From: Celeribacter sp. HF31
GTDB lineage: Bacteria; Pseudomonadota; Alphaproteobacteria; Rhodobacterales; Rhodobacteraceae
Assembly (NCBI RefSeq): GCF_011806455.1
Contig: NZ_JAATOT010000001.1
Location: 1-64,000, forward strand
Direction of reading: 5' to 3'
DNA length: 64,000 nucleotides
The notes beneath the pieces are model-generated. The model made no database searches. It had not been told where the DNA came from and saw nothing but the letters and a program-made list of their open reading frames with translations. Made by a program: the position numbers and the translations under genes. Below are positions 1 through 64,000 of the stretch, in pieces (position 1 is the first letter of the stretch; each line of letters begins with the position of its first letter).

Positions 1-96
1 GAAGAGCTGATGAACACGGTCTTCCCGCACCCGACGATGTCGGAAATGATGCATGAATCCGTGCTCGCCGCCTATGGTCGGGCGCTGCATATTTGA
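1..96 (+). CDS. lpd: Dihydrolipoamide dehydrogenase, C-terminal fragment
   Basis: Only the last 31 codons are in the window; the gene begins to the left. The frame ends with a segment reading FPHPTMSEMMHES and then LAAYGRALHI, the C-terminal interface helix of E3 dihydrolipoamide dehydrogenase. The HP pair in it holds the His that completes the active site of the partner subunit. E3 reoxidises the lipoyl groups of 2-oxoacid dehydrogenase complexes in the cytoplasm. The next gene is convergent and starts 14 bp away, so this is the end of its operon. Which complex it serves cannot be read from the window. Confidence 0.85.
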   Translation, partial: EELMNTVFPHPTMSEMMHESVLAAYGRALHI

Positions 97-109
97 GGGG
101 ATGAGGGTG

Positions 110-880
110 TCAGGCGTCTTGCATGTAAAGCGTCAGACGCTTGGCCGCGTTCTTGAGATGGGACGCCGCCGCCTCACGCGCGCGCTCGGCATCTCCGGCC
201 TCGATGGCCGCGAAAATGGCGCGGTGTTCGTCCTGCACAAGCTCGGTCAGACCCTTGCGCGAGCTGTTGGTGCGGGCCTGTCGGATCAGGTGTCGGACGC
301 GATTTTCCAGAAACGCGCCGAAAGAGATGAACAGGTGATTGCCGGTCGCCTTCAGAATTTCGGAGTGAAAGGCCATGTCCTGTTCGATGCCGTTTTCGCC
401 GCGCGCGATGGCGGCGTCGATGGCGCTAAGAGCGTCGCCGATGGCGTCGAGATCCGCCGAGCTGCGCCGTTGCGCGGCCAATGCGGCGGCGGAGGCCTCA
501 TGGGCGAGGAGGAATTCGAAGACGCGTTCGATTTCTTCCTTGTCGTCCAATTCGGTGCGGGCAAGGCAGAACGAAGCTTCGGGCAATTCGTCGACCACGA
601 AAATGCCGCGGCCTTGGTAGCTTTGGACGATGCCGTCCTGTTTGAGGGCAAAGATCGCTTCGCGGATCACCGCGCGGCTGACCCCGAAGGTTTCGCCCAA
701 AACGGCCTCGGTCGGCAGGCGTTCGCCCGGTCGAAAGACATTCTGTTCAATCTCGCGGCGCAAAATATCGGCCACTTTGCTGGCGTAACTGCGCGGTGGG
801 GAAAGCTTATGCTTTGGGCCAGAGGTTTGGCGGGCAGAATTTTGGGGTCCAGAAGATTTCTGGCCTGTCGGAGGAGGCAT
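110..880 (-). CDS. GntR-family (FCD subfamily) transcriptional regulator
   Basis: 256 residues. A winged helix-turn-helix lies at about 33-100 (LRREIEQNVFRPGERLPTEA, then FGVSRAVIREAIFALKQDG), followed by an all-helical FCD effector domain to the C terminus (RVFEFLLAHEASAAALAA, MAFHSEILKATGN). FCD regulators usually repress a neighbouring catabolic or transport operon and are released by a carboxylic acid or sugar acid. The gene is divergent from the ribose-type ABC operon at 1058, and the 177-bp gap holds a TTGT-N3-ACAA palindrome that fits a FadR-type site. It is therefore the likely local regulator. The Shine-Dalgarno for the chosen ATG is weak. Confidence 0.88.
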   Translation of the reverse strand: MPPPTGQKSSGPQNSARQTSGPKHKLSPPRSYASKVADILRREIEQNVFRPGERLPTEAVLGETFGVSRAVIREAIFALKQDGIVQSYQGRGIFVVDELPEASFCLARTELDDKEEIERVFEFLLAHEASAAALAAQRRSSADLDAIGDALSAIDAAIARGENGIEQDMAFHSEILKATGNHLFISFGAFLENRVRHLIRQARTNSSRKGLTELVQDEHRAIFAAIEAGDAERAREAAASHLKNAAKRLTLYMQDA

Positions 881-971
881 CGGACATCCGTTGGTTCGCT
901 GCGGGTCTGTGCAATTTAGGGTGGAGCGACATCGGAAGGCAAGTTGGTTGTAAGTTTTTCAACTTATCAGC

Positions 972-982
972 TTGTCAGACAA
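972..982. promoter_or_regulatory. Candidate GntR/FCD operator in the divergent gap
   Basis: TTGTCAGACAA matches the TNGT-N3-ACNA consensus of FadR-subfamily regulators exactly. It lies between the divergent regulator and permease genes, 75 bp before the permease start. A second perfect palindrome, GTAACGTTAC, is at 994-1003. Binding by the adjacent regulator is inference. Confidence 0.5.
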
Positions 983-1057
983 ATTTGCGTTTTGTAACGT
1001 TACGTCATGCGAAGCCGCCATTGGGAGATTGGCAGCACGCATAAGGGAGGACATATC

Positions 1058-2065
1058 ATGACTGAGACCGCCGCGCGCAAAGCGACGGGGCCCGCGTGGC
1101 CGCGCCTTGGGTTGACCCAGGAAACCATCGTATTTTTCATCGCCATTGCGTTCTTCGCCGTCTTCGCCGTGACGCTGCCGGGCTTTCTGGCCTCGGACAA
1201 CCTGTTGTCTTTGCTGCAGAATGTCTCTGTCTTGGGTATTCTGGGCGTGGCGATGGGGATTGTCGTGATTGGGCGGGGGATCGACCTTGCCATGGTCGCC
1301 ACAATGGCGATGTCCACCGCCTGGACGATTTCGCTGATGAACGCCGGTACAGATGCCGTGAGCGCCGTGCTTTTGGGGCTGGGTTTTGCCGCCGTGATCG
1401 GCATCGTCATGGGCATTCTGATCGCTTACGTGGAAATCCCGGCGATCTTTGCCACGCTCGCGATGTCGACGGTGATCTACGGCTTTGGCCGCCTCGCGCT
1501 TGTCGATCTCGATGTGATCTACGTGCCTGAAGACGCCGACTGGCTGCGCGCACTCTCCGGCTCTGTGGGCGGCGTGCCGCTTCCGGTGATCTGGTTCGGG
1601 CTTGTGGCGCTTTTGGCCTATGCCTTTCTGCGGTTCACCCGGCGTGGGCGCTACATCTACGCCATGGGCGACAACTATGAAGCCGCGCGCATCACCGGCA
1701 TTCCGGCGCGTCCGATGACGGTGCTGCAATATCTGCTGTCCTCCGTGATTGCCTTTGGCGCCGGGATCATCACCGCGTCTCTTCTGGCGACCGTGAACAT
1801 CCGCGTTGCGCAATCGACCATGGTCTATGACGTGATCCTTGTGGTCGTGCTGGGCGGGATTGGTCTGAGCGGGGGCAAGGGCGGCGTGCGCAATGTCATC
1901 GTCGGCACGGTTCTGATCGGCATTCTGCTCAACGGCATGACCATCATGGACCTGTCCTTCACGCTTCAGAATCTTGTGAAGGGGGCTGTGCTTTTGGTGG
2001 CGATCATCGTCGACAGTTTCGTGAACCCGCGCGACGAACAGACCGCGCAGCAAGGGGACATCTGA
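1058..2065 (+). CDS. Ribose-type ABC transporter permease (RbsC family)
   Basis: 335 residues from the ATG at 1058, which has a strong AAGGGAGG Shine-Dalgarno at 1043-1050; an upstream in-frame start would add 17 residues without a ribosome site. The protein is a run of hydrophobic helices with the BPD_transp_2 signature (GMGIVVIGRGIDLAMVATMA near 80-100; VVLGGIGLSGGKGGVRNVI near 285). It should form half of the inner-membrane channel of a carbohydrate-type importer, paired with the permease domain of the gene at 3221. It is the first gene of an operon with a periplasmic binding protein, two beta-propeller proteins and an ATPase. The substrate is unknown. Confidence 0.93.
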   Translation: MTETAARKATGPAWPRLGLTQETIVFFIAIAFFAVFAVTLPGFLASDNLLSLLQNVSVLGILGVAMGIVVIGRGIDLAMVATMAMSTAWTISLMNAGTDAVSAVLLGLGFAAVIGIVMGILIAYVEIPAIFATLAMSTVIYGFGRLALVDLDVIYVPEDADWLRALSGSVGGVPLPVIWFGLVALLAYAFLRFTRRGRYIYAMGDNYEAARITGIPARPMTVLQYLLSSVIAFGAGIITASLLATVNIRVAQSTMVYDVILVVVLGGIGLSGGKGGVRNVIVGTVLIGILLNGMTIMDLSFTLQNLVKGAVLLVAIIVDSFVNPRDEQTAQQGDI

Positions 2066-2114
2066 CCAAACATCAAAGACTTAAATGACGCTCTAGGACA
2101 CGAGGGAGGAACTC

Positions 2115-3134
2115 ATGAAGGGCATTTTGAAAGGCGCGCTGATGGCGCTGACACTGGCGGGGGGAGCCGCACAGATCGCGCAGGCCGAACAATTCGACGA
2201 CGGTCTCGCGCCGCACTATTACAACTCGCTCAAGGATAAGAAGGTGGTCTTCCTGCCGCTCGCCATGAGCTTTGATCTGCCGCAGGTCTGGGCCGAGGGC
2301 ATGCAGACCCAGGCCGACCGTCTCGGTTATGAGCTGTCGATCCGCGATCCGAATTGGTCCAGCGATGTGGGCGCGCAGGCACTGACAACGCTGATCAGCG
2401 AAAAGCCCGATCTCATGGTCGTGCACAACCCCGACATGCAGGTCTATGCCCGCCTTCTGGCGCGTGCGCAAAAGGCCGGGATCAAGGTCATTCAAATCAA
2501 CCTGAAATCGGTCGCCACCACGGACGCCTATGTCGGTGTGAATTGGTACGAGGTGGGCGAGCATCAGGCGACGATGGCGATCAACGCCTGTGCGCCCGAG
2601 GCGGGTGGCAGCGGCAAGATCGCGATCATGCAGGGCACGCCGACGAACCCCAACAACGCCATCACAATGAGCGCCATCGAGGACGTTCTGGCCAAGCACC
2701 CGGAGATCGAAGTGGTCTCCAGCCAGTCCGCCGACTGGGACGCGACCAAGGCGCATTCCGTCGCCTCGACGGTGATCAAACAGAACCCCGATCTCTGTGG
2801 CTATATCGGCCTGTGGGAGGTCATGGACGCCGGTGTCTCCGCCGCGATCCGCGAGGCGGACAAGGTGGGCGAGATCAAGTTGTTCACCAATGGCGGCGGT
2901 CAGAAACCGGCCTGTGACAGCCTCGCCAATGGCGCTTTCACCGGCTACGTCAGCTACGACGCCTTCGGTCAGGCCCGCGATCTCACCAATGCGATTGCGC
3001 AGGTCATGCAGTCCGATCTCGCACCGGGCGAGGCGCCCTATGCGCTCTACACCCCGATCCGCGATCTGACCAAAGACACGATGCGCGACGATTCCTGCTG
3101 GACCATGGACGACGTCGCCAAGGCGCCGTTCTAA
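2115..3134 (+). CDS. Periplasmic sugar-type substrate-binding protein
   Basis: 339 residues with a Sec signal peptide (MKGILKGALMALTLAGGAAQ, cleavage probably after AQAE near 27) and a strong GGGAGG Shine-Dalgarno. The mature part is a type 1 periplasmic binding fold of the RbsB/Peripla_BP_4 class (VVFLPLAMSFDLPQVWAEGM; the GKIAIMQGTPTNPNN loop; LFTNGGGQKPACDSL). It would capture the ligand for the flanking RbsC-type permeases. Two Cys about 110 residues apart in the C-terminal lobe might form a disulfide. The sequence alone does not identify the ligand; the lactonase-like neighbours hint at a sugar acid or lactone, which is inference. Confidence 0.9.
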   Translation: MKGILKGALMALTLAGGAAQIAQAEQFDDGLAPHYYNSLKDKKVVFLPLAMSFDLPQVWAEGMQTQADRLGYELSIRDPNWSSDVGAQALTTLISEKPDLMVVHNPDMQVYARLLARAQKAGIKVIQINLKSVATTDAYVGVNWYEVGEHQATMAINACAPEAGGSGKIAIMQGTPTNPNNAITMSAIEDVLAKHPEIEVVSSQSADWDATKAHSVASTVIKQNPDLCGYIGLWEVMDAGVSAAIREADKVGEIKLFTNGGGQKPACDSLANGAFTGYVSYDAFGQARDLTNAIAQVMQSDLAPGEAPYALYTPIRDLTKDTMRDDSCWTMDDVAKAPF

Positions 3135-3167
3135 TCCACGACTTTCCACTCACATGACGTCTGACGT

Positions 3168-3185
3168 GCGGCCCTACGGGGCCGC
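3168..3185 (+). other. Intercistronic stem-loop after the binding-protein gene
   Basis: A 7-bp GC stem (GCGGCCC / GGGCCGC) closes a TACG loop in the 86-bp gap between the binding protein and the permease fusion. No T-run follows. Such hairpins often protect the upstream transcript end and keep the binding protein in excess over membrane components; that role is inferred here. Confidence 0.55.
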
Positions 3186-3220
3186 GCAAGGGCGCACCTC
3201 ATTTCGAGAGGGTTTCCGAT

Positions 3221-5341
3221 ATGTCCGTCTCCGACACCTATGCAAAGTGGCGTTATCGCTCCGTGCCGGATCACCTCCTGGGCGAGGTGCTGTCCAAGAA
3301 CTGGATCGACAATGCGATCCCCTTTGCCTTCCTTTTGATTGTCGTGGCCCTCTTTGGCTCGCTGATCCCCGGCTTTCTCAGCCCCGCAGGCTTTTCCGAT
3401 CTCGCCCGCCAGCTGGGCGAAGTGGCGCTGATTTCCATCGGGCTGGGGCTTGTGATGCTTGCCGGCGGGATTGATCTCAGCGTGGGCTCGACCTTTGCCA
3501 TGGCGAATTTCGTCTCTCTGGCGCTGATCAATTCTCTCGGCTGGCCGGTCTGGGCCGTGGTGCCCGCCGTGCTCTGCGTCGGCGCCCTTATCGGTCTGAT
3601 GAACGGCATCCTGATCGGCTATTTGCGCCTTCGCGCCTTTCTGACCACGCTCGCGACGCTGATCATCGTGCGCGCCATGGTCGATCTTTTGATCCTGAGC
3701 TATGCCCGCGAAGTGGCGATGAGCATGACCATGTCGGAGGCCTGGTTTTACCTCGGCGAAGGCTTCATCCTCGGCATTCCGGTCAACTTCCTGTTGCTGG
3801 TGGCGGTGGCCATTCTCGTCCACCTCGTGCTGTCACGCATGCGCTTTGGCTGGCACATCCTCGCCGTCGGCGGCTCGCGCCGTTCGGCTTACAATGCCGG
3901 GATTTCGGTGCGCCGCACGGTCTGTGCAACCTATGTGATCTCCGGCGTCATGGCCGCGATGGCGGGGATTTTCTACGCCGCCCGTCTGGGCAGCGTCGGG
4001 CCGGACACCGGCATCGGCCTCGAAGTCACCGTGCTGACCGCCTGCGTCTTGGGCGGGATCAGCCTCGGCGGCGGGCGCGGTTCGGTGTTCAAGGCCTTCA
4101 TTGGCACCGTCATCGTGCTCATGGTCACCAACAGCCTCATCCGCCTCAACATGCCCTCCGGCTCGACGCCTCTGGTGCTTGGCATGCTTCTCTTGCTCGC
4201 CGTGGCCGTCGATATCCGCTGGGTCAAGAACCGACACAAACTTCTGTCGCGGGTCTATGTCTCGCCGACCTATTTCGACCTGCCCGAAGACCCCTCTGCC
4301 AATGTCGACGCCACCTCGTCTTATGCGCTCAACGACAAGTTCCGCGATGTGACGGCGATCGGTCTGGGCGATCTCGACGGGCCGGAAGATATGATCTTCG
4401 ACTCGAACGACAACCTCTACACCGGCGGGCGTCAGGGCGACATCATGCGCTTCTTTGCCCCCGATTACACCCGTTCCGAGGTCTTCGTGCATTTGGGCGG
4501 CTTCCCCTTGGGCCTCGCGATGGACAAGGACGACAATCTGCACGCCTGTGTTGCGGGGATGGGCCTCTACATGGTCACGCCCGAGCGCGAGATCAAATGT
4601 CTCTCGGATGAGACCAACCGCAGCCTGTTCTCGATCATCGACGATTCACGCATCCGAATGGCCGACGATCTCGACATCGCCGCCGATGGCCGGGTCTATT
4701 TTTCCGAGGCCACCATTCGTTATGGCGTCAGCGACTGGGCTGTGGACGCTTTGGAGGCACGCGGCAACGGGCGCATTCTGGCCTATGATCCGAAAGACGG
4801 CTCGACCCGCACGGTGCTTTCGGGCCGCGTGTTCCCGAATGGCATCTGCATGGTCGATGATGGGGAATCTCTGTTGTTCGCCGAAACATGGGCCTGCCGC
4901 ATCAGCCGGTTCTGGTTCGCGGGCCCCCGCAAAGGTCAGGTCGAACCGGTGATCGAAGACATTCCCGGCTACCCGGACAACATCAACCGCGCCTCTGACG
5001 GCACCTATTGGGTCGCGCTCGCGGGCATGCGCTCGCCGGCCTTCGACCTCAGCCTCAAAATGCCGGGCTTTCGCAAACGTATGGCGCAGCGTGTCGCCAT
5101 GGACGAATGGCTCTACCCGAACCTCAACACCGGCTGCGTGCTCAAGATGACTTTGGACGGCACAGTGACGGAGTCGCTTTGGGACCTGAGCGGCGAGGCG
5201 CATCCACAGATCACCTCGATCCGCGAACATAAGGGCGCGCTCTATCTGGGCGGCATCAACAACAACCGGATCGGGCGTTATGAACTGCCCGAGGCGGACC
5301 AAACCTGGACCAGCCAGAACGAGTATTGGGGGCGCACATGA
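3221..5341 (+). CDS. RbsC-type permease fused to a strictosidine synthase/SMP-30-like beta-propeller
   Basis: 706 residues, about twice the length of a normal RbsC-type permease. Residues 1 to about 335 are a complete BPD_transp_2 permease (GLVMLAGGIDLSVGSTFAMA; VLGGISLGGGRGSVFKAFIG). A linker near 335-365 leads into a beta-propeller of the strictosidine synthase/SMP-30/gluconolactonase class at about 366-706 (DGPEDMIFDSNDNLYTGGRQ; FSEATIRYGV; AETWACRISRFWF; GYPDNINRASDGTYWVAL). The frame is open throughout, with no internal stop or frameshift. If topology is RbsC-like, the propeller sits on the cytoplasmic side, where it could open a lactone as it enters. Start chosen for the GAGAGGG ribosome site at 3208-3214. 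Confidence 0.88.
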   Translation: MSVSDTYAKWRYRSVPDHLLGEVLSKNWIDNAIPFAFLLIVVALFGSLIPGFLSPAGFSDLARQLGEVALISIGLGLVMLAGGIDLSVGSTFAMANFVSLALINSLGWPVWAVVPAVLCVGALIGLMNGILIGYLRLRAFLTTLATLIIVRAMVDLLILSYAREVAMSMTMSEAWFYLGEGFILGIPVNFLLLVAVAILVHLVLSRMRFGWHILAVGGSRRSAYNAGISVRRTVCATYVISGVMAAMAGIFYAARLGSVGPDTGIGLEVTVLTACVLGGISLGGGRGSVFKAFIGTVIVLMVTNSLIRLNMPSGSTPLVLGMLLLLAVAVDIRWVKNRHKLLSRVYVSPTYFDLPEDPSANVDATSSYALNDKFRDVTAIGLGDLDGPEDMIFDSNDNLYTGGRQGDIMRFFAPDYTRSEVFVHLGGFPLGLAMDKDDNLHACVAGMGLYMVTPEREIKCLSDETNRSLFSIIDDSRIRMADDLDIAADGRVYFSEATIRYGVSDWAVDALEARGNGRILAYDPKDGSTRTVLSGRVFPNGICMVDDGESLLFAETWACRISRFWFAGPRKGQVEPVIEDIPGYPDNINRASDGTYWVALAGMRSPAFDLSLKMPGFRKRMAQRVAMDEWLYPNLNTGCVLKMTLDGTVTESLWDLSGEAHPQITSIREHKGALYLGGINNNRIGRYELPEADQTWTSQNEYWGRT

Positions 5342-6432
5342 TCACGGCATTCAAGCGCGTATTCGACCGGGTGACCGGCGCGGGCGAGGCGGCGGTGACC
5401 GTGCCGCCGATGGATGGGGCGTTCAAGGCCAACATGGCGCTGGAGAACGCGCCCGTGTGGGCGGAAATCCCGACCCCGGACAATCTCACGCTCTGGCGGG
5501 GCGCGGTGTATCTGTCGAGCGGGCCGGTTCTGTACCGCAGCGACACGGGAGGCCAGTTGACCGAAGTGGCCCGCTATGAGGCCGCGATCACGGCGCTGGC
5601 GGCGGGGGATACACTGGCCGTGGCCGTCGCAGGGCGGGGCGTGATGCTGCGCTCTGAGAGGGGCGAGACGGAACTGGTTTCTCCGCGTGCCTTCAGTGGC
5701 GCCGGATGCCTCACCGCGATGAGCTTTGCCAAAGACGGCACGCTTGTTCTGGCCAGCGGCTCGACGCGTCATACGCCCGAAGACTGGGCGCGCAACCTGA
5801 TGGAACGCCGCATGGACGGCGCCGTCTGGGCGGTCAAACCCGGTGAGCCACCGCGCCGTTTGGCGGAAGGTCTCGCCTGGCCTTCCGGGCTGATGTGTCA
5901 AGAGGACAAGGGCCGCGTGATCGTGTCCGAGGCCTGGCGCAATCGCCTCATCGCGCTGCCGATGGTCGGCGGGGGGCCCGATGTGGTGCTCGACAACCTT
6001 CCGGCCTATCCGGGGCGTCTCATGCCGTCCGAGACTGGCGCTTACCTCTGTTGCTTTGCGCCGCGCAGCCAGCTGATTGAATTCGTGTTGCGCGAACCGG
6101 CCTATCGCACGCGGATGATGGCGGAGGTGCCGCCGCAATTCTGGGTCGCGCCCGCGCTGCGCTCCGGCGACAGCTACCGTGAACCGCTTCAGGGCGGGGC
6201 GGTCAAACAGTTGGGCATCCTGAAACCCTGGGCACCGACGCGCTCCTACGGGCTTTTGGTCGCGCTCGATCAAAGCTTTTTGCCGCGCCGCAGTTTCCAC
6301 AGCCGCGCCGATGGCACCCGCCACGGCATCACCAGCGCCTGCGCCACGCCTGAGGGCCTGCGCGTCACCTCTTACGGCGGCGACGTGGTGTTGACCCTGC
6401 CGGATGAAGTCCAAAAAGGAGAGCAATCATGA
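5338..6432 (+). CDS. Strictosidine synthase/SMP-30-like beta-propeller protein
   Basis: 364 residues from an ATG that overlaps the previous stop (ATGA). A TTG four codons upstream is a less likely start. The protein resembles the propeller half of the preceding fusion: the segments LAWPSGLMCQEDKGRVIVSE and VLDNLPAYPGRLMPSETGAY occupy the place of the blade repeats seen there. No signal peptide or membrane helix is apparent, so it should be cytoplasmic. The class includes lactonohydrolases and many proteins of unknown reaction. Translational coupling to the fusion and to the ATPase suggests it acts on the imported compound. Sequence drift from the fused copy suggests the two are not redundant. 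Confidence 0.8.
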   Translation: MITAFKRVFDRVTGAGEAAVTVPPMDGAFKANMALENAPVWAEIPTPDNLTLWRGAVYLSSGPVLYRSDTGGQLTEVARYEAAITALAAGDTLAVAVAGRGVMLRSERGETELVSPRAFSGAGCLTAMSFAKDGTLVLASGSTRHTPEDWARNLMERRMDGAVWAVKPGEPPRRLAEGLAWPSGLMCQEDKGRVIVSEAWRNRLIALPMVGGGPDVVLDNLPAYPGRLMPSETGAYLCCFAPRSQLIEFVLREPAYRTRMMAEVPPQFWVAPALRSGDSYREPLQGGAVKQLGILKPWAPTRSYGLLVALDQSFLPRRSFHSRADGTRHGITSACATPEGLRVTSYGGDVVLTLPDEVQKGEQS

Positions 6433-7931
6433 GCGCCCCTTTGATTGAAATGCAGAATGTCTCGAAGGACTATCGGGGCGTCTTTGCCGTGCGCAATGTC
6501 GATTTCAACCTGCACGCCGGTGAAATCCACGCCCTTCTGGGCGAGAACGGCGCGGGCAAGTCGACCCTGACCAAAATGATCGCGGGGGTGACCCGACGCT
6601 CCGAGGGCGAGATCCTTTTGGACGGCACCTCGATCAACTTTGCGACCCCCGCCGAGGCCTTGGACAACGGCATCGCCATGGTGTTTCAGGAGACCAGCCT
6701 CGTGCCCTCGATGACCGTGGCGCAGAACCTTTACTTGGGCGAAGAGAAACTCTTCAACCGCCTGCGCGGGCTCTACATTGCTGCGCAGCAATTCCTGTCG
6801 TCTCTGAACTTCAACGTCGACCCTTGGGCCAATGTCTCGATGCTGGGCGCGGCGCAAAAGCAATTGGTCGAGATCGCCCGCGCGGTGCGCCTCAACGCCC
6901 GTGTCATCATCTTCGACGAACCCACCGCGACGCTCACGCCGGAGGAGAAACACTATTTCTTCTCGCTCATCGAACGGCTGCGCCAGCGCGGTGTGTCCAT
7001 CGTTTTCATCAGCCACGCACTGGAGGAGGCTCTGGCGATTTCCGACCGGATCACCATCCTGCGTGACGGCGAATTGGTGGCCTCCGACACCACCGACACC
7101 TTTGATCGCGACAGCATCATTGGCCATATGGTCGGGCGCAGCCTCTCAGAAGAGCTGTTCTATCACAAACACTCCGAAGACGGCGCGCGGCAGCCTGGCA
7201 AAAAGGTGCTGAGCGTCGAGAACCTGTCGATGGGGTCCATGGTGCGCAACACCTCCTTCTCGCTGTACGAAGGGCAGGTGACGGGGCTTTTCGGGCTGAT
7301 CGGTTCGGGGCGGACCGAGACGGCGAAGATCATCTCCGGCGTGCTCAAACGCAATTTCTTTCACGGTGGTGAGCTGCGCTATATGGGCAAATCCGTGCGC
7401 TATCGCCAGCCGCATAAGGCGGTGATGGATGGCATCGTCTACGTGACGGAGGACCGCAAGGCCGAAGGCTTTTTCGACCAGATGTCCATCGCCGAGAACA
7501 TCTATATGGGCGACATCGTGACCAACCCGCCGCCCGCGGGCCTGACCACCGCAGGCGCGCAACAGAAGATCACGGAGGAATGGTCGAAGCTTTTGCAAAT
7601 CCGGGCGATCAATCCGAATGCAAAGATCGTCGAACTGTCGGGGGGCAACCAGCAAAAGGTGGTGATCGCGAAATCCCTGACGCAAAAACCCAAGCTGGTG
7701 ATCTTTGACGAGCCGACCCGGGGTGTGGATGTGGGCGCGATTGCGGAGATCCACAAGGTGATCCAGACCCTTGCCGACAGCGGCATCGCGGTTCTGGTGA
7801 TCTCGTCCTACCTGCCGGAAATTCTGGTGATCTCTGACCGGATTCTCGTGAGCCGTCTGGGGCGCGTGGTCGAGGAATTCAGCCCCTCTGATGCCACAGA
7901 GGAAAAGATCATGTACGCGGCTGTGCACTGA
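6429..7931 (+). CDS. Ribose-type ABC importer ATPase (two NBDs)
   Basis: 500 residues, the usual size for RbsA/MglA-type ATPases with tandem nucleotide-binding domains. The N-terminal domain has Walker A GENGAGKST (near 38) and Walker B VIIFDEPTATLT. The C-terminal domain has the degenerate Walker A GLIGSGRTET, the signature LSGGNQQKVVIAKSL and the second Walker B LVIFDEPTRGVDVG. Retention of a full signature only in the second half is typical of the family. It overlaps the previous gene by ATGA and closes the transporter operon. It would power uptake through the permeases at 1058 and 3221. Confidence 0.95.
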   Translation: MSAPLIEMQNVSKDYRGVFAVRNVDFNLHAGEIHALLGENGAGKSTLTKMIAGVTRRSEGEILLDGTSINFATPAEALDNGIAMVFQETSLVPSMTVAQNLYLGEEKLFNRLRGLYIAAQQFLSSLNFNVDPWANVSMLGAAQKQLVEIARAVRLNARVIIFDEPTATLTPEEKHYFFSLIERLRQRGVSIVFISHALEEALAISDRITILRDGELVASDTTDTFDRDSIIGHMVGRSLSEELFYHKHSEDGARQPGKKVLSVENLSMGSMVRNTSFSLYEGQVTGLFGLIGSGRTETAKIISGVLKRNFFHGGELRYMGKSVRYRQPHKAVMDGIVYVTEDRKAEGFFDQMSIAENIYMGDIVTNPPPAGLTTAGAQQKITEEWSKLLQIRAINPNAKIVELSGGNQQKVVIAKSLTQKPKLVIFDEPTRGVDVGAIAEIHKVIQTLADSGIAVLVISSYLPEILVISDRILVSRLGRVVEEFSPSDATEEKIMYAAVH

Positions 7932-7961
7932 TCTTGCTCATCTAAGTATTTGAAATAAAAA

Positions 7962-8002
7962 GCCCCATCCCGCCGTTGATATGCGTCATTGCGGGATGGG
8001 GC
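7962..8002. terminator. Strong hairpin after the ABC operon, best oriented for the minus strand
   Basis: A perfect 12-bp stem (GCCCCATCCCGC 7962-7973 with 7991-8002) and a 17-nt loop. On the plus strand it follows the ATPase stop by 30 bp but has an A-run before it and no T-run after. On the minus strand a TTTTTATTTC tract follows the stem. It may act in both directions. Confidence 0.7.
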
Positions 8003-8050
8003 AAAATGGTTAAACTTATTCTATGGGCCTTTGCCATGCGTGGCGGGGCG

Positions 8051-8066
8051 GTGACAGCATTGTCAC
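8051..8066. promoter_or_regulatory. Inverted repeat upstream of the Sel1 gene
   Basis: GTGACA-GCAT-TGTCAC, a 6-bp inverted repeat 34 bp before the Sel1-protein start. It could be an operator. I cannot assign a regulator. Confidence 0.3.
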
Positions 8067-8100
8067 GCAGGTCATGGACTGGCCCCGGGAGGGAAAAACC

Positions 8101-9573
8101 ATGTCCATATATCACACAAAAACATCTGTAAAATTGCGCCATTCGCGCGATGAAAACATCTATCGTCGCGCATCGCGCGGCCAAACTTGGACCGCACGTG
8201 CGGCGCTTTTGCTGGGCGCCGGGCTGTGTGTGCTCGGGGCCGCCGCAGTGGCGCAGACGCCCGCGTCCTTTGATCTGGACGCGGCGCAGACCGCGCTTTG
8301 GTCAGAGCCCGACGCCGATCAAATCGCAACGTTGCAAGCCGATCTCGAGGCCGCAGCCGCCTCAGGCGATGTCGCCGCGCAGCATCTGTTGGGGCAACAT
8401 CTGCTCAACGGTTGGGTCCTGCCTCAGGACGTGCCGCGTGGGCTGTCGCTGCTTGAAACGCTGGCTGAAACGGGCCATGTCGGCGCCTTGACCGATCTGG
8501 GTCAGGCCTATCTTTGGGGCACAGCTTTGCCCGCCGATCCGGATGTCGCCGTGCCCTACCTGGAACGCGCCGCAACGAATGGCGGCACGGAGGCACAGCG
8601 CATTCTTGGTGAGCAAATGATCGGCGGCTGGGTGCTTCCGCGTGATGTCACGCGCGGTCAGGCCTATCTCGATCAAGCCATCTCTGGCGGCGATGTCGAG
8701 GCACGGATCGCGCTCGGCAAACTCCAGCTTTACGGCATCGGGGTGCCCAAAGACGAGGCCGCAGCACTGGCGCAATTCGAAGCCGCCGCAGAGGCCGGTA
8801 ACGGCCACGGATTGGCCGCCTATGGCGACGCTCTGATGTGGGAGTTCACCGACCCACCGCGCGCCGAGGCCCTGCTGCAACGTGCGGGCGAAATGGGCGC
8901 TTCTGAGGCTTGGGTCTCTCTGGCGCGGGGGGCGATGTATGGCTACCTGGGCGGCGGGTCCGTGTCGCGGGCGAAATTCGACGGCTATGCGGAAAAGGCG
9001 CTGAACGCGGGCGAGGAGGACGTCGCGGTGCTTGAGGCCACGCGCCAGATGTGGGGTATCAACATGCGCGCCAGCGGGCCCGAGACGATTGCGATCCTGC
9101 GAGAGGCCGCCGAGGGTGGCAATGCCGCTGCCGCGCGGTTCCTGATCGCGCTTTTGCGGGACGGCAACGGCTTGAACCTGCGCCGGGACCGCGCGGAGGC
9201 TGCGGCGGCGCTCGACCAGTTCGGCCCGCTTCTGTCCGACAAGGAGCAGGCGCAATATGCGTTGACGCTGCGCGCGGCGACTGCGCGCACGCCCAAGGCC
9301 TATGCGCCCGTGGCCGCCGATTACGCGGCGCATCCCGAGCTGCATTCCGGCTGGTTCGCGCAGGAGCTTTTGAAAGCCAATCCCAATGTCGCGGTTTATA
9401 TCCTGCAAAAGCAATTCGCCGAAGAGGGCCTCTACCGGGGGGCGTTGGATGGCTTTGCGACGCGTCAGACATTGCGCGCGGTCTATAAGGCCTGCCTCGG
9501 GTTGGAGCACCCCGAACGCTGCAACGACAGCGTGATGCGGTCGGACATTATGGGCGCGCTTCTGGTGAACTGA
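8101..9573 (+). CDS. Sel1-repeat exported protein of the polysaccharide locus
   Basis: 490 residues from the ATG at 8101, which has a GGGAGGG ribosome site at 8087-8093; a longer in-frame start at 8023 lacks one. A basic N-terminus is followed by a hydrophobic segment (AALLLGAGLCVLGAAAVAQT, about residues 33-52) that could be a signal peptide or anchor. The rest consists of Sel1/TPR-like repeats of about 36 residues, for example AQHLLGQHLLNGWVLPQDVP and ARIALGKLQLYGIGVPKDEA. Periplasmic Sel1 proteins such as AlgK serve as scaffolds in exopolysaccharide secretion. The following genes for nucleotide-sugar enzymes and a membrane glycosyltransferase support a similar role. It is separated from them by 449 bp, so co-transcription is uncertain. 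Confidence 0.8.
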   Translation: MSIYHTKTSVKLRHSRDENIYRRASRGQTWTARAALLLGAGLCVLGAAAVAQTPASFDLDAAQTALWSEPDADQIATLQADLEAAAASGDVAAQHLLGQHLLNGWVLPQDVPRGLSLLETLAETGHVGALTDLGQAYLWGTALPADPDVAVPYLERAATNGGTEAQRILGEQMIGGWVLPRDVTRGQAYLDQAISGGDVEARIALGKLQLYGIGVPKDEAAALAQFEAAAEAGNGHGLAAYGDALMWEFTDPPRAEALLQRAGEMGASEAWVSLARGAMYGYLGGGSVSRAKFDGYAEKALNAGEEDVAVLEATRQMWGINMRASGPETIAILREAAEGGNAAAARFLIALLRDGNGLNLRRDRAEAAAALDQFGPLLSDKEQAQYALTLRAATARTPKAYAPVAADYAAHPELHSGWFAQELLKANPNVAVYILQKQFAEEGLYRGALDGFATRQTLRAVYKACLGLEHPERCNDSVMRSDIMGALLVN

Positions 9574-10022
9574 CGACGCATCGTCGGGTTCCGGACGGGA
9601 TCAAGTGCCTGCTTCCCTAGATCGGGGGGGCCGGTGTCGGCTGTGGCTGTGCATGTCTCCAAACTATCGTCATTTGATTTTCAGTTTGCCCCTGCCAAGG
9701 CATCTTTGGGATCGGGTGCGTCAGCGTCTGTGACTGATTCTTGCGTGCCCACGGGATAAATCTTTTCAAAAATTTTAACCAAGATTCTCGCCGCAACATT
9801 GATAGCGCATGACAACCATTGGGATGAAAAGTGAAACATATACATCCTTAAGGTTGTGCATATCAAACGAGAACAACTTAGGGGAGCTAAAATGCCTTAA
9901 AAGTTGCTTTGTGTCATGGCGCGCTGATGTAAGTTAACGGATACTTAACCATCCAGCGACCCGTCGATGGACTATCCAAGTTGACCGGCTCGTGTCGCTG
10001 AGAGTGACAAGGAGGGAATACT
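9574..10022. other. 449-bp intergenic region upstream of the polysaccharide genes
   Basis: I see no convincing gene. The 3' half is AT-richer than its surroundings and probably holds the promoter of the next operon. It contains a CtrA-type site at 9934-9949 and ends in a GGAGGG ribosome-binding site at 10011-10016. Confidence 0.6.
9934..9949 (+). promoter_or_regulatory. CtrA-type binding site
   Basis: TTAACGGATACTTAAC is a direct repeat TTAAC-N6-TTAAC and matches the alphaproteobacterial CtrA consensus TTAA-N7-TTAA(C). It lies 74 bp before the UDP-xylose synthase-like start, in an AT-rich stretch suited to a promoter. Cell-cycle or CtrA control of the polysaccharide operon is inference. Confidence 0.5.
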
Positions 10023-11063
10023 ATGGGGGGAACCAGAATATTCCGGCCGAATTTCGAAAAACTCGAAACAGGCGCGACGGCAAAAACGGTCGTCATCGCT
10101 GGCGGGGCTGGGTTCATTGGATCTAATTTAAGTCATCGTTTGATCGCAGAGGGCAACAGGGTCATCTGCATCGACAATATGGAAACGGGGCGCCACGAGA
10201 ATATCGCAGGGCTTCTGACGCATCCGAATTTCGCCTTTTTCCTACATGACATCCTGGACCCGTTCCGCATCAAGGGGCCGGTCGACCGGATTTACAACAT
10301 GGCGTGCCCGGGCTCGCCGCCGAAATACCAACGCGACCCGATCCACACCTTCAAGACCTCTGTGTTCGGTGGGCTGAACCTCTTGGAAGTGGCCGAGGAA
10401 AAAGGCGCGCGCATCCTGCAAAGCTCAACCTCCGAGGTCTACGGTGACCCCGATATTTCTCCCCAGACAGAGACCTATCGCGGCCTCGTCAATACGGTCG
10501 GTCCGCGGTCCTGTTACGACGAGGGCAAACGCGGCGTCGAAACCCTGTTTCACGAGATGCATGAACGGCGCGGTGTCGACACGCGGATCGCCCGGATTTT
10601 CAACACCTACGGTCCGCGCATGGACCCCGAAGACGGGCGCGTCGTGTCGAATTTCGTGATGCAGGCGCTGATGGGCAAGGACCTGACGGTCTATGGCAAC
10701 GGCGGGCAAACGCGCTCGTTCTGCTACATCGACGACCTGTTGAACGGGCTCACGGCCTTGATGGAGGGCGACGATCCTTTGGGCACGATTTTCGCCCCGG
10801 TCAACCTGGGCAATCCCGGCGAATTCACCATTCTGGAACTGGCAGAAACGGTGTTGCTCATGACCGGATCCCAGTCCGATCTGGTCTACCGCGATCTGCC
10901 GATCGACGATCCGCACCAACGCTGCCCGGATATTTCGCGCGCCAAATCCATCCTGGATTGGGAGCCGAAAATCCCGCTGAAAGACGGGCTCATCCCGACC
11001 ATCGCCTATTTCAAAGGAGAGATCTCGGGGCGTCAGACCTTTGCAGCACGGAGTGTGGCGTGA
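10023..11063 (+). CDS. UDP-glucuronate decarboxylase (UDP-xylose synthase)-like SDR enzyme
   Basis: 346 residues, extended short-chain dehydrogenase fold. It has the NAD+ motif GGAGFIG (near 27-33) and a C-A-C-P-G-S-P-P segment before a [13 protein letters not shown] helix. The active-site YDEGK has its Tyr near residue 165. The first and third features are characteristic of UDP-xylose synthases, which oxidise and decarboxylate UDP-glucuronate. The protein should be soluble. Start chosen for GGAGGG at 10011-10016. It overlaps the epimerase gene by one base (TGATG), so the two products probably supply sugar donors to the glycosyltransferase. Another nucleotide-sugar dehydratase or epimerase activity is possible. 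Confidence 0.82.
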
Positions 11064-12094
11064 TGACAGAGCTTAAGCCCTCGATCCTCGTGACGGGCGG
11101 CGCAGGCTACATCGGCAGCCACGCCTGCAAGGCGCTTGCCCAGGCGGGTTTTCGTCCCGTCGTCTACGACAACCTCTCGCGCGGCCATGCCGATGCGGTC
11201 AAATGGGGCCCGCTCGTTGTGGGCGAGCTTCATGACACCGCGCGTCTGCGCGAGACGCTCCGGCGCGAGAACATCCGGGCGGTGATCCATTTCGCGGCGC
11301 TGGCCTATGTGGGCGAGAGCACGCAAGAGCCGGGGCGCTATTACGACAACAACGTCGGCGGGATGATTTCCCTTCTGGCGGCGATGCGCGACGAGGGCGT
11401 CGACAAGATCGTCTTTTCCTCGAGTTGCGCCACCTATGGCACGCCCGAGGCGCAGCCGATCACCGAAGACATGCCGCAGGTGCCGATCAACCCCTACGGG
11501 CGCACCAAGCTGATCTGCGAATGGATGCTGCAAGATGAGGAACAGGCCACCCGCCTGCGCCACGTCGCGCTGCGCTATTTCAATGCGGCAGGCGCCGATC
11601 CCGATGGCGAGATCGGCGAGCGGCATGATCCGGAGACCCACCTGTTGCCACTGGCCTTGTTAGCAGCTCAAGGCGGCGGTGAGGGTGCAGTGGAGCTGTC
11701 GGTCATGGGGACGGATTATCCCACGCCCGATGGCACCTGCATTCGCGACTATATCCATGTCACCGATCTGGCCCGCGCGCATGTTCTGGCGTTGGGGCAT
11801 CTCATGGACGGGGGCGAGAGCCTTGCGCTCAATCTCGGCACCGGCGAAGGCCAATCGGTGCGCGATGTGATCGCCTCGGTCGAACGTGTCACGGGGGCCA
11901 AGGTGGCCTATCACGACGCCCCGCGCCGGGCGGGCGATCCGCCGGAGCTGCGCGCCGATCCCTCGCGGGCCGAGGCGAAGATCGGTTTTCGCGCCGCTTA
12001 CCGCGACCTCGACACGATCACCGCCCATGCCGCGCCCTGGTTCGGGTTCGCGGAGTTTGAGCGCGCGCCTTTGGGAGTGAAGGACACAGGCTGA
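11063..12094 (+). CDS. galE: UDP-glucose 4-epimerase
   Basis: 343 residues. It has the GGAGYIGSHACKAL NAD+-binding motif at the N-terminus, the SSSCATYG serine segment, and YGRTK with the catalytic Tyr near 150. It also shows the GalE-type RYFNAAGADPDGEIGERHDPE loop and a GTDYPTPDGTCIRDYIHV strand. It interconverts UDP-glucose and UDP-galactose; relatives also interconvert UDP-xylose and UDP-arabinose. That second activity would make sense next to a UDP-xylose synthase-like gene but cannot be decided here. Start and stop both overlap the neighbours (TGATG), so translation is probably coupled across the operon. Confidence 0.93.
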   Translation: MTELKPSILVTGGAGYIGSHACKALAQAGFRPVVYDNLSRGHADAVKWGPLVVGELHDTARLRETLRRENIRAVIHFAALAYVGESTQEPGRYYDNNVGGMISLLAAMRDEGVDKIVFSSSCATYGTPEAQPITEDMPQVPINPYGRTKLICEWMLQDEEQATRLRHVALRYFNAAGADPDGEIGERHDPETHLLPLALLAAQGGGEGAVELSVMGTDYPTPDGTCIRDYIHVTDLARAHVLALGHLMDGGESLALNLGTGEGQSVRDVIASVERVTGAKVAYHDAPRRAGDPPELRADPSRAEAKIGFRAAYRDLDTITAHAAPWFGFAEFERAPLGVKDTG

Positions 12095-13947
12095 TGACAC
12101 GCCGCAGAGCCCATCCCGCGACCCTGAAACGCCCGATGCTGGCGCCGATGCTGCGCGGGTGGATGGCCGTGAAATATTATCTGATCGCCGGTCTCTGGAT
12201 CGTCGCGGCGGGGTGGTTCTGGGCCTGGTGGCTGCAACCGCATCACATGGTCGGACCTCTGCGCTATTGGGGGGTGACGGCGGCGATGGTCTGGATCTGG
12301 GGGATGCAGCTCTACTTTGTGCTGATCTTCCTTCAGGCCCGCAAATCGGTGGCGCCCGACCCGCAGCCGGGGCAATGGCGCGTCGCGATGATCACCACGA
12401 AAACCCCCTCGGAAAGCTTTGCCGTGGTGCGCGAGACGCTGGAGGCGATGCTGGCGCAGGATTGTCCGCATGACACCTGGCTTGCGGATGAGGACCCGGA
12501 TGAGGAGACGCGGGCATGGTGCGCGGAGCACGGCGTGAAGCTGTCGACGCGCAAAGGCGTGGAGGCCTATCACCAAGCCACATGGCCGCGTCGCACCCGC
12601 TGCAAAGAGGGCAATCTGGCCTATTTCTATGACCATTGGGGCTATGAGGATTACGACATCGTCAGCCAGCTCGACTCGGATCACGTGCCACAGCCCGGCT
12701 ATCTGCGCGAGATGCTGCGGCCCTTCGCGGATGAGGCGGTGGGCTATGTCTCCGCCCCCTCGATCTGTTCGGCCAATGCCGACCGAAGCTGGGCGGCGCG
12801 CACGCGGCTGTATTCCGAGGCGGCGTTCCATGGCGTGTTTCAGGCGGGCTATTCGTCCGTCTTGACCCCGATGTGCATCGGCTCGCATTACACCGTGCGC
12901 ACCAAGGCGCTGCGCGAAGCGGGCGGATTAGGGCCGGAGCTGGCGGAGGATCATTCGACCACCATGCTGATCTCGTCGGCGGGTTGGCGGGGCGTGCACG
13001 CGCCCGATGCCATTGCGATCGGGCAGGGCCCGGAAACGCTCGCAGACCTCGTGACGCAAGAATTCCAGTGGTCACGCTCGCTTTTGTCGCTGCTCCTGCG
13101 CTACACGCCGCGTTACCTCAAGCCGATGCCCCTGCGGCTCAAGTTGCTTTTTTTGCTGTGCCAAACGTGGTATGTTTTCTTTGCGCTGTCGATGGCGCTT
13201 ATGTACCTTGTGCCGATCCTGGCGGTGACGTTCGATCTGCGGATCGCGGATGTCACCTATCCGGCCTTCGTCGGCCATGCCTTGCCCGCCATCGCTGTGA
13301 TGTTCGTCTTTGCCTTGGCGATGAAAGCCGACGGGTTTTTGCGCCCCTTTAAGGCCAAGGTCTTCGCCTGGGAAACCATGCTTTTCGTGATGCTGCAATG
13401 GCCCTGGGTGTTCTGGGGCTGTGCCATGGCGGTGCGGGACCGGGTGACCGGGAAATTCGTCGATTTCCGCATCACGCCCAAAGGCGAGACCCAGGGCGCG
13501 CCGCTGCCCTCGCGGGTGATTGCCGTCTATGCCGTGTTGGCCATGGGGGCCGCGATCCCGGTGATCACCGTTTCCGATGTCCATGCCGCGCGAGGGTTCT
13601 ATCTTTTGTCGCTGGTCAATACGGCGGTGTACCTGATCTTGCTGGCCGTGGCATTTCGCTCGGAACTTAAACGCGCGCGCGGAGTCCGGGAACATATTCG
13701 AAAAATACTGGCGCGCGATGTCCCCGTGTTGAGCCTGATCATGGCACTTTTGGGCACAGGGACCATACTGAGGGCGGAGGACAGTGCGAATGCGCTGGCC
13801 ATCGGCCTCGAGGCGGTGGGAGCCGTCAAGGTGGAATACGTGGTATCCGGCGCCGGCATGGGAGGTGACGGCGGCATCCGGGTCCGTTTCACACCGTTTT
13901 GGGGCGAGGGGTCTCCACGCTCCACAGTCAGGGAGGGAGAACGATGA
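12094..13947 (+). CDS. Membrane glycosyltransferase family 2 (cellulose synthase-like)
   Basis: 617 residues. Two N-terminal membrane helices (about 27-47 and 60-80) precede a cytosolic GT2 domain. That domain has an acidic loop DEDPDEE (near 132), the metal-binding DSDH (near 195) and the catalytic-base region ELAEDHS (near 285). The acceptor motif reads QEFQW (322-326) where processive synthases normally have QxxRW. Several membrane helices follow (about 350-380, 395-410, 420-440, 475-530). This is the layout of BcsA-like polysaccharide synthases that extend and export a glycan, but no PilZ domain is visible. Its neighbours supply nucleotide sugars and a GH26-like hydrolase. The product glycan is unknown. 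Confidence 0.85.
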   Translation: MTRRRAHPATLKRPMLAPMLRGWMAVKYYLIAGLWIVAAGWFWAWWLQPHHMVGPLRYWGVTAAMVWIWGMQLYFVLIFLQARKSVAPDPQPGQWRVAMITTKTPSESFAVVRETLEAMLAQDCPHDTWLADEDPDEETRAWCAEHGVKLSTRKGVEAYHQATWPRRTRCKEGNLAYFYDHWGYEDYDIVSQLDSDHVPQPGYLREMLRPFADEAVGYVSAPSICSANADRSWAARTRLYSEAAFHGVFQAGYSSVLTPMCIGSHYTVRTKALREAGGLGPELAEDHSTTMLISSAGWRGVHAPDAIAIGQGPETLADLVTQEFQWSRSLLSLLLRYTPRYLKPMPLRLKLLFLLCQTWYVFFALSMALMYLVPILAVTFDLRIADVTYPAFVGHALPAIAVMFVFALAMKADGFLRPFKAKVFAWETMLFVMLQWPWVFWGCAMAVRDRVTGKFVDFRITPKGETQGAPLPSRVIAVYAVLAMGAAIPVITVSDVHAARGFYLLSLVNTAVYLILLAVAFRSELKRARGVREHIRKILARDVPVLSLIMALLGTGTILRAEDSANALAIGLEAVGAVKVEYVVSGAGMGGDGGIRVRFTPFWGEGSPRSTVREGER

Positions 13948-14846
13948 GACATGAGTTCATCAAAACCGTGAAAGCAATCCTCTATGGAACCGCGATGGCG
14001 ACGGCTTTGACCGTCTCCGCCAGCGCGCAATCGGTGCCACCGGGAGAGCTGCCCTTTGGTGTTTATGACCCCGACGGGGACTTCGCCGGGTTGCAGCCCG
14101 TGGTGATCGAACACCTGTTCCTGCCTTGGGAGGACGTGTTCCTCGAAACCCTCTATGACGCCGATGACTATGCACAGGAGCGCAACCGCGCGCTTTTGGT
14201 GACGCTCGAACCCTGGACCTGGTCGCGCAGTGAACGCAACACCGCGCGTTACCTGCAAAGCGGGATCGAGAGCGGGCGCTATGACCCCAATATGAAAGCG
14301 GTTTGTGACATCCTCGGCACGCTGAAAAGCCCGGTCACGCTGCGCTTTGCCCATGAGATGGACGATGACAACGGACAGTTCATCTGGGCGGGCTGGGAGC
14401 CGGAGACTTATATCTCAAGCTATCGTCACATGATTGACGTCTGCCGCGCCTCCGCGCCAAATATCTCGGTGATGTGGTCGCCTCTGGGGGACGAAGGGAT
14501 GGAGGACTACTACCCTGGCGATGACTATGCTGACATCGTGGGCCTGTCGGTCTTTGGACTTCAGGCCTGGGATCAGGCGAAATACGGCGGGGATCGTGGC
14601 TTTGACGACATCTTTGGTCCGCGTTACGAACGCGCCACGCAATTTGGCAAACCGATTGCTGTCGCCGAGCTGGGCTATGTCGGCACGGCGGACTATGTCG
14701 AGATGTGGAAAGACAGCGTGCGTGTGGTGAAAGAGGACTATCCGCAATTGGTCGGTGTGGTCTATTTCAACTACCCCGAGGTCTACCCCTGGCCCGAGGG
14801 CTTTGGGACGCCGGATTGGCGGATGAAGAACCAGATCCTCGAGTAA
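13944..14846 (+). CDS. Secreted GH26-like glycoside hydrolase
   Basis: 300 residues from the ATG at 13944, with a strong GGGAGGGA ribosome site and an ATGA overlap with the glycosyltransferase stop. A signal peptide ends near SASAQS (about residue 27). The body resembles GH26 beta-mannanase/endoglucanase-type barrels. The segment TLRFAHEMDDDNGQFIWAGW carries a likely acid/base Glu near 137. A likely nucleophile Glu lies in IAVAELGYVG near 243. Polysaccharide synthase operons often carry a periplasmic hydrolase that trims or helps release the polymer (as BcsZ does for cellulose), and this gene fits that position. Substrate specificity cannot be read from sequence. A terminator follows. Confidence 0.8.
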   Translation: MRHEFIKTVKAILYGTAMATALTVSASAQSVPPGELPFGVYDPDGDFAGLQPVVIEHLFLPWEDVFLETLYDADDYAQERNRALLVTLEPWTWSRSERNTARYLQSGIESGRYDPNMKAVCDILGTLKSPVTLRFAHEMDDDNGQFIWAGWEPETYISSYRHMIDVCRASAPNISVMWSPLGDEGMEDYYPGDDYADIVGLSVFGLQAWDQAKYGGDRGFDDIFGPRYERATQFGKPIAVAELGYVGTADYVEMWKDSVRVVKEDYPQLVGVVYFNYPEVYPWPEGFGTPDWRMKNQILE

Positions 14847-14893
14847 GGACGATGGCGCAGGCTGTGTGAATTTTCGAGAGATCGCGTGAATTT

Positions 14894-14928
14894 GTGGCGT
14901 GCGGAGTGAATTTCCGCACGCCACTTTT
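14894..14928 (+). terminator. Intrinsic terminator of the polysaccharide operon
   Basis: A perfect 12-bp stem (GTGGCGTGCGGA 14894-14905 with 14913-14924) and a 7-nt loop are followed directly by TTTT, 48 bp after the GH26-like stop. Confidence 0.9.
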
Positions 14929-15086
14929 GTGTTTGGGCCGCTCAAATGCCGTATTTTCGCCGATTTCTGGACACGGAAAAGTAAGACTTGACCTCTAGGC
15001 TGGTTTGACGTGACACCTATCGGAAACCTCGATCTCGGCGTGCGTCACAGGTTGCGTCGGGCATCATAAAAAAGGCAGAGCAGTCT

Positions 15087-15377
15087 ATGACTATGACGTT
15101 CCTACGCAAGGTTCTTGTGTCCATTTCCATGGCTTCCGCATTGGTGAGTGTGTCCGGTCTTCATGCCGAAACCGCGCCGGAGGCCGCTCCCGTGGTCGCC
15201 CCGAAATCCGTGAAATCCGCCGCTGGCGTCGGCGCCGCGCGCTTTGACTGGCTGGCGAAACCCGCCTCGCCTGACGTTACTCCGGTGCGTGTTGCCCGCA
15301 CCCGCATGTTGGGGAGCGGAAGCTGGGTGTGCTCGCCCGCGGGCTTCAATCGCAAATCGCGATGTGTTTCCCGCTGA
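15087..15377 (+). CDS. Small secreted protein of unknown function
   Basis: 96 residues. The N-terminus is a clear signal peptide (LRKVLVSISMASALVSVSGL, cleavage after LHA near 27), followed by an Ala/Pro/Val-rich stretch and a basic C-terminus with two Cys (SWVCSPAGFNRKSRCVSR). The Cys pair could form a disulfide in the periplasm. A second ATG two codons in could be the true start. The protein is bounded upstream by a terminator and downstream by 230 bp without a gene, so it is probably monocistronic. I do not recognise a family. Confidence 0.65.
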   Translation: MTMTFLRKVLVSISMASALVSVSGLHAETAPEAAPVVAPKSVKSAAGVGAARFDWLAKPASPDVTPVRVARTRMLGSGSWVCSPAGFNRKSRCVSR

Positions 15378-15607
15378 GACCGCTTTCTCGCTGTCTTGAA
15401 TGACCTTTCAAAGGTGCGCTCTCGCGCATCTTTCGGGCTTAATTCGTCTCTTGTGATGATCTTCTGTGCACGCAGCCAAGGACGTTTGGACTGCGTCAAT
15501 CTGTTTGTGGGCGTGCGCGAGCGAACCTGTTAAGCCATGTCCGAATAACTGATGACTCGTTTTTATAGAGCGCTTTTAGAGACAGACTGCACAGAGATAC
15601 ATATTTT

Positions 15608-15964
15608 ATGACCGATTTTCAAAACAGCCCCAATCTCCAATCTGAAAAGACCGTCACAGGCCGGAACCTTTTCGCCCTGTTTCGCGTGATCGCCGTGATC
15701 GAGGGCGTGACCACCTTGCTGTTGTTCCTTGTCGCCATGCCGATCAAATACGGCCTCGATGACGCCTCCTGGGTCAAGCTCATGGGGCCGCTGCACGGCT
15801 ATGCCTTTCTGGTCTATATCGCGCTGATGCTTGTTGTGATGCGGGGGCCGTTTTGGCGGGCGCGCGACCTGACGCGGGCGGCTCTGGCCTCTCTCGTGCC
15901 CTTCGGCACCTTCCTCAACGACCCGCATCTCAAACGTCGCGGCCAAGACATCTACTCGGACTGA
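15608..15964 (+). CDS. DUF3817-type small membrane protein
   Basis: 118 residues with three predicted membrane helices (about 22-42, 58-80 and a shorter one near 90-105). The segments ALFRVIAVIEGVTTLLLF and MGPLHGYAFLVYIALMLVV match the DUF3817 pattern, where an E-G in helix 1 and an H-G in helix 2 are conserved. The C-terminus (PFGTFLNDPHLKRRG) is cytoplasmic in style. The function of the family is unknown. It stands alone between two non-overlapping genes. Confidence 0.75.
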   Translation: MTDFQNSPNLQSEKTVTGRNLFALFRVIAVIEGVTTLLLFLVAMPIKYGLDDASWVKLMGPLHGYAFLVYIALMLVVMRGPFWRARDLTRAALASLVPFGTFLNDPHLKRRGQDIYSD

Positions 15965-16060
15965 AACCCGTTTCGGGCGAGGCACCTTGTCCCCTATGCG
16001 ATGGCGCCCAAGGTGTTATAACGCCTTAGGTTTACATATTCGCATAAGAGGGATGATACC

Positions 16061-17464
16061 ATGACACGCAAGGTTGATGTGGCCATTCTCGGGGCAGGGA
16101 GCGCAGGGGTCACCGCGCTGTTCACCTTGCTCAGAGCCGGGAAATCCGTCGTTCTGATCAATTCAGGGCCGGAGGGCACCACCTGCGCGCGCGTAGGCTG
16201 CATGCCGTCGAAAGCGCTGATCGAAGTGGCTTCGCTCTACCACGCGAAAACCCGTCAGGCGGCGTTCGGGATTGAGGGCACCGAAGGACTCTCGGTCGAT
16301 GGCCCCAAGGTCATGGCCCGTGTCCGGGCGATCCGGGATAAACTGGTCAACGGCTTCATCACTCGCACCCACAAACATCTCGACGAGACGCAATTCATCG
16401 ACGGTCACGCCACGATCACCGGACCCAATACGGTCGCGGTGAACGGCGAAACCATCGAGACGGGCGCGATCATTATTGCCACCGGGTCCAGCCCCGTTCT
16501 GCCCGCGCCCTTCCGCGCCTTGGGCGACGCGCTTTGGACCACGGACACGTTCTTTGAACAGCCTGACCTGCCGACATCCGTGGCCATCGTGGGCCTCGGT
16601 GTGATCGGTTGCGAGATCGGTCAGGCGCTGGGCCGTCTGGGCGTTGAGGTGCATGGCTTTGACGCCGCAACTGTCATTGCCGGGATCAAGGATCCGGTGG
16701 TGGCCGAAGCCGCCGCAGAGGCGCTGGGACAGGATATGTCGCTCACTTTGGGCGCGAGTGTCGAGCCCAGCCTTGAGGCCGATGGCACCGTGACGATCAA
16801 GGCGGGCGACAAGACTGTGCGGGTCGAGCGTGTGCTGGCCAGCATCGGGCGGCGTCCGAATGTTGCGGGGCTGGGGCTTGAGACCTTGGGCGTGGAGCTG
16901 GATGACAAAGGCATGCCCGCCTACGATCCCGAGACGCTCCAGATCGGCGATTTGCCGGTCTATATGACGGGCGATGTGAACGCCGACCGGCCGCTTTTGC
17001 ATGAGGCCAAGGACGAGGGCAAAATCGCCGCGCTGAACATCATCGCAGGCACGCGTAAACCTTTCCGCCGCCGCGTGCCTCTGGCCGTGGCCTTCACCAG
17101 CCCACAGATCGCCACTGTTGGGGCCGCCTTCGGCACGCTCGACCCGGAGCAGATCGCTGTCGGCACCGCCAAGGCGCAAGACAACGGTCGCTCGAAGGTC
17201 AAGGCAGAGACGGCAGGCCTGATCCGCGTCTATGCCGACAAAAGCTCGCTGAAACTTCTGGGCGCGACCTTGGCGATTGGCGATGGCGAACATATGGCGC
17301 ATTGGCTGGCGCTGGCGATTGAACAGGGGCTGACGGTGGATGTCTGTCTTGAGAGCCCGTTCTACCACCCGGTGCTCGAAGAAACGCTGCAGGACGCCTT
17401 GATGAGTTGCCTGTCGAACAGCGGTCAGAAACTGCCGCATCCGCCGGGGCTGACGCCGGCCTGA
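16061..17464 (+). CDS. Dihydrolipoamide dehydrogenase-like flavoprotein disulfide reductase
   Basis: 467 residues. FAD motif GAGSAGVTALFTLLRAGK (near 10-27), the redox disulfide in TTCARVGCMPSK (near 44-55), an NAD(P)H motif VGLGVIGCEIGQALGRLG (near 175), the second FAD motif in YMTGDVNADRPLLHEA, and a C-terminal YHPVLEETLQDAL interface with the catalytic His. All elements of an active class I disulfide reductase are present. The partner substrate is not evident: no 2-oxoacid dehydrogenase genes are adjacent and a true lpd ends at position 96. It could be an Lpd paralogue, a soluble transhydrogenase-like or a mercuric reductase-like enzyme. It is convergent with sitD, only 9 bp away. Confidence 0.85.
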   Translation: MTRKVDVAILGAGSAGVTALFTLLRAGKSVVLINSGPEGTTCARVGCMPSKALIEVASLYHAKTRQAAFGIEGTEGLSVDGPKVMARVRAIRDKLVNGFITRTHKHLDETQFIDGHATITGPNTVAVNGETIETGAIIIATGSSPVLPAPFRALGDALWTTDTFFEQPDLPTSVAIVGLGVIGCEIGQALGRLGVEVHGFDAATVIAGIKDPVVAEAAAEALGQDMSLTLGASVEPSLEADGTVTIKAGDKTVRVERVLASIGRRPNVAGLGLETLGVELDDKGMPAYDPETLQIGDLPVYMTGDVNADRPLLHEAKDEGKIAALNIIAGTRKPFRRRVPLAVAFTSPQIATVGAAFGTLDPEQIAVGTAKAQDNGRSKVKAETAGLIRVYADKSSLKLLGATLAIGDGEHMAHWLALAIEQGLTVDVCLESPFYHPVLEETLQDALMSCLSNSGQKLPHPPGLTPA

Positions 17465-17473
17465 GGATTGGTG

Positions 17474-18307
17474 TCAGGCGGTCCGCGCCTGACGTTTGAC
17501 CTGACGCAGGCGGCGCAGGAAGGCCATGAGAAAGAGCGCGGTTTGCACCAAGACGATGGTCGGGGCGGGCGCGCTGTCGAGCCAGAAGCTGGCATAGACG
17601 CCGCCCAGCATCGCGGCAAGGTTGATCGCGATGGCGGTCAGAAGCATCGCTGAGAACCGCCGCACGAGCAGAAAGGCAATCGCACCGGGGGCGATCAAAA
17701 GCGCGACGGCGAGGATCAAGCCGGTGGCTGTGAGCGTCGCGACAATGCTCAGAGAAATCGCCGTCAACAACCCGTAGTGCAACAGCTGAACTGGCAGCCC
17801 CGAGGCGCGGGCCTGCGCCGGGTCGAAGGCATGGAGCATCAGGTCTTTCCACTTGAGCAACAGCCCTGCGGCGACCACGAGCGCGATGAGGCCAGCCGTC
17901 CAGAGATCCTCGGCGCCGACGCCCAGCATATTGCCGTAGAGGATGTGATCGAGATGCACATCCGAGGGTGTCGCGACATACATCACAATGCCGAGGCCAA
18001 ACATGCCAGAGAACACGACGCCCATCACAGTGTCCTGTTTGACGCGGCTGTTCTGCGCCAGATAGCCGGTCGAGAGCGCCGTCACCATGCCCGCGGCAAA
18101 GGCACCGACGATCAGGGGCAGGCCGAGGATATAGGCCAGAACGACGCCCGGCAGGATCGCATGGCTGATCGCATCGCCCATAAGGGCCCAGCCTTTGAGC
18201 ACCAGAAAGCACGACAACAGTGCGGTGGGGATCGCGACGAGGATCGAGATCAGAAAGGCGTTCTGCATGAAACCGAACTGGAAGGGCATGAGAAGCGCGT
18301 CGATCAT
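17474..18307 (-). CDS. sitD: Mn/Fe ABC transporter permease SitD
   Basis: 277 residues, ABC-3 (ZnuB/MntB) permease family with eight or nine hydrophobic helices. Conserved pieces are LKGWALMGDAISHAILPGVV (near 36-55), the cytoplasmic-loop LLKWKDLMLHAFDPAQARAS that contacts the ATPase, and ATGLILAVALLIAPGAIAFL. Start chosen at the ATG overlapping the stop of the upstream permease gene (ATGA); the open frame extends further upstream only across that gene. It pairs with SitC to form the channel for divalent metal import. It is the last gene of the operon and ends 9 bp from a convergent gene. Confidence 0.92.
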   Translation of the reverse strand: MIDALLMPFQFGFMQNAFLISILVAIPTALLSCFLVLKGWALMGDAISHAILPGVVLAYILGLPLIVGAFAAGMVTALSTGYLAQNSRVKQDTVMGVVFSGMFGLGIVMYVATPSDVHLDHILYGNMLGVGAEDLWTAGLIALVVAAGLLLKWKDLMLHAFDPAQARASGLPVQLLHYGLLTAISLSIVATLTATGLILAVALLIAPGAIAFLLVRRFSAMLLTAIAINLAAMLGGVYASFWLDSAPAPTIVLVQTALFLMAFLRRLRQVKRQARTA

Positions 18308-19161
18308 TGAACGTGGTCCTCGAGCGCGGCGCGGGCCTTGGCCTTCGCGGCCAAAAGCCCGTGTTTCGGGGCAAAGAGGAAGGCCGCGAGGAAGATCAAT
18401 GTTTGCAGGCAGACGATGACCCCGCCGGTCGCGCCGTCGAGGAAATAACTGATATAGGCGCCTGCGAAACTGGTGAGCGTGCCGATCAGAACCGAGGTCA
18501 CGATGAGGCGGGGAAAACGGTCGCAAAGCAGGTATGCGGTTGCCCCCGGCGTCACCACCATGGCCACGACGAGAAAGGCCCCGACCGTTTGCATCGCGGC
18601 GACAACGGAGGCCGACAAGAGCACAAAGAACACGGCTTTCAACAGGCCGGGGCGAAGGCCGATGGAGCGTGCGTGGTTTTCATCGAAAAACACCACCATG
18701 AGGTCTTTCCACTTCGCCAATAGCACGGCGAGCGAGACACATCCGATGAGCGCCAATTGCAGCGTGTCCTCGGGCGTGATCGCCAGAATGTTGCCCATGG
18801 TGATCGTATCCACCGAGATGGCCATGGGATTGAGTGAGACCATGAACAACCCGAGGCCAAAGAAGGAGGTAAAGATCATCCCGATCACCACGTCGATCTT
18901 GAGGCCCGAGCGGTCCGAGAGAAACAGCATCGCGGCGGCGGCCAGCCCGCCCGACAGAAACGCGCCCAAGGCAAAGGGCAGGCCCAGCATGTAAGCGCCC
19001 GCCACGCCGGGGACGACGGAATGCGACAGCGCATCGCCAATCAGGGACCAGCCCTTGAGCATCAGATAGGCCGACAAAAAGGCGCAGACACCGCCGACCA
19101 AGGCCGACACCCACATCGCATTGGTCATATAGCCGTAGGTGAAGGGCTCAAGGAGGGTCAT
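18304..19161 (-). CDS. sitC: Mn/Fe ABC transporter permease SitC
   Basis: 285 residues, the second ABC-3 permease of the operon, clearly homologous to SitD ([60 protein letters not shown]). Two different permeases with one ATPase and one binding protein is the SitABCD/MntABCD arrangement for Mn(II) or Fe(II) rather than the single-permease ZnuABC for zinc. Both ends overlap neighbours by ATGA, so translation of sitB, sitC and sitD is probably coupled. Confidence 0.92.
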
Positions 19162-20060
19162 CTGTCTGACCCTTCGGAGGATTTGGCCTGCACCCGCGTC
19201 TGACTGCCGTAGCGCACCAGAGGGCGTTCGTCGTCCGACAGTATAGTCACACGCCGCGGATCGTCATCGTCATGCAGCTCGGCCCCGCTAAGGGTGAACT
19301 GCCGCAGCACACCGCCAAAGGCGCGCTCCAAATTCTCGCGGGTAAACGTCGTTTCCGTCGGCCCATAGCCCAGCACCGTGCCCTTGACCAAAACGGTGCG
19401 GTCGCAAAACTCCGGCACCGAACCGAGGTTGTGGGTCGACACCAACATCACCCGCCCCTCGTCACGCAGCTCGCGCAAAAGCGCGATGATTTGTTCCTCG
19501 GTTTTGACATCGACGCCGGTGAAAGGTTCGTCCAAGAGGATCACCTGACCCTCCTGCGCCAGGGCGCGGGCGAGGAACACGCGCTTCTTCTGTCCGCCGG
19601 ACAGCTCGCCGATCTGGCGCTTACGAAAGTCCGACATATTGACCCGCGCGAGTGCCGCCTCCACCGCCGCGTGATCCGTCTTCGACGGACGGCGCAGGAA
19701 GCCCATGTGGCCATAACGCCCCATCATCACCACGTCCTCGACCAGCACCGGAAAGGACCAATCGACCTCCTCGGATTGCGGCACATAGGCGACGAGGTTT
19801 TGGCGCAGCGCCTCTTTGACGCTCAGGCCCAACAGCCGAATGTCGCCCTGCGCCACCGGGACAAAGCCCATGATCGCCTTGAACAGCGTCGATTTCCCCG
19901 CGCCATTGACGCCGACCAATGCGGTCACCGTGCCGCGCGGGATCTCGAACGTGGCCTGCCGCAGTGCGGTGTGGCCGTTGCGATAGGTCACCGTCACGTC
20001 GCGTACCGAAATCCCGTTTCCCGTCTCAACACTTTGAGCGGGGCTGCCGTTTTGCATCAT
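19158..20060 (-). CDS. sitB: Mn/Fe ABC transporter ATPase SitB
   Basis: 300 residues. Walker A is GVNGAGKST (near 53), Q-loop [11 protein letters not shown], signature [15 protein letters not shown] (near 155), Walker [14 protein letters not shown], and switch His in MLVSTHNLG. The [20 protein letters not shown] segment is typical of Mn/Zn/Fe importer ATPases. A C-terminal tail of about 50 residues beyond the core contains an acidic DDDD stretch. Two adjacent ATG codons could serve as start (20060 or 20057). It sits 32 bp after sitA. Confidence 0.93.
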
Positions 20061-20092
20061 TTTGCCTTTCTGCTCTCCGACGCAGCCTGCGC

Positions 20093-20992
20093 TCAGTTCG
20101 ATCCGGCTGCAAGCCCATCCGCCACGGTCTGAGCCGTCACCCGCAACAAATCGAGGTAGCTCGGCACCGGGCCGCCCGGTTTCGACAGGCTGTCGACGTA
20201 AAGCTCGCCGCCATAGCGCGCGCCGGTCTCGCGGGCGACCTGTTTGGCGGGGGCGGTGTTGACCGTGCTCTCACAAAACACCACTGGGATGTTGTTCTCC
20301 TTCACGCCGTCAATCACCGCGCGCACCTGCTGCGGTGTGCCCATCTGATCGGCGTTCATTGGCCAGAGGTAAAGCTCTTTCATGCCGAAATCGCGCGCCA
20401 GATAGGAAAACGCCCCCTCGCAGGTCACCAGCCAGCGTTGATCCTCCGGCACCTCGGCCACGCGGGCGCGCAGAGGCTCCAAAGTGGCGCGCAGCTCGGT
20501 CTTATAGGCGGCTGCGTTCTCCGCATAAGTGGCGGCATGGTCGGGGTCCTGTGTGCTCAGGGCGGTCTCAATATTGTCAATATAGATCAGAGCATTATCC
20601 AATCCCATCCAAGCGTGGGGATTGGGTTTGCCCTCATAACTTCCGCCCGCAATCGAGATCGGGTCGATGCCGTCGCTGAGCGTCACGGAGGGCACATCCT
20701 TGAGATGCGACAGGAATTGTTCGAACCAGAGCTCAAGGTTCATGCCGTTCCACAGGATCAGGTCCGCGTCCTGCGCCCGCACGATGTCGCGGGGCGTCGG
20801 TTGGTAGCCGTGAATTTCCGCGCCGGGTTTGGTGATCGACACAACTTCGGCGGCGTCGCCCGCGACGTGGCTGGCCATGTCGGCCAAGACGGTGAAGGTG
20901 GTGACGACCTTCATCCGGTCTTCGGCCTGTGCGCTCGAGGCCAAGGCGAGCGCGGCGACGGAGCCGAACACGGATATTCTTTTGAGGCTCAT
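20093..20992 (-). CDS. sitA: Periplasmic Mn/Fe-binding protein SitA
   Basis: 299 residues with a signal peptide (cleavage after SSAQA near 23). Cluster A-I metal-binding fold with candidate ligands His in [11 protein letters not shown] (near 60), His in KPNPHAWMG (near 127), Glu in TCEGAFSY (near 190) and Asp in [11 protein letters not shown] (near 265). A 2His-Glu-Asp set is characteristic of Mn/Fe-binding SitA/PsaA-type proteins; zinc proteins have a third His and a His-rich loop, which is absent here. It is the first gene of the operon. Two Fur/Mur-like boxes lie 43-88 bp upstream of its start. Confidence 0.92.
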
Positions 20993-21034
20993 GGTCTGTC
21001 CTTTGAGGGCTTTTTCCTGTTGTAGGCATGTAAG

Positions 21035-21080
21035 TGATAATCATTCGCAACTGTCAAACAGATATTGCGAACCATTCTCA
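21035..21080. promoter_or_regulatory. Tandem Fur/Mur-like boxes upstream of sitA
   Basis: Two 7-1-7 inverted repeats: TGATAATCATTCGCA at 21035-21049 and TGCGAACCATTCTCA at 21066-21080. They resemble the Fur consensus TGATAAT-N-ATTATCA, and the first matches it at 13 of 15 positions. A further half-site TGCGAATG is at 21097-21104. In rhizobia and Rhodobacter a Fur homologue (Mur) represses sitABCD with manganese; the same is likely here. Confidence 0.6.
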
Positions 21081-21154
21081 ACTAGAGGCCTCCAGTTGCG
21101 AATGCCCGAAATATAGGCTCAGAATTTGCTCAACACAGGCGCGGGGTCGAAGGC

Positions 21155-21829
21155 TTACCCGCCAAACACCTTGCGCATCATCTCTGGATTTTCGGCGACC
21201 CAGACGGCGGCGCCATGGGCCACAGTTGTGTAAACCACCGCGCCAATCGCCTCGCCCAAAGCCGTATGAAGCCCCGCATACTCCTGCGCCCCATCGGGGG
21301 CGGCCAGCGCCAGACAATCCGTGCCGGTGCCGGTCACGGGACCGTGGGGCAACCTGAGACCCGCCTCCATCACGGCGGCTGTGCGGGCCTGGGCTGCGAT
21401 GGTAAGCGCTTCGATCTGCGCCGTCTCGGTGACCGCTTCGGAGAGCTGCACGGCGATGTTGATCGTGCCGAATTGCTCGACGCCCCAATCGCGGGGCGTG
21501 CGCGAGCCGATACGCTCGGCATTGCCCAAGCCCACGGTGGCAATCGCGGCGACGCGGGTGCCGTCGACCTCTGCCTCGGCGCGTTGAAATTTCGTCACGT
21601 TGCGCGAGGTCAGCATACCGACCGCCTCCGCGTGACCGGCCTTTGCCATCTCGGATGAAATCCAGTCGGAGACGCAAACTTCAGGCGGCAGATCGGCGTT
21701 TCTCAATTCGCGCCAGACGATGTGCTGTGCTGTGACGAACCCCGGTCGATAGGGCGCGAAACTCAACACCCGCATCGGAGCGCCGAGATCGGCGACGAGC
21801 CAAGGGCGGGTGAGGGTCGGGGTCAACAT
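21155..21829 (-). CDS. cbiZ: Adenosylcobinamide amidohydrolase CbiZ
   Basis: 224 residues. The sequence has the CbiZ pattern: TSRNVTKFQRAEAEVDGTRV, AIATVGLGNAERIG, GTINIAVQLSEAVTETAQIE, and a C-terminal GPVTGTGTDCLALAAP. CbiZ removes the aminopropanol side chain of adenosylcobinamide or pseudocobalamin so that imported corrinoids can be rebuilt with the cell's own lower ligand. It overlaps btuD by 7 bp and is the last gene of the riboswitch-controlled uptake operon. Start chosen at the ATG with GGGAGAGA upstream. The gap to sitA (162 bp) carries the Fur/Mur boxes. Confidence 0.9.
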   Translation of the reverse strand: MLTPTLTRPWLVADLGAPMRVLSFAPYRPGFVTAQHIVWRELRNADLPPEVCVSDWISSEMAKAGHAEAVGMLTSRNVTKFQRAEAEVDGTRVAAIATVGLGNAERIGSRTPRDWGVEQFGTINIAVQLSEAVTETAQIEALTIAAQARTAAVMEAGLRLPHGPVTGTGTDCLALAAPDGAQEYAGLHTALGEAIGAVVYTTVAHGAAVWVAENPEMMRKVFGG

Positions 21830-22569
21830 CGTCTCTCCCTCGCGACCTGCGACAGCGGGTGCAGCACCATGCCCTCGGGCGTCTCCGCAATGTGGCAGCG
21901 GATGGCAAAGACCTCGGCCAAAAGCGCTTCGGTCAACACGTCGCGCGGCGGGCCGTCGGCGACGATCCGACCTTCGGAAAGCACTACAATGCGGGTGCAA
22001 TGCCGCGCAGCGAGACCCAGATCATGGAGCGAGACGACCACGCTGCGGCCTTCGCGCGCGAGGGCGGCAAAGGTCTCCATGCAGCCGATCTGATGCGCCG
22101 GATCGAGGCCCGCGGTGGGTTCATCGGCCAGCAACAAGGGCGTGTCCTGCGCCAGCGCGCGGGCGATCAACACGCGCGCCTGTTCGCCGCCCGACAGCCC
22201 CGTGGCCTTGCGGTCGGCGAAGTTCAACAGGTCCATCCGTTTCAAAGCCGCCAGCACTTCGGGCGCATCCTCGCATTCGTTTTGCGCCAGAGACACCAGA
22301 TGCGCGACGCTGACCGGCCAGGCGATCTCGCGGGCTTGCGGCAACCAGGCGGCGGCTTTGGCGCGGGCGGCTGGGGACATCTTGGCCAATGTGCTGTCGC
22401 CCTCTGCTGCGATCAACCCGAGAGCTGCGCGCAAAAGCGTGGATTTGCCCGCGCCATTGGGGCCGATGAGGCCAATCATCTCGCCGGGTTCTACGGAAAG
22501 CGAGGCGTGATCGAGCGTCACGCGGGCCCCGCGCCGGACGGTGAGGTCTCGTGTCGTCAAAAGGCTCAT
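21823..22569 (-). CDS. btuD: Cobalamin ABC transporter ATPase BtuD
   Basis: 248 residues. Walker A is GPNGAGKST (near 36), the Q-loop is in AAWLPQAREIAWPVSV, the signature LSGGEQARVLIARALAQ (near 122), Walker B LLLADEPTAGLDP, and switch His in VVSLHDLGLA. It belongs to the FecE/BtuD class. It powers the BtuC dimer in the inner membrane. Start ATG overlaps the btuC stop (ATGA), and the stop overlaps cbiZ. Confidence 0.93.
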   Translation of the reverse strand: MSLLTTRDLTVRRGARVTLDHASLSVEPGEMIGLIGPNGAGKSTLLRAALGLIAAEGDSTLAKMSPAARAKAAAWLPQAREIAWPVSVAHLVSLAQNECEDAPEVLAALKRMDLLNFADRKATGLSGGEQARVLIARALAQDTPLLLADEPTAGLDPAHQIGCMETFAALAREGRSVVVSLHDLGLAARHCTRIVVLSEGRIVADGPPRDVLTEALLAEVFAIRCHIAETPEGMVLHPLSQVARERRC

Positions 22570-23549
22570 GACCGCCCCCGCATCCGCCAGATCAGATGGA
22601 AAAACACCGGCGCGCCGACGAGCGCCATCAAGACGCCGAGTTTCAGGTCGCGCCCCGGCAGGATGAGCCGCACGGCGACATCTGCAGTCAGGACGAGAAC
22701 GGCGCCGCCCAAAGCAGAGGCGAGCAAAAGCCGCGCCGGACGTGCGCCCACGAGAGGACGCAGAATATGCGGCACAACAAGGCCGACAAACCCCACGGCA
22801 CCTGCGACTGCCGTGGCTGCGCCGACCGAGGCTGCGACACCGCCCACGAGGATCAGGCGCAGATGTCTGAGGTTGACACCCATGGAGGCGGCGGCCTCTT
22901 CGCCCAGTGTGAGCCGGTCGATGCCGCGCCCCGTGAGAGCCAATAGGACCCAGCCCACAGCCATGATCGGCAAGGCCATCCAGACATGCAGAAAGGAGCG
23001 ATCCGCGAGCGAGCCCATCATCCAGAAAATGATTTCATTGGCCGCGAAGGGGTTGGGCGAAAGGTTGAGCACCAGCGCGGTGAGCGCCGAGGACAGGGCC
23101 GAGACGGCGATGCCCGCGAGGATCAAGGACAGCGTGCCGCCGGAGCCCGCGAGCAGGAGAATGAGCAGGACGCAGATCGCAGCGCCGACGAGGGCTGCAA
23201 GCGGCAGGGCGAGGGCGAAGAGCGCGGCAAATCCGCTTTGAAGCGCGATCACGGCGCCCAAGGCGGCGGAGGCGGAAATGCCGATGACGCTGGGTTCGGC
23301 GAGAGGGTTGCGCAGGTAGCCTTGCAGCGCGGCGCCCGAGAGGCCGAGGCTGACCCCCACCATCACGCCCAAAAGCGCACGCGGCAGGCGGATCTCGCGC
23401 ATCACCATCGGCAGGGGACCTTCGCCGCCGCCAAAGAGGGCGCTGAGACTGTCGGAGATGGGCATATCGGCAACGCCCACGAGGAGTGAGGCGATGAAGA
23501 GCGCGACGAGGGCGAGGGTCAAAAGGACCAAAAGCCGGGGGTAGGTCAT
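22566..23549 (-). CDS. btuC: Cobalamin ABC transporter permease BtuC
   Basis: 327 residues, FecCD/BtuC family with about ten membrane helices. Diagnostic segments are REIRLPRALLGVMVGVSLGL, GAALQGYLRNPLAEPSVIGI, LGEEAAASMGVNLRHLRLIL (the loop that contacts the ATPase) and GAVGFVGLVVPHILRPLVGA. It should form the homodimeric corrinoid channel. Start chosen at the ATG overlapping the btuF stop; the open frame extends upstream only within btuF. Confidence 0.93.
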   Translation of the reverse strand: MTYPRLLVLLTLALVALFIASLLVGVADMPISDSLSALFGGGEGPLPMVMREIRLPRALLGVMVGVSLGLSGAALQGYLRNPLAEPSVIGISASAALGAVIALQSGFAALFALALPLAALVGAAICVLLILLLAGSGGTLSLILAGIAVSALSSALTALVLNLSPNPFAANEIIFWMMGSLADRSFLHVWMALPIMAVGWVLLALTGRGIDRLTLGEEAAASMGVNLRHLRLILVGGVAASVGAATAVAGAVGFVGLVVPHILRPLVGARPARLLLASALGGAVLVLTADVAVRLILPGRDLKLGVLMALVGAPVFFHLIWRMRGRS

Positions 23550-24385
23550 TGAGGCATCTCCAGCGTGTCCCGCTCGTCTCGCAGCCGCTCGATCGCGCCC
23601 AACACGGACGGCAGGCCGCAAATCCAGTCCTTGTCCTGCATCGGCATATGTCCGCCCGTTAGTTGGGTCAATGCGGGATGGGACAGGACTTCTTCGGCGC
23701 GGGCCGTTCCTGGGTAATCGGCGCCGAAAATCACCAGATCGGGGTCGGCCATGATCAGGGCTTCGAGCGGCACAAAGCCGCCCATCGGCAGGCCTAACTC
23801 GGAGGCCAGCGTGGTGAAGCCTGCGGTTTCGATGATCTCGCCCGAAAGGCTCTGCGCGCCGGTGCTATAGCCGTTGGCGGCATAGGTGGCGGCGGTGGGG
23901 CGGGGGCCTGTCGGGGGGGCGATCTCGGCGAGACGGCGGGTGAAATCGTCGGCCATGCTCTGGGCCACATCTTCGCGCCCCAAAGCTTCGCCCATTTTCA
24001 CCATATTGGCGGCGACATCGTCCAAAGAGCGCGCGGGGGAGAATTCGACGACCTCGACGCCAAGGCGGCGCATCATCGACACGGTCGCCCGCGCGGTGAA
24101 TTGGCCTGCGAGGACGAGATCGGGTTTCAAAAGGTAAATTTCTTCGGCCAGCCCGTTGTTGGTTGGATAGGCTTTCGCCGCGTCGACCATGACGGAAGCA
24201 CGCGGGTCCTGCGCCATGGCGGTGATCGAGGACAGCTGACCGGGGGCTGCGATCATCATGGCGAGCTGATCGGTGCAGAGGTTGATCGAGACGACATGTT
24301 GAGGCGCGGTGGAGGTGTCCCCCGCCAAAGCCGCCGCCCCCGAGAAGAGGGCGGTGGCCAATGTTATGATCTCAGGAAAGCGCAC
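23546..24385 (-). CDS. btuF: Cobalamin-binding periplasmic protein BtuF
   Basis: 279 residues from a GTG start directly after the btuB stop. A short signal peptide (TALFSGAAALAG, cleavage near 22) precedes a cluster A-II binding fold with VVSINLCTDQLAMMIAA at the N-lobe, LLKPDLVLAG, and GGFVPLEALIMADPDLVIFG in the C-lobe. The protein would pick up corrinoids delivered by BtuB. Iron-chelate binding proteins share this fold, but the riboswitch and cbiZ point to cobalamin. Confidence 0.88.
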   Translation of the reverse strand: MRFPEIITLATALFSGAAALAGDTSTAPQHVVSINLCTDQLAMMIAAPGQLSSITAMAQDPRASVMVDAAKAYPTNNGLAEEIYLLKPDLVLAGQFTARATVSMMRRLGVEVVEFSPARSLDDVAANMVKMGEALGREDVAQSMADDFTRRLAEIAPPTGPRPTAATYAANGYSTGAQSLSGEIIETAGFTTLASELGLPMGGFVPLEALIMADPDLVIFGADYPGTARAEEVLSHPALTQLTGGHMPMQDKDWICGLPSVLGAIERLRDERDTLEMPQ

Positions 24386-26239
24386 TCAGAAGGATGCTTT
24401 GAGGCCGAGATAGGCGGACCGACCGGGCGTGTTGTAGCCACCCGCGGTCTCGTAATCCTCATCGGTGAGGTTTTCGATCCGCAAGGACAGCGCCGTCGCA
24501 TCATTGAGCTGATAGGACAGCCCGGCGTTGACCAGCGTATAATCTCCGACTTTGTGATCGGCGGGGGCATAGGCGCTCGGCACGACATCGGCCACATGTT
24601 GCACGGTAAGCTGGGTGCTGATGCGATCGTTCAACAGGGCATCGACGCCGATGACCAGATCGTGCCGCGGGACGCGTTCGGCGCGGGCTCCAGCGGTTTT
24701 CGCATCGGTGTAGGTGTAATTGCCGAAAAGGGAAATGCGATCTGAGATGGCATATTGACCGGAAAGCTCGATACCCTTGGAGGTCGTGGTACCATTGACC
24801 TGATTGTAGGAGTAGGTTGCGAAGTCGTAGTCTATACGGTCCTCGATTTCTGTGTAGAACAAGGTTCCCTTGAGGAAGTTCGTGTCACTGAAACGGCGTT
24901 CGAGACCGACTTCGGCGCTTTGGCTGGTTTCCTCTTTCAGATCTTCCTTTCCGTAGGAGCTGTAGCGTTCATAGAGCGAGGGGGCGCGGAAACCGGTGCC
25001 GAGTACGGCGCGCAGGGTCCAGTCGGGCGCGACTTCCCAGGCGGCGGCGAGACGACCGGAGATGTGATCGCCGAAATCGGAGTGATCGTCATAGCGCAAC
25101 GCCACGGAGAGATCGAGTGTGTCCATCGGCGCAAAGAGCCATTCGGCCTTGGCGGAGAAGGTGTCGTCCCCTCCCTTGGTTTCCGTGAGCGAGCCGCCGG
25201 CTTGCAGGTCGTTCAGGGTGAAGTCCTCTTCGGTGTATTCGAGACCGAAGGACAGGGTGGAGGCGGCGGACAGTTCGGCACTGCCAAGATAGTCGACGGA
25301 GCGCCGTTTGCCGGAGAAGTCCCGGGTGTAATAGACCGGGGCGAGCGGGTCGGAGCGGTCGATATCGAACAGGGAGACGCCGATTTCGTGCTGAACCATA
25401 CCGGTGTCAAAACGGGTGTAGGCGCGCAGCCCCTTGCTGTCGTTGGTGGTGTAGCCGCTGGGGTCCGTTGCTGAGCGGTCAAAATCCGACTCGGAGGTCA
25501 TGTAGAGACCGGTCAGGCCCACCGTCACGACATCGCTGAGATCTTGTTCCAGACCGAAGGTGAGGTTGGTGCCTTCGAACCCGTCCTTCTCGTCATTGCC
25601 CGGCCGGTTGGTGAACCCGTCGGTTTTCATATGCGACAAGTTGAAATAGAGCATGCCGTTGTCGCTTTCCATTTTGGTGGAAAGGCCCGCGGCATATGTG
25701 TTGTCGCTGCCTGCGGTAAGTTCGACGGTGGTGTTATAACCCGGAGCGACGGCATCGTCGGTGCGGATGTCGATGAGGCCCGCGACGGCCTCGGAGCCGT
25801 AAAGCGCCGATTGCGAGCCTTTGACCACCTCGATGGAGGAGATGCCGAACCCGGTCAGCCCGCCGAAGTCGTAGGCGATCTTGTTGCCGGTCATGTCGGT
25901 GACATCAATGCCGTTGATGCGCGTGGCAACATAGGCGGAGGGCAGGCCGCGGATGCGTAGCGAGGACGAAGCTCCGATACCGCCATTGCTAGAGTAGGAG
26001 AGGCCGGGCAGTCTGTCGAGCAGGGTGAGTGCCGGCACTGCTGCGTCCGCGATAGCTTCTGCATCCACCGTCTCCACCGTCGCGCCGGTTTCGCTTTTGG
26101 CGACGGGCGTCAGGCTTCCGGAGACGACGATTTCGTCCAGTGTGTAAATCTCGCCCGCGTCTTGGGCGAGGGCGGCGAGCGGTAGGGTAAATGCGGCAGA
26201 GGCCAGCAATGAAAAACGCAGGCTGGTAAGGGCGTGCAT
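24386..26239 (-). CDS. btuB: TonB-dependent cobalamin receptor BtuB
   Basis: 617 residues from the ATG at 26239, which has AGGAGG at 26247-26252. A signal peptide (SLLASAAFTLPLAALAQDA) precedes a TonB box-like YTLDEIVVSG. The plug domain follows (PALTLLDRLPGLSYSSNGGI; LRIRGLPSAYVATRINGIDV; IEVVKGSQSALYGSEAVAGL). A 22-strand barrel ends in NTPGRSAYLGLKASF with the terminal Phe expected for BAM insertion. The size is right for BtuB. It is the first gene after a cobalamin riboswitch, so its expression should fall when adenosylcobalamin is plentiful. Open frame upstream of the ATG runs into the riboswitch and is not coding. Confidence 0.93.
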   Translation of the reverse strand: MHALTSLRFSLLASAAFTLPLAALAQDAGEIYTLDEIVVSGSLTPVAKSETGATVETVDAEAIADAAVPALTLLDRLPGLSYSSNGGIGASSSLRIRGLPSAYVATRINGIDVTDMTGNKIAYDFGGLTGFGISSIEVVKGSQSALYGSEAVAGLIDIRTDDAVAPGYNTTVELTAGSDNTYAAGLSTKMESDNGMLYFNLSHMKTDGFTNRPGNDEKDGFEGTNLTFGLEQDLSDVVTVGLTGLYMTSESDFDRSATDPSGYTTNDSKGLRAYTRFDTGMVQHEIGVSLFDIDRSDPLAPVYYTRDFSGKRRSVDYLGSAELSAASTLSFGLEYTEEDFTLNDLQAGGSLTETKGGDDTFSAKAEWLFAPMDTLDLSVALRYDDHSDFGDHISGRLAAAWEVAPDWTLRAVLGTGFRAPSLYERYSSYGKEDLKEETSQSAEVGLERRFSDTNFLKGTLFYTEIEDRIDYDFATYSYNQVNGTTTSKGIELSGQYAISDRISLFGNYTYTDAKTAGARAERVPRHDLVIGVDALLNDRISTQLTVQHVADVVPSAYAPADHKVGDYTLVNAGLSYQLNDATALSLRIENLTDEDYETAGGYNTPGRSAYLGLKASF

Positions 26240-26377
26240 GGAGTATCCTCCTGAAAAGAAGCGCGAGGCTTCCCGTGATCCGTTTGGGCCTGTGGAGGAG
26301 ATCTCCGCAGACAGTGAGGGTGTCACCGCTGCGGACAGCCGCTTCCGTGACGCACCCCGCGTCCGGGAAAGGGTGAT
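26240..26377 (-). promoter_or_regulatory. btuB leader / riboswitch expression platform
   Basis: 138 nt between the aptamer and btuB. The TCCGCAG and CTGCGGA segments can pair, and a small GAAGC/GCTTC stem with TTTT (26254-26272) lies just 5' of the AGGAGG ribosome site (26247-26252). Whether control is by termination or by hiding the ribosome site cannot be settled by eye. Confidence 0.5.
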
Positions 26378-26540
26378 CATCCAAGCAGGTCTCCTGGCTC
26401 ACGGATCACAGCGGTCGCCAACCTTCCCGGGATCGTCCCAGTGGTGTTTTGGCGTCGCTCACCGTTCACAGTTGCGGGGGCAGCCACGGCTTTGATCCTT
26501 GGCACCTCTGCCCGATCATCCCGTGTTCCCTTTTCATCCG
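26378..26540 (-). ncRNA. Cobalamin riboswitch aptamer
   Basis: On the minus strand the conserved blocks occur in order. A GGGAA follows an A-run (complement of 26526-26530), then GAGGTGCCAAGGATC. GCTGCCCCCGCAACTGT is the complement of 26468-26481 plus flank. CCACTGGGAC and CGGGAAGG come next, and the B12 box GAGCCAGGAGACCTGC is the complement of 26385-26400. This is the standard adenosylcobalamin riboswitch layout, and it sits directly upstream of btuB. Confidence 0.95.
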
Positions 26541-26649
26541 ACGTCTCCGCCGGAACTTGAACGGGTGCAGAAAAGCGAAATGGCCGGAGATGTCAAGATT
26601 TTCCGGCCACTCCTTTGGTCGCATCACGTCGCGGAAGGCCGCGTTTCTG

Positions 26650-29010
26650 TCATGTTTTCTTCTTCATGGCATCCAGAAGCGCCGCGCCAAACGCGCCTTG
26701 GTTCTCGGAGGCGCGGGGTTTGGGGGTGTTGGTGCCACGGGGTTTGCCGCCGTATCCGCCCTTGCCGCCTGCATTCCCACGCGGCTGTTGCGCGTTGCGG
26801 TCCTGTTTTCCCCGCTCCTGTGTGGCGCCACCGTCCTTGCGCATCGACAACCCGATGCGTTTGCGCGGGATGTCCACTTCGGTGACACGCACCGAGACAA
26901 TATCCCCGGCTTTCACCACCTCATGCGGGTCTTTGACAAAGCGATCTGCAAGCTGGCTGACATGCACCAACCCGTCCTGATGCACACCGATGTCCACAAA
27001 AGCGCCAAAGGCCGCGACATTGGTCACCGTGCCCTCAAGCCGCATGCCGGGTTTCAGATCCTTGATGTCCTCGACCCCGTCGGTAAATGTCGCGGTCTTG
27101 AACTCAGGACGCGGGTCACGGCCCGGCTTTTCCAACTCGGTGAAAATGTCGCGCACGGTCGGCAGGCCGAAGTCTCCGGTGACGAATTGCTCGGCTTTGA
27201 GGCCCTTAAGCGCCGTCGGATTGCCCATGATCTCGCGCATGTCACGGCCACAGGCTTTGACGATTTCACGCGCCACGTCATAGGCCTCGGGGTGCACGGA
27301 GGAGGCGTCGAGCGGCTCGTCGCCCTCTCGGATGCGCAAGAACCCCGCGCATTGTTCAAAGGCTTTCGGACCAAGACCGGACACTTTCATAAGCGCCTTG
27401 CGTGACGGGAATGCGCCATGAATGTCGCGATGGGTGACGATGCTCTGCGCCAGCGACGGGCCGAGGCCCGCGACCTGTGCGAGCAAAGGCGCGGAGGCCA
27501 TGTTCAAATCCACACCCACGGCGTTCACCGCATCCTCAACCACCGCTTCGAGCGCCTGCGACAGGCGGCGTTGGTCGACGTCGTGCTGATACTGGCCGAC
27601 GCCGATGCTTTCGGGCGTGATCTTCACCAGTTCCGCCAGAGGGTCCTGCAAGCGACGTGCAATCGACACCGCACCTCGCAAGGAGACGTCGAGATCGGGG
27701 AATTCCTGTGCCGCCAGTTCAGAGGCGGAATAGACCGAAGCACCCGCCTCGGATACGACAACCTTGGTCGGGGTTTTGACGCCCGGCGGCAGGAGTTTGA
27801 GCGTCTCGCCCACAAGTTTTTCGGTCTCGCGGCTGGCTGTGCCGTTGCCGATGGCGATGAGGCCGACGCCGTGGCGGGTCACCAAGTCGATGATCTTCGC
27901 CTCCGCCCCGCGCACGTCCATTTTCGGCTGGAACGGATAGAGCGTGGCGGTGTCCAACAGCTTGCCCGTGGCGTCCACCACGGCGGCTTTGACGCCTGTA
28001 CGGATGCCCGGATCGAGGCCAAGCGTGGCTTTCGCGCCCGCAGGGGCTGCCAAGAGCAAGTCCTTGAGGTTGCGCGAAAACACGGTGATTGCATCCTCAT
28101 GCGCGCGCTGGCGCAGCTCGCCCAACAGGTCGATATGCAGGGAAATCGCGAATTTCACCCGCCAGGCCCAACGGGCCACGGTGCGCAGCCATAGGTCTCC
28201 GGGCTGCTCTGTTGCGGTACCCAGATAAGAGGCGACCATGGCAATGGCGCGCGCCGCGCCTTCTTCCGGCTCAGGCGCGATGTCCATCGTGACAATCTCT
28301 TCCTTCGCCGCGCGCAGGATCGCCAGCGCCCGATGCGAAGCGATGTCAGACCATTTTTCGGAATGGTCGAAATAGTCGGAAAACTTCGCGCCCTCCTGTT
28401 CCTTGCCCGCGATGACCTTCGCGGTCACAAGCGCCTCGCGCCGCATGAAATCGCGCAGTTTACCCAAGAGCTCGGCGCTTTCCGACAGCTCTTCAGTGGC
28501 AATGTCGCGCGCACCGTTGAGGGCGTCTTTCACGGTCGGCACGGCCTCAGAGATGAAACCTTCGGCAAGCTTTTCAGGATCGGCGGAACGGTCGGCTTTG
28601 ATCGCCTCAAGGAGTGGTTCCAACCCGTTCTCACGCGCGATCATCGCTTTGGTGCGGCGCTTCGGTTTGTAGGGCAGGTAGATGTCTTCGAGCGTCGATT
28701 TGCTCTCCGCGCCTGCGATGGCGCGTTTCAGATCGTCGGTCAGTTTGCCCTGATCCTCGATGGATTTGAGGATCGTCCCCCGCCGCGCTTCCAATTCGCG
28801 CAAATACGACAGGCGGTCGTTCAAGAGGCGCAACTGCGTGTCGTCGAGGCCCCCCGTCACCTCTTTGCGGTAGCGCGCGATGAAGGGCACGGTCGCGCCC
28901 TCGTCCAAAAGCCCGATGGCGGCGGTGACCTGCGCCGTGGAGGCGGCGATGTCGGTGGCGATGGTGCGCGAAATGCGCGCAGATGTTTGCGGATCGGTGG
29001 GCGTGCTCAA
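26650..29010 (-). CDS. tex: Tex-family S1 RNA-binding protein
   Basis: 786 residues. N-terminal Tex helical domain ([40 protein letters not shown]), YqgF-like RNase H fold near 325-450 ([36 protein letters not shown]), helix-hairpin-helix elements ([41 protein letters not shown]), and a C-terminal S1 domain ([33 protein letters not shown]) with a Gly/Arg-rich tail. Tex acts in transcription and RNA metabolism and in tolerance to stress. The start is a TTG at 29010 with AGGAGGA 6 nt upstream; the frame stays open for another 945 nt but only antisense to the LysR gene. Confidence 0.93.
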
Positions 29011-29088
29011 ATCTGGTCCTCCTGTCGGGAGGTCAGTCTTAGCGGTCCTGAAACGTCGCGCCAAGAGGGGAGATGACCTCTCCGCAGT

Positions 29089-29107
29089 CGATATGATATG
29101 CCTATCG
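29089..29107. promoter_or_regulatory. Inverted repeat upstream of the LysR gene
   Basis: CGATA-N9-TATCG, 30 bp before the chosen LysR start. The CTATCG half recurs upstream of fdsG, so it may be the site of this regulator. Confidence 0.4.
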
Positions 29108-29136
29108 TAATGCATCGTCTCGATCAGGTTTTCGCC

Positions 29137-30024
29137 ATGCTCAACAAGCTCGAAATGTTCATCGCTGTCGCCAAGGAGGGCCATTTCGGTCGTGCGGCAC
29201 AGGCCCTCGGCATCACCCAGCCCAGCCTCTCGGCAGGGATCAAGCAGCTTGAGGATCAATTGGGGGTTCAGCTCATCTTTCGTGGCTCGCGCTTCGGCGG
29301 ATTGACGCCGGAGGGGCAGCGGGCGCTGGTTTGGGCGCGCAAGATCGTTGCCGACAGCCGCCAGCTTCGCGATGAAATGCGGGCGACGCGGCATGGGCTT
29401 TCGGGCCAGCTGCGCCTTGCGGCGATCCCAACGGCGCTCACCTGGGCGGCGCGGATTTCGACGGTGTTCAGCGCGGCGCATCCCAATGTGAAACTGACCA
29501 TTCTGTCGCGACCTTCGTCGCAAATCCTCACCATGCTGGACGATCTCGATGCCGATGCCGGGCTCACCTATCTCGACAACGAACCTCTGGGCCGGGTCAG
29601 CGCCGTGCCGCTTTATGAAGAGCGCTATATGGTGGTGAGTGCCGAGGGCGGCGTCTTTGCGGGGCGCAGTTCGGTGGACTGGAGCGATCTGGACGGGGTG
29701 CCGATGTGTCTCTTGTCGCCGGAGATGCAAAACCGGCGGATCATAGATCGCAACTTGGGCGCCTCTGGCGTGGTGCCGCAGGTGGGCGTCGAATCGAATT
29801 CCACCGTGGTGCTGATCGCCCATGTGCAGAGCGGCGGCTGGGTCACTGTGCTGCCCGAAGGCATCGCGCGGTTCCTGACGGAAGGCAAGCCTCTGGACCT
29901 CATTCCGCTCACCGGCGGTGAGGTCGGGCACCGTGTCGGCCTGATCGCGCCGCACCGCGATCCGAACACCCCGGTTCTGGCCGCTTTGCTGGCCGAAGCG
30001 GGGCGCGTGTCGGACCTCGTTTGA
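29137..30024 (+). CDS. fdsR: LysR-type regulator of formate dehydrogenase
   Basis: 295 residues from the ATG at 29137, which places the first helix 4 residues in, as usual for LysR proteins; two upstream in-frame ATGs (29098, 29110) would add up to 13 residues. The winged HTH ([40 protein letters not shown]) is followed by a periplasmic-binding-like effector domain. It is 102 bp upstream of fdsG in the same direction. A LysR gene in this place (FdsR) controls fds operons in other proteobacteria, with formate as the likely signal. Similar inverted repeats lie before both this gene and fdsG. Confidence 0.83.
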
Positions 30025-30058
30025 TAGGTTTTGGCTATCGTTTGACGGTTTATCGATA
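30023..30058. promoter_or_regulatory. Repeated TATCG elements in the fdsG promoter region
   Basis: GATAG-N7-CTATC at 30023-30039 is followed by a second TATCGATA at 30051-30058. The CTATCGT word is shared with the region before the LysR gene. The spacing suits LysR-type binding, but this is inference. Confidence 0.4.
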
Positions 30059-30126
30059 TTGATTTCGCGATGTATGCCGTGCTCTCATGGGGAAAATGTA
30101 TACGGTCGTATCCGAAGAGGTCAGCC

Positions 30127-30615
30127 ATGACGCCAGCCAGCTCCCCGCAAGATGACGGGGCTATTGCGGAGATCATCTCTGCCCACGCCCATCTCGAAGG
30201 TCCGCTTTTGCCCATGTTGCATGCGTTGCAGGAGGAGTTCGGAGTGATTCCCGAGGCGGCGCATGCGCCCCTTTGCAAGGCGCTGACGATCACACGCGCT
30301 GAACTGAAGGGCGTGATTTCCTTCTATCACGATTTCCGCGAAAAGCCCGCTGGCAAACATGTGCTGAAAATCTGCCGGGCGGAGGCCTGTCAGTCGATGG
30401 GTGGCACGGCTTTGGCGGAACGGCTTTTGGCGAAACTCGGCCTCGATTGGCATGGCACCACGCCGGACGGCAAAGTGACGGTGGAGCCGGTCTATTGTTT
30501 GGGCCTCTGCGCCTGCGCGCCAGCGGCGATGCTGGACGAAAAACTGATCGCGCGCGCCGATGATGCGCGTGTGGAAAAAGCGCTGTCGGCCAAGAACATT
30601 GGAGTTTCGGCATGA
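30127..30615 (+). CDS. fdsG: NAD-dependent formate dehydrogenase gamma subunit
   Basis: 162 residues, NuoE-like thioredoxin-fold [2Fe-2S] protein. Ligand Cys are in KICRAEACQSMGG and PVYCLGLCACAP, matching the CX4C ... CX3C pattern of 24-kDa subunits. The N-terminal helical part (LLPMLHALQEEFGVIPEAAH; ITRAELKGVISFYHDFREKP) is also typical. FdsG relays electrons to the FMN/NAD subunit FdsB in the soluble cytoplasmic complex. The stop overlaps the fdsB start (ATGA). Confidence 0.94.
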   Translation: MTPASSPQDDGAIAEIISAHAHLEGPLLPMLHALQEEFGVIPEAAHAPLCKALTITRAELKGVISFYHDFREKPAGKHVLKICRAEACQSMGGTALAERLLAKLGLDWHGTTPDGKVTVEPVYCLGLCACAPAAMLDEKLIARADDARVEKALSAKNIGVSA

Positions 30616-32138
30616 AGATTTACGTCCCCATGGACAGCGCCGCCAAGGCGCTCGGCGCCGATGAGGTGGCCGCAAAACTGACGCAAGAGATCGCCGCGCG
30701 TGGCCTCGAAGCGGAAATCGTGCGCAATGGCACCCGTGGCATGATCTGGCTGGAGCCTCTGGTCGAGATCGAAAAAGACGGTGAACGTCTGGCCTATGGC
30801 CCGATCTCCGAGGATGATGTCACCGCACTTCTCGACGGTCAGATCGACACACTGGGCAAGGTCGAGGACATTCCGTTCTTCGCCCGCCAGACCCGCCTGA
30901 CCTTTGAGCGCTGTGGCGTGATCGATCCGCTGTCTTTGGCCGATTACGAGGCGCACGGCGGTCTCGAAGGTCTCAAACGCGCGATCGGCATGTCGCAGGA
31001 CGCGATCATCGATGAGGTCAAAACCTCTGGCCTGCGCGGTCGTGGCGGCGCGGGTTTCCCGACCGGCATCAAATGGGACACCGTTCGGCTTGCCCATGCG
31101 CCGCAGAAATACATCGTCTGTAACGCCGACGAGGGCGACAGCGGCACCTTTGCCGACCGGATGATCATGGAGGGTGACCCCTTCACCTTGATCGAAGGTA
31201 TGACCATTGCGGGCCTCGGCTGTGGTGCCACGAAGGGCTACGTTTACACCCGGTCTGAGTACCCGGATGCCGTTGCCGTGATGCAGCAAGCGATTGAAAT
31301 TGCACGGGCCGCGGGTGTGCTGGGCCCCAATGTTCTGGGCTGTGGTCGCGCCTTTGACATGGAGGTCCGCGTCGGTGCGGGCGCCTATGTCTGCGGTGAA
31401 GAAACTTCGCTCTTGAACTCGCTCGAAGGCAAACGCGGCGTGGTCCGCGCCAAGCCGCCGCTTCCGGCGCTTGAGGGCTTTCTGGGCCGTCCGACCGTGG
31501 TGAACAACGTGATCTCTCTGGCGACCGTTCCGGTGATTTTCGCCAAGGGCGCGGAGCATTACGCCAATTTCGGCCTCGGTCGCTCGAAAGGCACCATGCC
31601 GATCCAGATCGCGGGCAATGTGAAATTCGGCGGGCTGTTTGAGACCGCGTTCGGCATGCCGCTTGGCACGTTGGTCAACGAGGTCGCAGGTGGCACCGCC
31701 TCCGGGCGTCCGGTCAAAGCCGTGCAAGTCGGCGGACCTTTGGGCGCTTATCTGCATACCGATCAATTCGACACGCCCTTCGGCTACGAAGAGTTCGATG
31801 GCCAAAAGGCGCTCATCGGTCACGCGGGCATCGTCGTGTTTGACGACACGGCGGATATGCTGTCGATGGCGCGGTTCGCGATGGAATTCTGCGCGGTGGA
31901 AAGCTGTGGCAAATGTACCCCCTGTCGCATCGGCGCGGTGCGGGGCGTCGAGACGCTCGATCGCATCAAAGAGGGTGATGCCAGCGCAATCCCTCTGCTC
32001 GAAGATCTCTGCGAAGTCATGACTGACGGCTCGCTCTGTGCGCTGGGCGGCTTTACGCCCTATCCGGTGCTCTCTGCACTGCGCCATTTCCCCGAAGAAT
32101 TCGCGCCCAACACCGCTCAGAAGGAGGCCGCAGAATGA
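30612..32138 (+). CDS. fdsB: NAD-dependent formate dehydrogenase beta subunit
   Basis: 508 residues. An N-terminal thioredoxin-like domain of about 100 residues precedes a NuoF-like core. FMN-binding GRGGAGFPTGIKWDTV lies near 145, CNADEGDSGTFADRMIMEGD and GAYVCGEETSLLNSLEG follow, and the [4Fe-4S] site SCGKCTPCRIGAVRG is near 435. It binds FMN and NAD+ and passes formate electrons to NAD+. Overlaps at both ends with fdsG and fdsA indicate coupled translation of the complex. Confidence 0.95.
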   Translation: MKIYVPMDSAAKALGADEVAAKLTQEIAARGLEAEIVRNGTRGMIWLEPLVEIEKDGERLAYGPISEDDVTALLDGQIDTLGKVEDIPFFARQTRLTFERCGVIDPLSLADYEAHGGLEGLKRAIGMSQDAIIDEVKTSGLRGRGGAGFPTGIKWDTVRLAHAPQKYIVCNADEGDSGTFADRMIMEGDPFTLIEGMTIAGLGCGATKGYVYTRSEYPDAVAVMQQAIEIARAAGVLGPNVLGCGRAFDMEVRVGAGAYVCGEETSLLNSLEGKRGVVRAKPPLPALEGFLGRPTVVNNVISLATVPVIFAKGAEHYANFGLGRSKGTMPIQIAGNVKFGGLFETAFGMPLGTLVNEVAGGTASGRPVKAVQVGGPLGAYLHTDQFDTPFGYEEFDGQKALIGHAGIVVFDDTADMLSMARFAMEFCAVESCGKCTPCRIGAVRGVETLDRIKEGDASAIPLLEDLCEVMTDGSLCALGGFTPYPVLSALRHFPEEFAPNTAQKEAAE

Positions 32139-35059
32139 AAGATTTCGTGATTCCCTGGGAGAATGGGACCGGCATTCAGGACGACATCGACCGCGGAACC
32201 CCCGCAAAATCGGGCAAGCCGGTGACGCTGACCATCGACGGGATGGAGATCACCGTGCCGGAGGGGACCTCCGTGATGCGTGCGGCAAGTGATCTCGGCA
32301 TTCAAGTGCCGAAGCTCTGTGCCACCGACAGCCTTGAGGCCTTTGGCTCCTGCCGTCTCTGCGCCGTCGAAATCGAAGGTCGTCGTGGCACGCCCGCGTC
32401 CTGTACGACGCCCGTGCATGCCGGGATGAAAGTCCACACCCAGACCGACAAACTGCGCCGCATTCGCAAGGGCGTGATGGAGCTTTATATCTCCGATCAC
32501 CCGCTCGATTGCCTGACCTGTTCGGCCAATGGCGATTGCGAATTGCAGGATATGGCGGGCGCGGTCGGCCTGCGCGATGTGCGCTATGAGGCGCCGAAAA
32601 ACGCGCCGCTTGCGAACCATTTCGAGGCGCGCAATACCTCTGGCGAGGCCAATCCCGAATGGCTTCCGAAAGACGACAGCAACCCGTATTTCTCCTACGA
32701 TCCGTCGAAATGCATCGTCTGTAACCGCTGTGTGCGGGCCTGCGAAGAGGTGCAGGGGACCTTTGCTTTGACCATCGAGGGCCGTGGCTTTGACAGCCGC
32801 GTGGCCGTGGGCGCGGAGAATTTCCTCGCCTCCGATTGTGTGTCCTGTGGCGCCTGTGTGCAAGCCTGCCCGACCGCAACGCTGCAAGAGAAATCCGTGA
32901 TCGAAATGGGCACGCCGGACCGTTCCGTCGTGACCACCTGCGCCTATTGCGGTGTCGGCTGTTCGTTCAAAGCGGAGATGCAGGGCGATCAATTGGTGCG
33001 CATGGTGCCCTATAAACACGGCAAGGCGAACCGGGGGCATTCCTGTGTTAAAGGCAGGTTTGCCTATGGGTATGCCACCCATAAGGATCGTATTTTGAGC
33101 CCGATGGTGCGCGACAGCGTCGATCAGCCGTGGCGCGAAGTGTCCTGGGGCGAGGCGCTGTCTTTCGCGGCGAAAAAGCTTGTGGGTCTTCAGGAAAAAT
33201 ACGGCCAGAAGAGCATCGGCGTGATCACGTCGTCGCGCTGCACCAATGAGGAAACCTACCTCGTTCAGAAACTCACCCGCGCTGTCTTTGGCAACAACAA
33301 CACCGACACTTGCGCGCGCGTGTGCCATTCGCCGACCGGTTATGGCCTTGGCCAGACCTTTGGCACCTCGGCGGGCACGCAGGATTTCGACTCGGTTGAA
33401 CACTCCGACGTCGTGGTGGTGATCGGCGCGAACCCGACCGACGGGCACCCGGTCTTTGCCTCGCGCCTGCGCAAACGTCTGCGTGAAGGCGCCAAGCTGA
33501 TCGTGGTCGATCCGCGTCGGATTGATTTGCTGGAAACCCCGCACCTGAACGAGTCGCATCACTTGCCGCTCAAGCCCGGCACCAACGTCGCCGTGGTCTC
33601 TGCGCTGGGGCATGTGATCGTGACCGAAGGCCTCTATGATCAGGACTTTATCGCGGAACGCTGTGACGTCGACGCCTGGGAAGATTACAAGGCTTTCATC
33701 TCCGACGAGCGTCATTCGCCGGAGGCGACCGAAGCGCTCACTGGCGTGCCTGCCGCTAAACTCCGCGAAGCCGCGCGCGCCTATGCGCAGGGCGGCAACG
33801 GTGCGATCTATTACGGCCTCGGCGTGACCGAACATTCGCAAGGCTCGACGACCGTCATGGCCATCGCGAACCTCGCGATGATGACCGGCAACATCGGACG
33901 CAAAGGGGTCGGTGTGAACCCGCTGCGCGGTCAGAACAACGTTCAGGGCTCCTGTGATATGGGCTCTTTCCCGCACGAACTGCCGGGCTACCGCCATGTG
34001 AAACTGCCGGAAGTGCGCAAAATCTTTGCCGACACCTGGGGCGTTGAACTGGACGCTGAACCCGGTCTGCGCATCCCGAACATGCTGGACGCGGCGGTCG
34101 ACGGCACCTTCAAGGGGCTCTATTGTCAGGGCGAAGACATCCTGCAATCCGACCCGGACACCAAACATGTGGCGGCAGGTTTGGCGGCGATGGAATGTGT
34201 CATCGTGCATGATCTCTTCCTGAACGAGACCGCAAATTACGCACATGTTTTCCTGCCCGGATCGTCGTTCCTCGAAAAAGAAGGCACATTCACCAACGCT
34301 GAGCGCCGCATCAACCGCGTGCGCAAAGTGATGGCGCCGAAGAACGGTTATGAGGACTGGGAAGTCACCCAACTGCTTGCCAATGCCGTTCTGAAAGAGA
34401 CCGGTGGCAAGCCCTGGTCCTACGCGCACCCGGCGGAAATCATGGCGGAGATCGCCGCGACCACGCCGTCCTTTGCAGGCGTTGATTACACGGTTCTCGA
34501 AGAGAAAGGTTCCGTGCAGTGGCCCTGTAACGAGGAGCACCCGGACGGCACGCCTTTGATGCATGTCGACGGTTTCGTACGCGGCAAGGGGCGGTTCATC
34601 GTCACCGAATATATTGCCACGGACGAGAAATCCGGGCCGCGCTTCCCGCTCTTGCTGACCACTGGCCGCATTCTCAGCCAGTACAACGTCGGTGCGCAAA
34701 CGCGGCGGACGGAGAACTCTGTCTGGCACGATCAGGATGTGTTGGAAATCCACCCGCATGACGCCGAAAATCGCGGCCTGCGGGATGGCGATTGGGTGCG
34801 GCTGGCGTCGCGTTCCGGCGAGACCTCTCTGCGGGTCAAGATCACCGATCGGGTCAGCCCGGGCGTGGTCTACACCACCTTCCACCATCCGGACACGCAG
34901 GCCAATGTCATCACCACGGATTACTCCGACTGGGCGACGAACTGCCCGGAGTACAAGGTGACGGCGGTGCAGGTGTCGCCCTCCAACGGACCAAGCGAAT
35001 GGCAGGAGCGCTACAATGCGCAGGCCGAGCAATCGCGCCGGATCGAGGCCGCTGAATGA
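32135..35059 (+). CDS. fdsA: NAD-dependent formate dehydrogenase catalytic alpha subunit
   Basis: 974 residues. In order: an N-terminal [2Fe-2S] domain (CATDSLEAFGSCRLCAVEIE), a His-Cys3 site (DHPLDCLTCSANGDC), two [4Fe-4S] motifs (CIVCNRCVRACEEVQG; CVSCGACVQACPT), then the molybdopterin oxidoreductase domain. That domain has its own [4Fe-4S] site (CAYCGVGCSF) and a molybdenum-ligand Cys in CARVCHSPTGYG (near 396). The codon there is for Cys, so this is not a selenoprotein. It oxidises formate to CO2 at a bis-MGD molybdenum centre. In this window it would dispose of formate made by FolD and PurU from methyl groups. Confidence 0.96.
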   Translation: MKDFVIPWENGTGIQDDIDRGTPAKSGKPVTLTIDGMEITVPEGTSVMRAASDLGIQVPKLCATDSLEAFGSCRLCAVEIEGRRGTPASCTTPVHAGMKVHTQTDKLRRIRKGVMELYISDHPLDCLTCSANGDCELQDMAGAVGLRDVRYEAPKNAPLANHFEARNTSGEANPEWLPKDDSNPYFSYDPSKCIVCNRCVRACEEVQGTFALTIEGRGFDSRVAVGAENFLASDCVSCGACVQACPTATLQEKSVIEMGTPDRSVVTTCAYCGVGCSFKAEMQGDQLVRMVPYKHGKANRGHSCVKGRFAYGYATHKDRILSPMVRDSVDQPWREVSWGEALSFAAKKLVGLQEKYGQKSIGVITSSRCTNEETYLVQKLTRAVFGNNNTDTCARVCHSPTGYGLGQTFGTSAGTQDFDSVEHSDVVVVIGANPTDGHPVFASRLRKRLREGAKLIVVDPRRIDLLETPHLNESHHLPLKPGTNVAVVSALGHVIVTEGLYDQDFIAERCDVDAWEDYKAFISDERHSPEATEALTGVPAAKLREAARAYAQGGNGAIYYGLGVTEHSQGSTTVMAIANLAMMTGNIGRKGVGVNPLRGQNNVQGSCDMGSFPHELPGYRHVKLPEVRKIFADTWGVELDAEPGLRIPNMLDAAVDGTFKGLYCQGEDILQSDPDTKHVAAGLAAMECVIVHDLFLNETANYAHVFLPGSSFLEKEGTFTNAERRINRVRKVMAPKNGYEDWEVTQLLANAVLKETGGKPWSYAHPAEIMAEIAATTPSFAGVDYTVLEEKGSVQWPCNEEHPDGTPLMHVDGFVRGKGRFIVTEYIATDEKSGPRFPLLLTTGRILSQYNVGAQTRRTENSVWHDQDVLEIHPHDAENRGLRDGDWVRLASRSGETSLRVKITDRVSPGVVYTTFHHPDTQANVITTDYSDWATNCPEYKVTAVQVSPSNGPSEWQERYNAQAEQSRRIEAAE

Positions 35060-35787
35060 AGCAGGTCGACGCCCTCCCTGAAGAAGCCCCCGTCGCGCTC
35101 GTGTATAACGGCTCGACGGCGGCTGTCATGATGGCGTCGCCCTTTGATTTGCCTGAGTTTTTGACCGGGTTTGCGGTGTCGGAGGGCATCGTGTCCGAGG
35201 CCTCTGATGTCACCGAAATATCGGCGATCAAACATGCTCACGGCTACGAGGTGCGCGGGCGCATTCCGGAGGACCGTTCGGCGGCAATGGATGCGCGGCG
35301 ACGGGCGTCGGTGGGACCGATGGGCTGTGGTTTGTGCGGTATTGAGAGTCTCGATGAGGCGACGGCCTTTCCGGGGACTGTGACGCCGATGGTGGCGGGG
35401 CTTGAGGACCATGCCCGCGCCGCTTTGGATGGGCTCAACGCCGGGCAAAAGCGCCGCGATCAGGTCGGCGCGATGCATGCCGCCGGGTTCTTCACGGATC
35501 AGGGACTTATGGCCCTGCGCGAAGACGTCGGGCGGCACAATGCGCTGGACAAGTTGATTGGCGCGCTGGCCGGAACAGACGTAAGCCAAGGAGCGGTGAT
35601 CATCACCTCGCGGCTCTCCGTCGATCTGGTGCAAAAATGCGTGCGCGCCGGGATTTCCGGCCTCTTCGCCCTGTCCTCGCCGACACGCGCGGCGGTGGAG
35701 CTGGCAAAAGACACAGGACTGACTTTGATGGTGCTGCGCCGCGAGGCGGTGGTGGCCTATACGGATGAAAAGGAACACTGCGCATGA
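35056..35787 (+). CDS. fdsC: Formate dehydrogenase accessory sulfurtransferase FdsC/FdhD
   Basis: 243 residues, FdhD family. The sulfur-carrying Cys pair is in MGCGLCGIESLDEA (near 95-100), and the GFFTDQGLMALREDVGRHNAL and SRLSVDLVQKCVRAGISG segments are conserved in the family. FdhD/FdsC transfers sulfur to and stabilises the molybdenum cofactor for insertion into the alpha subunit. Start ATG overlaps the fdsA stop and the stop overlaps fdsD, giving the fdsGBACD order known from soluble NAD-dependent formate dehydrogenases. Confidence 0.94.
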   Translation: MKQVDALPEEAPVALVYNGSTAAVMMASPFDLPEFLTGFAVSEGIVSEASDVTEISAIKHAHGYEVRGRIPEDRSAAMDARRRASVGPMGCGLCGIESLDEATAFPGTVTPMVAGLEDHARAALDGLNAGQKRRDQVGAMHAAGFFTDQGLMALREDVGRHNALDKLIGALAGTDVSQGAVIITSRLSVDLVQKCVRAGISGLFALSSPTRAAVELAKDTGLTLMVLRREAVVAYTDEKEHCA

Positions 35788-35987
35788 CCGATGCGAAAAT
35801 GGTGCTGATGGCCAATCAGATCGCGAGCTTTTTTGCCACGCAGCCGGGGGGCGATCAGGCCGCCGGTGTGGCCGCGCATCTCAAGGATTTCTGGGAGCCG
35901 CGGATGCTCAATCAGCTCAAAACCTATCTGGGGCAGGGGGGCGAAGGCTTGCATGCTCTGGTGGTTGAGGCAGGCCAAACTCTTTGA
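35784..35987 (+). CDS. fdsD: Formate dehydrogenase delta subunit
   Basis: 67 residues. MANQIASFFATQPGGDQAAG and VAAHLKDFWEPRMLNQLKTY match the short helical FdsD/FdhD-delta family (DUF3445-unrelated). FdsD has no cofactor site and is thought to help assemble or stabilise the complex. It overlaps fdsC by ATGA and is followed 20-50 bp later by a terminator that ends the operon. Confidence 0.92.
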   Translation: MTDAKMVLMANQIASFFATQPGGDQAAGVAAHLKDFWEPRMLNQLKTYLGQGGEGLHALVVEAGQTL

Positions 35988-36005
35988 AATGTCAAAATGG
36001 CATTT

Positions 36006-36034
36006 AAAACCCCCGCCGATGTGGCGGGGTTTTG
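36006..36034. terminator. Bidirectional terminator between fdsD and tdm
   Basis: Stem CCCCGCC (36011-36017) / GGCGGGG (36023-36029) with a GATGT loop, flanked by AAAA before and TTTTG after. It serves fdsD on the plus strand and can serve the convergent tdm on the minus strand. Confidence 0.88.
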
Positions 36035-36045
36035 TTGTTTTAGGC

Positions 36046-38430
36046 TTAGGAACGGGGGCGTTCCTTTTTCGGATCATAATGCGGGAAGGGTGCGACGCGC
36101 GCCGAGTAGCGTTTCAGGTGGCCGTCGAGTTGGCCAACCTCGACCAGCGTGCCCTCTTCGGCATGGGCCACGTCGATGCGGGCGAGCGCGATCCATTGAC
36201 CCGTGCGCGGGCTGCGCATGGCGGAGCAAATCTCGCCCACCTGCGCGCGCCCGATGCGGATGCAATCGCCATGCGCCACGGCGTTCTGGCCGTCGATTTC
36301 GAGTCCCACAAATTTGCGCGAGGGCGTTTCCTTGCGACGCAGCAGAGCATCGCGCCCGACGAAATCCGCAGTCTTGGATTTGAGCGGCACCGTAAAGCCG
36401 ACACCGGCCTCGAAAGGGTCGGTCTGATCGGAGAAATCGTAACCCGCAAAGACCAACCCGGCCTCGATCCGCACGAGGTCGAGGGCCGCGAGGCCCATAG
36501 GCTTCATGCCGACTTTCTGCCCGGCCTCCCAGACCGCTTTGAAAATTTCGGCACCGTGCTTCGGATGACAGAAAATCTCATAGCCCAGCTCGCCGGTGTA
36601 ACCGGTGCGCGAGATCACGACGGGGATGCCCTCGTGATCGCCGAGACGCGCGGGCGTGAAGCGGAACCAACCCATCTCCATCAAATCAGGATGATGCGGC
36701 GCGGTCCAAAACAGCTCATTGATCAAATCTCGCGATTTCGGGCCCTGGACCGCGAGGTTGTGCATCTGATCGGTCGAGGAGCGGATCATGACGTTGAGGC
36801 CAAGGCGTTTTGCCTCTTCGCGCATCCAGACACCGCCCTCATCCGAGCCGCCGATCCAGCGGAAATTATGCTCGCCCAGACGGAACAAGGTGCCGTCGTC
36901 GATCATGCCGCCGTGCGGGTAGCACATGGCGGAATAGACCACCTGACCAATGGCGAGTTTCTCGACATTGCGAGTCAGAACCCAGTTCATCAGCGCCTCG
37001 GCATCGGGGCCGGTGACCTCGAATTTTCTGAGCGCGGAGAGGTCCATGACCACCACGCCTTCGCGGCAGGCCCAGTAGCTCTCCACGGGGTCGCATTCCG
37101 GGAAAGAGTTCGGAAGCCAGAACCCGTTGTAGTCGGCAAAGTCGCGGGTCATCGTGGCAAAGGAATCGTAAAAACCGCTTTCACGCGTCATGATCGGGTC
37201 CTCGTCAGGGGTCGGGCGCCAGGCGGTGGCGCGGGAGAAACGTTCCTCGGCGCCGTAGGTGCGCACATGGATGTCGGTGAGGTGCCAGCCATTGGCGGCG
37301 GAGGTGTCATCGGGGCAGGACGATGAGACACAGACCAGATCGGTCAACGCGCGCAACAGCACATAGTCGCCGGGCCGCGACCAGGGCTCATCCGCCAGCA
37401 TGACGCCGTGCTCGTCGATTGCGGTGTTGAAAAAGAAATTCGCCGCCATCCAACCGGGACGGGCGGGGATGCCATAGGGGTCGAGAACTGCGTTGAAATT
37501 GTCGGAACAGTTGGCGTGACCGGGGTAGCCGATGTCGTCGTAATATTTGGCGTTGCAGGCCAGACCGAAGGCATCGTGGCGACCGCAGGTGTCTTGTACA
37601 ACCTCGACCAAGGGCGTCAGGTCATGGTCGAAGTACTTCGCGTGCAGCCCGGGCATCGGGTAGGCGTGGCCTTGGATCGTGCGGGTGGTGGTGACGTCGA
37701 GCGGATGAAAAATACCCTTGTCGACCTTGCGCGCATCGAAACATTGAAAGTCGGTGCACTGGCGGCCGTCCACGTCCATGATCTGGATGAATTCACCCTT
37801 TTTGACCGTGTAGGCCTTGGCAGTTGCGGAGGCGATGCGGATGTCTTGCAGCGTGTCCGCAAGCGGGTCGGGGAGGGCGAATGAGCCCTCATGGCGGGCC
37901 TCAGCGCGGGTGATCGTGACCATCAAAGGCGTGGCGGTATTCTGTGCCTCGAAATCTGGCTCGGGGGCTGGGGCGGTGATCAACAGCCAGCCTGCGTTTT
38001 GCGCCGTGAAGCTGACGCCTTCGCCCGCCGGGCTGGTCGTGGAAAAGAGGCCGATGGCCCTGGCGCCTGCCAGATCGATCTGACGTTTCGCAAGGCCCAA
38101 ACGGAGACGCGCCATGCCGGGCAGGGCGCTATTTACCGTGGTGCGCAGATCATCGCCGGAGGCATCGGCGGACCAGCCCAAGACACCCGGATCGACACGC
38201 CCGTCCGTGTGCGCCGCGAGCAATTCACAGCGCTGGCCGCCCTCGGTGTTGGTGACGGTGATCCGATCTCCGGGCTTTACCTCAAGCAAAGACGCCCCAC
38301 CGCCTTGGACGGTGTGGCGTTCCTCGTTGGAGGCGAGTCGGTAGGCACCTGCGCGCCGCGGGAGAGAGGCCGTGGGTGGGCCAGAACGAAAAGGAAGGCC
38401 GGAAGGATCGAGGATCAACGGGATCTCCAT
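36046..38430 (-). CDS. tdm: Trimethylamine N-oxide demethylase (DUF1989-GcvT fusion)
   Basis: 794 residues. A DUF1989 region in two parts covers about 1-395, with the catalytic-type half at about 200-395 (IQIMDVDGRQCTDFQCFD; QDTCGRHDAFGLACN; GHANCSDNFNAVLDP; LTDLVCVSSSCPDDTSAAN). Candidate zinc ligands include Cys near 282, 308 and 367. A GcvT-type folate domain follows (about 420-794: YWACREGVVVMDLSALRKFE; SRTGYTGELGYEIFCHPKHG). This architecture and size are those of Tdm, which splits TMAO into dimethylamine and formaldehyde, the latter captured on tetrahydrofolate. tmm lies upstream on the same strand. An intrinsic terminator ends only 10 nt before the assigned ATG and no ribosome site is visible, so the true start may be further in. 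Confidence 0.92.
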   Translation of the reverse strand: MEIPLILDPSGLPFRSGPPTASLPRRAGAYRLASNEERHTVQGGGASLLEVKPGDRITVTNTEGGQRCELLAAHTDGRVDPGVLGWSADASGDDLRTTVNSALPGMARLRLGLAKRQIDLAGARAIGLFSTTSPAGEGVSFTAQNAGWLLITAPAPEPDFEAQNTATPLMVTITRAEARHEGSFALPDPLADTLQDIRIASATAKAYTVKKGEFIQIMDVDGRQCTDFQCFDARKVDKGIFHPLDVTTTRTIQGHAYPMPGLHAKYFDHDLTPLVEVVQDTCGRHDAFGLACNAKYYDDIGYPGHANCSDNFNAVLDPYGIPARPGWMAANFFFNTAIDEHGVMLADEPWSRPGDYVLLRALTDLVCVSSSCPDDTSAANGWHLTDIHVRTYGAEERFSRATAWRPTPDEDPIMTRESGFYDSFATMTRDFADYNGFWLPNSFPECDPVESYWACREGVVVMDLSALRKFEVTGPDAEALMNWVLTRNVEKLAIGQVVYSAMCYPHGGMIDDGTLFRLGEHNFRWIGGSDEGGVWMREEAKRLGLNVMIRSSTDQMHNLAVQGPKSRDLINELFWTAPHHPDLMEMGWFRFTPARLGDHEGIPVVISRTGYTGELGYEIFCHPKHGAEIFKAVWEAGQKVGMKPMGLAALDLVRIEAGLVFAGYDFSDQTDPFEAGVGFTVPLKSKTADFVGRDALLRRKETPSRKFVGLEIDGQNAVAHGDCIRIGRAQVGEICSAMRSPRTGQWIALARIDVAHAEEGTLVEVGQLDGHLKRYSARVAPFPHYDPKKERPRS

Positions 38431-38440
38431 CGGTCAGAAT

Positions 38441-38477
38441 AAAAAAATCCGGGGGTGCGTGATTGCGGTCCCCCGGA
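38441..38477 (-). terminator. Intrinsic terminator immediately upstream of tdm
   Basis: On the minus strand an 8-bp stem (TCCGGGGG / CCCCCGGA, arms 38470-38477 and 38448-38455) with a 14-nt loop is followed by seven T (38447-38441). The tdm start codon is 10 nt further. The preceding TCCCC-TGATCC-GGGGA can form a competing hairpin that would break the terminator, so this could be an attenuator. Confidence 0.8.
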
Positions 38478-38495
38478 TCAGGGGAGAGGGAAGGG

Positions 38496-38511
38496 GCCCC
38501 GTCTCCGGGGC
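38496..38511 (-). other. Hairpin with a GAGA tetraloop in the tmm-tdm spacer
   Basis: GCCCCG-GAGA-CGGGGC on the minus strand, a 6-bp stem closed by a GNRA-type loop. It lies between the tandem stem-loops and the terminator of the tdm leader. Confidence 0.6.
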
Positions 38512-38520
38512 ATCCGATTG

Positions 38521-38604
38521 GTTCTGCCCGATCAGCGTTTGCTGATCAGTTTTGCCCGATCAGCCTTGGCTGACCAGTTTTGCCCGATCAGCCTTGGCTG
38601 ATCA
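38521..38604 (-). repeat. Three tandem 28-bp stem-loop repeats after tmm
   Basis: Units at 38521-38548, 38549-38576 and 38577-38604 share the plan GTTTTGCCCGATCAGC...GCTGATCA. Each holds a 7-8-bp inverted repeat (GATCAGC / GCTGATC). They differ at a few positions, one of which (GACCA for GATCA in unit 2) changes a stem pair. The last unit overlaps the tmm stop codon. The stems have no T-run. Confidence 0.92.
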
Positions 38605-39942
38605 GTTTTGCAAGTAGGCTTCCATGCTGTCGTCCAGCGCGTCTTTCCAGGGCGTGTGGTGCGCGGGAGCCATGGTGCCGGTGATCGGAGACACATAGGC
38701 ATTGTTGCGGAAGGTCATGATCCCTTCCTTCTTGTGCTTTTTCCATTGGAAGAAGGCCGTGTTGGCGGCATCGACATCGAAGCTCGGGTAATCCGTATCC
38801 GCAATCAGTTCTTTGACATATTCGCCTTGGTAAACGATGCAGTCGTTGTCGGTCTCGTTCTTGGCCTCTGCGGCCACACGCGCCTCGACATCGGCGGCCA
38901 TTGTGGCCGCATCGGGCAGTTCGATCCGGCCCAGAATGATGTCACGCACATACCATGCCTGAGCGTCGAACATGTTAAACGTATACCACTGGTCCTGCAT
39001 GCCGAGATAGAACATCTTCGGATTGGGATTATAGACCACGCCTTTGTAGAGATCCGCCGTGGCCAGAACATTGGCGGTTTTCAGACGCAGATCGTCGGGC
39101 AGGAAGGGGAAGTAGTGTTTGTAGCCGGTGCACAGGATGATGGCATCGACGTCTTTTGTGGTCCCGTCCTTGAAATAGGCCGTTGCGCCCTCGACTTTTT
39201 CGAGCGCCGGTTTTTCTTCCCAGTTCTCCGGCCACTTAAAGCCCATCGGCGCAGAGCGGTAGCAGCTTGTGACCGTTTTGGCGCCGTATTTCCAGCACTG
39301 CGATCCGATGTCTTCGGCGGAATAGGAGGCCCCGACGACAAGCACGTCCTTGCCAGCAAATTCGCGGGCATCGCGGAAGTCATGTGCGTGAATGATGCGT
39401 CCGTTGAATTGGGCAAAGCCCGGGTATTCCGGCACGTTCGGCGAGGAGAAATGGCCGGAGGCGACGATCACATTGTCGAACCGTTCTTTGTAGACTCGGT
39501 CGTTTTCCATGTCGTGCACAGTGATTTCAAAATCACCCTTTTCTTCGTCATACTCGACCCAGCGAATGATAGAGGAAAAGCGGATCCACTTGCGTACGTC
39601 GGCTTTTTTGACCCGACCTTCGATATAATCGAACAGAACGGCGCGTGGCGGATAGGACGCGATCTGCTTGCCGAAATGTTCCTCAAAGGAATAGTCGGCA
39701 AATTCCAAACCCTCTTTCGGACCATTGGACCAGAGGTAGCGGTACATGGAGCAATGCACTGGCTCGCCATTCTCATCGACGCCGGTGCGCCAGGTGTAGT
39801 TCCACAGCCCGCCCCAGTTCGATTGCTTCTCGAAACAGACGACTTCCGGGATCTCGGCACCCTTCTGGGCGGCGGATTGGAAAGCACGCAGTTGAGCGAG
39901 GCCGGAGGGGCCAGCACCGATGACGGCGACTCGTTTGGTCAT
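38602..39942 (-). CDS. tmm: Trimethylamine monooxygenase (flavin-containing)
   Basis: 446 residues, class B flavin monooxygenase. FAD motif [13 protein letters not shown] (near 9), NADPH motif [15 protein letters not shown] (near 203), and FMO fingerprint [11 protein letters not shown] (fits FxGxxxHxxxF) between them. The late [10 protein letters not shown] segment is typical of the family. Overall sequence and length match Tmm, which oxygenates trimethylamine to TMAO with NADPH and O2. tdm follows on the same strand. The divergent gap to the binding-protein gene carries TTGG-N-CCAA repeats that also occur before the GntR and amt genes. Confidence 0.96.
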
Positions 39943-39971
39943 ATTGAAAACTCCCGTTGGTTGAGCGTGTG

Positions 39972-40029
39972 TTGGTATGGACCAATAATCAAGATTGGTT
40001 CTTTTGGATTGACTCCGGTTTGGTCCAAA
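39972..40029. promoter_or_regulatory. Candidate GntR operators in the tmm divergent promoter region
   Basis: TTGGTATGGACCAA at 39972-39985 is a TTGGT-N4-ACCAA palindrome containing ATGGACCAA (one mismatch to TTGG-N-CCAA). TTTGGTCCAAA at 40019-40029 is a perfect match to TTGG-N-CCAA. The same word is found at 54919-54946, 55705-55713 and 56025-56038. Binding by the GntR protein at 54975 is inference. Confidence 0.55.
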
Positions 40030-40123
40030 AATTTTCTGCTGGTCAATGAATTTTCCTTAGAGGAATATATGAATCGGGAAATCTCTCGGTCTATTGACCT
40101 ATTTTTGGGCGTGAGGTGAAAAA

Positions 40124-41410
40124 ATGAGCAGCGCTTCGCTGGCACAGAGACTGGCCGTCGCAGGCAGCCTGCCGCGCTTGAGCGTGCAGGATCGCGCGCC
40201 CATTCGTATTGGGGCGCTGGTGCCGATGTCCGGCGCCGAAGAATCCTGGGGCCGACCGGGTATCGAAGGCTGTCAGCTCTGGGTCGATTGGATCAACGCG
40301 CATGGCGGTATGATGCTGGGCGGGCGGCGGCACTTGGTCGAGTTGAGCGTCTATGACAGTGGCGACGGGCCGGAGGCGACGCTTGAGGCCGCGCGACAGA
40401 TGGTCGAGACCCAGCGCGTGCGGCTGGTCCTGACCTTGGGCGGCGGCGACATGGCGCTGGCGCTGCCTTACCTGATGCAACGTCGCATTCTGACCGCGAC
40501 GCTTTTGCCGTCGGACCTCTCTCCCGATCACCCCTTTCTCATCGCCCCCGCCGAGGTGCACCCTTTCTTTAATGTCACCGGCGTCGACTGGCTGGCCCGG
40601 ACACGCCCCGAGGCGACGCGTGTGGCGCTCTGTTCGCAACGCGATCTCATGGGCCTGCCGTCTCTGGCGACCTACCGCGCGGCCTTTGATGTCGCCGGGC
40701 GCGAGGTGGTGCGCGAAGTGCATTATGAAGCCGAGGCTGGGGACGCGCGCGCCATCGTGGCGGAGATGCTGGCCTCCAATCCCGATGTGCTCTGTTGGTG
40801 CTCCTCGGCGCCGCCGATGATCGAGGAGCTGACCGTGGCGGCCTATGAGGCCGGGTTCACGGGCGAAATTCTCGCCTGTACCTGCGACAATTATCAGCGG
40901 CTGATCGCCCGCACCTCGCCCGACTTCATGGCGCGCTTCACCTTCCAGTTCCCGGATTTTGATGATGCGGCGCTGGCGGACACGGCGTTCTTCTTTCACC
41001 GGCCCAAAGCCTTTTTCGACGCTTATATCGACCGCTTCCCGGATCATTGGTCTGCGGTGAGTTGGGAATACGCCTCCATTCTGGACCTTTGGCACGATGC
41101 AGTCGAGACGGCGGACAGCCTCAATGCCTCCTCGGTTCTGGCCGCGCTGAAACGCGGGCGCCGGATGCCGCATGCCTTCGGGTTGGCGACCTGGTGGGGC
41201 ACGGATGTCTACGGCATCGACAATGCGCTGGTCGGCGATTGGCCGGTGGTGGCGATCCGGGACGGTAAGGCGGAGATTCAGGAATTCGGTTCGGTGCTCG
41301 GCTGGCTTGAGGCGCACGGGGCCCGGTTGATGGAAGAGCTGGGTGCACTTGGTCAGCTTTGGCACCAACGCGACAAACCCGATTTGACACGCGCCCTGGC
41401 GCAGGACTGA
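40124..41410 (+). CDS. LivJ/AmiC-type ligand-binding protein without signal peptide
   Basis: 428 residues, type 1 periplasmic-binding fold of the Leu/Ile/Val or amide/urea class. IRIGALVPMSGAEESWGRPG is at 28-47, with GCQLWVDWINAHGG, DSGDGPEATLEAARQMVETQ and ASILDLWHDAVETADSLNAS further on. The N-terminus has no hydrophobic stretch, and an in-frame stop 12 bp upstream rules out a longer start with one. It should therefore be cytoplasmic. AmiC-like proteins of this fold sense ligands in the cytoplasm and control transcription. No permease genes are near, but an XRE-cupin regulator follows 39 bp later. It is divergent from tmm. A ligand such as a methylated amine or amide is a guess. Confidence 0.82.
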   Translation: MSSASLAQRLAVAGSLPRLSVQDRAPIRIGALVPMSGAEESWGRPGIEGCQLWVDWINAHGGMMLGGRRHLVELSVYDSGDGPEATLEAARQMVETQRVRLVLTLGGGDMALALPYLMQRRILTATLLPSDLSPDHPFLIAPAEVHPFFNVTGVDWLARTRPEATRVALCSQRDLMGLPSLATYRAAFDVAGREVVREVHYEAEAGDARAIVAEMLASNPDVLCWCSSAPPMIEELTVAAYEAGFTGEILACTCDNYQRLIARTSPDFMARFTFQFPDFDDAALADTAFFFHRPKAFFDAYIDRFPDHWSAVSWEYASILDLWHDAVETADSLNASSVLAALKRGRRMPHAFGLATWWGTDVYGIDNALVGDWPVVAIRDGKAEIQEFGSVLGWLEAHGARLMEELGALGQLWHQRDKPDLTRALAQD

Positions 41411-41449
41411 CCGTCAAAACGCGGGTCCTATAGATAAGAGAGAAAGAAC

Positions 41450-42103
41450 GTGACAGGAGAGATGACTTTGAAGCCGGAAGAAACCGCCCTGCGTCAAAAC
41501 CCCCATGCCGTCAAAGAGCAGCGGGAAAAGAACCTCGAGGTCGCCATCGGGCGTCAGGTGCGCGAGCTGCGCAAACGGCAACGGCTGACGGGCGCCGATC
41601 TGGCGGCGCAGACCGGGCTGTCCGTGGGGATGCTCTCAAAGATCGAGAATGGCGTGATCTCTCCTTCGCTCAACACGATCTCCGCGCTGGCGCATGCGTT
41701 GAAAGTGCCGCTGGTACAACTGTTCTCCGGTTACGAGGAAGAGCGCGGTTGCATGCATGTGAAAGCGGGCGACGGCGTCGAGATCGAGCGCGCAGGCACC
41801 CGTGCCGGGCATCAATACAGTCTCTTGGGACATATCGGGTCAAATAATTCGGGCGTCGTAGTCGAGCCTTATCTGATCGAGCTGACCGATGCGTCGGATC
41901 GGTTCCCGGCGTTTCAACATGAAGGCATCGAGCTTTTGTACATGTTGGAGGGCCGCGTCGACTATCGTCATGGCGACAAGATTTATGCGCTGGAGCCGGG
42001 CGATACGCTTTTGTTCGACTCAGATGCGCCCCATGGCCCCGAGGTCATTGTCGAGCTGCCCGCCCGTTACCTGTCGATCATCACCTACCCGCAGGCGCGC
42101 TGA
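41450..42103 (+). CDS. XRE-family regulator with C-terminal cupin domain
   Basis: 217 residues if the GTG at 41450 is used; the ATG at 41462 has GGAG only 2 nt upstream and is less convincing. A Cro/C1 HTH lies at about 30-90 (VRELRKRQRLTGADLAAQTG; SVGMLSKIENGVISPSLNTI), and a cupin fold at about 130-215 (FQHEGIELLYMLEGRVDYRH; LEPGDTLLFDSDAPHGPEV). The cupin probably senses a small metabolite. The gene lies between the LivJ-like protein and mgsABC and points at them, so it is a likely regulator of the N-methylglutamate genes. A 239-bp non-coding gap separates it from mgsA. Confidence 0.87.
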   Translation: MTGEMTLKPEETALRQNPHAVKEQREKNLEVAIGRQVRELRKRQRLTGADLAAQTGLSVGMLSKIENGVISPSLNTISALAHALKVPLVQLFSGYEEERGCMHVKAGDGVEIERAGTRAGHQYSLLGHIGSNNSGVVVEPYLIELTDASDRFPAFQHEGIELLYMLEGRVDYRHGDKIYALEPGDTLLFDSDAPHGPEVIVELPARYLSIITYPQAR

Positions 42104-42342
42104 GGGCGGGCTGGATCGGAGCGATTCTGCGCCGGTTATGCTGCCATTTTCACACTTCGCCCATTTTGTAAGCGGTTTTCACCACTCCGCGCCCTTGTTG
42201 AGTAAAAAGAAAGCATATTTCCTGTGGATAAGTATTTTTTCCGAGGAGGAGAAAAACTTTCTTGAAGAGAAAATAGATTTCCCGCTAGTGATGTTGGTGA
42301 CGGCGCAAGACGCCGATAACCTCACCCACTATGGAGGAACCT

Positions 42343-43233
42343 ATGTGTGGCATTGTTGGCCTCTTCCTGAAAAAGGATGAATTGCGCCCCCAACTGGGCG
42401 ATCTGCTGACCGATATGCTTATCACCATGACCGACCGCGGCCCGGACAGCGCCGGGATCGCGATCTATGGCGATGAGACGGACGGCATGGTGAAAATCAC
42501 CGTTCAATCGGACACGCCCGCTGAGGCCTTCGCCGATCTCGATGCCGCCGTGTGTGCCGCCGTCGATGCGCCGGTGACGATCAAAGTGGTCGACACCCAC
42601 GCGGTTCTGACCCTGCCGGAAGCGGCCGAGAAAGACGCGATTGCCTATCTCGAAGAGAAGGGCCTGCGCATCATGGGCTCCGGGGCTTCCATGGAAATCT
42701 ACAAGGAAACCGGCCTGCCGAAAGACGTCGCGGCGCGTTTCGGTCTGCGCAACATGGGCGGCTCTCACGGCATCGGCCATACCCGCATGGCCACCGAATC
42801 CGCCGTGACGACGATGGGCGCGCACCCGTTCTCCACCGCCGACGACCAGTGCCTCGTGCACAACGGCTCGCTGTCGAACCACAACCAGATGCGTCGCAAA
42901 CTCGCCAAGAAAGGCGTGTTTACCCGCTCTGAAAACGACACCGAAGTGGGCGCGGCCTACATCTCGTCCCGCATCGCCGATGGTGCGTCTCTGGGCGAGG
43001 CGCTCGAAGGCACGATTGAGGATCTCGACGGGTTCTTCACCTTTGTGACCGGCACCAAGAACGGCTTTGGCGTCGTGCGCGACCCGATCGCCTGCAAACC
43101 CGCCGTGATGGCCGAGACCGAAGACTACGTCGCCTTCGCCTCCGAATATCGCGCCTTCGCAGACCTGCCGGGCATCGAAGCCGCCCGCGTCTGGGAACCG
43201 GAACCTGCAACTGTTTACTTCTGGGAGCGCTGA
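42343..43233 (+). CDS. mgsA: N-methylglutamate synthase subunit A (class II glutamine amidotransferase domain)
   Basis: 296 residues from the ATG at 42343, so that Cys2 (MCGIVGLFL) is exposed as the N-terminal nucleophile; GGAGG at 42333-42337 supports this, and a longer start four codons upstream would bury the Cys. Ntn-type amidotransferase motifs follow: TDRGPDSAGIAIYG and TRMATESAVTTMGAHPFSTA. In MgsABC the glutamate-synthase domains occur as separate proteins, and the complex makes N-methylglutamate from gamma-glutamylmethylamide and 2-oxoglutarate or glutamate. gmaS downstream supplies the substrate. Alone the protein could be called a glutamate synthase domain 1 homologue. Confidence 0.92.
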   Translation: MCGIVGLFLKKDELRPQLGDLLTDMLITMTDRGPDSAGIAIYGDETDGMVKITVQSDTPAEAFADLDAAVCAAVDAPVTIKVVDTHAVLTLPEAAEKDAIAYLEEKGLRIMGSGASMEIYKETGLPKDVAARFGLRNMGGSHGIGHTRMATESAVTTMGAHPFSTADDQCLVHNGSLSNHNQMRRKLAKKGVFTRSENDTEVGAAYISSRIADGASLGEALEGTIEDLDGFFTFVTGTKNGFGVVRDPIACKPAVMAETEDYVAFASEYRAFADLPGIEAARVWEPEPATVYFWER

Positions 43234-43237
43234 TCCA

Positions 43238-43924
43238 ATGACAACCACGCTCGATATGACCGCAACGGAACTCCGTGAGGTCAACACCACGCTTCAAGCC
43301 GCCGCCAAGGCACAGGCCAACGAAGCGTTTGAAATCACCAACCCGCGCGGTTCGCACGCCATGGCCTGCGGCCTCGACGGCCCGCTCTCCGTGACGATCA
43401 AGGGCTCCACCGGCTACTACTGTGCGGGCATGAACAAGGAAGCCACCGTCACCGTCGAAGGTTCTGCCGGTCCGGGTGTGGCTGAGAACATGATGTCCGG
43501 TGTCGTGACCATCGAAGGCGACGCCTCGCAATACGCGGGCGCCACCGGCCACGGCGGGCTTTTGAACATCAAAGGCAATGCCTCCTCGCGCTGCGGCATT
43601 TCGATGAAAGGCATCGACATCGTTGTGCATGGCAACATCGGCCACATGTCCGCCTTCATGGCGCAAAAGGGCAACCTCGTTGTTCTGGGCGACGCAGGCG
43701 ACGCTTTGGGGGATTCGCTCTATGAGGCCCGCCTCTTTGTGCGCGGCAACGTGAAATCTCTCGGCGCCGACTGCATCGAAAAAGAGATGCGCCCAGAGCA
43801 CATCGAGATCCTCAAAGAGCTTCTCGAAAAAGCCGGCGCCGACGCCAAGCCCGAAGAGTTCAAGCGCTACGGGTCCGCCCGCAAGCTCTACAATTTCAAC
43901 ATCGATCACGCCGACGAATACTGA
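43238..43924 (+). CDS. mgsB: N-methylglutamate synthase subunit B (GXGXG domain)
   Basis: 228 residues, a right-handed beta-helix of the glutamate synthase C-terminal (GXGXG) type, with recurring glycine turns such as SGVVTIEGDASQYAGATGHG and GLLNIKGNASSRCGISMKG. In glutamate synthase this domain links the amidotransferase and FMN domains; as a free subunit it is diagnostic of the Mgs complex. It follows mgsA by 4 bp and precedes mgsC by 10 bp. Confidence 0.93.
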   Translation: MTTTLDMTATELREVNTTLQAAAKAQANEAFEITNPRGSHAMACGLDGPLSVTIKGSTGYYCAGMNKEATVTVEGSAGPGVAENMMSGVVTIEGDASQYAGATGHGGLLNIKGNASSRCGISMKGIDIVVHGNIGHMSAFMAQKGNLVVLGDAGDALGDSLYEARLFVRGNVKSLGADCIEKEMRPEHIEILKELLEKAGADAKPEEFKRYGSARKLYNFNIDHADEY

Positions 43925-43934
43925 GGAGCGCGAT

Positions 43935-45260
43935 ATGGACAAGACACCTCAAACCGACCCGCGTCAGAGCTGGACCTTCTCCAACTCGATCAACTCGGAA
44001 ATCCGTCGTGCGGCCGACACCGGCATCTACGACATCCGTGGCGGTGGCGCAAAGCGCCGCGTGCCGCATTTCGATGACCTTCTGTTCCTCGGCGCCTCGA
44101 TGTCGCGTTATCCGCTCGAAGGCTACCGTGAGAAATGTGACACCTCCGTCACGCTCGGCACGCGCTTTGCGAAAAAGCCGATTGAGCTCAAAATCCCGGT
44201 GACCATCGCGGGCATGTCTTTTGGTGCGCTCTCCGGTCCGGCGAAAGAGGCCCTGGGTCGCGGCGCGACCATGGCAGGCACCTCGACCACCACCGGCGAC
44301 GGCGGCATGACCGAGGAAGAGCGCGGTCACTCCGAGAAACTCGTCTACCAATATCTGCCGTCGCGCTACGGCATGAACCCGGACGATCTGCGTCGTGCGG
44401 ATGCCATCGAGATCGTGGTGGGTCAGGGTGCGAAACCGGGCGGCGGCGGCATGCTGCTGGGTCAAAAGATCACCGAACGTGTGGCCGGTATGCGTGACCT
44501 TCCGGTCGGCATTGACCAGCGTTCCGCCTGTCGTCACCCGGACTGGACCGGGCCGGATGATCTGGAGATCAAAATCCTCGAAATCCGTGAAATCACCAAT
44601 TGGGAAAAGCCGATTTACATCAAAGTCGGCGGCGCGCGCCCCTACTATGATGTCGCTCTGGCCTGTAAAGCGGGCGCCGATGTGATCGTTCTCGACGGCA
44701 TGCAGGGTGGCACCGCCGCGACCCAGGACGTGTTCATCGAACACGTTGGTCAACCGACGCTGGCCTGTATCCGTCCGGCTGTTCAGGCGCTCCAAGACCT
44801 CGGCCTGCACCGCGAAGTGCAACTCGTGGTCTCCGGCGGCATCCGTACTGGCGCGGATGTGGCAAAGGCTCTGGCTCTGGGCGCAGACGCTGTGGCCATT
44901 GGCACCGCCGCTCTAGTGGCTCTGGGCGACAACGACCCGAAATGGGAATCCGAGTACAACAAACTCGGCACCACCACGGGCGCCTATGACGACTGGCACG
45001 AAGGCCGCGACCCGGCGGGCATCACCACCCAGGACGCGGAGCTGATGAAGCGCCTCGACCCGGAGGTGGCGGGCCGCAAACTGCGCAACTACCTCAACGT
45101 GCTGACGCTGGAATGCCAGACGCTCGCACGGGCCTGTGGTCACAACCACGTCCACAACCTTGAGCCGGAAGACCTCTGTGCGCTGACCATGGAAGCCGCT
45201 GCCATGGCGCAAGTGCCGCTGGCCGGGACCAATTGGTACCCGGGCAAGCCCGGCTTCTGA
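43935..45260 (+). CDS. mgsC: N-methylglutamate synthase subunit C (FMN domain)
   Basis: 441 residues, the FMN-binding (beta/alpha)8 domain of glutamate synthase. Visible are PVTIAGMSFGALSGPAKEAL, STTTGDGGMTEEERGHSEKL, the phosphate-binding VSGGIRTGADVAKALALGAD with AIGTAAL, and a GQGAKPGGGGMLLGQKI loop. It carries the synthase active centre for N-methylglutamate formation. No NADPH-dependent small subunit of glutamate synthase is adjacent, in keeping with Mgs rather than GOGAT. A GC stem-loop separates it from gmaS. Confidence 0.93.
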   Translation: MDKTPQTDPRQSWTFSNSINSEIRRAADTGIYDIRGGGAKRRVPHFDDLLFLGASMSRYPLEGYREKCDTSVTLGTRFAKKPIELKIPVTIAGMSFGALSGPAKEALGRGATMAGTSTTTGDGGMTEEERGHSEKLVYQYLPSRYGMNPDDLRRADAIEIVVGQGAKPGGGGMLLGQKITERVAGMRDLPVGIDQRSACRHPDWTGPDDLEIKILEIREITNWEKPIYIKVGGARPYYDVALACKAGADVIVLDGMQGGTAATQDVFIEHVGQPTLACIRPAVQALQDLGLHREVQLVVSGGIRTGADVAKALALGADAVAIGTAALVALGDNDPKWESEYNKLGTTTGAYDDWHEGRDPAGITTQDAELMKRLDPEVAGRKLRNYLNVLTLECQTLARACGHNHVHNLEPEDLCALTMEAAAMAQVPLAGTNWYPGKPGF

Positions 45261-45280
45261 TCTCGGCACATAACATATTT

Positions 45281-45299
45281 GAGGGGCCTCTGGCCCCTC
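45281..45299 (+). other. Stem-loop between mgsC and gmaS
   Basis: GAGGGGCC-TCT-GGCCCCTC, an 8-bp perfect stem with a 3-nt loop, 20 bp after the mgsC stop. ATTCACC follows, with no T-run, so it is unlikely to terminate. It may protect the mgs transcript end or set the gmaS ratio. Confidence 0.65.
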
Positions 45300-45323
45300 A
45301 TTCACCAACAGGGAATAGGAAAA

Positions 45324-46640
45324 ATGAGCAAACTTGCCAAATTCGCCGAGGAAAAAGGCGTCAAATATTTCATGATCTCCTACACCGATCTCTTCGGTGG
45401 CCAGCGCGCCAAACTTGTGCCGGCCCAAGCGATTGCGGATATGGAGGAAGACGGCGCGGGCTTTGCGGGCTTTGCCACATGGCTCGACCTGACGCCGGCG
45501 CACCCCGATATGCTCGCCGTGCCGGACCCGGACGCCGCCATTCAACTGCCGTGGAAACCCGAGGTCGCCTGGGTGCCCGCCGACTGCGTGATGGAAGGCG
45601 AGCCGGTCGAACAAGCACCGCGCAACGTGCTGAAGAAACTCGTCAAAGAAGCCGCCGACGAAGGTCTGCGCGTCAAGACCGGGATCGAAGCGGAATTCTT
45701 CCTTTTGACGCCCGAGGGCGATCAAATCTCCGATCCGTTCGATACGGCGGAAAAGCCCTGTTACGACCAACAGGCCGTGATGCGCCGCTATGACGTGATC
45801 GCGCAGATCTGTGATTACATGCTGGAATTGGGCTGGGGTCCGTATCAGAACGACCACGAGGACGCCAACGGCCAGTTCGAAATGAACTGGGATTTCGACG
45901 ACGCGCTGATCACCGCAGATCGCCACAGCTTCTTCAAATTCATGGTCAAATCCGTCGCTGAACAGCACGGCTTCCGCGCCACCTTCATGCCGAAACCGAT
46001 CGAAGGGCTGACCGGCAACGGCTGTCACGCGCATATCTCGGTCTGGGATCTCGATGGCAAGACCAACGCCTTTGCGGGCGACGCCGGGGGGCAAATCGGC
46101 GAAGTGGGTCTGTCTGAGCAGGGCGGCTACTTCCTCGGCGGCATCATGAAGCACGCCGAAGCCTTGGCGGCGATCACCAATCCGACGGTGAACTCCTACA
46201 AACGCATCAACGCGCCGCGCACCATGTCGGGCGCGACCTGGGCGCCCAATACCGTCACCTGGACCGGCAACAACCGCACGCATATGGTGCGCGTTCCGGG
46301 CCCGGGCCGCTTCGAGCTGCGCCTGCCGGACGGGGCGGTGAACCCCTACCTGTTGCAAGCCGTGATCATCGCCGCCGGTCTATCGGGCATCAAGTCCAAG
46401 GCCAACCCCGGTCCGCGTTACGACATCGACATGTATGCCGAGGGTCACAAGATCGAAGGCGCGCCGAAACTGCCGCTCAACATGTTGGATGCGATCCGCG
46501 CCTATGATGCGGACCCCGAGCTTAAAGCCATGCTCGGCAATGATTTCTCCGCGTCCTACATCAAGATGAAGCATCAGGAATGGAACACCTTCGTGTCGCA
46601 TTTCTCGCGCTGGGAAAAAGACAACACGCTCGACATCTGA
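45324..46640 (+). CDS. gmaS: Gamma-glutamylmethylamide synthetase
   Basis: 438 residues, glutamine synthetase fold: beta-grasp N-terminus (KYFMISYTDLFGGQRAKLVP), catalytic EAEFFLLTPEG, GNGCHAHISVWDLDGKTNAF, and NRTHMVRVPGPGRFELRLPD. Sequence and position after mgsABC identify GmaS, which ligates methylamine to glutamate with ATP. A 15-codon longer in-frame start exists, but the ATG at 45324 follows a ribosome-like AATAGGAAAA. gmaS is widely used as a marker for the indirect methylamine pathway. A strong terminator follows. Confidence 0.96.
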   Translation: MSKLAKFAEEKGVKYFMISYTDLFGGQRAKLVPAQAIADMEEDGAGFAGFATWLDLTPAHPDMLAVPDPDAAIQLPWKPEVAWVPADCVMEGEPVEQAPRNVLKKLVKEAADEGLRVKTGIEAEFFLLTPEGDQISDPFDTAEKPCYDQQAVMRRYDVIAQICDYMLELGWGPYQNDHEDANGQFEMNWDFDDALITADRHSFFKFMVKSVAEQHGFRATFMPKPIEGLTGNGCHAHISVWDLDGKTNAFAGDAGGQIGEVGLSEQGGYFLGGIMKHAEALAAITNPTVNSYKRINAPRTMSGATWAPNTVTWTGNNRTHMVRVPGPGRFELRLPDGAVNPYLLQAVIIAAGLSGIKSKANPGPRYDIDMYAEGHKIEGAPKLPLNMLDAIRAYDADPELKAMLGNDFSASYIKMKHQEWNTFVSHFSRWEKDNTLDI

Positions 46641-46690
46641 GCCCGAAATATCCCTGAGCGGCGGCCCTGATCGCCACCGCTGTTCCCTGA

Positions 46691-46720
46691 AAGGCCCGGC
46701 TTATGCTGGGCCTTCTTTTT
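46691..46720 (+). terminator. Intrinsic terminator after gmaS
   Basis: Stem AAGGCCCGGC (46691-46700) / GCTGGGCCTT (46705-46714) with one G-U pair and a TTAT loop, followed by CTTTTTT. It overlaps the last codons of the convergent regulator gene. Confidence 0.9.
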
Positions 46721-47648
46721 TGCGCAGTTGCGAGGGTGCGATGCCGTAGGATTTTCGGAAAGCGTCAGAGAAATGCGCCTGTGAGGAAAATCCGGTCATC
46801 TGGGCAATTTCGGCCAGGGGAATGCGGGTCGTTTCGATCAAATCTTTTCCTGTTTCCAATCGGATACGACGATATTCCTCCATGACGGACCGGCCTATGT
46901 TCTCCCGGAACTGGCGTTGCAATTGGCGGGTCGAAAGGCCGGAGAGATCGGCCAATTGGTCCTGATCCAAAGGGTCGGCGATATGCGATTGCATCAACTC
47001 CAAAGCGGCCATGACCGCGTCCGGCAAAACGCCATAAAGCGCAGACAAAGACCGGCGCTGAGGCGCTTCGGCCCCCCGTACTTCGGCCTGAATGAACCAG
47101 TCCGAAATGCGCCCGGCGAACCCCGTGCCGTGGTCGCGCGCGATGATCGCATGCATCATGTCGAGAGGCGCTGAGCCGCCCGCACAGGTGTAGCGATCCC
47201 GGTCGATGACAAAGAGTTTGCGCTCCAAAAGCCAGTCGCCGGGCAATTCGTCGAAGTCGTCGTAATGGTGCCAGTGGACAGTAAACCGGCGGTTCTCCAA
47301 CAGGCCCGCTTTTGCCAAAATCACCGCACCGCCGGAGATGCCGCCAAGTGCGACGCCATTGCTGTCCGCCTGCCGCAACCACTTGAACAGCGCGGGGTCG
47401 GTGATGCGCGCGGGGCTGCCTCCGGCCACGACGAACAGCAGGTCGAAAAGCGGGAAAACGTCTTGGAAAGGCCGGGTCTGAAACGTGGCCCCAACGGAGG
47501 ATTTCGCCTCCACCCCAGAGCCTGACAAGAGCGTGATGTCATAGTTCAAAGTGGGCGAAAACAGGTTCGCTGCGCGCAAAGGTTCAAGCGCCGAGGCGGT
47601 CGACAAAAGCGCATATCCGTCGAGCAAAAGAAAGGCGATTCTCCGCAT
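46701..47648 (-). CDS. GlxA-type (DJ-1/PfpI-AraC) transcriptional regulator
   Basis: 315 residues. An N-terminal class I amidotransferase-like domain at about 1-170 (AFLLLDGYALLSTASALEPL; LGGISGGAVILAKAGLL) lacks the catalytic Cys, which is replaced by Ser/Gly in this segment. A C-terminal AraC pair of HTH motifs is at about 215-310 (LADLSGLSTRQLQRQFRENI; IAQMTGFSSQAHFSDAFRKS). Members such as GbdR, CdhR and related proteins control catabolism of methylated nitrogen compounds. It lies between gmaS and the divergent mgdABCD operon, 119 bp from mgdA, and is a likely regulator of it. Confidence 0.87.
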   Translation of the reverse strand: MRRIAFLLLDGYALLSTASALEPLRAANLFSPTLNYDITLLSGSGVEAKSSVGATFQTRPFQDVFPLFDLLFVVAGGSPARITDPALFKWLRQADSNGVALGGISGGAVILAKAGLLENRRFTVHWHHYDDFDELPGDWLLERKLFVIDRDRYTCAGGSAPLDMMHAIIARDHGTGFAGRISDWFIQAEVRGAEAPQRRSLSALYGVLPDAVMAALELMQSHIADPLDQDQLADLSGLSTRQLQRQFRENIGRSVMEEYRRIRLETGKDLIETTRIPLAEIAQMTGFSSQAHFSDAFRKSYGIAPSQLRKKEGPA

Positions 47649-47767
47649 CTGCGACCCCTGCTGACTTTCTCAAAATTACGTCTTAAAAATGAAAATATAC
47701 GACCTGAAACAGGAAGAATAGCCCCAAAATCACCGCTAAAACAGTGTTGTGACGAAGGAGCGCATCT

Positions 47768-49018
47768 ATGAAATTTTCAGGTTTCAAAGTCGTGAAAGAG
47801 GCCCTGACAGGCCACAAGGGCTGGACGCAACTCTGGCGCAGCCCGGAGCCGAAAAAGGCTTATGACATCGTGATCGTGGGCGGCGGCGGACACGGGCTGG
47901 CGACGGCCTATTACCTCGCCAAAGTCTATGGCGAGCTGAGCATTGCGGTGCTGGAAAAGGGCTGGATCGGCTCCGGCAACGCGGGCCGCAACACGACGAT
48001 CATCCGCTCCAACTACCTGCTGCCGGGCAACCAGCCGTTCTACGAGTTTTCGATGAAACTCTGGGAGAATTTGGAGCAGGACACGAATTTCAACTCGATG
48101 GTGTCGCAGCGGTCGATCATCAACCTGATCCACTCGGACGGCCAGCGCGACGCCTATCGTCGGCGCGGCAATGCCATGATGCTCTCGGATGCGGGGGCAA
48201 AACTTTTGTCGCGTGACGACATCAAACGCATGGTGCCGTTCCTGAATTTTGACAACGCCCGCTTCCCGATCAAGGGCGGCTTGATGCAGACCCGCGCGGG
48301 CACGGCGCGCCATGATGGCGTGGTCTGGGGCTATGCCCGCGGCGCCGATCAGCGCGGCGTCGACATCATCCAAAATTGCGAAGTCACAGGCTTCAAGATC
48401 GAGAATGGCAAGGTGTTGGGCGTAGAAACCTCACGGGGCTTTATCGGTGCGAAAAAGGTCGGCGTTTCGGTTGCGGGCTCTTCTGGGCGCGTGATGGAAA
48501 AGGCCGGGATGCGCCTGCCGATTGAAAGCTATGCGTTGCAGGCTTTTGTCTCCGAAGGCCTCAAGCCGACCATTCCGGGCGTCATCACCTTTGGCGCCGG
48601 GCATTTCTATGTCAGCCAATCCGACAAGGGCGGGCTGGTCTTTGGTGGCGACATCGACGGCTACAATTCCTACGCGCAGCGCGGCAACCTTCCGGTGGTC
48701 GAGGATGTGCTCGAAGGCGGCATGGCTCTGATGCCGATGATCGGGCGTGCGCGCCTGTTGCGTGCCTGGGGCGGTCTTGTGGATATGTCGATGGACGGCT
48801 CGCCGATCATCGACAAGACCGGCATCGAGGGCCTCTATTTCAACGGCGCCTGGAACTATGGCGGGTTCAAGGCGACGCCGGCGGCGGGCTACACTTTCGC
48901 CCATTTGCTGGCGACGGATACCCCGCATGAGACCGCGACGGCCTTCCGGTTCGACCGGTTCAATCGCGGCTATGTCATCGACGAAAAGGGCGTTGGCGCC
49001 CAACCGAACCTGCATTGA
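47768..49018 (+). CDS. mgdA: N-methylglutamate dehydrogenase subunit (sarcosine oxidase beta-like)
   Basis: 416 residues, DAO-type flavoprotein. It has an FAD motif IVIVGGGGHGLATAYYLAKV (near 36), GWIGSGNAGRNTTIIRSNYL, and a TARHDGVVWGYARGADQRGV segment. The His in that segment is where sarcosine oxidase beta subunits attach FMN covalently (inferred position). With the next three genes it reproduces the soxBDAG order. The placement beside gmaS and mgsABC argues for N-methylglutamate dehydrogenase, which yields glutamate and methylene-THF, rather than sarcosine oxidase. Start has AAGGAG. Confidence 0.88.
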   Translation: MKFSGFKVVKEALTGHKGWTQLWRSPEPKKAYDIVIVGGGGHGLATAYYLAKVYGELSIAVLEKGWIGSGNAGRNTTIIRSNYLLPGNQPFYEFSMKLWENLEQDTNFNSMVSQRSIINLIHSDGQRDAYRRRGNAMMLSDAGAKLLSRDDIKRMVPFLNFDNARFPIKGGLMQTRAGTARHDGVVWGYARGADQRGVDIIQNCEVTGFKIENGKVLGVETSRGFIGAKKVGVSVAGSSGRVMEKAGMRLPIESYALQAFVSEGLKPTIPGVITFGAGHFYVSQSDKGGLVFGGDIDGYNSYAQRGNLPVVEDVLEGGMALMPMIGRARLLRAWGGLVDMSMDGSPIIDKTGIEGLYFNGAWNYGGFKATPAAGYTFAHLLATDTPHETATAFRFDRFNRGYVIDEKGVGAQPNLH

Positions 49019-49030
49019 GGAGCGCGTAAC

Positions 49031-49309
49031 ATGTTGATCCCTCACCCACTTCTCGGCCTGCGCGACAGTCAGGAGTTCACCTATCTGGGTGACGCCTCTC
49101 TGATGCAGCGGCCCGATGCCTCTCTCGACAACGCTGAGGCGGCATTCTGCGACTACGTCTTTCTGCGCGACAACCCGGCGGGCGTGCACCGCGAGCTGTG
49201 GTTCCACGAACAGGGCGACCGCTCGTGGCTGGTCGTCACCCGCGACACCACCACGCATGAAATCCTGGGCGCTGAACTCGCCTCCGATGTGAAAGGAGCG
49301 GCGAAATGA
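49031..49309 (+). CDS. mgdB: N-methylglutamate dehydrogenase small subunit (sarcosine oxidase delta-like, without Cys ligands)
   Basis: 92 residues. The fold is recognisable from LRDSQEFTYLGDA near the N-terminus and NPAGVHRELWFHEQGDRSWL with RDTTTHEI near the C-terminus. Canonical sarcosine oxidase delta subunits bind zinc through CPxCG at the N-terminus and H-x3-C later. Here the first motif reads HPLLG and the second HEQGD, so three of the four ligands are changed and only the His is kept. The start has GAGGAG. It lies 12 bp after mgdA and overlaps mgdC (ATGA). Confidence 0.85.
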   Translation: MLIPHPLLGLRDSQEFTYLGDASLMQRPDASLDNAEAAFCDYVFLRDNPAGVHRELWFHEQGDRSWLVVTRDTTTHEILGAELASDVKGAAK

Positions 49310-52266
49310 CCCGTTTGACCGGTGGTCTCATTGACCGAAACGCGCCGCTGAATTTTACGTTTAACGGCAAGACGTATAAAGGCTTCCAAGGCGACACGCT
49401 GGCCTCCGCTCTCTTGGCCAATGGCGTTCAGCTTATGGGGCGCAGTTTCAAATACCACCGTCCGCGCGGCGTCTTTGCGGCAGGCTCCGAAGAACCCAAC
49501 GCCATGGTCGAACTGCGCACCGGCGCGCGGCAGGAGCCCAACACACGGGCGACCGTGACCGAACTGTTCGACGGCTTGATCGCGCGGTCTCAGAACCATG
49601 TCGGACCGCTCGAGCGTGATTTTCTGGCGGTGAACGATCTTCTGTCGCCCTTCTTTGCGGCGGGGTTCTATTACAAGACCTTCATGTGGCCGAAGGCGTT
49701 CTGGGAGAAACTCTACGAGCCGATGATCCGCAAGGCAGCGGGGCTTGGATCGCTTTCCATGCTGCCCGATCCGGACGACTACGACAAAGGCTTCCTGCAT
49801 TGCGATCTCTTGGTCGTGGGCGGCGGGGCGGCCGGTCTGGCGGCGGCTTTGACGGCGGGGCGCGCGGGCGCTGAGGTCGTTCTGGCCGATGAAGATTTTG
49901 CCCTTGGTGGCCGTCTCACGATGGAGAGCGATCTTTTGGACGAGGCCGCCGCGACCGACTGGATCGCCAGCGCGAAGGCTGAGTTGGAGAGCCTGCCGAA
50001 TGTCCGCCTCATGACCCGTACCACGGTGTTCGGCGTCTATGATCACGGCATTTACGGCGCGGTTGAACGCGTCTCCGATCACCTCGCGGTGCCGGGCGAC
50101 AAGGTGCGTCAGACGCTTTGGCGGATCACCGCGAAACGCGCGGTTCTGGCGGCGGGGGCGACCGAACGGCATATGCCCTTTGCCGACAACGACCGTCCGG
50201 GCGTGATGCTGGCCGGGGCCATGCGCGCCTATGCCAACCGCTGGGCCGCAAGCCCGGTGAAACAAGACAGCGATGCGATTGCGATTTTCACCAATGGCGA
50301 CGACGGCCACCGCACCGCGATGGATCTGATCGCGAAAGGCGCGAATGTTTTGGGCGTCATTGATGCCCGTGACGCCGCGCCGCGCTTTGGAGACTACGAA
50401 GTTTTTGCTGGATCGACCGTGACGGGGACCAAGGGCCGTCTTGGCCTCACCTCGATCGAGATCACCCGTAACGGCCAGTCGCAATGGCACAACGTCGGCG
50501 CGCTCGGTGTCGCGGGCGGTTGGAACCCGAACGTGCATCTGGCCTCGCATCATCGCGGGCGACCGGTCTGGGACGATAGCCTGTTGGCCTTTGTGCCAGG
50601 GCCAAACGGTCCGGCGGGGCTGATCCCGGCGGGGGCTGCGGCTGGCAAGGGCGGCACCGAAGAAGCGCTGAGCGATGGCATGCGTGCCGCGATCACGGCG
50701 CTCTCCGAGATCGGTGTGACGGCGTCCGAGATTGCTTTGCCGAAGGCGGAAAATATGCCCTCTGAGCAAGTCGCGTTCTGGCATGTGCCGGGCACCAAAC
50801 GGGCCACGAAAAAAAGGGCATGGGTCGATTTCCAGAACGACGTGACCGTCAAAGACATCGCACTCGCCCACAAAGAAAACATGACGCCGGTCGAGCATCT
50901 CAAACGCTGGACCACGCTGGGCATGGCGACCGATCAGGGCAAGACCTCGAACATTTCCGCGCTGGCGGTGATGGCCGAATTGACCGGCAAGTCGATCCCG
51001 GAAACCGGCACGACGATCTTCCGTCCGCCGTACACCGGCGTGTCGCTGGGCGTGCTGGGCGGCGGTGACACCGGGCCTTTGTTCCGACCGCGTCGCCTGA
51101 CGCCGACGCACGCTTGGGCCGAGGCGCAAGGCGCGGAATTCGTCGAGGTAGGCCCCTGGATGCGGGCGCAATATTTCCCGCGTGCGGGGGAGGCGACCTG
51201 GCGCGAGACCGTGGATCGCGAGGTTCTGGCGGTGCGCTCTGGCGTGGGGCTTTGTGATGTGACCACGCTCGGCAAGGTCGATGTGCAGGGCGCCGATGCA
51301 GGCGAATTTTTGAACCGCATGTATTCCAACATGATGGGCACGCTGAAGGTCGGCATGGTGCGTTACGGTCTGATGCTGCGCGAAGATGGGCACGCCTATG
51401 ACGACGGCACCTGCGCGCGGATGGCGGAGGATCACTATGTGGTCACGACGACGACCGCCAACGCGGGGCTGGTCTATCGCCAGATGGAATTCGCGCATCA
51501 ATGCCTCTGGCCGGAGCTGGATGTGCAGCTGATTTCGACCACCGACGCCTGGGCGCAGATCGCCGTGGCGGGGCCGAAATCGCGTGAGTTGCTCACCCGG
51601 ATCGTCGATGAGTTTGACCTGTCGAATGAGGCGTTTCCCTTCATGGCCTGCTCTGAGCTGACGATCTGCAACGGTCTGCGGGCACGCTTGTTCCGCATCT
51701 CTTTCTCCGGCGAATTGGCCTATGAGATCGCGGTGCCGGCACGTTACGGCCATGCTCTGATGCAACGCCTGATGGAGCAGGGCGCGGACCTGAACGCGAC
51801 GCCTTACGGCACCGAAGCCTTGGCGGTTCTCAGGATCGAAAAAGGTCACGCAGCCGGTGCGGAACTCAACGGCCAGACCACGGCGCAAATGCTGGGGCTG
51901 GGCAAGATGGTCTCTGCCAAGAAAGACAGCATCGGCGCGGTGATGTCGCGGCGCGAAGGTCTGGCGGCGGAGAAACGGCGTCTGGTCGGTTTCAAATCCG
52001 TCGAGCCGCAAAAACAGGCCATGGCCGGATCGCATCTCTTCACAGAAGGCGCAGTGCAGGATATGAGCACGGACCAAGGCTGGCTCACCTCGTCCTGCTA
52101 CTCGCCGCACCTGAAGGGCTACATCGCGCTTGGCTTTTTGGAGAATGGCGATACACGGATGGGCGAGATCATCGTCGCGGCCAACCCGGTCGAAGGCCAG
52201 ACTGTGAAACTCGAAGTGGTCTCTGCCCATTTCGTCGATCCCGAAGGAGGACGTCTCCGTGCTTGA
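49306..52266 (+). CDS. mgdC: N-methylglutamate dehydrogenase large subunit (sarcosine oxidase alpha-like)
   Basis: 986 residues, close to the usual length. In order: an N-terminal ferredoxin-like domain without cluster Cys (FTFNGKTYKGFQGDTLASAL; GRSFKYHRPRGVFAAGSEEP), an NAD/FAD-binding domain (CDLLVVGGGAAGLAAALTAG near 165; AGATERHMPFADNDRPGVML), and a C-terminal GcvT-type folate domain from about 610 (WRETVDREVLAVRSGVGLCD; FRISFSGELAYEIAVPARYG). The folate domain would trap the methyl-derived C1 unit as methylene-THF. Overlaps with mgdB and mgdD support a stoichiometric complex. Confidence 0.9.
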   Translation: MTRLTGGLIDRNAPLNFTFNGKTYKGFQGDTLASALLANGVQLMGRSFKYHRPRGVFAAGSEEPNAMVELRTGARQEPNTRATVTELFDGLIARSQNHVGPLERDFLAVNDLLSPFFAAGFYYKTFMWPKAFWEKLYEPMIRKAAGLGSLSMLPDPDDYDKGFLHCDLLVVGGGAAGLAAALTAGRAGAEVVLADEDFALGGRLTMESDLLDEAAATDWIASAKAELESLPNVRLMTRTTVFGVYDHGIYGAVERVSDHLAVPGDKVRQTLWRITAKRAVLAAGATERHMPFADNDRPGVMLAGAMRAYANRWAASPVKQDSDAIAIFTNGDDGHRTAMDLIAKGANVLGVIDARDAAPRFGDYEVFAGSTVTGTKGRLGLTSIEITRNGQSQWHNVGALGVAGGWNPNVHLASHHRGRPVWDDSLLAFVPGPNGPAGLIPAGAAAGKGGTEEALSDGMRAAITALSEIGVTASEIALPKAENMPSEQVAFWHVPGTKRATKKRAWVDFQNDVTVKDIALAHKENMTPVEHLKRWTTLGMATDQGKTSNISALAVMAELTGKSIPETGTTIFRPPYTGVSLGVLGGGDTGPLFRPRRLTPTHAWAEAQGAEFVEVGPWMRAQYFPRAGEATWRETVDREVLAVRSGVGLCDVTTLGKVDVQGADAGEFLNRMYSNMMGTLKVGMVRYGLMLREDGHAYDDGTCARMAEDHYVVTTTTANAGLVYRQMEFAHQCLWPELDVQLISTTDAWAQIAVAGPKSRELLTRIVDEFDLSNEAFPFMACSELTICNGLRARLFRISFSGELAYEIAVPARYGHALMQRLMEQGADLNATPYGTEALAVLRIEKGHAAGAELNGQTTAQMLGLGKMVSAKKDSIGAVMSRREGLAAEKRRLVGFKSVEPQKQAMAGSHLFTEGAVQDMSTDQGWLTSSCYSPHLKGYIALGFLENGDTRMGEIIVAANPVEGQTVKLEVVSAHFVDPEGGRLRA

Positions 52267-52828
52267 TCATGTGACTGATTTGACACCTATCACCGCTTTG
52301 GGCGCAGCCTCTCCCCGTACTGAGAGTTTTGGCGCGCTGACCATCTCGGAAAACGCGGGGCTCGGATTGGCCTCTCTGGCGCTCCGCAAGGGGCAAAGCG
52401 CACCGCAGCCCTTTGGCCTGCCGCTGCCCTGCGTGGGCAAGGCGGTATCCATGGGCGCGTATGCCGCCTTCTGGACCGGACGCGATCAATGGATGATTGA
52501 GGCGACCGGCAAGGCGGAGGTGGACTTCGCCGCCATGTTGAAATCCGAGGCGCCGGAGTGTTCTGTGACGGAGCAGACCGACGGGTTCACCGCCTTTGAA
52601 ATTGCCTCCTCGCAAGGGGCGGCGCCGATCGAGGCCTTGATGCGCAAGCTTGTCAACATCGACCCGAAAGCGTTCGGGCCGGGGCAGGCGACACGCACGG
52701 GGTTGGAACATATGACCGTCTTCCTGATCCGCCGCGCCGATGACCGGCTGGCCGTGATCGGGATGCGCACATTGGCGGGATCGCTGTGGCATGCTTTGGC
52801 CGTCGCCGCGCGCCGCCTGGAAGACTGA
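52259..52828 (+). CDS. mgdD: N-methylglutamate dehydrogenase subunit (sarcosine oxidase gamma-like)
   Basis: 189 residues from a GTG that overlaps the mgdC stop by 8 bp. The protein has the SoxG fold, related to the GcvT N-terminal half ([56 protein letters not shown]). It completes the heterotetramer. folD starts 14 bp after its stop, so the C1-releasing and C1-oxidising enzymes are probably co-transcribed. Confidence 0.88.
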
Positions 52829-52842
52829 GTTGGAGAAAGAAC

Positions 52843-53760
52843 ATGACTGCACAGATCATTGATGGAAAGGCCTTCGCGGCCACGGTGCGCGAGAAAGTCG
52901 CCTCCCAAGTGGCGCGCCTCAAGGAGGTGCATGGCATCACGCCCGGTCTCGCCGTGGTTCTGGTCGGCGAAGATCCCGCGAGCCAGGTTTACGTGCGCAA
53001 CAAGGGCAAGCAGACCATTGAGTGCGGCATGAACTCTTACGAGCATAAGCTGTCGGAAAACACCTCTGAGGCCGATCTTCTTGCACTTATCGAACAATTG
53101 AACGCCGACCCGGCGGTGCATGGCATCCTCGTGCAACTGCCCCTGCCTGACCATCTCGACAGCGATCTGGTGATCAACTCGATTGATCCGGCGAAGGACG
53201 TAGACGGGTTCCATATTTCCAACGTGGGTCTCTTGGGGACTGGTCAGAAAAGCATGGTGCCGTGTACGCCTCTGGGCTGTCTCATGATGCTGCGCGATCA
53301 TCTCGGCAGCCTCTCCGGGCTCAATGCCGTGGTCGTCGGGCGCTCGAACATTGTCGGCAAACCGATGGCGCAACTGCTGCTGCGCGACAGCTGCACCGTG
53401 ACCATCGCGCATTCGCGCACGAAAGATATCGAAGAGGTCTGTCGCCGTGCGGACATCCTCGTGGCCGCCGTCGGCCGCCCTGAAATGATCAAGGGCGATT
53501 GGGTCAAACCCGGTGCGACCGTGATCGACGTGGGCATCAACCGTGTGGACGCGCCCGAAAAGGGTCTTCGCGAAGACGGATCGGTGAAATCGAAACTCGT
53601 GGGTGATGTCGAATTTGACAGCGCAGCCGCCGTGGCGGGGGCGATCACGCCGGTGCCGGGTGGCGTCGGTCCGATGACCATCGCCTGCCTTTTGGCCAAC
53701 ACCGTGACGGCCGCTTGCCGCGCCAACGATCTTCCCGAGCCCGAGGGGCTGACGGCCTGA
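52843..53760 (+). CDS. folD: Methylene-THF dehydrogenase/cyclohydrolase FolD
   Basis: 305 residues from the ATG at 52843 (GGAGAAAGAAC upstream). Conserved FolD segments are [20 protein letters not shown] with the catalytic Lys nearby, [40 protein letters not shown], and the NADP site [18 protein letters not shown]. It oxidises methylene-THF to methenyl-THF and hydrolyses it to 10-formyl-THF. Here it follows mgdABCD directly, so it is likely a pathway-dedicated or co-regulated copy for C1 units from methylated amines. Confidence 0.96.
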
Positions 53761-53862
53761 ATGAGCCTGCGGGACCAAAGTTAAACCAACGATAAAAAAC
53801 ACAAAACACACCAACATCGGGGCCGCGCACTCAGGGGAGCGCGTCCCATCTGGAGACAAGAC

Positions 53863-54747
53863 ATGACGAAATTTTGCCTGACCGTGGCCTGCGAGACCAA
53901 ACGTGGGATCGTCGCCGCCATTGCCACCTTCCTTGCCGACAACGGCTGTAACATCACCGACAGCTCGCAGTTTGACGACACCGAAACGGGTCAGTTTTTC
54001 ATGCGCGTGAGCTTTGCCTCTGAAGAAGGCGTAAAGATTGCAGCGCTCGAAGAGGCCTTCGCCGCGATTGGCGAAGAGTTCGGCATGACCTTCGCCTTCC
54101 ACGACGAGAGCGTGAAGATGAAAGTCGTGATCATGGTGAGCCGTTTCGGTCACTGTCTGAACGATTTGCTCTACCGTGTGCACATCGGTGCGCTGCCGGT
54201 GGAAATCGTGGCTGTGATCTCGAATCACATGGATTATCAAAAGGTTGTGGTGAACAACGACATTCCGTTCCACTGCATCAAGGTGACCAAGGAGAACAAG
54301 CCGGAGGCCGAAGCGGCGATCATGAAAGTGGTCGAAGATGCCGATGCCGAGCTGATCGTTCTGGCGCGTTACATGCAGATCCTGTCGGACGAGATGTGCA
54401 CCAAGATGTCGGGTCGGATCATCAACATCCACCACTCCTTCCTGCCGTCGTTCAAAGGCGCGAACCCTTACAAACAGGCCTACGCGCGCGGCGTGAAGCT
54501 GATCGGGGCGACGTCTCACTATGTGACCGCCGATCTCGATGAAGGTCCGATCATCGAACAGGACATCGTCCGCATCACCCACGCCCAAAGCGCCGATGAT
54601 TACGTGTCGCTGGGCCGTGACGTGGAAAGCCAGGTTCTGGCCCGTGCGATCCATGCGCACGCCAACCACCGCGTGTTCCTGAACGGCAATAAAACCGTCG
54701 TGTTCCAGGCGTCTCCGGGGTCTTATTCTTCGGAGAGAATGGGGTGA
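53863..54747 (+). CDS. purU: Formyltetrahydrofolate deformylase PurU
   Basis: 294 residues. N-terminal ACT domain (FCLTVACETKRGIVAAIATF; DSSQFDDTETGQFFMRVSF), then a formyltransferase-fold hydrolase domain (VIMVSRFGHCLNDLLYRVHI; INIHHSFLPSFKGANPYKQA, with the catalytic His and a later Asp in TADLDEGPIIEQDI). It releases formate and THF from 10-formyl-THF. Together with FolD and Fds this gives a THF-linked route from methyl groups to CO2. It is 102 bp after folD and is followed by a series of hairpins. Confidence 0.95.
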   Translation: MTKFCLTVACETKRGIVAAIATFLADNGCNITDSSQFDDTETGQFFMRVSFASEEGVKIAALEEAFAAIGEEFGMTFAFHDESVKMKVVIMVSRFGHCLNDLLYRVHIGALPVEIVAVISNHMDYQKVVVNNDIPFHCIKVTKENKPEAEAAIMKVVEDADAELIVLARYMQILSDEMCTKMSGRIINIHHSFLPSFKGANPYKQAYARGVKLIGATSHYVTADLDEGPIIEQDIVRITHAQSADDYVSLGRDVESQVLARAIHAHANHRVFLNGNKTVVFQASPGSYSSERMG

Positions 54748-54754
54748 GAACCGG

Positions 54755-54826
54755 TCCGACTTTGTCGGATTGAAAGGTCCGGTGGACCTTTCAAAGGTTC
54801 GAACGCGCCCGAAAGCTTTCGGGCGC
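54755..54826. repeat. Three consecutive palindromes downstream of purU
   Basis: TCCGAC-TTT-GTCGGA (54755-54769), GAAAGGTCC-GGT-GGACCTTTC (54772-54792) and a perfect 22-bp palindrome GCGCCC...GGGCGC (54805-54826). None has a T-run. They lie between the purU stop and a terminator-like hairpin at 54858. Confidence 0.85.
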
Positions 54827-54857
54827 CTGGCCAAGTCATTTTGCTCTAAATGTCTCC

Positions 54858-54889
54858 CAAAGAGGCGCGGAATTTCGCGCCTCTTTGTC
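54858..54889 (+). terminator. Terminator-like hairpin between purU and gntR
   Basis: A 12-bp stem (CAAAGAGGCGCG 54858-54869 / CGCGCCTCTTTG 54876-54887) with a 6-nt loop. The U-run is short and lies within the stem's 3' arm (CTCTTTGTC). It probably ends the mgd-folD-purU transcript. Confidence 0.65.
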
Positions 54890-54918
54890 ATTCAGTCCCA
54901 TTCCTCCCCCGTCACCCT

Positions 54919-54946
54919 CTGGACCAATTGCGAAAAATTGGTCTAA
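54919..54946. promoter_or_regulatory. Two candidate auto-operators upstream of gntR
   Basis: CTGGACCAA (54919-54927) and TTGGTCTAA (54938-54946) each differ by one base from TTGG-N-CCAA. They start 19 bp apart, about two helical turns, just before the gntR start at 54975. Similar words occur before tmm and amt. Confidence 0.5.
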
Positions 54947-54974
54947 TAGGCGGTGATTTCAAAGGACTGATCCG

Positions 54975-55682
54975 TTGCCGAATGCCTCTCTGCCCAACAC
55001 ATCTCTGCCCGGTGCCACCGTCAAATACGTGATCGAGACGCTTTCGACGCGGATTGTGACGCGGGAATATGCCACAGAAGAGAGATTGCCCTCCGAGCGG
55101 CAACTGGCGCAAGAACTGGGGGTCGCGCGCAACACGGTGCGCGAGGCGTTGGACCAGTTGGAAACGCGCGGCATGATCCGGCGCCGGGCGGGGTCGGGGT
55201 CGTTTGTGACCTACAATCCCGACGGCGCGAGCGAGGCGCTGTCGCCCGTGGCGCGTGAGACCGGGCCGCTGCAATTGCAGGTGATGCGCGGCATTCTTGA
55301 GCCTGAAATGGTGCGTCTGGCCATCGTCAACATGTCGCCGAAACAGATCGAGGCGCTCTCCGTGGTGCTGTCGAAAATGGAGGCGGTGCAGGCCGACGCC
55401 ACCGCCTTTGTCGCACTGGAAGAAGAGTTCCATCGGTTGATCGCCGAGGGTACCGGAAATCCGCTTTTGATCGCCTGCTACAACCTCGTGATCGACGCGC
55501 GGCGGCAGTCCTTTCGGGCGGCGATGTATCGGCGCCACCTGACGCCTGCGCGGATCGAGATTTACCAGCGCGGCTACAACGGTCTCTTTAACGCCATCGC
55601 TGCGCGTGACATCGAAGAGGCGTCGGAATTCATGAAGCTCGCCTTGATCGAAGATCAACGGCTTTTGCTTCAGGAAGACTGA
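54975..55682 (+). CDS. GntR-family (FCD) regulator within the methylated-amine island
   Basis: 235 residues from a TTG start with AAAGGA 8 nt upstream; the first alternative is a GTG 18 codons later, which would cut into the HTH. Winged HTH at about 20-85 (TRIVTREYATEERLPSERQL; AQELGVARNTVREALDQLET), then an FCD domain (ILEPEMVRLAIVNMSPKQIE; FHRLIAEGTGNPLLIACYNL). TTGG-N-CCAA words upstream of itself, amt and tmm point to a local regulon. The inducer is unknown. The gene sits between purU and amt. Confidence 0.87.
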   Translation: MPNASLPNTSLPGATVKYVIETLSTRIVTREYATEERLPSERQLAQELGVARNTVREALDQLETRGMIRRRAGSGSFVTYNPDGASEALSPVARETGPLQLQVMRGILEPEMVRLAIVNMSPKQIEALSVVLSKMEAVQADATAFVALEEEFHRLIAEGTGNPLLIACYNLVIDARRQSFRAAMYRRHLTPARIEIYQRGYNGLFNAIAARDIEEASEFMKLALIEDQRLLLQED

Positions 55683-56095
55683 CCCTAGCTTGGTAGGGAA
55701 TTGGTTGGGCCAATATCGGCCCGCCTATGGCCTGTGATTTTTGCGACATTTGCACCGAAAAATTGCGAATCTCTCTCGCGATTTCCCGCTATGGGCGGAT
55801 TTTTCCGCTGTTTCAGCGGGGACGGTCGACCTGTCGCTTTTCCAATCAGGCTTGGTCATGTTCTCCGTGCGCTCATAAATTCATCACTCTGACCTGTTGA
55901 GATGGTCGTTTGACCTAAAAAGCGGCGCACCTTGGGTGAAAATAAATTCCTGACAGGAAAAAAGTTTGACCCGTGGTGATCCAGCCTGCCTCATGGAAGA
56001 CACTGAGTAAGCCAGTTCGCACAATTGGTCCAAACCAAAAATCGGACCGAAGCTGGCTTGAGATTAGGTCACGTTCACTGGACAGGGAGAACGAC
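55683..56095 (+). promoter_or_regulatory. 413-bp upstream region of amt with GntR-like sites
   Basis: No gene is evident before the chosen amt start. A frame is open from 55973 in the amt frame, but its residues look non-coding. Sites: TTGGGCCAA at 55705-55713 and TTGGTCCAAACCAA at 56025-56038, the latter both a perfect TTGG-N-CCAA and a TTGGT-N4-ACCAA palindrome. Amt starts 58 bp after the second site. Confidence 0.55.
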
Positions 56096-57475
56096 TTGGA
56101 ACAGGATCTTGCATCCTTGGCTGCCGCGGTTGCGGAGCTACAGGGAAATCACGCCGCGACAAACGGCACGTTTTCCGAGACATTCTACTATCTGACGATC
56201 CCGCTCATGGTGCTGATCCATGCCGGGTTCCTCGCATATGAAATGGGCGCATCGCGATCGAAAAACGCGCTGGCCTCGGGCATCAAAAACATCCTCGCCT
56301 TCGCGATGATCGTGCCCTTCTTCTACTTCATCGGCTGGTGGATCTACTGGGCCTTCCCGACAGGTCTGACGCTGTCTGAAGGCGCCATGGGCATCTCCGG
56401 TCTGGCCTATGCCAACGAGGTCGCTCTGCCTTGGAGCCAATACATGGGGCCGAACCTCGATGACCGGTCCTCCGGTGTGTTCTGGGGTGCTTTCGTCCTC
56501 TTCGCGGCCACCACGGCCTCTATCATGTCCGGCGGCGTGATCGAACGGATCAAACTGACGGGCTTTGTCGTCCTTGCCATCGTTTTGGGCGCCTTCGTCT
56601 GGATTTTGGCGGGCGCTTGGGGCTGGCACGCGGACGGCTGGCTTGTGACCAAGTTCGGCTATCATGACTTCGGCGCCGCAGGTGTGGTGCATATGATCGC
56701 GGGCTTCTTCACGCTGGGTGTTCTGATCAACCTTGGACCGCGGATCGGCAAGTTCAACGCCGATGGCACCGCCAACCATATTGCGGGTCACTCCATGCCG
56801 ATGACACTCATTGGTCTGATGCTGATCATCGCCGGGTTCTGGGGCTTTTTGATGGGCTGTGTCATCGTTCCGGGCGAAGCCTGGTCCTGGGGCAGTGAGA
56901 TTGAGGCCACGATCTACGGCACGCCGATGACGATCTCCGGCATGACCTTCAACACGCTGATGGCCTTTGCGGGCGGCATTATCGGGGCCTGGATGGTCAC
57001 GCGCGATCCGTTCTGGATGATGTCCGGCGCTCTGGGCGGCATCATCTCCGCTGCGGCCGGTCTCGACCTCTGGTATCCGCCCATGGCCTTCGCCATCGGT
57101 TTCATCGGTGCCTGCATGATGCCCTTCGTCGCCACCTTCATCGAAAAGCGCGGCATCGACGATGCAGTTGGCGCCTTTGCGGTGCACGGGTTCCTCGGCA
57201 TGTGGGGTCTGATCGCGGTCGGCATCGCGGCCCAAGGTTACCCGGCCATGTTCGGTGAAGATGTCATCGAAACCTCCTTCATCGGTCAGCTGGTGGGTGC
57301 GGTCGTGATGGGTCTCATGGGCTTTGTCCCGGGCTACGTCGTCTCCTTCATCCTCAAGGTCACGGGCCAGCTCCGCGTGCCGGCAGAGGCGGAGATCATG
57401 GGCCTCGACAAGGTCAAAGTGCCTGCAGAAGCCTACCCTGAATCGCTTCACCCGTCGGTCAGCCCGGCTGAGTGA
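56096..57475 (+). CDS. Amt-family ammonium/methylammonium transporter
   Basis: 459 residues from a TTG at 56096 with AGGGAGA 5 nt upstream; a longer frame begins at 55973 but crosses the operator. The N-terminus starts with a short coil (EQDLASLAAAVAELQGN) and continues into 11 membrane helices. The pore His pair is visible in AAGVVHMIAGFFTLG and VGAFAVHGFLGMWGL, and DPFWMMSGALGGIISAAAGL and GYVVSFILKVTG are conserved. Amt proteins pass ammonium and methylammonium. Placed between gntR and dmm, it may import methylamine or recapture ammonium. No glnK gene accompanies it. Confidence 0.9.
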   Translation: MEQDLASLAAAVAELQGNHAATNGTFSETFYYLTIPLMVLIHAGFLAYEMGASRSKNALASGIKNILAFAMIVPFFYFIGWWIYWAFPTGLTLSEGAMGISGLAYANEVALPWSQYMGPNLDDRSSGVFWGAFVLFAATTASIMSGGVIERIKLTGFVVLAIVLGAFVWILAGAWGWHADGWLVTKFGYHDFGAAGVVHMIAGFFTLGVLINLGPRIGKFNADGTANHIAGHSMPMTLIGLMLIIAGFWGFLMGCVIVPGEAWSWGSEIEATIYGTPMTISGMTFNTLMAFAGGIIGAWMVTRDPFWMMSGALGGIISAAAGLDLWYPPMAFAIGFIGACMMPFVATFIEKRGIDDAVGAFAVHGFLGMWGLIAVGIAAQGYPAMFGEDVIETSFIGQLVGAVVMGLMGFVPGYVVSFILKVTGQLRVPAEAEIMGLDKVKVPAEAYPESLHPSVSPAE

Positions 57476-57502
57476 TCCCCAGACATCTGAAAGGATAATC
57501 CA

Positions 57503-57679
57503 ATGGAAGCACCATTTGACGCAACCTCCTGGGACGGCATCACCGGCGCCATCTACGCTGGCTACGGCTCCGTCGAAGGTCTCTGGCTCCTCGCCTGCCT
57601 CGCCATGGTCGTGATCGCGATCGTCTTTGGCTGGCGCCACGAAGAGCACGCCTACAAGGCAACAGAGAAAAAGAACTGA
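57503..57679 (+). CDS. 58-residue single-span membrane protein
   Basis: A short frame with AAGGA 7 nt before its ATG, 27 bp after amt. The predicted protein begins MEAPFDATSWDGITGAIYAG, has one membrane helix (LWLLACLAMVVIAIVFGW, about 27-44), and ends in a charged tail (RHEEHAYKATEKKN). The helix length, codon use and ribosome site support a real gene. It lies between amt and dmmD and could be an Amt partner or an electron-transfer or assembly factor for the Dmm system. I do not recognise a family. Confidence 0.75.
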   Translation: MEAPFDATSWDGITGAIYAGYGSVEGLWLLACLAMVVIAIVFGWRHEEHAYKATEKKN

Positions 57680-57721
57680 TCTGAAAGTCTCTGAAAGACA
57701 AGGGGTTCACGCCCTTTCCCC

Positions 57722-57750
57722 GAACCGGCGGCGCGCCCCGTCGCCGGTTC
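57722..57750 (+). other. Stem-loop between the small membrane gene and dmmD
   Basis: GAACCGGCG (57722-57730) / CGCCGGTTC (57742-57750), a 9-bp perfect stem with an 11-nt loop. TCAAAAC follows, so there is no T-run. It lies 39 bp before dmmD. Confidence 0.65.
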
Positions 57751-57788
57751 TCAAAACAAAATGAATGACTACCCTAAGGATAAAAACA

Positions 57789-58922
57789 ATGATCGCATCA
57801 TGGAGATTTTCCGCACTGGCGGACCGGCACCGCGCCCTTGGCTCCGATCTCGAAGACTGGAGCGGCATGGGCACCGCCTGGAGCTATGACAAGGATCAGA
57901 CGGAGGAGTATCTGGCGATCCGCACCAAGGCGGGCGTCATGGATGTTTCGGGCCTCAAGAAGGTTTACGTTGTGGGCCCCCACGCCCAATACGTGATCGA
58001 CAAGGCCACGACCCGCAATATCGAAAAACTGAAACCCGGTCGGTCGACCTATGCCACCATGCTCAATGATGCCGGCAAATTCGTCGATGACTGCGTGATC
58101 TACCGTCTCGGGCCGCAAAACTTCATGGTCGTGCACGGCTCCGGTGCGGGGCATGAGCAACTGACCATGTATGCCGCTGGCCGCAATGTCGCGGTGCTGT
58201 TCGATGACGATCTGCACGACATTTCGCTGCAAGGGCCGATGGCCGTCGATTACCTCGAAAAGCACGTGCCGGGCATCCGCGATGTGGTCTATTTCAGCCA
58301 CATCCAGACGACGCTCTTCGGTAAGCCTGTGATGATTTCTCGCACGGGCTACACCGGCGAGCGCGGCTATGAGATTTTCTGTCGCCGTCAGGATGCTGTC
58401 GAGATCTGGGACACCATCGTGGCCGAAGGCAAGGAGATGGGCATCATCCCGACGCGCTTCACCACGCTCGATTGGCTGCGCGCGGAGAGCTATCTCTTGT
58501 TCTTCCCCTATGACAACTCGGAAATGTACCCGTTCGAGAACGACTCCAATGGCGACACGCTTTGGGAGCTGGGTCTCGATTTCACCGTCTCGCCGGGCAA
58601 AACCGGCTTCCGTGGCGCCGAAGAGCATTACCGTCTGAAGGGCAAAGAGCGCTTCAAAATCTACGGTGTGAAACTCGAGGGCACCGAACCCGCTGCAGAA
58701 GGCGCGCCTTTGCTGAAAGACGGCAAAGAGGTGGGCGTCGTGACCATCGGCATGTACTCGCCGCTCAACGAGCACAACGTCGGCATCGCGCGTATGCCGG
58801 TCGATTGCGCCGTCGAAGGCACCGAACTCACGGTCAAAAACCCGGATGGCGAGATCAAAGCCATCGCGCATCCGATGCCCTTCTACGACGTCGACAAGAA
58901 ACGTCGCACCGCCAAGGGCTAA
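57789..58922 (+). CDS. dmmD: GcvT-like folate protein of the dimethylamine monooxygenase operon
   Basis: 377 residues from the ATG at 57789 (AAGGA at 57776-57780). GcvT/aminomethyltransferase fold: DVSGLKKVYVVGPHAQYVID, TYATMLNDAGKFVDDCVIYR, SRTGYTGERGYEIFCRRQDA and a C-terminal GcvT_C domain (VGIARMPVDCAVEGTELTVK). In dmmDABC operons DmmD is thought to pass the formaldehyde of dimethylamine demethylation to THF. No glycine cleavage partners are near, which argues against a true GcvT. Confidence 0.9.
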   Translation: MIASWRFSALADRHRALGSDLEDWSGMGTAWSYDKDQTEEYLAIRTKAGVMDVSGLKKVYVVGPHAQYVIDKATTRNIEKLKPGRSTYATMLNDAGKFVDDCVIYRLGPQNFMVVHGSGAGHEQLTMYAAGRNVAVLFDDDLHDISLQGPMAVDYLEKHVPGIRDVVYFSHIQTTLFGKPVMISRTGYTGERGYEIFCRRQDAVEIWDTIVAEGKEMGIIPTRFTTLDWLRAESYLLFFPYDNSEMYPFENDSNGDTLWELGLDFTVSPGKTGFRGAEEHYRLKGKERFKIYGVKLEGTEPAAEGAPLLKDGKEVGVVTIGMYSPLNEHNVGIARMPVDCAVEGTELTVKNPDGEIKAIAHPMPFYDVDKKRRTAKG

Positions 58923-58953
58923 GCCTCAAATATAAATCAGCACAAAGACTTAC

Positions 58954-58981
58954 GAGGCGGGCGCAATCCCGTGCCCGCCTC
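58954..58981 (+). other. Stem-loop between dmmD and dmmA
   Basis: GAGGCGGGC (58954-58962) / GCCCGCCTC (58973-58981), a 9-bp perfect stem with a 10-nt loop. There is no T-run. It is 31 bp after the dmmD stop and 21 bp before dmmA. Confidence 0.65.
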
Positions 58982-59002
58982 CTGAGACCAACAGGACCCG
59001 TA

Positions 59003-59596
59003 ATGCCCAAGACTGAATTTTCCCCGTCCATCGACAGCCGACCCACCTATTCCGGGCTTGTCTCGCAAGGTGCCGCCCCCGCGATCATGGTCGCGGATGA
59101 GGCGGGCGCTCAGGCGCTCACCGATCTGGCCGCCTCTGACGCCTCCGTCATGGATCACGCCCATGTGGTGTTGGTCGGCTGTGGCGCGGCCGCTCTCGGC
59201 GATGTCAAACCCGTCGCCCTGCACGAAGCCCCCGATTTCGACGCCGCCACGCCGCTGGTGACCCAGCTTTTGAACACGGCGCGCATGGGCACGCAGATCT
59301 ATCTCGCGGGCTCCGAAGGTCTGATCGGCCATGTCTCCGCCCTGGCCTTTGCCGCCGGGATGCCGGTCGACGAGATTCAGATGGAACATCGCGGTTCCAT
59401 CGCGCGGCGGATGCAATGTGTGCATTGCAAGGGCATCACCGAGGATGTCACCACCGATCCCTTTACCTGCGCGCATTGCGGGCTGACGCTCTTCGTGCGC
59501 GATCATTTCTCGCGCCGTTTGGGCGTGTTCCAAGGCGTCTGTGTCGATGCGGAAACCCCGGGCGTTGTGCCCGAAACCGTGGAGATTCAGGCATGA
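59003..59596 (+). CDS. dmmA: Dimethylamine monooxygenase subunit DmmA
   Basis: 197 residues from the ATG at 59003 (AGGAC upstream). The N-terminal part has an alternating hydrophobic pattern with a VVLVGCGAAALGDV segment. The C-terminus has a zinc-ribbon-like pair (MQCVHCKGITEDVTTDPFTC, then AHCGLTLFVRDHFSRRLGVF) of four Cys in CX2C ... CX2C spacing. This matches the DmmA family. It overlaps dmmB (ATGA). The complex demethylates dimethylamine to methylamine with NADPH and O2. The Cys4 site probably binds zinc or iron and its role is not clear from sequence. Confidence 0.88.
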   Translation: MPKTEFSPSIDSRPTYSGLVSQGAAPAIMVADEAGAQALTDLAASDASVMDHAHVVLVGCGAAALGDVKPVALHEAPDFDAATPLVTQLLNTARMGTQIYLAGSEGLIGHVSALAFAAGMPVDEIQMEHRGSIARRMQCVHCKGITEDVTTDPFTCAHCGLTLFVRDHFSRRLGVFQGVCVDAETPGVVPETVEIQA

Positions 59597-60540
59597 AAAA
59601 GCTCACCTTGAAAGTCACTGCGGTCGAACACCTCTCGCCCCTGGTGAAACGCTTCCGTTTCGAGGACCCGACGGGGGCCTCTCTGCCGGTCTTCTCCGGT
59701 GGCGCGCATTTGACCGTGGAAATGCCAGAAGGCGACACCATCCGTCGCAATTCCTATTCTCTGATCTCCGATCCTTATGACGGCAGCGGCTATGAGATCG
59801 CCGTGCGGCGTGAGGATAAGGGGCGGGGTGGCTCGCTCTATATGCACACGAAAGTGTCCGAAGGCGATGACATCACCGTGTCTCTGCCGTCGAACCTGTT
59901 CCAGCTTGATCTGCGCGCGAAGAAGCATGTGCTGATCGGCGGCGGCATCGGCATCACGCCCTTCCTGTCGCAACTGCGTCAGCTCGACATGGAACAGAAA
60001 CCCTATGAGCTGCATTACGCCGCCCGGTCGCGCGAAGAGGCCGCCGGGATCAAGCTTTTGCCGCAAGCCGCGCATATTCATGTGCATATCTCGGAAGAGG
60101 GGTCGCGCATGGACCTTGGCGCCATTCTCGACGGGCAACCTTTGGGTACCCATGTCTACACCTGCGGTCCCGACGGGTTGATCACGGCGGTGGCCGATCA
60201 GACCGCACGTTTGGGCTGGCCCAAAGCTGCGGTGCATTCCGAAGCCTTCACCGCACCGCCGCCGGGCGAACCCTTTGATGTGGTCGTGAAATCCTCCGGC
60301 AAGACCGTGCATGTGAAAGCCGATCAAAGCCTGTTGGAGGCTTTGGAAGCCGCCAAGGTGGACATTGATTATTCCTGCCGGGGCGGGGGCTGTGGGCGTT
60401 GCCAGACCAAGGTCACCGCCTGTGATGGTCGCATTCTTCATAACGATCATTGGCTCTCGGAAGACGAGCGCGCCGCACAAAAAGACATCATGCCCTGCAT
60501 GTCGCGTTTCAAAGGCACGCGGCTTGAACTGGACCTGTGA
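59593..60540 (+). CDS. dmmB: Dimethylamine monooxygenase reductase subunit DmmB
   Basis: 315 residues, phthalate-dioxygenase-reductase/VanB type. A flavin-binding barrel (RNSYSLISDPYDGSGYEIAV) comes first, then a nucleotide-binding domain (HVLIGGGIGITPFLSQLRQL; HVYTCGPDGLITAV), and a C-terminal plant-type [2Fe-2S] domain with Cys in IDYSCRGGGCGRCQTKVTAC and a fourth in MPCMSRF. It carries electrons from NAD(P)H to the catalytic subunit DmmC. Start overlaps the dmmA stop. Confidence 0.93.
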   Translation: MKKLTLKVTAVEHLSPLVKRFRFEDPTGASLPVFSGGAHLTVEMPEGDTIRRNSYSLISDPYDGSGYEIAVRREDKGRGGSLYMHTKVSEGDDITVSLPSNLFQLDLRAKKHVLIGGGIGITPFLSQLRQLDMEQKPYELHYAARSREEAAGIKLLPQAAHIHVHISEEGSRMDLGAILDGQPLGTHVYTCGPDGLITAVADQTARLGWPKAAVHSEAFTAPPPGEPFDVVVKSSGKTVHVKADQSLLEALEAAKVDIDYSCRGGGCGRCQTKVTACDGRILHNDHWLSEDERAAQKDIMPCMSRFKGTRLELDL

Positions 60541-60552
60541 GGAGACAGACCC

Positions 60553-61593
60553 ATGACCATGCAATTCAATGACGAGACCTTCCGGGGCGATTACACCTAT
60601 CACAATTCCCCCGAGGCGATCCGCCGCTTTCCCTTCCCGTTCGATCAGGACACTTACATGTATTCGGTCAACATCGAACAACATCCGGGTGGCCCGAAAG
60701 GCACGCCGTTCGAGAAGATGTTCGATGTGGACGAGCATTATGTGGCAGAGATGAAGGACCGCGAAATCACGCTGGCGGAAGACCCGCTGCGCTGTCAGTC
60801 CCTGCCGCATATGGAGTTGGCGGGCTGGGATTTGCTCGAACTCATCATGGTGTCGAAGGCCCGGGATTATCCCGATCTCTTTACGCTCCATCGCGATGGC
60901 AACGATTGGCACTGGATCAACAAGCCGTTGGGGATTGAGAAGAAATTCACCTTCTTGGATGCCACCACGCTGCCTTGTGGTCCGATGGAATATATCACGC
61001 GTCAGACCCAAGGCGATTTTGCCCTCTTGCATGAGCGCGACAACAATCTCTGGATGGACGCAGGCATGATCACGTCCCAGGCCGACTGGTCGCTGGATTT
61101 CGACGTGGGCATGAACTTTTTCGAATGGCACGCGCCTGTGCCGAAAGCCCGCAAGATGGGTGTCTTCGACAAGGCGCTGAAATTCCTTTTGGCGGTGGGC
61201 CAAGGGCAGCATTACCGCCGCTTGAACTGGACCATGACGGTGAACCCGCGCCTGGATACCAGCCCCGAAAACTACCACAAATGGGGCCCGGAAAAGCGGA
61301 CGATCACACCGGAAAACGTTGGCCAGAAACAGTTCCTGCGCGTCGAGTTGCAGACGTTTTTCCGCCTGCCGCGCTCCAATGCGCTGGCGTTTCCGATCCG
61401 CTGCTACTTGATGAACCTCGAAGACATTGCGACGAAACCGAAATGGGGTCGCCGCCTGCACCGCGTGCTGCGCGACATCGACCCGGATTTGGCGGAGTAC
61501 AAAGGCTTTGCGGTGAACCAGAAAACCATTGTGGACTACCTGTCGCAGTTCGATGATGGTGCGCCGACCTCGCCGGGGATTTTCCCGGACTGA
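60553..61593 (+). CDS. dmmC: Dimethylamine monooxygenase catalytic subunit DmmC (HDOD/DUF3445 family)
   Basis: 346 residues of the heme-dependent oxidative N-demethylase family: RRFPFPFDQDTYMYSVNIEQ near the start, DPLRCQSLPHMELAGWDLLE, RVELQTFFRLPRSNALAFPI and QFDDGAPTSPGIFPD at the end. The RVELQTFFRLP stretch is a hallmark of the family. The product completes the dmmDABC set in its usual order, 12 bp after dmmB. Its action on dimethylamine is supported by context. The heme ligands cannot be assigned by eye. Confidence 0.9.
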   Translation: MTMQFNDETFRGDYTYHNSPEAIRRFPFPFDQDTYMYSVNIEQHPGGPKGTPFEKMFDVDEHYVAEMKDREITLAEDPLRCQSLPHMELAGWDLLELIMVSKARDYPDLFTLHRDGNDWHWINKPLGIEKKFTFLDATTLPCGPMEYITRQTQGDFALLHERDNNLWMDAGMITSQADWSLDFDVGMNFFEWHAPVPKARKMGVFDKALKFLLAVGQGQHYRRLNWTMTVNPRLDTSPENYHKWGPEKRTITPENVGQKQFLRVELQTFFRLPRSNALAFPIRCYLMNLEDIATKPKWGRRLHRVLRDIDPDLAEYKGFAVNQKTIVDYLSQFDDGAPTSPGIFPD

Positions 61594-61618
61594 GACGATG
61601 GCAAGGAAAGGAAATTGA

Positions 61619-61933
61619 ATGGCGTGGATACTGGTGGTTGTCGCTGGCCTGTTGGAGGCGATCTGGGCGACGACAATGAAATATTCCAACGGATTCACGC
61701 TGTTCTGGCCAAGTGTCGCCACCGTCCTGACGATGCTGGTGTCGTTTTTCATGTTGTCGGTTGCGATGAAAACCCTGCCCCTCGGGCCGTCCTACATGGT
61801 CTGGGTCGGCATCGGCGCGCTGGGGGCGTTCATCGCGGGGATCGTGTTGCATGGCGAGGCCTTGAGCCTCACCCGTGTGGCCGCCGCTGGCCTGATCGTT
61901 GCGGGCATGGCGCTTATGAAGCTGAGCGCTTAG
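61619..61933 (+). CDS. Small multidrug resistance exporter, Gdx/SugE type
   Basis: 104 residues with four membrane helices. The essential Glu is in VVAGLLEAIWATTMKYSNGF (Glu13), and GPSYMVWVGIGALGAFIAGI is typical of the SugE/Gdx subgroup, which exports guanidinium and some small substituted amines, rather than EmrE. It starts 25 bp after dmmC in the same direction with no visible terminator between, so it may be co-transcribed. Its stop overlaps the convergent tetR stop by 4 bp. Confidence 0.9.
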   Translation: MAWILVVVAGLLEAIWATTMKYSNGFTLFWPSVATVLTMLVSFFMLSVAMKTLPLGPSYMVWVGIGALGAFIAGIVLHGEALSLTRVAAAGLIVAGMALMKLSA

Positions 61934-62583
61934 ACGCCAGCGATCTCTGAGGCCTGTGTCAGGATCGCGGCGCGCAGACCTTCGGGCGGGGTGTAACTCT
62001 TTCCACAAAGCGGGCCGACTGCGTCGATGAGTCCGGCGATCATCAAGGCCTTATGCGCCACGGTCTCGGGCGGGGTGTCGGGGGAAAGCGCCGTCACCAT
62101 ATCGGCGAGACTGCGAATGTGAAACTGACAGGTGGCGGCAAAATATTCTGCCGGGCCGTCCAGACGTTGCGCCAGATCCTTGAGCCCGGTGGTGATCGCC
62201 TGCGCGCGCGGTGCAGCACCGCGGTCCATGCGAAAATCCAGATAGGCGCGAAAGCGTTCGCGCAGATCGGGCAGGGTGAGCGCGCCACGGTCGCGCAGCT
62301 CTTCGAGGCGGGAGGCCAAGGCATAACGCGTCACCGCCGTCAAAAGCGCATCCTGCGTGGCAAAGTAATATTGCAGATTGCTGAGCCTCATATCGCAGCG
62401 TCGCGCCAAGGCCCGAAAGCTCAGCCCGCTCACCCCCTCGGTGGCGAGGACCTCGACCGCTTCATCAAGCACCTTGACCACCGTCGCCCGGCTTCGGTTT
62501 GAGGGCGCCGCGACGCCGTAGACCTCGCTGGCTGTTGCGCCGGTTTTCAACTGGTCGATCAAGGCATCAAGGGAAATGGACAT
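61930..62583 (-). CDS. TetR-family transcriptional regulator
   Basis: 217 residues. An HTH lies at about 32-75 (VLDEAVEVLATEGVSGLSFR; ALARRCDMRLSNLQYYFATQ), with an N-terminal extension of about 30 residues and an all-helical ligand domain (MVTALSPDTPPETVAHKALM). It is convergent with the SMR gene and overlaps it by 4 bp, so it may not control it directly. The downstream GH13 gene lies upstream on the same strand, 125 bp away. The target is unknown. Confidence 0.85.
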   Translation of the reverse strand: MSISLDALIDQLKTGATASEVYGVAAPSNRSRATVVKVLDEAVEVLATEGVSGLSFRALARRCDMRLSNLQYYFATQDALLTAVTRYALASRLEELRDRGALTLPDLRERFRAYLDFRMDRGAAPRAQAITTGLKDLAQRLDGPAEYFAATCQFHIRSLADMVTALSPDTPPETVAHKALMIAGLIDAVGPLCGKSYTPPEGLRAAILTQASEIAGV

Positions 62584-62658
62584 CGTGAAATCTCTGTAAA
62601 CGTCGTGGGGGGCGCACAGCCCCTACTGCGTCGCACCGGAGAGGTCAATCTCTGCGCG

Positions 62659-62690
62659 AAAAAGGGCGCCCGCGATGGACGCCCCCTTTC
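62659..62690 (-). terminator. Terminator after the GH13 gene
   Basis: On the minus strand a GGGCG / CGCCC stem (arms 62680-62684 and 62664-62668) with a partly paired flank is followed by TTTTTC. It lies about 20 bp after the GH13 stop. Confidence 0.7.
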
Positions 62691-62708
62691 ATCATGCTTA
62701 TGCGGTCC

Positions 62709-64000
62709 TCAAAGCCGGTTGGAAATCCAGCGGCATTGATAGGGCGCAAAATTGATGTTGGGTTTTGAAAGGTCGATTTTCTCGCCCGTCAACAGATCGT
62801 ACCAGGCCTCGCCGTCGATCAGGTTGATCGCGATATGCGGCACCTCGACCTCTTTGTCGGTCACATTGTGCAGCGCGAAAATCGACTGGTCCCGCTCCGG
62901 CGACTGGCGCCAGATGCCGAACATGTTGTCGTTCAACTGCATGGTGAATTGCGTGGCGTTCGGATGGAACGCCTGTTGGTTGATGCGAATGGCGATCCGG
63001 CGTTTCATCTCGGCCAGCACCTGGGCGTTCTGGCTTTCGGGATCGTCCAAAAGCGCGCGCAGTTCCGGGTAATCCCAGCGATGGCGGTTGATCGCGCGTT
63101 TCACGCCGGTCTTCTCGACGCCCGCGTGGTCGTTGTGGGTCGCCAAAAGCGAATGGATGTAGAAGGCGGGCACACCTTCGAGCGCCATGACGATGCTTTG
63201 CGAACAGAGGAAGCGGTCCACTTGGTGCCCGTCTTCACCCTTGGCAATCGTGCCTTTGAGCGCATCGAAATAGGTGATGTTCAGCTCGTAGGGTTTTTCA
63301 GAGCCGTCGGGCAGGGCGCGCATCGACACAAGGCCACCAAAATCGCGCACGCATTGGATCACCTCGCCAAGCTCTTCGGGCGCCAAAAGCCCCTCGGCCC
63401 CGCGCACCCCGATGCCGTCGTGAGAGGCGGCAAAGTTCAGATAGGCACAGCCCAACTGCGCCGGCGGCATCCGCATCAGCCATTGGTTGAGATAGGTCGA
63501 GGTGCCGGACAGAAGCGCGTGCAGCAACAAAGGCGGCAGCGAGAAGTTGTAGATCATATGCGCTTCGTTGCGGTTGCCGAAATAGCTCAGGTTTTCGGCA
63601 TTGGGCACGTTGGTCTCGGTCAGGAGCACCACGCGTTCCTCGGCGTAGTCGCAGAGCAACCGCATCAACCGCACGATGGCGTGGGTCTGCGGCAGGTGGA
63701 TGCAGGTCGTGCCCAACTCTTTCCAGACAAAGGCCACGGCATCGAGCCGGACGATCCGCACGCCATTGTCGACATGCAGCCGCATGATGCGCAGGAATTC
63801 GAACAACACCTCAGGGTTCTTGAAATCCACGTCGATCTGGTCGTGGCTAAACGTACACCAAACGTGCTTCGGCCCGTTCACCGTATTGACTTCGCGCAGC
63901 AAGGGCGAGGTGCGGGGCCGCGTCACCATGGACAAATCGTCGTCGGGCGAGGCCTCGACAAAGAATTTGTCATAGGGCTCGTGGCCCTGACGATACTCAG
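62709..64000 (-). CDS. GH13 sucrose phosphorylase-type enzyme (5' end outside the window)
   Basis: The frame is open to the window edge, so the start is missing; about 430 C-terminal codons are present. GH13 catalytic motifs are visible: the nucleophile Asp in GVRIVRLDAVAFVWKELG, the acid/base Glu in VVLLTETNVPNAEN, and the third carboxylate in NFAASHDGIGVRGAEG. The pattern, including YLNFAASHDGIG and a QVDRFLCSQSIVMALEGVPA barrel end, fits subfamily 18 (sucrose or glucosylglycerate phosphorylases). It would cleave a glucosyl bond with phosphate in the cytoplasm. A TTG and ATG near 63930 are internal codons, not starts. Confidence 0.85.
   Translation of the reverse strand, partial: EYRQGHEPYDKFFVEASPDDDLSMVTRPRTSPLLREVNTVNGPKHVWCTFSHDQIDVDFKNPEVLFEFLRIMRLHVDNGVRIVRLDAVAFVWKELGTTCIHLPQTHAIVRLMRLLCDYAEERVVLLTETNVPNAENLSYFGNRNEAHMIYNFSLPPLLLHALLSGTSTYLNQWLMRMPPAQLGCAYLNFAASHDGIGVRGAEGLLAPEELGEVIQCVRDFGGLVSMRALPDGSEKPYELNITYFDALKGTIAKGEDGHQVDRFLCSQSIVMALEGVPAFYIHSLLATHNDHAGVEKTGVKRAINRHRWDYPELRALLDDPESQNAQVLAEMKRRIAIRINQQAFHPNATQFTMQLNDNMFGIWRQSPERDQSIFALHNVTDKEVEVPHIAINLIDGEAWYDLLTGEKIDLSKPNINFAPYQCRWISNRL

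Follow-up and report, generated by a model that had tools for sequence, protein, structure and literature searches.

Trimethylamine breakdown by Rhodobacteraceae feeds into marine nitrogen and into cloud-forming amines. Transcriptional attenuators are built from an antiterminator strand, a shared strand and a terminator strand in this order, followed by a U-run, and an intercistronic hairpin in puf, reportedly described by Klug in 1987, is said to have effects on the stability of mRNA segments. In Ruegeria pomeroyi, where tmm and tdm lie apart, TmaR activates tdm's own promoter and TmoR represses tmm, according to the accessible part of the source (PMC13390433). Upstream of mraZ in R. sphaeroides lies the UpsM terminator, and the available text of that study describes mraZ as lacking a separate start site and as being reached by readthrough about once in 100 (PMC5089854).

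We analyzed the spacer between tmm and tdm of Celeribacter sp. HF31 in a window of 64,000 nucleotides, i.e., the whole stretch of DNA under study. On its minus strand, an FMO-like gene of the list of open reading frames (38602..39942; Pfam FMO-like, E 5.7e-44) precedes one with DUF1989 and GCV_T domains (36046..38418 from the start proposed below), and the putative names tmm for trimethylamine monooxygenase and tdm for TMAO demethylase were assigned from family and neighborhood. As assigned, the tdm reading frame begins at 38430, and tmm ends at 38602. Divergent genes beside tmm (window positions 40124-42103) encode a periplasmic binding protein (Peripla_BP_6) and an HTH-cupin regulator. Its anatomy and comparison with related loci give good support to a conserved, tdm-linked, terminator-like element that transcription of tdm would have to cross. 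An earlier note on this DNA had read the spacer as a possible attenuator leader; its terminator-like hairpin between the genes and its suggestion of a start further in stand, and its tandem repeats as working parts and its leaderless mRNA do not. The tmm/tdm pathway papers that we examined, PMC4543880 among them, do not contain the word terminator; subscription papers lay mostly outside this search, and the element may already have been described.

Structures in the tmm-tdm spacer

From tmm to tdm, the transcript would run through three 28-nt units, a GAGA-capped hairpin, CTCCCC, a 10-pair stem, seven T, ATTCTGACCG and the assigned ATG, and every structure named in the earlier note is present on the minus strand. 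The three tandem units occupy 38521..38611 with stem-loops at 38586-38603, 38558-38575 and 38530-38547; the first overlaps the tmm stop codon, and the stem-loop of the one unit that was folded reaches -15 kcal/mol. Among 13 genus members whose tmm-tdm spacer was read, three copies occur in this genome, two in L009 and none in the 11 others, and a pattern search allowing up to two mismatches found no second array in the own genome and one lone weak palindrome besides. From this distribution, the repeats appear to be a local variable-number repeat at the 3' end of tmm. Their proposed role as part of a conserved attenuator or switch fails on their presence in only 2 of the 13 genus members, and a genome-wide element was likewise rejected for want of a further array. 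The 3' part of tmm itself (~38602-39020) is 63-79% identical to L038, L039, L040, L041, L047 and L073 (all Celeribacter) and 94-100% identical to L016 and L009, whereas Tdm is 97-98% identical to L038, L039 and L073 and 92% identical to L016, a contrast that looks like recombination ending near the spacer. The GAGA-capped GC hairpin, here called H1, lies at 38496..38511 on the minus strand. Other hairpins occupy its place in several Celeribacter, and hairpins at this place are equaled by at most 5 of 200 shuffles in six of nine spacers of the clade, with 37 of 200 for the window's own stretch.

Between H1 and tdm lies the terminator-like hairpin (GATCCGGGGG / CCCCCGGATT; 38446..38479, minus strand), whose folding energy of -20.4 kcal/mol was reached by none of 200 shuffles. 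Its GC-rich stem of 10 pairs encloses a loop of 14 nt and is directly followed by the U-run, as in an intrinsic terminator. The corresponding run of seven T (38441..38447), kept in relatives, stops 10 nt before the assigned ATG, just as the earlier note had it for a strong terminator, and 22 nt before the likely true start. The long loop, together with the miss by a simple scanner that called 0 terminators in 38380-38680 with a loop range of 3-8 nt, counts against reading the hairpin as a leaky terminator. A search of 38000-39000 gave no Rfam match above gathering score, with only a RAGATH-25 fragment on the plus strand at 16.7 bits (gathering 49; E 0.32).

A terminator close before a start codon is uncommon in this genome, not unique, and a kind of site that it uses: across 864 kb of its own sequence, the calls of a simple gene finder leave 268 co-directional gaps of 25-250 nt, and in 12 of them, tmm-tdm included, a terminator lies at most 25 nt from the start that follows, which counts against the leaky-terminator reading of tmm-tdm. 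The 11 others hold a terminator-like hairpin no more than 25 nt from the next called start (e.g., C5 201717 and C8 258770, coordinates in joined stretches), and such near-start hairpins may be a common way of grading operon output here.

Conservation in relatives and the start of tdm

For comparison, we used the spacers of 52 loci in which tmm immediately precedes tdm, drawn from the 80 closest Tdm loci and genus members after eight duplicate records had been dropped; these loci are no random sample and include some close kin (L008/L009, L053/L055, L062/L063). A strict caller finds a terminator in 25 of these spacers versus 38 of 520 dinucleotide shuffles; the 27 spacers without one, including those of four more distant genus members (L019, L020, L051 and L052), count against the reading as a leaky terminator. 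Where the terminator is called, the T-run and the tdm start column are 15-23 nt apart in 23 of the 25 spacers and 8 and 42 nt apart in the remaining two. Nine Celeribacter genomes keep the stem and six to eight T around a freely changing loop, and C. neptunius and C. persicus are among the species with the element. In an alignment of 16 sequences (nine Celeribacter, Pseudodonghicola, three Salipiger and three uncultured relatives), the bases that never vary are CCCC, GGGGG, some of the C arm, TTTT, GAT-GAG and, in the start column, TG. Two-sided changes affect two of the ten stem pairs, in one sequence each, a number that 19 of 500 shuffles reach, and 96.8% of cells in the stem are paired versus at most 80.3% when it is slid, with 55 of 500 shuffles reaching 96.8%. 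The terminator-like hairpin is thus conserved in many relatives, with modest signs that compensatory changes keep its stem. Covariation across tmm-tdm spacers, proposed as a check in the earlier note, is present to this modest degree in the terminator and missing from the alternative hairpin described below; the absence from close relatives that the note held against its own reading applies to the repeats only, and the terminator is there.

Comparison also bears on where translation of tdm starts. In the closest group of 14 spacers, window included, the probable start codon is TTG in 13 cases and GTG in one, each with GGAG or GGAGG 5-7 nt upstream. The probable Shine-Dalgarno sequence of this genome, GGAG at 38425..38428 on the minus strand, is contained in the assigned ATGGAG and sits 6 nt before a TTG (38416..38418, minus strand) that forms codon 5 of the assigned reading frame. 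In 4 of the 14 spacers the assigned ATG does not share the tdm frame, in C. litoreus (L047) its frame closes after seven codons, and other relatives have an ATG in the same column as the TTG, i.e., the column with the TG invariant in 16 of 16 aligned rows. By eye, an in-frame TGA stands one codon before the assigned ATG, and no Shine-Dalgarno sequence precedes that ATG. The true start of tdm is most likely the TTG at 38418-38416 and not the assigned ATG, which agrees with the option in the earlier note that translation starts further in. Because GGAG and a TTG or GTG are conserved past the T-run, a ribosome site probably follows the terminator, where the note had seen no room for one, and the leaderless tdm mRNA that it had offered instead appears unneeded with this arrangement in 14 of 14 spacers.

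A consensus scan limited to sigma-70 types detected 0 promoter-like sites in 38380-38680. Among 40 scanned tdm-like loci without tmm directly upstream, 23 (L021 and L083-L117) carry an AT-rich box ~44-68 nt before the start column (TATTCTT..AATAAATAAATATTCC..TGCAA), which is a candidate TmaR site or promoter of stand-alone tdm genes, and 17 have no such box. It is missing from the 52 tmm-tdm spacers, where the best score is 1.9 versus 45-61 for the 15 training sites, and its best score upstream of tmm is 14.4; the 17 box-less loci weaken the argument from this absence. A separate tdm promoter in the spacer was rejected on these two results, and because neither a sigma-70 site nor the stand-alone box is found there, tdm in the joined arrangement most likely depends on readthrough from tmm. 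Transcription started at tmm would then have to cross the terminator-like hairpin to make tdm, as the earlier note had suggested, with the hairpin in place and no promoter found after it. The best explanation is that tmm and tdm form one transcription unit, and in five relatives (L058, L060, L078, L081 and L108) the tdm start column follows the tmm stop at a distance of only 9-29 nt, which would fit co-transcription. Upstream of tmm, at 39943-40123 of the window, several relatives share an ATTCC..GAAAATT..TTGACC-like stretch that is possibly the operator and promoter of the tmm-tdm unit.

The hairpin could also be the ordinary end of a tmm unit with a tdm promoter overlapping it and giving a very short leader, and by eye TATTCT just past the T-run does match a -10 box at four of six positions. 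This stretch is broken in L016, L039, L043, L045 and L046, though, and with no site in the scan for sigma-70 types and no trace of the AT-rich box that precedes many stand-alone tdm genes, we regard such an overlapping promoter as highly improbable.

The C-run beside the terminator arm

Next to the hairpin, on its upstream side, lies a C-run able to pair with the terminator's 5' arm (38481..38484, minus strand; its CCCC is unchanged in all 16 aligned spacers). The alternative small hairpin TCCCC-TGATCC-GGGGA at 38485-38469, put forward in the earlier note as a possible antiterminator, is there in sequence and could compete for the 5' arm, but it shows 0 two-sided changes in 16 sequences, with its core bases invariant, and taken alone it is unexceptional (18 of 200 shuffles as good). 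In L056 and L075, by eye, an A in the arm faces a T in the C-run, a correspondence that is suggestive only as a sign of pairing.

For stems of -12 kcal/mol or better with GGGG in the arm, we sought CCCC in the 14 nt upstream. It is present in 22 of 23 such terminators in tmm-tdm spacers versus 0 of 68 in 864 kb of the own genome, and in 2 of 21 elsewhere in the relatives' loci, both just before a tdm; the 68, like the wide control hairpins used below, passed no gene filter and mostly lie, probably, inside genes. Of the 52 spacers, 21 have a C-run, G-arm, C-arm and T-run in this order (C4-G4-C4-T4), compared with 10 of 5200 shuffles, with L075 counted among the misses through a tdm start mis-set by a short match. 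Within the 864 kb, this order is found once, in the tmm-tdm spacer, and outside tmm-tdm spacers in the 80 named loci it is found only in L075 and L109, both times directly upstream of tdm. Searched with one fixed spacing, it appears once in the whole 3.6-Mb genome, at tmm-tdm, and the reversed control also once; across the family, 51 of 248 genomes have it versus 46 for the reversed control (hand count), a frequency at chance on which a family regulon was rejected. Among seven family-wide matches inspected, one is a tmm-tdm spacer (L190) and six have neither gene.

The locus L109 belongs to Paracoccus laeviglucosivorans, which has a tmm-tdm pair too (L107), and its C-G-C-T element at 2400-2480 stands between an ABC permease gene (by eye of the betaine/TMAO type) and tdm. 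Because the gene before this tdm is, by eye, an ABC permease, the element would accompany tdm and not tmm. This occurrence also bears on a different role for the spacer, in which its hairpins would stabilize or process mRNA by shielding the tmm part of a cleaved transcript from decay at its 3' end, and the U-run would be a landing site for RNase E or ribosomes with no terminator involved. The extra hairpins on the tmm side in Celeribacter (H1 and the repeats) would suit such a role, and the puf intercistronic hairpin with its reported effects on segment stability is a precedent. Against it stand the element before a tdm that has no tmm upstream and the T-run that follows the conserved stem at once and, in 23 of 25 cases, leaves 15-23 nt to the tdm start column; we consider this role rather unlikely.

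Pairing between the C-run and the arm is less distinctive in some comparisons than in others. Pairing of the 5' arm with the upstream bases reaches at least -4 kcal/mol in 24 of 25 tmm-tdm terminators versus 32 of 144 other intergenic terminators of the own genome, from which the tmm-tdm target was left out; counting against this, 559 of 937 wide, mostly genic controls in the own genome and 191 of 312 in relatives reach the same value. Shuffling the 14 upstream bases gives a mean pairing of -8.1 versus -9.0 for the native sequences, with p of 0.1 or less in only 4 of 25. Across 19 lineages, own C-run/arm pairing is not better than swapped pairing (p 0.30), in a test whose relaxed caller took another hairpin in L046, L047 and L054, the last of these being among the 19. 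The conserved feature, as judged by alignment, is the C-run beside a G-rich arm, and its action as an antiterminator is hypothetical.

Such an action would make the spacer a regulated attenuator, in which a signal, be it a pathway metabolite, a protein or the ribosome that finishes translating tmm, chooses between the C-run/G-arm hairpin and the terminator and tdm is switched separately. The near-constant CCCC upstream of GGGG-arm tmm-tdm terminators and its invariance beside a freely changing loop argue for this, as does the position of the hairpin in the 24 non-Celeribacter spacers where a relaxed caller finds one, 1-26 nt past the tmm stop (with another hairpin picked in a few) and near enough for a terminating ribosome to matter. 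In R. pomeroyi, moreover, the two genes are controlled separately with the genes apart, as the accessible text describes (PMC13390433). The alternative hairpin lacks covariation, however, pairing at -7 kcal/mol or better is also reached by 31 of the 68 GGGG-arm controls in the own genome, mostly inside genes, Rfam gave no match above threshold, and a distance of 38-122 nt between tmm stop and terminator, as eight of the nine Celeribacter spacers have it, exceeds what simple ribosome masking could bridge (in the ninth, L047, another hairpin was picked). Weighing both sides, we find a regulated attenuator unlikely and, more broadly, doubt that the element is regulated. A tdm-linked RNA switch widespread in Rhodobacteraceae, with a signal using the C-run to open or close tdm transcription and TMAO being made from trimethylamine without its breakdown, strikes us as distinctly unlikely.

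Incomplete termination and its relation to known systems

Our preferred reading, with a probability of roughly 0.6, is an intercistronic terminator that is passed incompletely, so that the output of tdm stays at a fraction of that of tmm. Of the RNA polymerases that started at the tmm promoter, some or most would halt at the intrinsic terminator and the others would continue; past the T-run they would find the tdm ribosome site only, and the level of tdm mRNA would become a fraction of that of tmm mRNA. The conserved C-run may briefly hold the terminator's 5' arm in a competing hairpin and thereby set the leakiness. A plausible gain would be that the formaldehyde-releasing Tdm step is kept below the TMAO-making Tmm step. 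Because readthrough at UpsM occurs at about 1 in 100, as reported in the accessible part of its description, passing a strong terminator should be feasible in Rhodobacteraceae (PMC5089854). The element thus suggests how the tmm and tdm steps can be set apart on a shared transcript, and it would give this family a further instance of a strong terminator that is read through, with the likely start codon of tdm corrected.

With the attenuator class, the tmm-tdm spacer has the three-segment order, the C-run being the putative antiterminator strand, and the U-run in common; unlike members of this class, it has no leader peptide, aptamer or protein site that we found in the spacer, and its alternative helix is without covariation. 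The TmaR/TmoR control of Ruegeria pomeroyi concerns the same pathway and genes and sets tmm and tdm separately, as is proposed here, but there, according to the part of the study available, tdm has its own activated promoter, whereas none is seen in the tmm-tdm spacer here (PMC13390433). In puf of Rhodobacter, i.e., in related bacteria, an intercistronic hairpin gives different gene levels within one operon, as is proposed for tmm and tdm; the title of that work, as its accessible part, speaks of mRNA stability, whereas here a T-run directly follows the stem (PMC6238624). UpsM, in the long 5' leader of the dcw cluster in the same bacterial family, differs in lying in the leader before the first gene and yielding an abundant sRNA, whereas the present element has a gene on either side, with an mRNA as the product of the upstream one (PMC5089854). 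As far as the accessible text of that study goes, the likeness to UpsM would be that a strong intrinsic terminator stands ahead of a gene that has no start site to itself and is expressed by readthrough, and an alternative pairing with the terminator was proposed there as well (PMC5089854).
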